From a bacterium (GTDB taxonomy: Bacteria > Armatimonadota > UBA5829), in the NCBI GenBank assembly GCA_021371935.1, contig JAJFVF010000020.1, positions 1-33,559 on the forward strand: DNA of 33,559 bases. The letters run 5' to 3'. The position numbers were made by a program, and so were the translations under genes. Below, piece by piece: positions 1 to 33,559 of this stretch. Position 1 is the first letter of the stretch. Each line of letters begins with the position of its first letter. The notes below the pieces were generated by a model. The model saw nothing but the letters and a program-made list of their open reading frames with translations, had not been told where the DNA came from and ran no database searches.

Positions 1-2719
1 AGCTGCCACTGGCGGAACCAGAGACCTTGCCCCATGTCTTGATGAACAGACCCTGGGATACACTGTCACCAGCGGCCTTGTTGTTCATACTGAGCTCTGC
101 AATAGCAGGACCGTCAGGCTCGGAAGTGGTCGTCAAGCGAGCAACAGATGTCGCTGCTATATATCTCTCACCATCACCGGTGCTGTTGATCTTACCAGTA
201 ACAGTAACTTTGTCGCCAAAGTTGACTGACGGCATGCCACTCATTGTGACCTTGATGCCGGCTGTGCGATTGGCTTCTTCGACAAAGATCGTGTCTGTCG
301 GTACGCCGCCGCCTGCAACGGCTGTGACTACCGCACTTTCGATCTTGACAGGATCGCCGTCCTCGCCAGTCTTTGCACCGGCAACCGTAGGATCAAGAGC
401 TTCCTTAGACGGGTCGCGAAGCTCGACTTCCCAGAGGGAGACATAGGATGCGCTGCAATAAGTTTTAGTACCCACAGCGCCTATGTCAACTGATGAAACG
501 CCTACTCTCCAATACTGTGCACTCACAGACGGGAACTTGATAACGTTCACAGCAGTCTTCTGTCCACCGGGGTTGACGTTTACAGCCGCATACGGAGGAC
601 CGGAGATCGTAGGATCGGCAGCATACCAATCAATCGGGAATCCGCCGTTACCGCTCGATGTAGAGTAGACACTAGTCCAGTTCGAGTTATCCGTGCTGTA
701 CTCCAGCGAGTAGCTGCTCGGACACATCCACCAGGAATAGATTACAGCCTCACTAATCGTTCTCTCCTGTCCGAGATCAAATGTGATAACAGGAGCCGAT
801 CCTGTTGAGGCAAACCGAGTTGCACCATTACCAGTAGCAGCTCCGTCAACAAGGTTGACAACCGGATAACTGCTGTTTACATCCGTGCTGGATACACTTG
901 ATGCCAGTGCCCAGTTGAACTTGGCTTTGGCAAGCGTGAAGTTCTTGGTGACCTTGTCTGTGAACGCACTGATGGTAGCTGTCTGATCGGCGCTGCCTTC
1001 ATAACCGACCGCGCTTGCCGCAACATAATAGGTTCCGGCAGTATCTGGCGATATCTGATAGGAGCCGTCAGGGTTTGTCTTTGTCCATATCCTGCTCGAG
1101 TTGTCGGCAAGAGGCTTTTGTGATGTCGATGCGGATACCCAGGCGTCTGCAATAGGATTGCCGTCGGCATCCTCGACTGTTCCACTTATGCCCTCAGGAC
1201 TGCTGGGATTGAAACCAGCCGGGAACTTGAAGAGCTGATCGTTGAAGGCAACATACACTGTGCCATCATCAGCCACAGCCGGAGTCGGCGGCACGTAGCC
1301 TACACTGCTCCAGCAGCAGAATTTGAGATCAGTTGCCTGCCAAGTCCAAAGAAGCTTGCCGTAGGTAGTCTGATCCTGAATACAGAAGAGTCTGCCATTA
1401 CCTGTCGCCACATACAGAACAGTCGGTGTCGTACTGACTGCCGCTATGGCCGAGGTGTCGGAATCGACATCGTCAGGAAGTTCATATGTCCACTTGATCG
1501 TGGCGGAAGTGCCGTTATCTGTAACAGCAATAACCTTGCCTGGAGTCGCGATCGGAGGCACATCACTCTTTGCGCCTGTTCTAAAGTGACCGCCGACAAC
1601 ATAAATCGTGCCGTCGGCACCAAGCGCAGGAGATACTGCATGTGTGCCACCGGTCTTTATAGACCACTTCTTTGTTCCAGCGTCGGCATCATATGCAAAC
1701 AGAGTGTCCGGATAGGCATAAATGACATTTGTGTTTTCGCTATGCCATGCCCAACCATCACGGCCTGCCACATAGAGCGTTGCTCCATCACCTGAAAGCA
1801 CCGGGCCTGATGTGAAGAATCCGCTGTTCGAGTAATCGGCTGTCCAGAGTAGGGTTGCGCTTGTGCCATCATCACGCAGTGCAAATATATCGTTCATGTA
1901 CTCGCCAGGAGCACACTCTTCATAATATACGCCACCAGAATTGTATATGACGTTTTTCAATCCGCCGCCATAACTTATCTGCTTGACGGCACAGGAGCCG
2001 AGGCTTCGACCCACGCCGTATGTATTGAAAGTCCAATTGACCGTGCCATCTGACGGGTCAACCGCCTTCAGAGGTCCATAGGGGCCATAAAACGAATACA
2101 GCATATTGCCCAGATATATGGTGCCATCGGGACCAACAGCCGCGGAAGAATTGGTACCATAACCACGATATCCACCCAGCGACGAATGGCCGGTGCTCGG
2201 ATCATTAAGGGCTTCGGATTCCCAAATAAAGACACCGGTGCTCGTATTCGTCGCACCTAATGTTGCATGGCAGTTGGAATATGTTGGAATGGGGGCGCCA
2301 TCATCATCTTCACCGCCCATCCAGGTGAGGATCATCTCAGTGGTGCCATCGCTCCAGATTGTCGGACCGTTATACCACCCATGGTTATCGTTGGACGTCC
2401 AACCGGTAGCCTGCCAAATCTCGCTGCCTGTGGCTGAAGAATACTTACCCAGGCCGAAATAATCGTCCCACTGAACATATATGTTTCCATCAGAACCGAT
2501 TTTGACACCCTCATATGAGGGAATCTCGCCCTGCACCACCTCAATGGTATGACGCCAACTCGGTGCGGGCTTTGCAATCGAGGTAGCCGGGCTTCTGCTG
2601 CTGTTGTAGTAGTCACGCCCGGATTTTGGCCAGTTTGTTGGTAACTGCGCGTATGCCGTGACTGACAACACACAGATACAGACCATGGCCAACAAAGTAA
2701 TCCATCTTGCTTTATGCAT
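1..2719 (-). CDS. Secreted PQQ-propeller / F5/8C multidomain protein (3' end missing)
   Basis: The minus strand is open without a stop from an ATG at 2719 to the left edge, about 906 codons, so the C-terminus lies outside the window. The first ~24 residues (MHKARW, then a hydrophobic stretch ending AYAQ) form a signal peptide. Residues ~30-460 hold PQQ/quinoprotein-like blades with repeated patterns such as AVGPDGTIYLGN, ALGADGTIYVVGG and AVADDGTVYVAF. Residues ~510-590 (GISGTVEDADGNPIADAWV) match the carboxypeptidase-regulatory-like fold. Residues ~597-765 look like an F5/8 type C (discoidin) carbohydrate-binding module (VNLVDG, ITFDLGQERTISEAVIY, YWRVGV, VSLWEVEL). From ~775 on, KIESAVVTAV and GDKVTVTGKI suggest an OB-like fold. 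A Shine-Dalgarno AGGAG lies 11 nt upstream. The protein is probably an extracellular or surface glycan- or matrix-binding protein; its substrate is unknown and no catalytic residues are evident. A long structured leader precedes it. Confidence 0.9.
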   Translation of the reverse strand, partial: MHKARWITLLAMVCICVLSVTAYAQLPTNWPKSGRDYYNSSRSPATSIAKPAPSWRHTIEVVQGEIPSYEGVKIGSDGNIYVQWDDYFGLGKYSSATGSEIWQATGWTSNDNHGWYNGPTIWSDGTTEMILTWMGGEDDDGAPIPTYSNCHATLGATNTSTGVFIWESEALNDPSTGHSSLGGYRGYGTNSSAAVGPDGTIYLGNMLYSFYGPYGPLKAVDPSDGTVNWTFNTYGVGRSLGSCAVKQISYGGGLKNVIYNSGGVYYEECAPGEYMNDIFALRDDGTSATLLWTADYSNSGFFTSGPVLSGDGATLYVAGRDGWAWHSENTNVIYAYPDTLFAYDADAGTKKWSIKTGGTHAVSPALGADGTIYVVGGHFRTGAKSDVPPIATPGKVIAVTDNGTSATIKWTYELPDDVDSDTSAIAAVSTTPTVLYVATGNGRLFCIQDQTTYGKLLWTWQATDLKFCCWSSVGYVPPTPAVADDGTVYVAFNDQLFKFPAGFNPSSPEGISGTVEDADGNPIADAWVSASTSQKPLADNSSRIWTKTNPDGSYQISPDTAGTYYVAASAVGYEGSADQTATISAFTDKVTKNFTLAKAKFNWALASSVSSTDVNSSYPVVNLVDGAATGNGATRFASTGSAPVITFDLGQERTISEAVIYSWWMCPSSYSLEYSTDNSNWTSVYSTSSGNGGFPIDWYAADPTISGPPYAAVNVNPGGQKTAVNVIKFPSVSAQYWRVGVSSVDIGAVGTKTYCSASYVSLWEVELRDPSKEALDPTVAGAKTGEDGDPVKIESAVVTAVAGGGVPTDTIFVEEANRTAGIKVTMSGMPSVNFGDKVTVTGKINSTGDGERYIAATSVARLTTTSEPDGPAIAELSMNNKAAGDSVSQGLFIKTWGKVSGSASGS

Positions 2720-3000
2720 TATCTTGCAATCTCCTTTCTAAGATGTCACTCCTTGTGGAGTTAGTCTGACGCACGAACTTTCACTGCGTGCACAGTGTGA
2801 AAGACGAAAAAGGGAATTATTATCCGGCCTCATATCTTATTCCCACCTCGTCCTTTGTAAGCGCAGGAACCTTCTTTGAGGTTCTCAGCACTTTTTGTGG
2901 CGAGCCGCCACCCCTGAATTCAGAGGTGGCTCCTCGCACTCTTTCTTACCGGCCACTCGTCAAGGACTCAGAAATCATTAATCATTCCGACTCAATGACT
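2720..3000 (-). promoter_or_regulatory. Long structured 5' leader of the 2719 gene
   Basis: About 280 nt of predicted untranslated leader lie between the putative promoter and the ATG at 2719. Several stem-loops are visible: an extended hairpin at 2901-2936 (CGAG/CTCG outside GCCACC/GGTGGC outside the palindrome CTGAATTCAG); GAACCT/AGGTTC at 2867-2884 with a 6-nt loop; CTTTCAC/GTGAAAG at 2778-2803; and a small ACTCC/GGAGT hairpin just before the ribosome binding site, whose CTCC could also pair with the AGGAG. The blocks GAAAGAG, GCCACCTC, CTGAATT and GGGTGGCG recur in the leader of the 3005-residue protein gene. I do not recognise a known riboswitch class. The rest of the 2720-3206 gap contains only the promoter and AT-rich sequence. 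Confidence 0.5.
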
Positions 3001-3007
3001 AATTGTA

Positions 3008-3036
3008 GTTTTACCATGCTCATCTATATTTGTCAA
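3008..3036 (-). promoter_or_regulatory. Sigma70-type promoter for the 2719 gene
   Basis: On the minus strand a perfect -35 TTGACA (3031-3036) is separated by 17 nt from a -10 TAAAAC (3008-3013, 4 of 6 matches). Transcription would start near 3000, giving a ~280-nt leader. Confidence 0.55.
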
Positions 3037-3206
3037 TGGAAAAGTGCGTTTGTGTGCTAATTTATTTTTCAATAATCATCTACGAACGGCATTTATGATT
3101 TGAAATAGCGCGTTTGATAGTTCTGCCGACCATATTTGAGCAGACAAAATTTTCATAGAGGCACTACAGGAGATTATTGGCAAATATATAACACTTTTTT
3201 ATGTGC

Positions 3207-4235
3207 TTATCTGTTCTTTTGGTAGAACCATCGATAATCGAAGGACTTTAGAATGAGGCTTGTGCCGGTAGAATCGTAGGACCAATATGTCAATAATATC
3301 CTGTCGTCTACTGGTGTTATACTGACATAGGAGGAATTGTTGCTGTCATCTATAACACGTAAGTTACTCCAGGTCTTACCATCATCTTTGGATATCATTG
3401 AGTTCAGCGGATAACACTCTGTCGTGTTGTAGTTCCAAACCAGCAGGAGATCACCTGTGGCAGGGATTCGAGCAATGGTAGCAGGTGTTTTTGGCGCAAC
3501 AAGTTCCCGAACACGAACTGGACGAGTCCAAGTCTTACCCTGGTCTTTTGAATAGCTTTTTGCCAGACACCCCAACTCGGTGCTGACTAACATCATCACT
3601 CGCCCATCTTTGAGTTCCACAACTGCCGGATCATCCGCACCATAGCTGCTTGACGGGTCGATTGTTCTTATATCAACATCATCGCTTTTGCGCCATGTTT
3701 GGCCGAAATCGTCGGAATAGGCTGTAAAACCTATTATCGTTTTATCGTTTGCCCATCCAGCCCACGCAGCCGCAAGAATACGTCCACTCCTGAGTTGGAT
3801 TAGTCTATTGTTGCTGATCCCAGTATAACCGGAATACCATGCAGGCGGAACCTCCAGTTTGACTCGAGGACTCCAAGTCTTGCACTCGTCTGAGGATTTT
3901 CGGAAGTAAACTGTTCGATCTTCGAGAGATTCCCTGACACCATAAGACATCAATATCTCATCGTTTTGCATACGCAGCAGAGAAACAGAATATGTTGCTA
4001 TATTGCCCTCGTTCGGCAAAAGCACACTGTCATTGTCCCATGTTCTACCGCCGTCAGATGACGTAATATACCTTATTTCGGCCTCATCAAGATCATCCTT
4101 GCCGCACCACTGCCCGTACGCCAATAATAAATCACCATTCTTTAGGTGAATCATATCTGCTTCACCATTATGCGGGTGCTCGGGTGTAGAAGGAACCAGT
4201 ACTACCGACTCTGGCTCGGAAACCTCAATTCGCAT
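3207..4235 (-). CDS. Asp-box / BNR-repeat (sialidase-fold) protein
   Basis: This 342-residue protein carries five Asp-box motifs of the S-x-D-x-G-x-T-W type: SSDGGRTW (~59-66), SSDECKTW (~114-121), YSDDFGQTW (~173-181), SKDQGKTW (~229-236) and SKDDGKTW (~282-289). This is the hallmark of six-bladed sialidase-superfamily propellers. It may bind or hydrolyse a glycan, but I could not assign the catalytic Arg triad, Tyr/Glu pair or Asp of true sialidases, so enzymatic activity is unproven. The N-terminus (MRIEVSEPES) is not a signal peptide, unlike the flanking exported proteins, so it is probably cytoplasmic or exported by another route. GGGGAG sits 8 nt before the ATG. It is read in the same direction as its neighbours but separated from them by ~200 bp upstream and ~490 bp downstream, so it is probably monocistronic. 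Confidence 0.88.
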   Translation of the reverse strand: MRIEVSEPESVVLVPSTPEHPHNGEADMIHLKNGDLLLAYGQWCGKDDLDEAEIRYITSSDGGRTWDNDSVLLPNEGNIATYSVSLLRMQNDEILMSYGVRESLEDRTVYFRKSSDECKTWSPRVKLEVPPAWYSGYTGISNNRLIQLRSGRILAAAWAGWANDKTIIGFTAYSDDFGQTWRKSDDVDIRTIDPSSSYGADDPAVVELKDGRVMMLVSTELGCLAKSYSKDQGKTWTRPVRVRELVAPKTPATIARIPATGDLLLVWNYNTTECYPLNSMISKDDGKTWSNLRVIDDSNNSSYVSITPVDDRILLTYWSYDSTGTSLILKSFDYRWFYQKNR

Positions 4236-4281
4236 TGATCATACTCCCCTGGACTGCATACTTCATCTATTGCTACACAAT

Positions 4282-4311
4282 ATAATACATTCTTCGACTG
4301 AATAAATGCAA
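4282..4311 (-). promoter_or_regulatory. Possible promoter of the Asp-box protein gene
   Basis: A -10 TATTAT (4282-4287) lies 18 nt from a weak -35 TTGCAT (4306-4311) on the minus strand, about 45 nt before the ATG. The -35 matches only 3 of 6 positions. Confidence 0.3.
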
Positions 4312-4377
4312 CCATCGCCAGACTTCTATACTATATATTATAGACCATTCTTGATGAAAAGCCCTTCAGACACTGGA

Positions 4378-4416
4378 TAAAAAATAAGCCGCACTTACGG
4401 ATTTTGTGCGGCTTAT
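4378..4416 (-). terminator. Rho-independent terminator after the lipoprotein gene
   Basis: A perfect 11-bp inverted repeat, ATAAGCCGCAC (4384-4394) with GTGCGGCTTAT (4406-4416), is followed on the minus strand by a run of T residues (A-run at 4379-4384 on the plus strand). It lies 15 bp beyond the stop codon at 4432 and closes the operon that starts at 13924. Confidence 0.88.
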
Positions 4417-4431
4417 CAGCTATACTCTCTT

Positions 4432-4884
4432 CTAAAACGGATCGGAAGGAGGACTGTCACCCGCCACAGGTACATTAAACGAAGTCTGTGTATGAGACTG
4501 ATAACCCAACGAATCTGATGCATATACGACAACCGTACAGGTCAACGCGGACGAAGTCGTATTGGCTGGAGCCGTCACAACTGCCCGATATGTGCTGCCA
4601 CTGCTTAGTGTCATTGGCTCTTGAGATACCAGTTCGCCGCTTGTCTTTTTACTCGTGACTGCAATCACAGAAGCAATTGTGGAATCATCCGTAACATTAG
4701 CAGTGATTGTCACATTGCCTCCCTTAAATGTAAGCGAGGATGTGTCCGCATTCACATTCGTGATGACAGGCGCAGCAGTATCCTCCTTCGATGATCCACC
4801 GCCGCCGCCGCCGCATCCGGAAACCAATACTATACCAATGCATACAATTGCCAGCATTGCAGTATTTGCTTTTAGAAACTTCAT
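4432..4884 (-). CDS. Small lipoprotein with an Ig-like domain
   Basis: This 150-residue protein has a lipoprotein signal peptide ending in the lipobox LVSGC with the acylated cysteine at residue 24. A run of six glycines and serines follows as a flexible tether. Residues ~38-140 form one Ig-like beta-sandwich (APVITNVNADTSSLTF, VTITANVTDDS, TCTVVVYASDSLGYQS) of the type that tracks derivative physical or chemical stress in many secreted proteins only as a structural spacer; no catalytic motif is visible. Its ATG lies 22 bp after the stop of the 3005-residue protein gene and has a GGGAG ribosome binding site, so the two are almost certainly co-transcribed, ending at the terminator 15 bp downstream. 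The pairing suggests a membrane anchor or assembly partner for the giant secreted protein, which itself has no obvious membrane anchor. That role is inference. Confidence 0.85.
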   Translation of the reverse strand: MKFLKANTAMLAIVCIGIVLVSGCGGGGGGSSKEDTAAPVITNVNADTSSLTFKGGNVTITANVTDDSTIASVIAVTSKKTSGELVSQEPMTLSSGSTYRAVVTAPANTTSSALTCTVVVYASDSLGYQSHTQTSFNVPVAGDSPPSDPF

Positions 4885-4906
4885 TATATTTGAATCTCCC
4901 AGCTAA

Positions 4907-7900
4907 TTAAGGCGCAGGCAAGACGAGATCACATTCTGCCTCGGCCTTGACCCAGAATGCCTGCCATGGCGCTAATACACCGACCGCATCAGACACTTCA
5001 GTTTTATCGTATACCAGATAGTAGCTACCCGCTTCAGGATCCCATCCCCAGGCATAATTTCCGACAAGGTCATCAGCCTCGCTAAGGCTGTACGTGTGCC
5101 CTGAGTAACTTACCTTTATGGCATCAGGATCCCAGGTTACATTCGACACAAACGGATTGCCGATTATATTCCAGCCGGCGTATAAGTGGATTGTCGCATC
5201 ACTTTCCTGTGATGGAATCATTCCTGTGGGCGTTATGCGCGTACTGCCGAATCGCACCCAGAACCCACGTCCCGGCGTTTCATTGGCGGGATCAAAGTAT
5301 GTCTGCTCATCGGGATACATTACATACTCATTGGCCAGAGTGTCATACATCGCCCAGCTATTTGAATAGAAACCAACTGCCATCTTTGGATCAGTCTCAT
5401 CAGGGATGATCGGTAGAGATACCATCGCTATATCAGTCCATATATCATCACTTGGAGTCCTCTCAAGCACGTTTACAATAAGTGAGTCAGTCGCTTTATT
5501 ACCCGCCGTATCCGTCACTGTTATAGTTATCGTTTCGCTGTAGCTGTCATCACCATCACTTGTAATAGTGATGTCGCCAGTGCTCCAGGACGTGGTTCCG
5601 CTGCACTCACCATTGCTCCCCTTTGAATTCGACCATTTCACATTAGCAATGCCGCTGTCATCCGATGCAGTCCCTGCAATCGAAACCGTATTGACGTTTC
5701 TTGTGCATTGGGTATCTGTCGTCGGCGATGTGATCGCAACTGTCGGAGCCACACCGTCGAAATCGACGCTCACTGTGCCTGTTACAAGATTACCATCTCC
5801 GTAATCATTGTGCGCTTCATCTGCCTCAACATAAGCAATCACTTCTCCGGTCTTGCTCATTCCACTTATGGCAACCGAATATGTCTTGTTGTCACCGGTG
5901 TTGGTTATAACAGCCTGTGTAGCCGCAGCAGTTCCGCCGAGTGTTATGTCACCGGTCACAAAGTCAGTGACAGCTTCGCTGAAAACAACCACCAAATTGA
6001 TCGGAGAATCTTTGGTAGGGTCAGCCTGGCCTTCGGCAAGGCTGAGAGTTGCAGTCAGAGGCTGCCAGGCATATGTGACTGTCACGGATGATGAAACCGT
6101 GTTTAGATTACCCGCTTCATCACTGACGACACCCGCAGGTATCTGCGCTATTACGGTGCCCGCCGATGTCAGCCCACTTACAGTAATGGTATATGTAGTC
6201 TTATCAAGTGGATCTGCCTCCAACACTGTAATACTCTTCGTGCCGCCGGCAGTACCTGTTAGTTTTACATCTGACTTCGTAAACCCTGAAATAGGCTCGC
6301 TAAATACTGCCTTAAAGCTGATTGGAATAGTCCTGGTGCTATCTTCCTGACCGGGGGCCCTGCTCAGAATAACAGATGGGACATCCATATCATACTCTAC
6401 AGTGCATTCACCCGATGCGACGTTTCCATTGCCGTCCAGGTCATATGCAGAATCCATCGGAATCGATATTGTCACATCACCTGAGCTGCTCATGCCGCTC
6501 ACAGCTACTGTGTATATCGCACCATCGATGCTGGTAACTTCAGCATTTGTCGGATCAGCCGAACCGTCGAGCGTCACATCGCTGCCTTCAAAACCAGTTA
6601 CTTCAGTGCTGAATACAACAGTGAAGTATATTGTTGACATGTTTGTCGGGTCTGCCTGATCGTCGAACTTTGTTATTGTAACTGATGGTCCCGGCCAGTT
6701 ATACGATATCTGGTCAAGGAGAAAACCGTCCAGACTCGCATTGCCTGCCTCATCATAGGCAGCGCCCGCGGGAATTGATATCGCCACAAATCCAGAACTT
6801 GTCATCCCCGAAACCACAACGTCATATATGCTGTTTAGTGAACCGTCGCCAGGAGTAACAACAGCCGTTGTCGGGTTCGCAGTACCACTGACAGTCACAT
6901 CGGATGAAGTAAAGCCTGACACCGCCTCAGAGAATAAGACCCTAAAGTGGACTGGGCTGACATCAGTAGGATTATCCTGGCCTATGGCTGGTTCCATCGT
7001 CACCGTCGGTGAGGCAATATCATATGTGACCACATTATCGCCGCCGTCGGAGGCCTCGCTGTCATTAAATCCACTAAGGTCAGCAGCAGCACCCTCGGGA
7101 ATGTCTATCTGAACAGTCCCCGTCGATGTCATACCGTAAACGGATACTGTATACGTCGCCGAACTGCCCGTTACTATGGCTGTTTTTGTTCCGCCGGCTG
7201 TGCCGGATATCATAACATCATCAGCACTGTCACCAAAACCGGTAACCGGCTCGCTGAAAACAACCTCGAACCTGACCGGCTGCGTATTGACTATGTCAGC
7301 CTGGCCATCAGCCTTGGTTATTGTAACAGTCGGGTTCGTCTGGTCATCGTAGACTACTTCGTTGTCAATGATATTCGCTTCGTCTGCGGCGTTAACGTTA
7401 TAATTACCCGCAGCATCCTGAAGCGACCCCACTGGGATATTGATTATTACACTGCCCGAATGAGAAGCATCATCGACCGTGACTGAGTATGACAGGGCAT
7501 CAATTGCGCTGACCTCGACACTCAGGTTGTCGCCGACCGTGCTATCGGAAATATCAACGTTGTCTTCTGTAAAGCTCGTAACGGCTTCAGACAAGGTCAC
7601 CTTGAAATTGATCGGCAGAACCATCGTTGGATCATCCTGTCCATCAGCCAAATCTATAGTAGCAATCGGTGAGGTCGTGTCGTAAAGAACTGTGTCCGTT
7701 ACACCTGCCTCTTCTGTTGTGGACGCCGTATTTGCATTGCCCGCAGTGTCAACTACCACTCCGGCTCCGACTCCAAGTTTCACCGTTCCTTCAACCATAC
7801 CGCTCACGGAAACATTATATTGAATGCCCGCTGCGATCGGGGTCACAATCTTTTCTATAGCCGCTGTACCGCCCGTGCCGGTGCCGGTAACTGTCACTTT

Positions 7901-10900
7901 ATCGGCGTCAAACCCAATTACTGTCTCGTTGAATGTTACAACGAAGTTGATTGGGCTTACATTGGTCGTGCCGGACTGACCATTGGCAAGACTGATTTCC
8001 ACAGCCGGAGGTTGATTATCCAGATGAACATGATTGTCCGTGCTGGTTGAAGCTTTGTTCTTGATCCCGGCGCTGTCAGCCGCAACATCCGCAGGAACCG
8101 CCGCTGTGACAGTTCCCTCGCCTACCAAGCCGTTTACAGCAATCTCATACGTCGTGCCATCTGTCATTGTCGCATCGGTAAATGAAGTTGCAATCGCTGC
8201 GTCACCATACGCATACTTCAGGTTGCCATTGGTTGCGTCATAATAGCTGATGATAGGAATATCAGAAGAGTCAAGTATCAAAGAACTATACATACCAACA
8301 TCATCCCCAGGATCCTCAGCATCAGCCGGGTCACCATCGTCGGCGGTGATTATGGTCCATGTGATAGGAGAGGATGCTGCATTGCCTTGAGCGTATTTCA
8401 GGACATTGTCGGTCGCATCATAATAGCTTATTCGAGGAAGACCATTCGAATCCAGCTTCAATGAACTGAACTGACCTACATCGTAGTCGTCGTCACCGTC
8501 TTTGCCGTCATCTACGGTCATTACCGTAAATGTAGGATTGGTCGCAGCATCGCCTTCGGCGTATTTCAGGTTGCCATTCCACTCGTCATAATAACTGATC
8601 CTGGGCTTGCCGGCCGAATCCAGCGCAAGGGATACATATGCGCCGACATAGCTGCTAAAATCGACTGTCTTAATAGTCCATGTTGGATTCTCGGCAGCGC
8701 TTCCCTCGGCATAAAGCAGGTCGCCGTTTTCCAGGTCATAATAAGCTATACGCGGTCTGCCGCTTGCATCGAGGGCTAAGGAGCTGTGAATACCGACATT
8801 ATCGTCCGCATCAGCACCGCCATCCACAACAGAGCAATGCCAAACGCTGTTCTTATAATACGCATACTTCAGTCTGGTATTTGTTGCATCATAGTAGCTG
8901 ATATACGGGACACCTGTAGAACTGAGTTTCAGCGACGTATACTGCCCAACATCACCTGCCTCATCAACAGTCTGGCTGTCCCATCTCGAACCGTTCCAGA
9001 TTGCATATTTCAGATCGCTATCAACCATATCGTAATAGCTTATTCTTGGATAACCTAAACCATTTACTGCCAGCGAAGTACACGCGGCCCAGCCGCCCGC
9101 ATCGGCGATGCCGGTAGACCACCGTGAGTTTGCGGCATTGCCGGTGGCATACTTGAGCGTATTGGCTGTCGAATCGAAATAACTAACATGCAAGTTGTCT
9201 GATGGATCGACAGTCAAGAAACTGTACTTGCCGACATTATTGGCCGGTCCGGTTTCAGTGAACGTTGGGACCGCGGTCCCAGTCAGAGTCGTCGGGTCCG
9301 ATTTTACAATATACAGATCTGAGGTATCATCGAAATCCGTAACCGGTTCGTTGAATACCGCGGTGAAGTATATCGGGCATGCCTGCACCGGGTCATCTTG
9401 ATAAGATGCCTGGTTTATAGTCACGGCAGGCGTGCTGTAATATGTGACTAATGGAGCATATGTTGTATCAGTAGTCGACGCGGTATTGCTGTTGCCGGCA
9501 AAGTCGGTGACCACATTCGCAGGAATACTCATCGTCACCGTGCCGTCAGTCGTCATTCCGCTTACAGCGACGTTGTATACCGCACCACTGCCGGTAATCG
9601 TCGCGGTCGACGCACACGCTGTGCCGCTTATCACAACATCCGAGCTTGCGAATCCTGAAACTGCCTCGCTGAAAGTAACCTTGAAGTTGACTGCGGAAAC
9701 ATCATATACAGTCGTCGACTGTGTTGTGGCACGCGCAACAACTACACTCGGGCTTACATTATCATAAGTTACTTCATTATCCGTGCTGGTTGACGCCGCA
9801 TTGCTTATGTTATCTGCATTGTATGCAGCACCTGCGTTGACGTTTACTTCAACCACACCAAATTCGTCCATTCCGCTGACCGCAATGTCATATGTTGTGC
9901 CGGACCCGGTAATTGTTACTGTGTCTGCGCCCGCACCGGATACTGTGACGCCGCTGCTGCTGAACCCGGTGACCGTGTCACTGAACACTGCAGTGAAGTG
10001 AATGACGGAACCATTGGTCGGATCAGCTTGACCTTCAGCCTGGTTTACCTCGACTGTAGGAGCGGGAGCGTCATACTGGACACTGGCAGTTCCGGAGGCC
10101 GAGTTGCCGAACCCGTCCACAGTGACGACATCTCCAGGTATCCTGACCGTCACTGTACCCGACTTATGTATGTTGCTCACCGATATCGTATACACCTTGT
10201 AAGTCGAGTCTGCATTAGATACCGTCACGGTTGGTGTTGTGCCATCCTCAAATGCCGTCCCGCTGACCTCTATATCTGATGATGTAAAGTCAGTCGGAGA
10301 CACCACCTTACTGAATGTAGCAGTGAAGACTATAGGCAGCGTTGTCGCTGGATCCGATTGAGATGCCCCAGGCGCCACACTGACAGTCAGCGGCATATAG
10401 TATTGCACAGTATTGTCTGTGCTCTCAGAAGGCTTATTGCCATTACCGTCAGCATCTTGCGCCACACCAATCGGTATGGTGACTATGACAGTGCCCGACT
10501 TGATCATTCCACTTACGGCTATGTCATATGTAGTTCCACCACTCGTCGATGTGACCGAGGCAGTCGTCGCACCAGCCGTGCCGTCCAACACTACATCGCT
10601 ATCCGTAAAGCCTGTTACAATCTCTGAAAACACAGCAGTGAAATGAATTGTGGTGTTCTCTGTAGGGTCACTTTGCCAAGTAGCCTGGTTTACAAGCACC
10701 GAGGGAGCAGTGTCACCGGAATAGTAATATTGAACAACGTTGTCAGTGCTTGTAGATTCCTCATTGGTATTGATACCGACACCCGACGGATTACAATCCC
10801 AGGCGGCTCCCTCAGGAATAGAGACTCTTACCGTGCCGCTGCTTGACATCCCCCTCACGGCCACATTGTAATTGCTGTAATGACCATATGAATCGGCTGT

Positions 10901-13900
10901 GCCGATAGGTGTTATTACGGCCTGTTTGGACGAAAAACCGGCGTTGCCAGCTATTACAAGCACACGTGAGATGTCAGATGCAGTGTAAGAACCTGCAAAG
11001 CCAATAACCGGCTCTGTAAATACGGCTGTATAGTTGATCGTCCCGTCGGTAGTTGGATCGTCCTGAGAACCAGCCTGGTTTATCGTACACTCAGGAGCTG
11101 ATCCATCATACCAGATAGAATCGCTTGCAGATGCGGTATTACCACTGCCCGCAGCATTTGTGGCGACATTTGCAGGAACAGAGACAGTAATGCTGCCCTT
11201 GCCTGCCGCTGACCTGATAACCAGGTCATAATAGGAACCACCGCCGTCGAGGACAGTGTCGGTGGCGCCCGCAGTCCCGCTGATCTCTATGTCATCAGCT
11301 GTAAGGCCATATACCGGCTCGCTGAATATTATCGCGAAGTGGATCGGCAACGACGATGTGGGGTCAGACTGTCCAATTGCATCACTGACAACTACACTCG
11401 GCACTTCATCCACAAAACTCGCACTGGCAGTATTTGATGGAAGATTACCAAAACCAGTGGAAGTTGAATTTGCCGCATCACCAGGGACATAACAGCTCAC
11501 CGTGCCGCTTGCGTATGGAGTAACCTCAACCCGATAGACACTGTTCGGTGTCGTCTCAATAAAGCCTGAAATATAGCCGTTGTCGATGTCTACATCAGTG
11601 GATGCAAAACCATCTACATCCTCAGAAAAAGCAACAGTGAATGTCAACGGTATTGAAATTGCCGGACTCGCCGGGGCTGTAACTGTACAGCTCGGTGGAT
11701 AACCGGACGTATCATTGCCGATACAATATCTGTATTTCAGAGAATTGTTCGTCACATCCTGATAGCTCAAGTGAGGATTGTCATTTTCGTCCAATACCAG
11801 AGACACATATCGTCCGACATCGTTGGTGTCTGTCTCCGCCTCCGCCTGGCCATCATCCAAAATTGATACTGACCAAGCCGGACCCTCACTGCTGTCACCC
11901 TCTGCTATCTTGAGGTTGCCGTCAATGGAGTCATAGTAACCGATAACAGGCTTATCATCTGAATCCAGGACAAGTGAACAATACGTCCCCACGCTGTTTG
12001 TTGTGTCTACTGTTCCTATTGTCCAAGTCGGACTTACAGCTGCGCTGCCTTGGGCATATCTTAGGTCACCGTTCGTGACATCATAATATGCAATACGCGG
12101 AAAGCCGCCGGAATCCAGTGCCAGAGAGCTGTACTGGCCAACATCGTTTGCACTTTCGACAGTTGTGATAGTAAATGAAGGGCTTGTGGCCAAGGTGCCT
12201 TCGGCATATTTCAAAGCTGTATTGGTCGTATCATAATAACTGATACGCGGCTTACCGGCAGAGTCCAGTGCCAGCGAGCAGTATTTGCCCACATCACCGA
12301 CCGAATCGACAGTCTGTATTGTCCACGTCGGGTCGTTCACAGCACTGCCCTGGGCGTAAAGAAGGTCATGATTGGTCTCGTCGTAATAGGCTATTCGGGG
12401 TCTGCCATTGATATCCAGAGCAAGGGAACAATACGTGCCCACTCTGTCACTGGCCCCTGATGATCCGTCAACTATACCGGATTTCCATACACCATTCCTT
12501 AAGTAGATATACTTAAGGTCAGTATTGGTGACATCATAGTAAGCTATATGTGGGTTCCCATCGGAATCAAGCGCAAGCGATGTATAGGAACCTACATTTG
12601 AAGCGCTGCCGTCCAGAGTCTGCACCTGCCATTGAGTGCCGTCCCAAGCCGCATACTTCAGGTCGCCATTTGTGCTGTCGTAGTAGCTGACTTTTGGATA
12701 ACCACTGTCCGGGTCCAGCTTGAGAGAACTCGCCAAACCTAGCGTTGCCGTCACACCATATGACCCACCGTCATCGGCCACGTCATTCCAGTATCTATTG
12801 GTACAACCAACACTGAGCGTATATGAAACCGAATTGCCCGCAGTATCATAAGCGGTAATTGTAATTACATTTGTGCCCGGCTCAAGATAAATGCCGTTTT
12901 TAGCCCAAGATGTTGTGCCCGTACATGTACCGCTGCCGCCGCGGTCATTTGACCAGGTTACTCGGGCGACGCTTGTGTCATCAGTAACATTACCTGCAAT
13001 GTCTATAATGGGTCTGGCAGTGGTGTATGTGGCAGAATTATCAGACACCACACTAATACCATCACCTGCATCCGGCCGAGTTAACGCCAAGCCAGATGGC
13101 GCAACATCATCATATACGACTGAGTTGACAGTGCATGCACACTGACTTGCTGACCAGTTTCCTACACCCTGGTCGTCCGAGGTCGCACTGTCTTGCGGCA
13201 CATAAATCCTGACACGGCCGGGGTAGGTCATTCCGCTTACGCCGACGGTAAATACCTCTCCTGAATATCCATCATCCTCAGTCAAAACAGCCGTTTTTGT
13301 GCCGCCTGCGGCCCCCGCATTGCTTACCGACTCAAACTCAATATCGCTGCCGGAAAAACCACTTACTGCCTTGCTGAACTCTATGTGGAAGAATACATTC
13401 GGGTCATTTGTCGGATCGCTTGATATGGGAGTAATTTTAGTGCGCGGCGCATCAATGTACGTGACAACAGGACCAGCCACATCCTCCTCATTTGTCAGTG
13501 GCTCATCATCGGAAGTCGTAAATGCACCTGCGCCGATATACAGACTAAGCTGGCAATCCTTGGCAGGATATACAGTATAGGTAATTACATTGCCTGAAAC
13601 AGAGACTAATGTAAGGTTGCCATTGCCGCTGTCGCATTTGTCCCCCAATGGAAAAGGAGTGGCATATATATCCGTATCAGGACTGCAATATAGAATAATT
13701 TTGCTGGCATCCTTAATGCTTATCACTCCCTCACCGGTGGTGGTGAGTGTTATATAGAACGTTACCGGCATGTTTACACCCGGCTGGCCTATCACCTGAG
13801 TGCTTGGCGCAGTAATGGTGACACCAACCTGTGCCCATAAGCCGCTTGCGGCAATCATTAGCAAACCACTGATAAGAAGAGATAATGTGAAGAAGCGCGA

Positions 13901-13924
13901 CTTACTCCTGCGGCACGTTCCCAT
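4907..13924 (-). CDS. Giant secreted Ig-repeat / double-propeller protein (3005 aa)
   Basis: The N-terminus (MGTCRRSKSRFF, then a hydrophobic segment ending GLWAQ) is a signal peptide. Sixteen copies of an ~85-100-residue Ig-like repeat (Big-type) follow, with the pattern A-x-GQ-x-DPT ... F-x-V-x-FSE-x-V-x-GF ... Y-x-V-x-VSGM ... G-x-V-x-x-x-IPAG ... D-x-AGN. The first copy is near residue 165 and the last ends near 2720. Residues ~390-738 and ~1563-1910 are two blocks of seven ~50-residue repeats (SLALDSxGxPRISYYD, then DLKYA), each plausibly one seven-bladed propeller. Two further Ig modules (GxCxGTTSW, then DTAGN) bracket the array near 275-370 and 2725-2820. The last ~185 residues are a separate domain with GRGFWVRF, GWNIIGNPF and AFWVKAE. 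GGAG lies 12 nt before the ATG. The protein is a likely surface or matrix protein; its ligand is unknown and no enzymatic motif was found. Confidence 0.93.
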   Translation of the reverse strand: MGTCRRSKSRFFTLSLLISGLLMIAASGLWAQVGVTITAPSTQVIGQPGVNMPVTFYITLTTTGEGVISIKDASKIILYCSPDTDIYATPFPLGDKCDSGNGNLTLVSVSGNVITYTVYPAKDCQLSLYIGAGAFTTSDDEPLTNEEDVAGPVVTYIDAPRTKITPISSDPTNDPNVFFHIEFSKAVSGFSGSDIEFESVSNAGAAGGTKTAVLTEDDGYSGEVFTVGVSGMTYPGRVRIYVPQDSATSDDQGVGNWSASQCACTVNSVVYDDVAPSGLALTRPDAGDGISVVSDNSATYTTARPIIDIAGNVTDDTSVARVTWSNDRGGSGTCTGTTSWAKNGIYLEPGTNVITITAYDTAGNSVSYTLSVGCTNRYWNDVADDGGSYGVTATLGLASSLKLDPDSGYPKVSYYDSTNGDLKYAAWDGTQWQVQTLDGSASNVGSYTSLALDSDGNPHIAYYDVTNTDLKYIYLRNGVWKSGIVDGSSGASDRVGTYCSLALDINGRPRIAYYDETNHDLLYAQGSAVNDPTWTIQTVDSVGDVGKYCSLALDSAGKPRISYYDTTNTALKYAEGTLATSPSFTITTVESANDVGQYSSLALDSGGFPRIAYYDVTNGDLRYAQGSAAVSPTWTIGTVDTTNSVGTYCSLVLDSDDKPVIGYYDSIDGNLKIAEGDSSEGPAWSVSILDDGQAEAETDTNDVGRYVSLVLDENDNPHLSYQDVTNNSLKYRYCIGNDTSGYPPSCTVTAPASPAISIPLTFTVAFSEDVDGFASTDVDIDNGYISGFIETTPNSVYRVEVTPYASGTVSCYVPGDAANSTSTGFGNLPSNTASASFVDEVPSVVVSDAIGQSDPTSSLPIHFAIIFSEPVYGLTADDIEISGTAGATDTVLDGGGSYYDLVIRSAAGKGSITVSVPANVATNAAGSGNTASASDSIWYDGSAPECTINQAGSQDDPTTDGTINYTAVFTEPVIGFAGSYTASDISRVLVIAGNAGFSSKQAVITPIGTADSYGHYSNYNVAVRGMSSSGTVRVSIPEGAAWDCNPSGVGINTNEESTSTDNVVQYYYSGDTAPSVLVNQATWQSDPTENTTIHFTAVFSEIVTGFTDSDVVLDGTAGATTASVTSTSGGTTYDIAVSGMIKSGTVIVTIPIGVAQDADGNGNKPSESTDNTVQYYMPLTVSVAPGASQSDPATTLPIVFTATFSKVVSPTDFTSSDIEVSGTAFEDGTTPTVTVSNADSTYKVYTISVSNIHKSGTVTVRIPGDVVTVDGFGNSASGTASVQYDAPAPTVEVNQAEGQADPTNGSVIHFTAVFSDTVTGFSSSGVTVSGAGADTVTITGSGTTYDIAVSGMDEFGVVEVNVNAGAAYNADNISNAASTSTDNEVTYDNVSPSVVVARATTQSTTVYDVSAVNFKVTFSEAVSGFASSDVVISGTACASTATITGSGAVYNVAVSGMTTDGTVTMSIPANVVTDFAGNSNTASTTDTTYAPLVTYYSTPAVTINQASYQDDPVQACPIYFTAVFNEPVTDFDDTSDLYIVKSDPTTLTGTAVPTFTETGPANNVGKYSFLTVDPSDNLHVSYFDSTANTLKYATGNAANSRWSTGIADAGGWAACTSLAVNGLGYPRISYYDMVDSDLKYAIWNGSRWDSQTVDEAGDVGQYTSLKLSSTGVPYISYYDATNTRLKYAYYKNSVWHCSVVDGGADADDNVGIHSSLALDASGRPRIAYYDLENGDLLYAEGSAAENPTWTIKTVDFSSYVGAYVSLALDSAGKPRISYYDEWNGNLKYAEGDAATNPTFTVMTVDDGKDGDDDYDVGQFSSLKLDSNGLPRISYYDATDNVLKYAQGNAASSPITWTIITADDGDPADAEDPGDDVGMYSSLILDSSDIPIISYYDATNGNLKYAYGDAAIATSFTDATMTDGTTYEIAVNGLVGEGTVTAAVPADVAADSAGIKNKASTSTDNHVHLDNQPPAVEISLANGQSGTTNVSPINFVVTFNETVIGFDADKVTVTGTGTGGTAAIEKIVTPIAAGIQYNVSVSGMVEGTVKLGVGAGVVVDTAGNANTASTTEEAGVTDTVLYDTTSPIATIDLADGQDDPTMVLPINFKVTLSEAVTSFTEDNVDISDSTVGDNLSVEVSAIDALSYSVTVDDASHSGSVIINIPVGSLQDAAGNYNVNAADEANIIDNEVVYDDQTNPTVTITKADGQADIVNTQPVRFEVVFSEPVTGFGDSADDVMISGTAGGTKTAIVTGSSATYTVSVYGMTSTGTVQIDIPEGAAADLSGFNDSEASDGGDNVVTYDIASPTVTMEPAIGQDNPTDVSPVHFRVLFSEAVSGFTSSDVTVSGTANPTTAVVTPGDGSLNSIYDVVVSGMTSSGFVAISIPAGAAYDEAGNASLDGFLLDQISYNWPGPSVTITKFDDQADPTNMSTIYFTVVFSTEVTGFEGSDVTLDGSADPTNAEVTSIDGAIYTVAVSGMSSSGDVTISIPMDSAYDLDGNGNVASGECTVEYDMDVPSVILSRAPGQEDSTRTIPISFKAVFSEPISGFTKSDVKLTGTAGGTKSITVLEADPLDKTTYTITVSGLTSAGTVIAQIPAGVVSDEAGNLNTVSSSVTVTYAWQPLTATLSLAEGQADPTKDSPINLVVVFSEAVTDFVTGDITLGGTAAATQAVITNTGDNKTYSVAISGMSKTGEVIAYVEADEAHNDYGDGNLVTGTVSVDFDGVAPTVAITSPTTDTQCTRNVNTVSIAGTASDDSGIANVKWSNSKGSNGECSGTTSWSTGDITITSDGDDSYSETITITVTDTAGNKATDSLIVNVLERTPSDDIWTDIAMVSLPIIPDETDPKMAVGFYSNSWAMYDTLANEYVMYPDEQTYFDPANETPGRGFWVRFGSTRITPTGMIPSQESDATIHLYAGWNIIGNPFVSNVTWDPDAIKVSYSGHTYSLSEADDLVGNYAWGWDPEAGSYYLVYDKTEVSDAVGVLAPWQAFWVKAEAECDLVLPAP
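8190..9236 (-). repeat. Second seven-repeat propeller block in the 3005-aa protein
   Basis: Seven ~50-residue units with the pattern VGxYxSLxLDSxGxPRISYYD ... LKYA are encoded here. They interrupt an Ig-like repeat. The first half of that repeat (QASYQDDPVQACPIYFTAVF) is encoded just upstream, near 9400, and the second half (MTDGTTYEIAVNGLVGEGTV) just downstream, near 8150. Confidence 0.8.
11711..12750 (-). repeat. First seven-repeat propeller block in the 3005-aa protein
   Basis: Seven ~50-residue units of the same type as in the second block run from LASSLKLDPDSGYPKVSYYD to HLSYQDVTNNSLKYRY. This block lies between complete Ig-like modules and does not split one. Confidence 0.8.
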
Positions 13925-14064
13925 AGTATATTAGTTCTCCTTTGTCGCCACCCATGAATAAACAACCTCACCAAATTCAGTGAGGAGGTGGCTTCTCTTT
14001 CCTTCGCAAGGCCGACTCTGATGAGCCGGCAATAATTTGATGCTTTACTTCAACCGTATAAACC
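13925..14064 (-). promoter_or_regulatory. Structured 5' leader of the 3005-aa protein gene
   Basis: About 140 nt of predicted leader carry two stem-loops. One is an 8-bp stem with a 4-nt loop at 14011-14030 (GCCGGCTC/GAGTCGGC with one G-T pair). The other is a nested stem at 13947-13992: GCCACC/GGTGGC outside CCTCAC/GTGAGG, with a 13-nt bulge on one side. A GGAG ribosome binding site follows. It shares GAAAGAG, GCCACCTC, CTGAATT and GGGTGGCG with the leader of the 2719 gene. The remainder of the 304-bp gap (14065-14228) holds the promoter and nothing else I recognise. Confidence 0.5.
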
Positions 14065-14070
14065 AAACCC

Positions 14071-14100
14071 AATATATCGCAGCGGCAGTGCCGTTGTCAA
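14071..14100 (-). promoter_or_regulatory. Sigma70-type promoter for the 3005-aa protein operon
   Basis: A perfect -35 TTGACA (14095-14100, minus strand) is followed after 18 nt by a -10 TATATT (14071-14076, 5 of 6 matches). The start point would be near 14064. Confidence 0.6.
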
Positions 14101-14228
14101 TACATTGGAGATTCTATTTGAGGCTCCATGAGGTTTAGCTAACCTGCACCAGCGCCTCCATTTACCCATTTTTGGACGACCAAATAAACCTGCTTGTTCC
14201 AGCATCACATACCGGTTTGCATATTGTT

Positions 14229-14870
14229 TCAAGAGTTGTCAGCGTCTTCTTCTGTGACTCTGATTTTGCGCAGGTGACACGTATCGTTAAAGAGCGATAA
14301 AGCAGGACGATCACCCAGATCAAGTATAGAAATACCGGCATTGGACATACGCAGGCATCGAAAAAACGTTGGTTCCAGACTGCAAGCAGCGCATATGAGG
14401 CCTCGAAGAGAACCGCCATGCACCACTGCAAGCAGGCGCTCACCATCTTTATGTTTTTCCGATATCATTTGCAGGAACTCGCCGCAGCGGGATATCAGGC
14501 TTTCCAGAGTTTCGGCTCCCGGCGGACGGTAATGCACCGAATCTTCACGCCATCTGCGATAGTCTTCCGGATACTGCTGTTTGAATTCTTTCTGAGTCAA
14601 ACCTTGAACTTTATCAAAGCATGCTTCTCGGATCAGCTCAGTGGTCTGAACAGACAGGCTATGCGGTGCAGATATGATCTCAGCAGTGGCAACGGCGCGA
14701 CCCAGGTCGCTGGAATATATGGCATCTAACTTTTCAGAGGCTAATCGAGCCGCCGCTGCTTCAGCCTGTTTTACGCCGAGTGGAGTCAAAGGCGAGTCGG
14801 CATGACCCTGGATCCTGCCCTCGAGATTGTGCACGGTCTCGCCGTGTCTGACCAGATATAAAGTTATCAT
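14229..14870 (-). CDS. Histidine phosphatase family protein
   Basis: This 213-residue protein belongs to the histidine phosphatase (phosphoglycerate-mutase-like) superfamily, which removes phosphate through a phosphohistidine. The phosphate pocket is visible: Arg8-His9-Gly10 (LVRHGET), Arg58 in YSSDLGRAVATAE, Glu82 and the second histidine His151 in VVHGGSLRG. The length is typical of alpha-ribazole phosphatase/GpmB-like members, but no cobalamin genes are nearby, so the substrate cannot be named. Its ATG overlaps the stop codon of the upstream polynucleotide-kinase-like gene (ATGA, 14867-14870). The two are therefore translationally coupled and probably work on a shared pathway. No terminator was seen after the stop. 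Confidence 0.92.
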   Translation of the reverse strand: MITLYLVRHGETVHNLEGRIQGHADSPLTPLGVKQAEAAAARLASEKLDAIYSSDLGRAVATAEIISAPHSLSVQTTELIREACFDKVQGLTQKEFKQQYPEDYRRWREDSVHYRPPGAETLESLISRCGEFLQMISEKHKDGERLLAVVHGGSLRGLICAACSLEPTFFRCLRMSNAGISILDLGDRPALSLFNDTCHLRKIRVTEEDADNS

Positions 14871-15925
14871 ATGTCTCCCTGTTTCAATACTCCAAGCTCC
14901 CTGCCGTCACGACTCACACGTATGGAACCCATCTGCACCACCTTGACAGGCGATATGCTCTTAAGAGGCGAAAGAACGAATATAAATCGCTGTTTGAAGT
15001 CTATTGACTGAATCAGCCCGACACCGAGCGTATTGGCATTCTCATCGGCAAGGCCAACTAGCAGGTTCTGAAGCGACTCGCCCGCCGCGATTGTAATATT
15101 GCTCGTTTTGAAAAGTTCCTCAAGCGCTCTGCGGCCATCAGCCCTGCACTGCTTCTCCGATACGATAAATATGCCCCTGTCCGTGATTTCCGCATGCAAA
15201 ACCCGGCACTTGAGGGACTGCTCGGCTGACTTGATATATTGCCATTTCACCGGCCTGCCGGTCGAAAGCAATGTGTTCCATAAGCAGACATCATTCATAT
15301 GTATGATATGGCCGGGCGCATCATGAAAGTGCTTGTAAAAGCTCAACTGGCGGCGCGCCGTACGAAACTCAATCGGTTTGCGCCTGGCCTGATCGGATGA
15401 GGTGAGCCTGCACACCTTTATAGAACTCACTTTCGTGAATGGAAGCAGCAGATGGTCTATCTCATGGCGTTTTTCGATTCCGATAAGATAGTCAGGGCGG
15501 ACAAGGTCGGTCTTATAGGTTTTGAGTCTGCGGCCGAGTGCTCCGTCGACCAGTCCAGTCGTGTCGACCACCACAAGTCTGGCTCCCTGCTTTATCGCAG
15601 CATCGACCATCTTCTTCGTACCGACCACGCTTTCGAGCATATGACCGACCGGGCTCGTGTTGCCGACGAAATACAGCCGCTTTGCCCGAAGGTCTGAAAG
15701 TGAATTGATGTTTCTATCGACTACTGCCATGCCTATAGTGCCGGGGGCGCCGACTTCTGACTGACCTACGTCCGCATCGACCACCGCCGTAGGCAGACCT
15801 GCCTCATAGCCAGCCTTGCAAAGCTGCAGGCAAAAGCTCGTCTTGCCGACATCAACCCCGCCGACAACCATTGCTAAGCCAGGTTTGGAGATGATCTCGG
15901 ATATATTGTTATCCCAATCCGCCAT
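14867..15925 (-). CDS. Clp1/Grc3-family polynucleotide 5'-hydroxyl kinase
   Basis: This 352-residue P-loop protein matches the Clp1/Nol9/Grc3 group (CLP1_P type), whose characterised members phosphorylate the 5'-hydroxyl of RNA or DNA with ATP. Walker A is GGVDVGKTS (~22-30). The diagnostic DADVGQSEVG follows (~51-60), with GAPGTIGMA after it, then VVDTTGLVDG (~123) and a lid-like basic segment RRLKTYKTDLVRPDYLIG. The C-terminal ~150 residues form the beta-rich part seen in archaeal and bacterial members. Substrate and physiological role in bacteria are not established. No clear ribosome binding site precedes the ATG; a short hairpin (GCGTC/GACGC, 15931-15947) lies directly upstream, so initiation may be weak or leaderless. 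The start therefore carries some doubt. It forms an overlapping pair with the histidine phosphatase gene and is divergent from the prepilin-like gene at 16133. Confidence 0.87.
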   Translation of the reverse strand: MADWDNNISEIISKPGLAMVVGGVDVGKTSFCLQLCKAGYEAGLPTAVVDADVGQSEVGAPGTIGMAVVDRNINSLSDLRAKRLYFVGNTSPVGHMLESVVGTKKMVDAAIKQGARLVVVDTTGLVDGALGRRLKTYKTDLVRPDYLIGIEKRHEIDHLLLPFTKVSSIKVCRLTSSDQARRKPIEFRTARRQLSFYKHFHDAPGHIIHMNDVCLWNTLLSTGRPVKWQYIKSAEQSLKCRVLHAEITDRGIFIVSEKQCRADGRRALEELFKTSNITIAAGESLQNLLVGLADENANTLGVGLIQSIDFKQRFIFVLSPLKSISPVKVVQMGSIRVSRDGRELGVLKQGDI

Positions 15926-15989
15926 ATAATGCGTCTTAACACGACGCGGGGTAAATTCCTGCGTAAAAAGTCTCCCAGAAAATCACCCA

Positions 15990-16017
15990 TTGACAAGTAG
16001 GAAAAAGATGCCATAAT
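15990..16017 (+). promoter_or_regulatory. Sigma70-type promoter for the prepilin-like gene at 16133
   Basis: A perfect -35 TTGACA (15990-15995) and a -10 CATAAT (16012-16017, 5 of 6) are separated by 16 nt. The leader would be ~110 nt long and contains an inverted repeat, TGCACT/AGTGCA (16091-16117), immediately before the AGGAAGG ribosome binding site. Confidence 0.6.
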
Positions 16018-16132
16018 GTGTATATAAGTTCGATATAGGTGCAATAAAAACACCAGCAAACATAATTGGTCTTGCAGGTCACTTGTTATATGCACTGCGG
16101 GCGGGCAAAATAGTGCACAGGAAGGTTTTGTT

Positions 16133-16861
16133 ATGAAGCGAGGGTTTACTTTAATTGAACTGTTGGTCGTGATTGCGATAATTGCAATCTTGGCAGCAAT
16201 ACTTTTCCCCGTACTGGCCGGAGCCAAAGAAAAAGCCAGAGTAACAGCATGCTGCTCAAATCTGAAGCAGATCGGCTCGGCATTCAATATATATGTGGAC
16301 GAGTATAACGGCCGCTATCCTGCGAGTGCGCGCACGAGGTGCCCAAACGACCCCACAACCCCGCCACAACATACACAAGTTGTCACCTGGGATGCTGCCA
16401 TTTACAAATATGTAAGGAATACCAATATCTTCTGCTGTCCATCCGACAAGGCCGCTCGACCGTCAGTTTCGTGGATAAACGGTAAACCCCTGCCTCGCAG
16501 CTATGTCATGAACGATCAATTGACGTGGGATGTTGTGCTTTATGGGGGGTCAGTTAATAACGGCGGCACATGGACCCAGGGAGAGATGAATAGTGGATCA
16601 TCTCACTACATCCTGCTCTCCGAATGGCAGCGCCACGAGAACTACTATGGAGATGGTGTTGATGCCTGGAACGATTTTGGAGGCTGGGACTGTTCGACAG
16701 GTATCCGCTTAGCCAAAGCAGGTGTACACCTTAGTGGCACTGTACTTGACTACCTCTTCTTTGACGGCCACGTAAAAAGCTATCAGCCGAAGATAGTTAA
16801 CAGCAAACCGGAGTATTATTGGGGCTACCTTGCCGGTGTTGGAGACGCTCACCGTCCATAG
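16133..16861 (+). CDS. Prepilin-like protein (type II/IV pseudopilin N-terminus, DUF1559-like tail)
   Basis: This 242-residue protein begins MKRG followed by [19 protein letters not shown], a textbook type IV prepilin/pseudopilin cleavage site (after Gly4) and N-terminal helix. The following [19 protein letters not shown] and the near-C-terminal FFDGHVKS resemble the DUF1559 / H-X9-DG prepilin-associated family common in Planctomycetota and Armatimonadota; here the spacing is H-X11-DG. Family members are cleaved by a prepilin peptidase and inserted in the inner membrane, possibly as minor pseudopilins. No peptidase or assembly ATPase gene is in the window. AGGAAGG lies 8 nt before the ATG. 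It is monocistronic and converges with typA, with only 5 bp between the stop codons. A paralogue lies at 28735. Confidence 0.93.
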
Positions 16862-16866
16862 CCTGT

Positions 16867-18708
16867 CTATCTGTTTTTGCGTGCGGCCAGGGTCCTGTTC
16901 AGGTCGCTCAATATGCGCTTGCGGAACCTGATCTCGTCAGGGGTCACTTCCAACAGCTCATCGTCACCTATCCACGATAGAGCCTGCTCGAGCATGAACT
17001 TGCGTGCAGGAGTTATCAAAACCGTGGCGTCTTCAGTCGATGAGCGCATGTTTGTCGCATGCTTGGCCTTTGTGACGTTTACCACCATGTCGTCCGAACG
17101 CGAATTCTCGCCGACCACCTGCCCCTCATACACCTCATCGCCGGGCGAGACGAACAGTGTCGAGCGCTCCTGAAGCGGGGCTATCGAATAGGCAGTGGCG
17201 CGTCCGGTCTCCTTGGATATGAGGCTTCCACGGCTGCGACCGGAAATCTCACCGCGATATGGTCCATATTCCTTGAACAGACGAGACATTATGCCCAGTC
17301 CTTTGGTCCAAGTCAGAAAGTCCGTCCTAAAACCGATCAAGCCGCGAGTGGGAACATCGAATATCAGGCGGTTCATACCCGCTTCGTCTTTGTCCATGGA
17401 GACCATCTCGCCTTTGCGCTTGGCCAGTTCCTCAATGATCGTGCCGACGAACTCATCATGAATGTCTATCGTAACCTCTTCTATCGGTTCACACATTACA
17501 CCGTTGATCTTTTTTGTGATGGCTCGGGGTTTACTGACACAGACTTCATAGCCCTCGCGGCGCATGGTCTCAAGCAATATCGCAAGCTGAAGCTCGCCGC
17601 GCCCGGATACTATTAATGCATCGGGACGATCGGTATCTTCGACCCGCAGACTGATATTGGTCTTGATCTCACGGTGGAGCCGGTTGGAAATATTGCGCAT
17701 GGTGACCAGCTTGCCGCTCCTGCCGGACCATGGTCCATTGTTTACGATGAACTCCATCGAAACAGTCGGCTCGTCAATACGTATCAGCTCCAAAGGCTCG
17801 GGGTTCTCCGCGTCGGCAATGGTCTCGCCGACCTCCACCTCGGGGTATCCCGCCAGCAGCACTATCTCGCCAGCCGAGACCTCGTCAACGTCCCAGCGCT
17901 TCAAGCCCTCATAGATGAACATACGGGTGATCTGAAATGTGTCTTGAGTGCCGTCGCGTTTGATGATGGCGACAGTCTCGCCTCGATGCACCTTTCCACG
18001 CAATATCTTGCCGCCGAACATTCGGCCAAGATGATCGTCATAGTCCAGGTTGGTGACCTGAAGCTGAAACGGTTTGTCCATCTCGACCACAGGCGGCGGG
18101 ACATGCTCTAAAATCATATTGAACAGCGGATCGATATCTTTTGGGTCGTTGGTAGGATCGAGCACGGCATATCCCTCGACACCTGAGGCAAACAGATATG
18201 GAAACTCGAGCTGGCTCTCATCGCAGCCCAGGTCGATGAACAGGTCCAGTACCTCATCGACCACCTCGAACGGCCTTGCTCCGGGACGGTCTATCTTGTT
18301 GATTACAACTATTGGTTTGAGCTTTTGCTCCAGGGCTTTTTTGAGCACGAACCGAGTCTGAGGCATAGGGCCTTCGCATGCATCCACAAGCAGCAGCACG
18401 CCGTCGACGGATCGCAGTATTCGCTCGACCTCGCCGCCGAAGTCGCTGTGGCCCGGAGTGTCTACGATGTTTATCTTGACGCCGTTGTAGTGGACCGCAG
18501 TTACCTTAGACAGGATCGTGATGCCCTTCTCACGTTCCAGGTCATTAGAGTCCATCACTCGCTCGGCCACTACCTGATTGGCGCGAAATATTCCGCTCTG
18601 TTTGAGCAGTTCATCGACCAGGGTGGTCTTGCCATGATCGACGTGTGCTATGATTGCTATATTGCGTATATTCTCGCGGACCTGAATTGTCTTTTCCAGT
18701 GTGCTCAT
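16867..18708 (-). CDS. typA: Ribosome-associated translational GTPase TypA/BipA
   Basis: This 613-residue protein is a full-length TypA/BipA, a GTPase that binds the ribosome and aids 50S assembly and stress or cold adaptation in characterised species. G1 is AHVDHGKT (21-28), the switch region REKGITI (~59-65), G3 DTPGH (83-87) and G4 NKID (137-140). EF-G-like domains II, III and V follow, and the TypA-specific C-terminal domain ([13 protein letters not shown], then ATAYSI) is present. The ATG has only a weak AGGG ribosome binding site. Directly upstream (18715-18790) lies a copy of the double-hairpin repeat, which would fall in the 5' untranslated region. Convergent with the prepilin-like gene; no terminator is visible in the 5-bp gap. 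Confidence 0.97.
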
Positions 18709-18714
18709 TTACCC

Positions 18715-18790
18715 TTAGCCCGCGTTATTCACGAGGAACGTGAATAACGCTCTCGGAGATCCGGATTATGCGCTCGCCGCATGATCCGGG
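18715..18790 (+). repeat. Dispersed double-hairpin repeat, copy A
   Basis: This element starts TTAGCCCGC. Stem 1 is 12 bp (18722-18733 with 18739-18750; loop AGGAA). A spacer CTCTCGGAG follows. Stem 2 is 12 bp with one G-T pair (18761-18772 with 18778-18789; loop CTCGC). It is nearly identical in layout to copy B (26501-26576, opposite orientation), and paired positions differ in a compensatory way. It sits 6 bp upstream of the typA start codon. Confidence 0.85.
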
Positions 18791-18804
18791 CTGGCAAACG
18801 CGAC

Positions 18805-18843
18805 AAAAGCGGCCGAGGCATATACTTAGCTGCACTCGGCCGC
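18805..18843 (-). terminator. Probable terminator for the cohesin-like/dockerin operon
   Basis: A 9-bp inverted repeat, GCGGCCGAG (18809-18817) with CTCGGCCGC (18835-18843), has extra GCA/TGC pairing inside and is followed on the minus strand by TTTT. It lies ~200 bp past the stop codon at 19044. The remainder of the 18709-19043 gap holds repeat copy A and ~190 bp with nothing I recognise beyond a small GGCTC/GAGCC hairpin near 18934. Confidence 0.5.
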
Positions 18844-19043
18844 CCGAAGTTGCTATTGCTTACTAATTTATATTACCAGAATTTCACCCGAAGCACAAGG
18901 TATGGATACTGTTCGGTTTAGCAGGAATAAATAAGGCTCGGCAGGAGCCTCGCCCTCCCGGCATACCCGTCATTGGAAGAAAAAAGCTCACATTGAACCT
19001 AAATCAGCGTAAATTTCCAGATAACCGAACTCTCTCCAAGGTA

Positions 19044-19496
19044 TTATTTATTGAGCAATGTGTTCTGCACCGTAAGCGCACTTTCGGTCTCGGCTTTCAC
19101 CTTCAGAGGAACATTTACCAACACACTCCCTGAAGCCACGCCCGCAGATGAGGCATACAAGACCTTCACTGTCTGAGAATCGATCCATTTGTAACGAGCC
19201 GCCACCGTGCTGGACGTACCCGCCACCGCTATCGAAGTGCCGCCAACGGTGACACCCGAAACAGGCTCAAATATGCCGCTGTTGAAATGCAACTCGAAGC
19301 TCGCCGTCTTTACGGTACCTGTGCCGGTAATCGTTACAGGCACGCTGATGGTCTGCCCTGTCTTGTCAGTAAGAGTCGGCTCGGTCACTGTCAGACCAAG
19401 AGTGGTTGTAGACGTGGAACCACCACCGCCGCCACCGCATCCGGCTAATATCACCGCCAGGGCAAGAACCACTGATAATAATGTCGCTGTTTTCAT
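19044..19496 (-). CDS. Lipoprotein with a cohesin-like domain
   Basis: The start is placed at the second of two adjacent ATGs (19496), 6 nt after GAGG; a longer frame upstream overlaps the preceding gene and lacks a signal peptide start. The 150-residue product has a lipoprotein signal peptide with lipobox ILAGC (Cys20), then six glycines and Ser/Thr. Residues ~35-148 resemble a cohesin domain: TISVPVTITGTGTVKTASFE, then LHFNSGIFEPVSGVTVG, and later VLVNVPLKVKAE. Cohesins are the receptor modules for dockerins. The gene starts 11 bp after the stop of a dockerin-bearing protein gene, so the products are made together; this lipoprotein could hold the dockerin proteins at the membrane surface. 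The cohesin assignment is from sequence pattern, and binding is inference. Confidence 0.82.
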   Translation of the reverse strand: MKTATLLSVVLALAVILAGCGGGGGGSTSTTTLGLTVTEPTLTDKTGQTISVPVTITGTGTVKTASFELHFNSGIFEPVSGVTVGGTSIAVAGTSSTVAARYKWIDSQTVKVLYASSAGVASGSVLVNVPLKVKAETESALTVQNTLLNK

Positions 19497-19507
19497 CATA
19501 TTCCTCT

Positions 19508-20464
19508 CTAGCTCCCTGACTGCTGGTGCGCGAGAATCCACTGCGCATCGGCAATGGTGACAGAACCGTCCGAATTCGCATCCATCTCAGCTGTCTTCGC
19601 GATGTCCCCGAAAAGATATTGCAGAACGAGATCCGCATCCGTTTTGTCCACGTCACCATCCTTGTCGACATCGCCTGCGAGCTTTGTAGACACAGTGATG
19701 ACAACATGTCCGCTGTCATTGACCGAAGTGTCCTGCGGACAAGAAGCCGTGCAGGTTAGAGTTATGCTCATATTTGAACCAGTAGTGTTGGAAGGAGCCG
19801 TGTAGGTGGGATTCTGACTGGCAGCGCTCGGCGAAAATGAACCGCCTTTGCCGCCATCAGACCACACATAGGACACACTGTGCCCGCGTGAATCCACCGC
19901 TGTCGCGGAGCATGTGGTCGAACCGCCGGAGTCGATCGTCGAATCACTGACGGCTGGCTCGCTGGTAAATGATACCGTGTGCACCGGCAAAATCGTCAGC
20001 GGCGTGAATGTCGGAGTTCCTGACCCGCCGGTGACAGTGCCGCTCAAACCGAACTCCTCCGTCGTTACAGTCGATGGCGCAGTGAAAGCAATCGAGCTGA
20101 CTATTTCCAGTGTGTCGGCACTGCTGACATAGCATGTGATTGAAATTGTGCGAGTGGATGAATTCCATTCGGCAAAAAACAACCCCGCGACACTCGAACC
20201 CTGGGTGACGCATGCCAGTCCGCTTCCTGAAGGTGCAGTGTCAACTGTGACATCGTCCGGGACAGTGACATACAACGTCGCCGAAGTAATGCCGGCAGCG
20301 TTCTGGATGACGATGGGCGGCGTCGCGGCGTCCTCACCTGCTGTAACAGTCAGGCTGGAGGGGTTGAAAGTGACCTGAGGCACCGCAGCAGCAACTGCAA
20401 CAGAAAGCAGTGCGATTGCAAATGCGGCAAGCGCAAATGCCTTTATAAAGCAAAGTGGTCTCAT
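19508..20464 (-). CDS. Secreted cohesin-like / PKD-like / dockerin protein
   Basis: The ATG at 20464 is preferred: GGAGG lies 12 nt upstream (the spacing seen at other genes here), and MRPLCFIKAF opens a clean signal peptide ending VAAA. A start at 20509 would sit on a -10-like TATAAT (20508-20513). The 318-residue product has a cohesin-like domain (~28-160; GLACVTQGSSVAG, ISITCYVSS), a PKD-like module (~165-260; YVWSDGGKGGSF, NPTYTAPS) and a type I dockerin at the C-terminus (~263-318). The dockerin has both calcium-binding loops: GDVDKDGDVDKTDADLVLQY and MDANSDGSVTIADAQWIL. Dockerins bind cohesins; the next gene encodes a cohesin-like lipoprotein 11 bp downstream. No enzymatic domain is present. 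Its two N-terminal modules resemble modules in the 900-residue protein encoded upstream. Confidence 0.88.
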   Translation of the reverse strand: MRPLCFIKAFALAAFAIALLSVAVAAAVPQVTFNPSSLTVTAGEDAATPPIVIQNAAGITSATLYVTVPDDVTVDTAPSGSGLACVTQGSSVAGLFFAEWNSSTRTISITCYVSSADTLEIVSSIAFTAPSTVTTEEFGLSGTVTGGSGTPTFTPLTILPVHTVSFTSEPAVSDSTIDSGGSTTCSATAVDSRGHSVSYVWSDGGKGGSFSPSAASQNPTYTAPSNTTGSNMSITLTCTASCPQDTSVNDSGHVVITVSTKLAGDVDKDGDVDKTDADLVLQYLFGDIAKTAEMDANSDGSVTIADAQWILAHQQSGS

Positions 20465-20572
20465 TGCGAATTGTTTCCTCCCATTACGGTATTGCAAAAA
20501 CTGAATCATTATATAATATCGGCAGGTGAAATCGCTATGGACAGGCCGCCATAGGCAATTTGGCCAATATTC

Positions 20573-20604
20573 AAAAAAAGCGTGGGGTCAGATCGACCCC
20601 ACGC
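20573..20604 (-). terminator. Rho-independent terminator after the 900-aa protein gene
   Basis: A perfect 10-bp stem, GCGTGGGGTC (20580-20589) with GACCCCACGC (20595-20604) and a 5-nt loop, is followed on the minus strand by seven T residues (20573-20579). It lies 33 bp past the stop at 20637 and separates this gene from the dockerin gene downstream. Confidence 0.93.
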
Positions 20605-20636
20605 ATATACAAGGAGGGACATCGCTCAGTCATCAA

Positions 20637-23324
20637 TTATTTAATCTTTATAATTGCAACCAGATATGGAAACGCCCCTGTTACACTGCCCGTAATATGA
20701 ACGGTTCGTGTGGACTTATCATATTCACTGAAGAACACCGCGCCTGAGCCGGCACCGCGAACAACGTTTTTCAGGTTTCCGCTGCCGTCCATCACAGGAC
20801 TAAAACCTCTTCCATCAGGTATGCCAACGGAAGTCTCGAACATTCCACCGGTGGCGCTATCCACCACAACATATATCTCGTCTGAACTGTCTGAACTCAA
20901 GGCGCTATACCGGCAAGAATGCGCCGGAACATAATTCGCAGACGAAACCTCACTGGATGTATGCGAGCCTACCCAGCAGTCTATAAATGCCGCGGCATCC
21001 TGAATATCTATGCATCCGTCGCCCTCGGCGGTCCAGTTAGGCCAAGTTCCGTCGGTGCACGGTGCAAGGTCGAATGGGCCGTCAGTCGAATCATCCCAAA
21101 CCGGACTTGTTGTCGAATGCCAGCGAACCCATTCCTGCACAAAATCTGCGGCGTCGGTGATGTTGACGACGTGGTCACTGTTGAAATCACCCGGAAGCGG
21201 CGGCTCGATCGTAATATCCAGAGCGCTGCAGCCGTTTATGCTGATTTGAGCGGAACCACTCTCGCTGGGAGCCGTCAGGCTGATGGACTTCACTATCTCA
21301 GCCGGTGTGGACGGGTTCGATACCTCGACGTTGATGGTTATGATCCGGCTGGTGGTATCCCAACTGCTGGTCAGTGAAGAGACATCATCGCCCGCCTCCA
21401 CACAAGCCAGGCTCCCGCCCGACATCGAATCACTGACTTCGATATTCTCGGGCACGTGTATCAGAGCTGTATATGTTGTCGCCTGCGCATCATTGAGCAC
21501 TATGTGAGGAGTGGTGAACTCCCTGTATACCTCAACCGTCATTTGTGCCGGATCGAACGATGCTGCCGTCACAGTGCTAAACGCCCAGGTGTATTGTTCA
21601 GCCATCGCATTACCGTTTGCATCCAGAGCACTGGAAGCAATCGAACAAGTGTAATCACTATCAAGTGAGAAATCGGCATGGGTGATAGTCAGAGTCTTCG
21701 CATCCGCGCTCCATGTATAACCTATCGAGCCCACAGCAGGCGCAATACTAAAGGCCGCCTCAGTCGATTCAGGTTCCATAGCCTCGCTGAACGTTATCAC
21801 TATATTCGTGCCTGCTGACACCGCTTCCGCACCGGATGCAGGTGTCACTGATGCAACCTCCGGCGGTGTCGAGTCAGTTGAACTTACGGTCAGCTGCGTT
21901 GACTTGGAAGCGCTTATCTGGTCATCGCTCGTACTGGTGGCCGTGCAGGTCAGCGTAACTGCTACATCCTCGCCCGAATCGTTCGTGGGAGCAGTGTATA
22001 TGGGATTTTGGTCGTCAGCGCTGGACATAAACGTGCCGCCGGCATCGCCGTCCGACCAATGGTAGGTTATGGCAGAGTCGAGCGAGTCGGTCGCACTGAC
22101 TGAACACTGAACCGATGAACCAGGAACCACCTCTGACTGATCCAGTGAAGGACCGGAATCAATGGTAATCGTATGTTCGGAAGCAGCATCCGTCGCCACT
22201 ACCGCAAGCTGTTTCGTGGTGGATGTACACGTCTCATCACCTGCAAAGGCAGCCCTGAAATACCAAGTCCCTACCTCATCGATCGTCGTATTCCATGTAA
22301 ATGTGCCGTTGGCAGAGGTGGCCAGATTATGCTGTGTTGAACTGCCATTTGGCACAGTGCATGTAAGGACAATAGCCGCACCCTCGACCACAGGCGAGAG
22401 CATACCTGTTATGGTGACACTCTCACCCAACGTCGGGGCGGAAGGATCACAGGTAAGTTCTATCGAGCTTGTCACTTTATCCTGAGCCACAACGCTCATC
22501 GAATAGTCGCTCGCTATATAACTTTCATCTCCGTCGAACGATATAAGAACCTGGTATGTGCCTACCTTGGCGGCGTTGAATGTACTCGTAAAGGAGCCGT
22601 CATCGCCGGTGGTCACAGTGGAAGTGGCGCTTGTATCGTCGGGAGAGTCTATATATACTGTAAGCTCCCGAGACATGGCCGGCTGCAGTGCGCCCGAGAT
22701 GGTTACATCCTGGCCGACATAAGGCGAATCGGGGCTGGCGGAAGCCGTAATCCTTGTGGACCTCATATTCGGCTCGGGGATATTGATCTCCGCACTCGCC
22801 GTGCCCTGCGCTGCATTATAGTCCGATATCGCAGTCACAGTTACCTTGTCAGATTGTGTGGCATCCTCGGGGATGGAGACCCTCAAAAAACAGGGACAAT
22901 ACGCATCGGCAACTAGAGAGCTTACAGAAGACGTATTGGTAATCTCCCAATCCTCATCGCTGTCATGGACGCCGTCGTTGTCATCGTCATATATAATTGC
23001 CGTGCTCCAGCCGTTTTCTGAAACAGACGTAAGGGCAAAGCTGTCACTATAGTTGCCGGTGTTGATTATCCTCATCGGAAAATACATGTATTCACCCGGC
23101 GTGGACGTATCTGGAGACGGACTCCATTCTATGGATGCGCCTGCAACCTGCACTACCGTAAGTGTCAGCGTCGCAGGAGTCGCAATCTGATCTTCGTCGT
23201 AAGCATCGGTGTACTGACCGGTCGCCTGCAGTTCAATCGTCGTTCCAGGAGGCAAACCCACTGAAAACACCTGCACCGGCAGCGCCAGCAAACACAATAT
23301 GGCTGCAAATAGTATGCGTCGCAT
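20637..23324 (-). CDS. Secreted multi-Ig protein with cohesin-like domain and dockerin
   Basis: The start is placed at the ATG at 23324 (MRRILFAAILCLL signal peptide, GGGG 9 nt upstream); a GTG at 23339 is the alternative. The product is ~895 residues. Domains in order: a NEW3/DUF11-like segment (~50-190), two Big-type Ig repeats (~190-385; DSPYVGQDVTISGAL and APTLGESVTITGML), a PKD-like module (~395-490; YHWSDGDAGGTF), a Big_5-like Ig domain (~495-600; VTPASGAEAVSAGTNIVITF), a cohesin-like domain (~600-710), and a dockerin (~710-790). The first dockerin loop is GDFNSDHVVNITDAADFVQE; the second, GDGCIDIQDAAAFIDCWVG, is separated by an unusually long Trp-rich insert. A final ~100 residues resemble the cohesin-like module again. 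No catalytic domain is visible. Its own terminator follows, so it is probably expressed apart from the dockerin/lipoprotein pair. Confidence 0.9.
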   Translation of the reverse strand: MRRILFAAILCLLALPVQVFSVGLPPGTTIELQATGQYTDAYDEDQIATPATLTLTVVQVAGASIEWSPSPDTSTPGEYMYFPMRIINTGNYSDSFALTSVSENGWSTAIIYDDDNDGVHDSDEDWEITNTSSVSSLVADAYCPCFLRVSIPEDATQSDKVTVTAISDYNAAQGTASAEINIPEPNMRSTRITASASPDSPYVGQDVTISGALQPAMSRELTVYIDSPDDTSATSTVTTGDDGSFTSTFNAAKVGTYQVLISFDGDESYIASDYSMSVVAQDKVTSSIELTCDPSAPTLGESVTITGMLSPVVEGAAIVLTCTVPNGSSTQHNLATSANGTFTWNTTIDEVGTWYFRAAFAGDETCTSTTKQLAVVATDAASEHTITIDSGPSLDQSEVVPGSSVQCSVSATDSLDSAITYHWSDGDAGGTFMSSADDQNPIYTAPTNDSGEDVAVTLTCTATSTSDDQISASKSTQLTVSSTDSTPPEVASVTPASGAEAVSAGTNIVITFSEAMEPESTEAAFSIAPAVGSIGYTWSADAKTLTITHADFSLDSDYTCSIASSALDANGNAMAEQYTWAFSTVTAASFDPAQMTVEVYREFTTPHIVLNDAQATTYTALIHVPENIEVSDSMSGGSLACVEAGDDVSSLTSSWDTTSRIITINVEVSNPSTPAEIVKSISLTAPSESGSAQISINGCSALDITIEPPLPGDFNSDHVVNITDAADFVQEWVRWHSTTSPVWDDSTDGPFDLAPCTDGTWPNWTAEGDGCIDIQDAAAFIDCWVGSHTSSEVSSANYVPAHSCRYSALSSDSSDEIYVVVDSATGGMFETSVGIPDGRGFSPVMDGSGNLKNVVRGAGSGAVFFSEYDKSTRTVHITGSVTGAFPYLVAIIKIK

Positions 23325-23352
23325 TGGCTTGTTCCCCACAAAACTTTGGCTG

Positions 23353-23378
23353 GCAGGCCGCGAAGGCTGTCGGCCTGC
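23353..23378 (-). other. Hairpin in the leader of the 900-aa protein gene
   Basis: GCAGGCCG (23353-23360) pairs with CGGCCTGC (23371-23378) around a 10-nt loop, ~29 bp before the start codon. A second inverted repeat in the same gap, GCCGGTC/GACCGGC (23508-23543), could end the TPR gene transcript but has no T-run. Neither is a clear terminator. The rest of the 260-bp gap shows nothing I recognise. Confidence 0.4.
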
Positions 23379-23584
23379 TATTGCGTTGTTCCGTGAAGCA
23401 AAAGCCTGGAATCCTGGTAATGCTGCGTGTTTTGACTGGATATTTGGTGGTGATTATTTTGGATTTGGGAAACGTGTAGGGGCTTGTCGGAAGTACAGAG
23501 AAGCTGAGCCGGTCTGCTCACACAGGAAGATGAACCGACCGGCCTTTAAGACAATACTCAATATAAATTATAAAATACTAAATC

Positions 23585-26062
23585 TCAAGGTTTGCCTGAT
23601 TCCAATGCCTTAACCTTGGACTTGATCTCCTGGTTCGCAGGATCGAACTTGAGATAGTCTTTATAAGTTTTCACTGCGTCTAACGATTTGCCTGTCTTTT
23701 CCTGGAGACCGGCCAGATTGAGCACCAACTCACGGTCAAAAGGTATGCTCTTGACGGCTGCGGCATAACAGTCGATGGCATCCCGATCACGTCCCATGGC
23801 CTTATAGAGGTCGCCAAGCTTGCGATTGGCAGTGGGATCATCCGATTTCTTGGCCAGGACCTTTTTATACTCTTCGATGGCCTTGTCATTCTGGTTCGAT
23901 TCGGCATAGGCTGATCCGAGCACCATCGTCAGCTTGGTATTGTCCGAACTCTTGACCTCAAGCTCGGATAGCGTCTTGATCGCCTCATCGGCCCTGCCGG
24001 CTTTCTTGAGCGCGCTCATATAGTAGCCGTAAGGGGCGTTGTCCTTGCCGGATGTGACAATCGATTTCAAGTAATTCAGATACTCATCAGTCTTCTGTCG
24101 CGCTTCATAAATCTTGGCCAATGCGTCCAGTGACGAAGTGGCAGAAGGCTTTATATCTATGGCGCTCTTATAGGAGGCTATCGCGGCATCCGTATCGCCC
24201 AACTGCTCCTGGAGCTTGCCCATCTGCCCATATGCATACGCTTTGTAGCCCGCATTATCGGACTTGGCAATTTCAGCATATTGCTCAAGAGCAGCTTTAT
24301 TGTCGTCTTTCTTCTCAAGAAGCTGAGCAAGTGTGACACGCTGCTCAAGGCTTTGTGTATCTGACTCTACCAGTTTTTTTGCCTCGGCTATGGCATCATC
24401 TATCTTGCCCCATTTCTCATATAGACCTGGAATACGGTTTTTATAGTTTGCATCTATATCCGCAAGCTGCCTATAGACGGCAATCTCGGACTCATAGTCT
24501 TTCTGAGTGTCATATATGCGCGCAATAGAGCTGAGCACACTGACCGACTTCGGCGAAAACTCCAGTATCTTCTTATATTGCTCGATTGCCTTGTCCGGCT
24601 GTTTCTTGGACTGATAAAGGTCGGCAAGAGCATTATATGGGTTCTCGTTCTTCGGGTCGGCATCTATAGCCTTTTGCAGGAGAGCTATAGCATCATCGGT
24701 CTTGTTTTGATTGCGGAGGCAGCCTGCAGCTTTGACCATCGTGTCGGAATCGTTAGGCTTGATCTTAAGCGCAGACTGATACTGCGCATACGCTTTGTCA
24801 TTGGCTCCACTGCGTGCAAGCAGGTCGGCATAGCTGTTTATTATCGTCAGATCACTTGGAACTTTTTTTAAGGCCTTCTCATATTCAGCATAGGCCTCGC
24901 TCTTTTTGCCCTGGAAGACATATATATTCGCCATTCTTACATTGGGTACAGAGTCTTTCGGGTGGAATTTCTCCCATTTGCGGCAGGTTTTGATTGCACC
25001 GTCAAACTGTTTGTTTATCTCCTGCACATAGGCGTATACTTCCAGCGCCCGCTCGTCTTTCGGACCGGCACTCAGCGCCGCAGCCGCAGCTTTCATAGCC
25101 TTGTCGGACTTATTCAGATTCACCTGGGTCAGAGCGAGCCTTATATTTGCAGCGATACTTGAAGGTTGTGACTTGACAGCTGCCTGAAACTTCTCTTCCG
25201 CTTCCTTGTATTTTCCTTTGGTATAGTAGAGCGTCCCAAGGTCAAAATTGGCTTGATAGTTGTTCTTATCCGCTTTGAGCACACGCTCAAGCACATCTGT
25301 CGCCTTGGCTTCTTTGCCGGATGTGCCGTATAATCGTGCAAGCGACAATAGGGCAGAGACCTTCGTCTCAGGCAGCTTTGATGCGCTTTCATAAAGCTCG
25401 ATGGCCTTTTCCTTGTCGCCAATCTGCTCCGCCGAATAAGCCGCTATAGTTTTCGCTTGGGCATTCTTCGGGTCTATCACCGCAAGGCGCTCCATGGTAC
25501 CCAGAGCATCGCCATACTTCTTGAGCTTCATATAAGCATAGCCCAGATTAAACATCGCAGCCTCATTTTTGGGATCGACATGCAGGCTAGAACGCAGAGC
25601 ATCGACTGCAGGCTCATATTTGCCCAGCTTTAGGTTCACTACTCCAAAAAGATATCTGGCATGCGCATCTTTGGGCTTTTGGCCAATCATTTTTCGTGCA
25701 TATTTGAGCGCTTCTTTATTTTTATTACGCTCAATGAGCACACTGGTCAACCGCTCCAGAGCAAATTCGTTTTTCGGCTCTTTGGCCAATACACGCTCGA
25801 ACGCAGACTGGGCATTGCCCCACTTATTCTGCTGAATATAGATAACGCCCATATTATTTAGCGCGGGAGCTGAGTTAGGAGCCAGTTTCAGCACGATACG
25901 ATATTCGGCCAGCGCCTTATCCAGCTTACCCGACTGCTGGAGCTTCAAGGCATTGTTGAAATGTTTCTGAGCTTCAGACTTACTGTCCGCATGGCATACA
26001 ACACAGACGCATAAGAAGACCAATGCACTAATACATATCAGAACGCGCGATATTCTGGACAC
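23585..26062 (-). CDS. Exported tetratricopeptide-repeat protein
   Basis: The GTG at 26062 has GGGG about 6 nt upstream and opens a signal peptide (VSRISRVLICISALVFLCVC); a TTG at 26077 is possible but lacks a ribosome binding site. The remaining ~800 residues are about twenty degenerate TPR units of 34 residues, with typical units ALAEYRIVLKLAPNSAPALN, NMGVIYIQQNKWGNAQSAFE and AIEQYKKILEFSPKSVSVLS. TPR solenoids are protein-binding scaffolds. No other domain, membrane anchor or lipobox is present, so it is probably periplasmic. Standing next to the exported cohesin/dockerin cluster it may take part in assembly or secretion of surface proteins, but that is only positional inference. It has a strong promoter of its own and is divergent from the zinc-ribbon gene. 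Confidence 0.93.
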   Translation of the reverse strand: MSRISRVLICISALVFLCVCVVCHADSKSEAQKHFNNALKLQQSGKLDKALAEYRIVLKLAPNSAPALNNMGVIYIQQNKWGNAQSAFERVLAKEPKNEFALERLTSVLIERNKNKEALKYARKMIGQKPKDAHARYLFGVVNLKLGKYEPAVDALRSSLHVDPKNEAAMFNLGYAYMKLKKYGDALGTMERLAVIDPKNAQAKTIAAYSAEQIGDKEKAIELYESASKLPETKVSALLSLARLYGTSGKEAKATDVLERVLKADKNNYQANFDLGTLYYTKGKYKEAEEKFQAAVKSQPSSIAANIRLALTQVNLNKSDKAMKAAAAALSAGPKDERALEVYAYVQEINKQFDGAIKTCRKWEKFHPKDSVPNVRMANIYVFQGKKSEAYAEYEKALKKVPSDLTIINSYADLLARSGANDKAYAQYQSALKIKPNDSDTMVKAAGCLRNQNKTDDAIALLQKAIDADPKNENPYNALADLYQSKKQPDKAIEQYKKILEFSPKSVSVLSSIARIYDTQKDYESEIAVYRQLADIDANYKNRIPGLYEKWGKIDDAIAEAKKLVESDTQSLEQRVTLAQLLEKKDDNKAALEQYAEIAKSDNAGYKAYAYGQMGKLQEQLGDTDAAIASYKSAIDIKPSATSSLDALAKIYEARQKTDEYLNYLKSIVTSGKDNAPYGYYMSALKKAGRADEAIKTLSELEVKSSDNTKLTMVLGSAYAESNQNDKAIEEYKKVLAKKSDDPTANRKLGDLYKAMGRDRDAIDCYAAAVKSIPFDRELVLNLAGLQEKTGKSLDAVKTYKDYLKFDPANQEIKSKVKALESGKP

Positions 26063-26096
26063 GGCAGCCCCCTGCAAAAAGAATTTTACAGATCAA

Positions 26097-26125
26097 ATTC
26101 TAGTCCCGCAAAAGATGGAAGTCAA
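26097..26125 (-). promoter_or_regulatory. Sigma70-type promoter for the TPR protein gene
   Basis: The -35 TTGACT (26120-26125, 5 of 6) and -10 TAGAAT (26097-26102, 5 of 6) are separated by 17 nt on the minus strand. The start point would be near 26090, upstream of the GTG at 26062. Confidence 0.68.
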
Positions 26126-26218
26126 CAATCCGCCCCACCCCATTTTATAAAACTGGTAGCACATACAGTCGGCAAACGATACGGCTCAAGGAAAAACACA
26201 CATGAGGAGTTGATTGCC

Positions 26219-26434
26219 ATGCTAATCGCTTTAATTGACGTGGTTAGCTGCGAAAACCCGAAATGCAGGGATTTCGCAAAGATCGTCCCCGGAACGCATG
26301 GAGTTACGTCGTATTACTGTCCGGTCTGCGGCAAGATCAGTTATCCTAGAACAGTCGACGCAGCGCTTGCGGATTCACCTGAGAGGTACAAAGAGTATCT
26401 GCAGCGAACTATGAACAGTATAGAACTAACTTGA
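26219..26434 (+). CDS. Small zinc-ribbon protein
   Basis: The ATG at 26219 is preferred because GAGGAG lies 9 nt upstream; a TTG at 26210 would overlap the ribosome binding site. The 71-residue product carries two cysteine pairs, CENPKC and CPVCGK, about 20 residues apart, consistent with a single zinc ribbon. The C-terminal part (SPERYKEYLQRT) is probably helical. No signal peptide is seen. I do not recognise the family, and function (nucleic-acid binding or protein interaction) cannot be assigned. It is divergent from the TPR gene and is followed by an inverted repeat. Confidence 0.72.
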   Translation: MLIALIDVVSCENPKCRDFAKIVPGTHGVTSYYCPVCGKISYPRTVDAALADSPERYKEYLQRTMNSIELT

Positions 26435-26447
26435 TGCGCACACAACG

Positions 26448-26481
26448 TAGGCAGCGGCTATAGGATGCTGTCCGCTGCCTA
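26448..26481 (+). terminator. Possible terminator of the zinc-ribbon gene
   Basis: A perfect 10-bp inverted repeat, TAGGCAGCGG (26448-26457) with CCGCTGCCTA (26472-26481) and a 14-nt loop, lies 13 bp after the stop codon. No T-run follows, so it may act as a transcript-end stabiliser and not as an intrinsic terminator. Confidence 0.45.
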
Positions 26482-26500
26482 TACCTCATAAAACCACTAA

Positions 26501-26576
26501 CCCGTATTATGCGTAAAGCGCATAATACGGGACTCCGAGAGCATTATTCACGTTTCTCGTGAATAATGCGGGCTAA
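26501..26576 (-). repeat. Dispersed double-hairpin repeat, copy B
   Basis: Read on the minus strand it begins TTAGCCCGC inside the stop codon of the response-regulator gene. Stem 1 is a perfect 12 bp (26541-26552 with 26558-26569, loop AGAAA) and stem 2 a perfect 13 bp (26501-26513 with 26519-26531, loop CTTTA); the spacer CTCTCGGAG matches copy A. Where copy A has G-C at the second position of stem 1, copy B has the corresponding A-T pair, so the stem is kept. Confidence 0.85.
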
Positions 26577-27181
26577 CCCTTTTTTGGCGGCTCATTCTCA
26601 ATTGCACGCAAGAATGCTTCATCCGCAATAATGATCTCATCGGCTGCCTGACGCATTGTTTTATTCTGATTGCGGCATTTGTGTCTGAGGTAGGTAAAAG
26701 CATCCTCTTCGTTTAGTGAGAGCCTTGACATAAGTATATGCTTGGCGCGCTCGGAGAGTTTTCTGGTCTCCAACGCGACCATGACATCCTCTGCCTCTTT
26801 GCGTAAAGCAGCAAGCACAGAAGCCCTGGCACAGACAAGCTCGATGTTGGCACACAGGCTTTCCTGGTCCACAGGCTTGCGCACGTATGTGCACGCTCCC
26901 GCCAAAGCCGCGCTTTCTATCCATTCCTTGTCCACTTGAGTCGACATAATCATTACAGCCTCGACTCCAAGCTCGATCAAGCGGTGAGTGGTATCGATCC
27001 CGCTGACGGAAGGACTTTCCATGTCGACCAGCGACACATCTGGATGCATCTGACTCGCAAGTTCAATTGCATCTTCGCAGCCTTCGGCTATGCCGACCAC
27101 TTCGTGCCCCGCCTTTTCAATTATAGACCGAATACTTGATGCTGCATCGGCCTCACAGACAACTAAAACTCGGCAACCCAT
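26573..27181 (-). CDS. ANTAR-domain response regulator
   Basis: The ATG at 27181 has a strong AAGGAG 7 nt upstream and lies just after a good promoter; the longer frame from 27241 would begin upstream of the predicted transcript start. The 202-residue product has a receiver domain (1-~120) with acidic residues Glu10/Asp12, probable phospho-acceptor Asp53 (LVDMES), Ser80/Thr81 and Lys102 (VRKPVD). A coiled linker and an ANTAR domain (~140-195: LETRKLSERAKHILM, EEDAFTYLRHKC, RQAADEII) follow. ANTAR regulators bind paired hairpins in nascent RNA and prevent termination when phosphorylated. No histidine kinase gene is in the window. Its stop codon lies within repeat copy B and a half copy (C) lies upstream of its promoter. 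Confidence 0.93.
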   Translation of the reverse strand: MGCRVLVVCEADAASSIRSIIEKAGHEVVGIAEGCEDAIELASQMHPDVSLVDMESPSVSGIDTTHRLIELGVEAVMIMSTQVDKEWIESAALAGACTYVRKPVDQESLCANIELVCARASVLAALRKEAEDVMVALETRKLSERAKHILMSRLSLNEEDAFTYLRHKCRNQNKTMRQAADEIIIADEAFLRAIENEPPKKG

Positions 27182-27229
27182 ATTATTGCTCCTTTCCAGA
27201 AACCGAGTTTCGCCCAAGTCGTCGTGCAG

Positions 27230-27258
27230 ATTATACGTCATTCATTGCAAGCAGGCAA
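27230..27258 (-). promoter_or_regulatory. Promoter of the ANTAR regulator gene
   Basis: A perfect -10 TATAAT (27230-27235) with a -35 TTGCCT (27253-27258, 4 of 6) at 17-nt spacing on the minus strand. The start point is predicted near 27222. Confidence 0.6.
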
Positions 27259-27273
27259 GTTATCCGGTATTAT
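27245..27273 (+). promoter_or_regulatory. Possible promoter of the phosphoribosyltransferase pair
   Basis: The -35 TTGCAA (27245-27250) and -10 TATTAT (27268-27273) are 17 nt apart on the plus strand, overlapping the divergent promoter of the ANTAR gene. The -10 lies in the left arm of repeat copy C. Confidence 0.42.
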
Positions 27274-27294
27274 GCGGGAAGCGCATAATGCGGT
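27264..27294 (-). repeat. Dispersed hairpin repeat, half copy C (stem 2 only)
   Basis: The arms GTATTATGCG (27267-27276) and CGCATAATGC (27282-27291) form a 10-bp stem with a 5-nt loop, matching stem 2 of copies A and B (shared core ATTATGCG/CGCATAAT). Stem 1 is absent. It lies between the divergent ANTAR and phosphoribosyltransferase genes. Confidence 0.7.
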
Positions 27295-27320
27295 AAGTAT
27301 TGAGGGTAAACGATAGTGGG

Positions 27321-27986
27321 GTGAGTGCATTGATCGAACCGTTTGAAAACAGAAAGCAGGCTGGTCAAGCTCTGGCTGACGCATTGGAACACCTTCGAGG
27401 CACGGACTGTATCGTGCTCGCCATACCGCGCGGAGGTGTCGTCACCGCATATGAAGTTGCTTGTGCGCTCGATTGGGAACTGGACGTGATCGTGCCGCGC
27501 AAACTAAGAGCGCCAGGCCAACCGGAACTGGCAATAGGAGCAGTCGCTAGTTGGGGCGACCATGAGCGGCTGCTTGATGATCGCTCCATTGCAATGATAG
27601 GCGTCAGCGATGAATATATCGAACGCGAAGTAAAAGAACAGCTCTCCGAAGTCGGCAGGAGGCTTATCGCATACCGAGGAACCAACAAACCGCCTAATAT
27701 AGCGGGGCGTACAGTTATAGTTGTCGATGACGGTATTGCGACCGGATATACGACACGCGCCGCAATACTCGCCGCGCGAAACCTTAAGGCGGCAAGGATT
27801 ATACTCGCCGTACCCGTAGGACCGCCCGACTCGGTCGAGGCGATTAAACCATACGTTGACGAACTGATTTGCCTGAAGATGCCGTTCCCGTTTATGGCTG
27901 TCGGTTACTGGTATAACGACTTTGATCAGGTCTCTGATACAGAAGTAATCAGATTGCTGGACGAAGCACGCTCACGCAGGGGCTGA
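27321..27986 (+). CDS. Phosphoribosyltransferase-fold protein, first of tandem pair
   Basis: This ~221-residue protein has a type I phosphoribosyltransferase fold. The PRPP-binding loop is VIVVDDGIATGYT in the C-terminal half, and LAIPRGGVVTAYEVA in the N-terminal half resembles the conserved PRGG signature of the COG1926-like group. Family members are poorly characterised, and the base or other acceptor is unknown. The start is uncertain: GTG at 27321 is used; TTG at 27330 (GGGGTG just upstream) and TTG at 27300 are alternatives, and family members usually begin close to the FENRKQAG segment. It is co-directional with the paralogue that starts 4 bp after its stop, so the two form an operon. 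It is divergent from the ANTAR regulator. Confidence 0.88.
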   Translation: MSALIEPFENRKQAGQALADALEHLRGTDCIVLAIPRGGVVTAYEVACALDWELDVIVPRKLRAPGQPELAIGAVASWGDHERLLDDRSIAMIGVSDEYIEREVKEQLSEVGRRLIAYRGTNKPPNIAGRTVIVVDDGIATGYTTRAAILAARNLKAARIILAVPVGPPDSVEAIKPYVDELICLKMPFPFMAVGYWYNDFDQVSDTEVIRLLDEARSRRG

Positions 27987-27990
27987 TATC

Positions 27991-28626
27991 ATGCACGATC
28001 TGTTCGAGGACCGCAATGACGCGGGCAGAAAGCTCGCGAAGAGACTGGGTGAATATCACAACACAAGCGCGGTGCTCCTCGCGATACCACGCGGCGGAGT
28101 GCCTGTCGTGGCGGCGGCAGCACGCCGGCTGCAGCTTGAATGGAACGTGTTCGTCGCACGGAAACTGCCTATACCGTCAAACCCAGAGGCAGGCTTCGGC
28201 GCAATTACGGCGGATGGGTGCGTGGTGTTCAACAAACGGATTCTGCACGGCCTGCACCTATCGACAAACGACATAGACAGCGTTCTGGCGGACCAAAAGG
28301 CTGAAGCCGTTCGCAGGACAAAACTCTACTCCACCGCAAGGCTGCCGACCAATATCTCGCACAGAACCGTCATCGTGATTGATGATGGTCTGGCAAGTGG
28401 CTACACCATGCTGGCAGCAATAAAAGCACTCCGAGCTAAGGAGGCATCCAGAATTATCGCAGCAGCGCCTGTAGCCTCGCGGTCGGCAGCAGCCATGGTC
28501 GAACTGGCAGCCGATGAATGCGTATTCGAGATGATCAGTAACGCTGTCCCGTTTGCCGTGGCTGATTTCTACCTAACATGGCTTGATCTGACAGACGAAG
28601 ACGTTCTCTCGCTGCTAAAGGAATAA
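27991..28626 (+). CDS. Phosphoribosyltransferase-fold protein, second of tandem pair
   Basis: This 211-residue paralogue of the preceding gene starts 4 bp after its stop, with AGGGG 8 nt before the ATG. It keeps LAIPRGGVPVVAAAA, VARKLPIPSNPEAGFGAI and the PRPP loop VIVIDDGLASGYT. Both copies have the acidic pair and Gly/Thr of the PRPP site, so both may be active; a heterodimer is possible, since many phosphoribosyltransferases are dimers. The acceptor is unknown. No terminator is evident in the 108 bp before the next gene. Confidence 0.9.
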   Translation: MHDLFEDRNDAGRKLAKRLGEYHNTSAVLLAIPRGGVPVVAAAARRLQLEWNVFVARKLPIPSNPEAGFGAITADGCVVFNKRILHGLHLSTNDIDSVLADQKAEAVRRTKLYSTARLPTNISHRTVIVIDDGLASGYTMLAAIKALRAKEASRIIAAAPVASRSAAAMVELAADECVFEMISNAVPFAVADFYLTWLDLTDEDVLSLLKE

Positions 28627-28734
28627 GAATACAGCCCCGCATCCTGTCAAAATGTAATTCAACAATTCTCAACCACTTACGTCTATATATATGAATGCAT
28701 GCTGTTTCGAGAGAAGAGATACGGTGGAGATTCT

Positions 28735-29421
28735 ATGATGAAAAAACTAACTGGTTTTACCCTCATTGAACTGCTCGTGGCGATAGGCATAATAGCGATT
28801 TTGGCGGCTATACTGGTGCCTGTTGTATTTGCAGCCAAGGAGAAAGGCAAAATGGCTGCCTGCCTGAGCAACTTGCACCAATTGGGAAAAGGCATGACCC
28901 TGTACGCCGATGAATGGAACCATTACCCGATTGCCAGATTGGAAACCGGCGGATACGGCAATCCGTCCGGCAACTGGGCGGGAGTATACGATGTGTTCGA
29001 TAAATGCGACCCCAGGCTGGGTCAAATTTTCCAATATGTCAGGAATACTGATGTCTACCTCTGCCCGAGCGATAAAGGCGTATGTGCAACAAGAATCACA
29101 CAAGCCGACTCCATGCATTATCCGCTCAGCTACAGCATGAACAATATTGCCGATTATCGTTCGGCAAGCAATATGTCTGTTTCGGCAAGTAAAGTCGGGC
29201 TTATTGTTCATGAGGACAGAGACTCTATCGACGACGGTGATTTCTACTGGGTCGGTTGGGAAGACGGCGGAGAAGGCGCAAACCGGCCAGGCAGAATGCA
29301 TAATGGCGGAACATGCGTGTTGTTCTGCGACCAGCATGCCCTGTGGCAGAAATACGAGACCGTTATCACCGAACTGCGCAGCGGAGCCTGGGACCCACTA
29401 AATGTCAGGAGAAATCAATGA
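28735..29421 (+). CDS. Prepilin-like protein, paralogue of the 16133 gene
   Basis: Two adjacent ATGs (28735, 28738) follow GGAG; the second has the better spacing, and upstream codons to 28699 lack a ribosome binding site. The ~228-residue product has a prepilin leader ending LTG before [19 protein letters not shown], and the shared SNLHQLGKGMTLYADEWN segment. In the tail, where family members end H-X9-D-G-H, this one has H-NGGTCVLFC-DQH, so the second conserved glycine is Gln. It is probably an inner-membrane pseudopilin-like protein. Its stop overlaps the start of the next gene (ATGA, 29418-29421), so the two are translationally coupled. Confidence 0.92.
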   Translation: MMKKLTGFTLIELLVAIGIIAILAAILVPVVFAAKEKGKMAACLSNLHQLGKGMTLYADEWNHYPIARLETGGYGNPSGNWAGVYDVFDKCDPRLGQIFQYVRNTDVYLCPSDKGVCATRITQADSMHYPLSYSMNNIADYRSASNMSVSASKVGLIVHEDRDSIDDGDFYWVGWEDGGEGANRPGRMHNGGTCVLFCDQHALWQKYETVITELRSGAWDPLNVRRNQ

Positions 29422-30200
29422 CAAAGAAAAAGGGAATTGCAATCATCTCGTCTGCATTCTTTTTGCTTATCGCTGCGGTCTGGCTGGTAGTCTTCCAGAG
29501 CAATCGCTACAACCACGGCGACTCAGGTGATCCCGAAGCCAAAATGTATGCGGCAAAAGCGCTCAATGTCATAAAATCACTGGATGCACGCGACTGTAAT
29601 GGTGCCGTCAAAGATTTTGCCGCATCTGCAAAGAAAAACATCGACCCGCAGAAGTTCGGCAATGAATGGCAGGAGATAGAAAAAATCTGGGGTCCATTCA
29701 AAAAATGTGACATCTTAAATGCCGAAGGTAAGTATGAGGATCGGGACATAGCTTACAGTGTATGCATCACATGCAGGTTCGCAAAGGGCATGCTGCACAC
29801 AGTCGTTGACTTCGGTCCGCAAAAGCAGATAAGTTATGTGACCTTTGAAGGCAAGCCATATGACCGCGATGAAGCAAAAAATTATACGGATAAAGCCATT
29901 AATATTATCACTTCTCTGAATTCAGGTGATTATAAAAATGCCGTGAGGGATTTTCCTTCCAATGAAAGAAAGCAGATCAATCCTCAACAACTGGGGCAGG
30001 GATGGTCGGAGCTAGAAAAGAAGATTGGCCCGCTCAAAAGTTATAAAGTTACGGATGCTAAAGACCAAAATGAGCGCGGATTTACTTATGCTGTGTATAT
30101 CGAGTGCAAGTTTAAAAAAGGTAAAATGTACATGGTTGTCGGCTTTGATAATCAAAAACAGATAAGTAGACTGAGTATGAGCGATAGACCACAGCACTGA
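29418..30200 (+). CDS. Membrane-anchored protein with two DUF3887-like domains
   Basis: The ATG at 29418 overlaps the previous stop codon and has AGGAG 6 nt upstream; an upstream open stretch in the same frame lies inside the prepilin gene and is not used. The 260-residue product has one N-terminal membrane segment or uncleaved signal (IAIISSAFFLLIAAVWLVVF, ~7-26). Two tandem repeats follow (~40-140 and ~150-255), each with SL..D...AV.DF, I.PQ..G..W.E.EK..GP.K and a hydrophobic strand ending (VVDFGPQKQISYV; VVGFDNQKQISRL). This matches DUF3887, a small alpha/beta fold of unknown function often found in secreted or lipoprotein-like contexts. Translational coupling with the prepilin-like gene suggests a joint envelope role, which is inference. 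Confidence 0.85.
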   Translation: MTKKKGIAIISSAFFLLIAAVWLVVFQSNRYNHGDSGDPEAKMYAAKALNVIKSLDARDCNGAVKDFAASAKKNIDPQKFGNEWQEIEKIWGPFKKCDILNAEGKYEDRDIAYSVCITCRFAKGMLHTVVDFGPQKQISYVTFEGKPYDRDEAKNYTDKAINIITSLNSGDYKNAVRDFPSNERKQINPQQLGQGWSELEKKIGPLKSYKVTDAKDQNERGFTYAVYIECKFKKGKMYMVVGFDNQKQISRLSMSDRPQH

Positions 30201-30236
30201 TGCGTGGGAAGTTGTCAAATATCCACAGTACATAGA

Positions 30237-30277
30237 AATAAGCAGGATTCACTTACAGCGCGTGAACCCTGCTTATT
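30237..30277. terminator. Bidirectional terminator between the DUF3887 gene and lon
   Basis: AATAAGCAGG (30237-30246) pairs with CCTGCTTATT (30268-30277). The stem extends by TTCAC/GTGAA past one mismatch, and the loop is 9 nt. It lies 37 bp after the plus-strand stop and 35 bp after the minus-strand lon stop. T-rich sequence follows on the lon side (TTATTTCT). Confidence 0.65.
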
Positions 30278-30311
30278 CAAGCTCGGTGGCAAATATGAGG
30301 TCGATTTTCAA

Positions 30312-32738
30312 CTATCGGTGTCTCGGCTTCTTCTTAGGCTCCAAAGCCTCGTCCAAAACCTGAGAGACATCGTCAACATAGATAATATTCATACTCTCAC
30401 GGACATCCGAAGGCACGTCCTCTTCTATATCCTTGCGGTTCTCCTTCGGCACGATCACAGTCTCGACACCTGCCCTCTTCGCCGCAAGCACTTTTTCCTT
30501 TAGGCCGCCAATGGGCAGCACTTTGCCGCGCAGAGTGATCTCACCTGTCATCGCAAGGCGTGGCTTGACCTTTCTGCCACTCAGCAGTGAAGCAAGAGCC
30601 GTAATCATCGTGACACCGGCAGATGGACCGTCCTTTGGAATGGCTCCGGCAGGCACATGCAGATGCACGTCGGATTCCTTGTAAAAATCATTGGCAATGC
30701 CCAGTTCTTCCGAATGGCTGCGCACGTAACTTAATGCTGCTTGAGCCGACTCTTTCATCACGTCGCCAAGCTGACCGGTGGTAATGAGGTTCTTGCCGCC
30801 TTCCATCCGCGTTGCCTCGACAAAGAGCACATCGCCGCCGGTGGGTGTCCACGCAAGACCTACCGCAACACCCGGCTGATCCGTGCGGTCGGCTAGTTCC
30901 TCATGAATATATCGCGGTGAGCCCAGATAAGCATGAACCTGTGTCCTGTTCACCTTCACCGGTTTTTCGCGTCCCTCGGCAAACTCGCGGGCAGTCTTGC
31001 GGCAGATGCTGGCCACCTGCCTTTCGAGATTCCTCACGCCCGCCTCGCGCGTATAGCCCCGAATAATCTCCAGTATGCCGTCTTTGGTGAATGATATATG
31101 CTTGATCTTGGTCAAGCCATGCTCGTCGAGCTGCTTTGGAATCAAGTGGCGTTTGGCTATTTCAAGCTTCTCCTCTTCAGTGTAGCCCGCGATCTCCAGA
31201 ATCTCCATCCTGTCGCGCAGTGGGGGCAGGATCGTGTCGAGCACGTTGGCCGTCGTTATAAACATGACCTTTGAGAGGTCGAATGTCACCTCCAGATAAT
31301 GGTCCCGGAATGTCGAATTCTGCTCGGGGTCCAGCACCTCAAGCAGCGCTGAGGACGGATCACCCCTGAAATCAGCCCCCACCTTGTCTATCTCGTCGAG
31401 CATGAAGACCGGGTTATGAGACTCCGCACGTTTGATCGACTGAATGATCTGACCTGGAAGCGCACCTACATACGTGCGGCGGTGACCCCTGATCTCTGCC
31501 TCATCACGGACTCCACCAAGGCTCATACGGACAAACTTCCTGCCCAGTGACCTCGCAATCGACTTGCCGAGAGAAGTCTTGCCGACTCCGGGAGGTCCGA
31601 CAAAGCACAAGATAGGATGGCGCATTTCACCTTCCTGTTTGAACTTTCGCACGGAGAGATATTCGAGTATCCTGTCCTTGACCTTGTCCAGACCATAGTG
31701 GTCTTCGTTGAGTGTTTTGTGGACCATCGGTATGTCGAGGTTGTCGATCGTATATGTCTCCCACGGCAGGCTGATTAGCCAGTCGATGTATGTCCGGGCA
31801 ACCGTATACTCCGGCGCAGCAGGAGACATGTGGCTGAGTCTGTCGAGCTCCCTGGCAGCCTCTTTCTCGGCTTCCTCGGGCATCTTGGACTCAGTAATCT
31901 TCTTGCGCAGTTCCTCTACCTCGGCTGTCCGTTCATCACTCTCGCCAAGCTCTTTTTGGATAGCCTTCATCTGCTCGCGCAGGTAATATTCACGCTGCAT
32001 CTTGCCCATCTCGGAGTGGACTTCAGACTGAATTTTGCTCCCAAGTTCGAGCACCTCGACCTCGCGCATGAGTATCGCGAGCAGCTTGTGGAGCCTTTCA
32101 CGGGTGCCGACTGTCTCCAGCAGTTCCTGTTTCTCGGAAATCTCTATCGGCAGGTGCAGTGCTATGGTATCAGCCAGAACACCCGGCTTCGTGATGGCGG
32201 TCACAACACCCTGCAGTTCGTCGGGAAGATTCGGCGATAGAGTCACAACCTTCTGGAATGCAGTGCCGACATTGCGCTTAAGGGCTTCGATCTCGACCTC
32301 TTCTTCATCAGCCCAGTCGATGACATCCGGCATCTCTTCGACTTTGACACGTATATATGGCTCAGTCTGAATGCACTCGACCATTCTGATGCGCTTGAGA
32401 CCCTGCACTATCAAGCGCTGGTGCTCGGGAAGACGCAGCATTGTATGAATCGCAGCGACAACGCCCACAGGATAGATATCCGAAAACTGAGGCGCCTCAA
32501 TATTCGGGTCTTTCAGGGTCGCGAGCGCGATCATGCGTGTATCGCTGACGACGGCGTCATCAACCAGCTTCATCGAACTTTCGCGTGAAACGATGAGCGG
32601 CATCACCACCATCGGGAATAGTACAGTATCCTTTATAGGAAGAAGACTCAGCTCTTCAGGTGTTTCTATGGAACGGCTGCCGACGCCCTCGCCCTCTGGG
32701 CTCAAAACGTTATCGGCTTCCAGTATTGTAGTCTCCAA
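30312..32738 (-). CDS. lon: ATP-dependent protease Lon
   Basis: This 808-residue protein is a complete LonA: an N-terminal substrate-binding domain (~30-215, LLPIKDTVLFPMVVMPL), an AAA+ domain with Walker A GPPGVGKTS (~379) and Walker B VFMLDEIDK, and a C-terminal protease domain with catalytic Ser706 (KDGPSAG) and Lys749 (GGLKEK). It degrades misfolded and selected regulatory proteins in the cytoplasm. The start is TTG (32738), supported by GGAGG 6 nt upstream; no ATG or GTG in the same position would fit. The TTG may limit its level. It starts 61 bp after the stop of hsp20 on the same strand, so the two are likely co-transcribed from the hsp20 promoter, pairing a holdase with a protease. 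Confidence 0.97.
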   Translation of the reverse strand: METTILEADNVLSPEGEGVGSRSIETPEELSLLPIKDTVLFPMVVMPLIVSRESSMKLVDDAVVSDTRMIALATLKDPNIEAPQFSDIYPVGVVAAIHTMLRLPEHQRLIVQGLKRIRMVECIQTEPYIRVKVEEMPDVIDWADEEEVEIEALKRNVGTAFQKVVTLSPNLPDELQGVVTAITKPGVLADTIALHLPIEISEKQELLETVGTRERLHKLLAILMREVEVLELGSKIQSEVHSEMGKMQREYYLREQMKAIQKELGESDERTAEVEELRKKITESKMPEEAEKEAARELDRLSHMSPAAPEYTVARTYIDWLISLPWETYTIDNLDIPMVHKTLNEDHYGLDKVKDRILEYLSVRKFKQEGEMRHPILCFVGPPGVGKTSLGKSIARSLGRKFVRMSLGGVRDEAEIRGHRRTYVGALPGQIIQSIKRAESHNPVFMLDEIDKVGADFRGDPSSALLEVLDPEQNSTFRDHYLEVTFDLSKVMFITTANVLDTILPPLRDRMEILEIAGYTEEEKLEIAKRHLIPKQLDEHGLTKIKHISFTKDGILEIIRGYTREAGVRNLERQVASICRKTAREFAEGREKPVKVNRTQVHAYLGSPRYIHEELADRTDQPGVAVGLAWTPTGGDVLFVEATRMEGGKNLITTGQLGDVMKESAQAALSYVRSHSEELGIANDFYKESDVHLHVPAGAIPKDGPSAGVTMITALASLLSGRKVKPRLAMTGEITLRGKVLPIGGLKEKVLAAKRAGVETVIVPKENRKDIEEDVPSDVRESMNIIYVDDVSQVLDEALEPKKKPRHR

Positions 32739-32799
32739 AACTAACCTCCAGATATATTAAACAGCCGGCGGTCGGCCGACTGATAACAGACGACAAAAA

Positions 32800-33255
32800 T
32801 TAATCCTCTATCTCTATCCGCTTAGGCTGCAATTGCTCCAGTTTGGGCAGTGTAACCTTCAAAAACCCGTCCTTGTAATTGGCAGTGAGCTTGTTTCGAT
32901 CAAACTTGACCTCAGCGGGCAGGGATATTATTCGCTCGAACGGGCCGTAATATATCTCAAGCTGGTGATATCTGATCCTTTGACTCTTGTCATCGTCACA
33001 CTCCACACGGACTCCCCTCAACGTTAAGAACCTGCCATCCCCAGAGATCGACAGCTCTATTTGTCCAGGCTCAAGACCCGCGGCGCATACTTTTACCACG
33101 ACCGCATCGGCTGTCTCATACACATCCACTCTTGGCGACCATACCTCGCCGGATGTGCTGGATATACGAAACATTTGCAACAGCATATCATCAGATACTC
33201 GACGCATCTCACGCTCCAGTTCCTCAAGCATCTCATCATAGGACTTGAAAATCAT
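32800..33255 (-). CDS. Small heat-shock protein (Hsp20 family)
   Basis: The ATG at 33255 has AGGTGG 5 nt upstream; a GTG at 33264 is an alternative within the ribosome binding site. The 151-residue product has an N-terminal arm (FKSYDEMLEELEREMRRVSD) and an alpha-crystallin domain (~40-140) with the signatures SPRVDVYETADAVVVKV and NYKDGFLKVTLPK. Small heat-shock proteins hold unfolding proteins without ATP. The C-terminal I-x-I/V motif appears as RIEIED. It lies upstream of lon on the same strand with a good promoter; no CIRCE-type inverted repeat was seen, so heat control by HrcA is not supported. Confidence 0.95.
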   Translation of the reverse strand: MIFKSYDEMLEELEREMRRVSDDMLLQMFRISSTSGEVWSPRVDVYETADAVVVKVCAAGLEPGQIELSISGDGRFLTLRGVRVECDDDKSQRIRYHQLEIYYGPFERIISLPAEVKFDRNKLTANYKDGFLKVTLPKLEQLQPKRIEIED

Positions 33256-33310
33256 TAAAACCACCTTACCTGGCGGCGCAAATAATGCAAATGGCCGCTC
33301 CCAGAGGACA

Positions 33311-33339
33311 ATTCTAGCAGGAGATTACCCACTTTACAA
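33311..33339 (-). promoter_or_regulatory. Promoter of the hsp20-lon operon
   Basis: The -35 TTGTAA (33334-33339, 4 of 6) and -10 TAGAAT (33311-33316, 5 of 6) are spaced by 17 nt on the minus strand, about 55 nt before the hsp20 ATG. Confidence 0.5.
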
Positions 33340-33403
33340 GTTCAACCCAACACATGCAATGATATTGCGTAACTGCTCAGAAATCATGAGTACATACCGC
33401 ACA

Positions 33404-33432
33404 TGTCATTCCGAGCGAAGCGAGATACCGTC
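33404..33432. repeat. Possible dispersed short repeat (GAGCGAAGCGAG type)
   Basis: The stretch TGTCATTCCGAGCGAAGCGA continuing GATACCGTC resembles an interspersed repeat I know from many bacterial genomes, often beside transposons and in intergenic regions. It lies 15 bp beyond the transposase stop codon, within the ~190 bp between the insertion-sequence remnant and hsp20. Confidence 0.35.
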
Positions 33433-33447
33433 TTGCCTGTCAATTTT

Positions 33448-33559
33448 TTACGCTGGCACTTCAAACGAGGTGCCGGTTTTTAGTACTCCATATGCGATTG
33501 CCAGCAATTTTCTCATGCACGCCCCAATGGCACTCATTTTACAAGCGCCTCTGCGCAAC
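33448..33559 (-). CDS. IS110-family transposase, C-terminal 37 codons (runs off window)
   Basis: The minus strand is open from the right edge to a TAA at 33448-33450, and codes for an end containing CKMSAIGACMRKLLAIAYGV then LKTGTSF. This closely resembles the C-terminus of IS110/IS116/IS902-family transposases (DEDD-type recombinases), where KMSAIGACMRKLL is characteristic. The N-terminal part lies outside the window. The 3' end of the element therefore falls somewhere between here and hsp20. IS110 elements are guided by a bridge RNA from a non-coding end of the element, most often the 5' side, which is not in this window. No terminal inverted repeats are expected. Confidence 0.82.
   Translation of the reverse strand, partial: LRRGACKMSAIGACMRKLLAIAYGVLKTGTSFEVPA

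Follow-up and report, generated by a model that had tools for sequence, protein, structure and literature searches.

The double-hairpin repeat carried by the window, i.e. the whole 33,559-bp stretch of contig JAJFVF010000020.1 analysed here, very probably belongs to a family of MITEs which has ends and a YTAR target duplication of the IS1380 type and is moved in trans by an IS1380-family transposase. The family is new but of a well-known kind among mobile DNAs, it is not a new RNA, and its mobility is evident from the anatomy of the element together with an empty site in a congener. A mobile non-autonomous element had been among the readings offered in the initial annotation, and the target-site duplications, the empty site and a matching parent IS family all support it.

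Copies A (18,715–18,790, plus strand) and B (26,501–26,576, minus strand) are 86% identical across 76 nt and share, as first described, a start consisting of TTAG and CCCGC, two stems of 12 and 13 bp, 5-nt loops and the spacer TCTCGGAG. The unit is larger than the coordinates first given and consists of a 72-bp core between two 4-nt direct repeats; the TTAG of the shared start is the left one of these, that is, target DNA outside the element. The core of copy A (18,719–18,790, plus strand, 94.5 bits with the covariance model) has the ends CCCGCGTTATTCACGA on the left and CCCGGATCATGCGG on the right (read inwards) and is made up of hairpin 1 (18,722–18,750) with a 12-bp stem and the loop AGGAA, and hairpin 2 (18,760–18,790), which occupies the position of the 13-bp stem of the family, has the loop CTCGC and shows T/G as its outermost pair. 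It lies between the left duplication TTAG (18,715–18,718), to which CTAA corresponds in the single-target empty site of the congener G004, and a drifted right duplication CTGG (18,791–18,794), all on the plus strand. The two-hairpin core of copy B (26,501–26,572, minus strand, 99.2 bits) is flanked by TTAG on the left (26,573–26,576) and by an exact TTAG on the right (26,497–26,500), both on the minus strand. A solitary stem-2-like hairpin at 27,263–27,293 (plus strand), referred to as copy C, is a partial copy or a relic and has no clean duplication; the congener lacks it. The consensus core of the family is CCCGCATTATTCACG-AGGAA-CGTGAATAATGC-TCTCGGAGA-CCCGGATTATGCG-loop-CGCATAATCCGGG, with terminal inverted repeats which are present but imperfect (CCCGCATTATTCACG/CCCGGATTATGCGC in the family alignment). 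The 72-bp core contains no gene and encodes no IS1380 DDE transposase; the element is a derivative or parasite of IS1380 insertion sequences, not a member of the family.

The covariance model, built from 33 copies, was used to search the window's own genome, G000 (3.54 Mb), and gave 153 matches, corresponding to about 140 copies once opposite-strand matches of the same palindrome were removed, compared to about four copies in G004. This number is far beyond chance. Such a search had been proposed in the initial annotation, which had reckoned with the possibility that the genome held only the copies seen in the window, and the count disproves the latter. The 4-nt flanks are identical on the left and right in 51 of the 91 full copies and agree at three of the four positions in 23, while 2000 trials with shuffled pairings of the same flanks averaged 16.8 exact pairs and did not exceed 31; the agreement is restricted to the register expected of a 4-bp duplication. 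The flank words vary among copies and match within one copy, with the consensus YTAR represented chiefly by TTAG, CTAG and CTAA. Exact pairs include not only TTAG/TTAG, CTAG/CTAG and CTAA/CTAA but also TATA/TATA, TTTA/TTTA and CCAG/CCAG, so a fixed terminal tag cannot account for the flanks. The duplications are imperfect in 40 of the 91 copies, some from mutation and some possibly from recombination.

Several loci carry altered forms of the element. In L072 (1,275–1,540), two shortened copies with TTAG-type duplications lie close together, each with hairpin 1 partly missing. L078 (1,492–1,524) contains a 33-bp hybrid hairpin which joins the left half of hairpin 1 to the right half of hairpin 2 and is flanked by TTAA/TTAG; it is possibly the smallest derivative of the element. 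Two copies with near-identical flanks around position 601 of L217 and L218 suggest that the element was duplicated there along with its surroundings.

The typA region of G004 is collinear with that of the window, but in place of the window's ACCC-TTAG-[72 bp]-CTGG-CAAACGCG it has ACCC-CTAA-C-CAAACGCG, a clean empty site with a single YTAR target at the position of copy A. G001 likewise lacks the insert. No clean empty site for copy B was found in G004, the intergenic sequence being too diverged.

These data bear directly on the alternative of a REP/REPIN-like repeat spread by a RAYT, a single-strand Y1 HUH transposase, which was also entertained in the initial annotation. The repeat is indeed dispersed, mostly intergenic, palindromic and multi-copy, the hairpin is bordered by a tetranucleotide similar to the GTAG tag of REPs, and the genome contains three weak Y1_Tnp matches, two of them over the cut-off. 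The tetranucleotide, however, differs from copy to copy and is directly duplicated on both sides, whereas REP tags are fixed and inverted in REPINs; the loci of the Y1 genes, inspected as the suggested check for a REP-associated tyrosine transposase, contain no hairpin of the family; and the same ends are found in IS1380 elements. Both the per-copy duplications and the empty site contradict the REP-like reading, which is extremely improbable.

Intact IS1380 elements with the same ends, CCYGNATTATTCAYGA, were found in the chromosome of Planctomycetes bacterium Poly30 (n = 3) and in a Nitrospira MAG (n = 1), the loci of IS1380 elements with both ends being L352, L353, L366 and L370. The Poly30 copies are 1708 bp each and all flanked by exact CTAG/CTAG duplications, with the second and third copies having two differences each from the first one; their left end reads CTAG followed by CCCGGATTATTCACGA and their right end, read inwards, is CCTGGACTATTCACGA bordered by CTAG. 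The Nitrospira copy (1707 bp) has CTAG followed by CCCGCATTATTCATGA on the left and CCTGAATAATTCACGA, read inwards and bordered by CTAA, on the right. The Poly30 and Nitrospira transposases pass the NCBIfam IS1380 equivalog model with 340 and 394 bits, respectively (cut-off 180), and also match Pfam PF13701. In G016 and G017, which belong to the window's own order, degenerate IS1380 C-termini have the same end about 250 bp downstream, and two further genomes carry IS1380 3′ remnants in which this end follows the transposase C-terminus after about 250 and 350 bp. Mismatches were allowed in the end pattern for this PF13701-based search, as a stricter pattern gave no parent.

Between the MITE and the IS1380 elements found, the terminal 16 bp or so alone match, the interior and the hairpins being without visible derivation, and the right end of the MITE has ATTATGCG where the parents have ATTATTCA. 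No PF13701 gene was detected in G000, a 98% complete draft. Multi-copy insertion sequences may drop out of draft assemblies, and the mobiliser in this genome may have been lost, left unassembled or be external. With the intact IS1380 transposase of G017 (510 aa) as a query, nothing was found in viral contigs and only one weak partial match in plasmids, and the plasmid and phage collections contained no convincing copy of the element. Judged by the homology of the ends, the assignment to IS1380 appears strong, and it was almost certainly an IS1380 transposase that moved these particular copies.

IS5 or IS701 types could be considered as another IS family with a 4-bp target, in which case the likeness to IS1380 ends would be secondary. 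IS701 elements do make 4-bp duplications too (PMC2266710), but their conserved termini (---YACT-Y--YR) do not fit CCCGCATTATTC, the IS701, IS4/IS5-type and IS3-type genes in relatives have no such end, and the IS1380 copies have both the ends and the duplication, leaving this origin with hardly any probability. Searches with IS4/IS5-type (PF01609) and IS701 (PF13546) transposases as candidate parents found no such ends. In G007 (L127), an IS3 transposase located close to an end was also rejected as a parent, its own TGACCTGCGC end lying inside the MITE; at this locus (1,505–1,660, at a contig edge), an IS3-family element has apparently inserted about 30 bp inside the MITE end.

Under the IS1380 reading, an IS1380-family DDE transposase acting in trans would recognise the terminal CCYGNATTATTCAYGA-type ends, and insert the element into a YTAR target, of which the 4 bp are duplicated. 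The insertions that survive lie mainly in intergenic DNA and at natural stop codons. Pairing in the stems would be kept by hairpin-templated exchange, which would also invert the loops, and not by selection on a transcript.

The paired differences between copies A and B, namely the A-T/G-C exchange in stem 1 and the changes in both arms of stem 2, are present as first noted. In the alignment of 33 copies, 97.5% of the cells in the stems are paired, and covariation scores 0.070, compared to 0.044 after shuffling (0 of 500 shuffles as high), with changes on both sides in three pairs only. Folded as single-stranded DNA, copy A is 5.9 sd better than its shuffles, none of 200 being as good. The loops occur in both orientations among the copies, with three reverse-complement pairs in hairpin 1 (AGGAA/TTCCT, AGAAA/TTTCT and AAGAA/TTCTT) and eight in hairpin 2 (CTTAC/GTAAG, CTTCC/GGAAG, CTTTA/TAAAG, CTTTC/GAAAG and four more); of the 26 loop-2 types, 16 also occur as the reverse complement, compared to six for the complement alone and two for reversal alone. 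Judging by what is established on the evolution of palindromes, template switching or hairpin-mediated exchange inverts a loop within a perfect stem and copies a mutation from arm to arm. The initial annotation had taken the stem-preserving changes as pointing to selection for an inverted repeat or RNA structure; the paired changes are statistically real, but selection for RNA structure is not needed to explain them. The loop inversions offer a simpler cause at the DNA level and suggest that the changes originated in hairpin-templated exchange instead of RNA selection.

A selected RNA structure, such as a double-hairpin terminator, an mRNA stabiliser or a leader, for instance on typA, would agree with the strong folding, with the covariation in excess of shuffles, with the frequent position of copies next to gene 3′ ends and with copy A lying directly upstream of the typA ribosome-binding region. 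It is nevertheless very unlikely, considering that there is no Rfam match at the gathering score, the positions of copies vary, the insert of copy A is absent from the congener, and the loops invert freely. Half-changes in the stems also give no sign of an RNA wobble preference, G.T and A.C being about equally frequent (42 vs 46), although this is a weak test as the copies are not oriented by transcription. It is possible that the MITE has effects on neighbouring genes which are secondary to its mobility. As for the hairpins themselves, a tentative and rather doubtful suggestion is that they are part of the mobility mechanism, with the transposase-binding sequence present twice per end in opposite directions and the palindromes extruding or switching template, which would be visible in the loop inversions.

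None of the 91 full copies lies inside a long reading frame, and 20 of them are located exactly in a natural stop codon; among the YTAR sites of the same loci that are free and non-coding, the figure is 20 of 295 (Fisher p = 1e-4). YTAR includes TAG and TAA, and CTAG has a stop on both strands. It is this content of the target that places copies in stop codons, and the gene keeps its stop because the target is duplicated. The left TTAG of copy B is such a case, its TAG being the stop codon of a response-regulator-like gene (26,573–27,241), so the earlier observation that copy B starts within a stop codon is borne out and accounted for by the YTAR target. Copy A lies 6 bp before the typA start codon, at the distance first reported, and just upstream of the ribosome-binding stretch AAGGG; the gene product matches the TypA equivalog with 893 bits. 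From this position, copy A could possibly affect typA.

Downstream of copy A, AAGGCTCGGCAGGAGCCTCGCCCTCCC (18,933–18,959) recurs at more than 30 listed places in the family relative G005 and in five loci of the own genome, and is another dispersed repeat. Other features of the window are an AT-rich segment (23,546–23,595), which matches several places in G004 at 91–94%, and a reading frame of 3005 aa on the minus strand (4,907–13,924) with many diverged internal repeats.

Of the 28 genomes in the class, 8 have the same ends together with YTAR, while a reversed control pattern gave zero matches, and several internally unrelated MITE types carry these ends within the same order and class. The double-hairpin form is present in G022, from another family of this class, with a conserved left hairpin and a right one which differs in both arms. 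Outside the class, the ends are carried by named genomes across phyla, above all Nitrospira, as well as Planctomycetota, Gammaproteobacteria, Mariprofundaceae and others. Paired elements from Nitrospira, Gammaproteobacteria, Planctomycetota and others, typically 160–240 bp long, have exact duplications in 42 of 77 cases and a match at three of four positions in 27 more. Where genes next to "orphan" ends in other phyla were tested, they proved ordinary. On a viral contig, a possible vehicle between phyla, lies a 216-bp relative (L351, 801–1,044) which shares these ends and has a CTAG/CTAG duplication.

The element has the features by which MITEs are recognised, being short (72 bp, within the MITE range of about 30–600 bp), non-coding and multi-copy, with terminal inverted repeats, a duplication of constant length and IS-matching ends. 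It resembles the IS1380 family (NF033539, PF13701) in the terminal CCYGNATTATTCAYGA and the 4-bp YTAR duplication, as in Poly30, with CTAG/CTAA in Nitrospira, but lacks a gene, measures 72 bp against about 1700 bp and forms a hairpin at each end. Duplication lengths vary within that family, the published member IS1247 making a 5-bp one (PMC3281130). Like other prokaryotic MITEs, for example MITEAba12 (PMC6382973; reviewed in PMC10969869), it is short, non-coding and multi-copy, with IS-type terminal inverted repeats and a target duplication of its IS's kind, while it differs from them in being shorter than most, in having two terminal hairpins with a 9-nt spacer and an IS1380 parent, and in that no co-resident IS was found in the window genome. 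IS1380 is not named in the review (PMC10969869), and the open-access literature searched contained no MITE of the IS1380 family, no IS1380 element with YTAR and no record of the element's end sequences as such. With REP/REPIN sequences (GTAG-tagged, PMC3733652) it has in common small dispersed intergenic palindromes, but it has direct 4-bp duplications, a DDE-type parent and no RAYT adjoining the hairpin.

The paired changes described here also serve as a caution that apparent compensatory changes in palindromic repeats can stem from hairpin-templated exchange. If the hairpins do serve mobility, the 72-bp element would be unusually easily mobilised by IS1380 transposases, which would explain why the hairpin architecture is kept while the stems drift between genera. 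The finding names a family of mobile elements which accounts for a portion of this lineage's intergenic DNA, and links it to IS1380 transposases. As Nitrospira, Planctomycetota, Gammaproteobacteria, Mariprofundaceae and others have the same ends, it becomes possible to annotate many intergenic hairpins of these groups for which there was no explanation.
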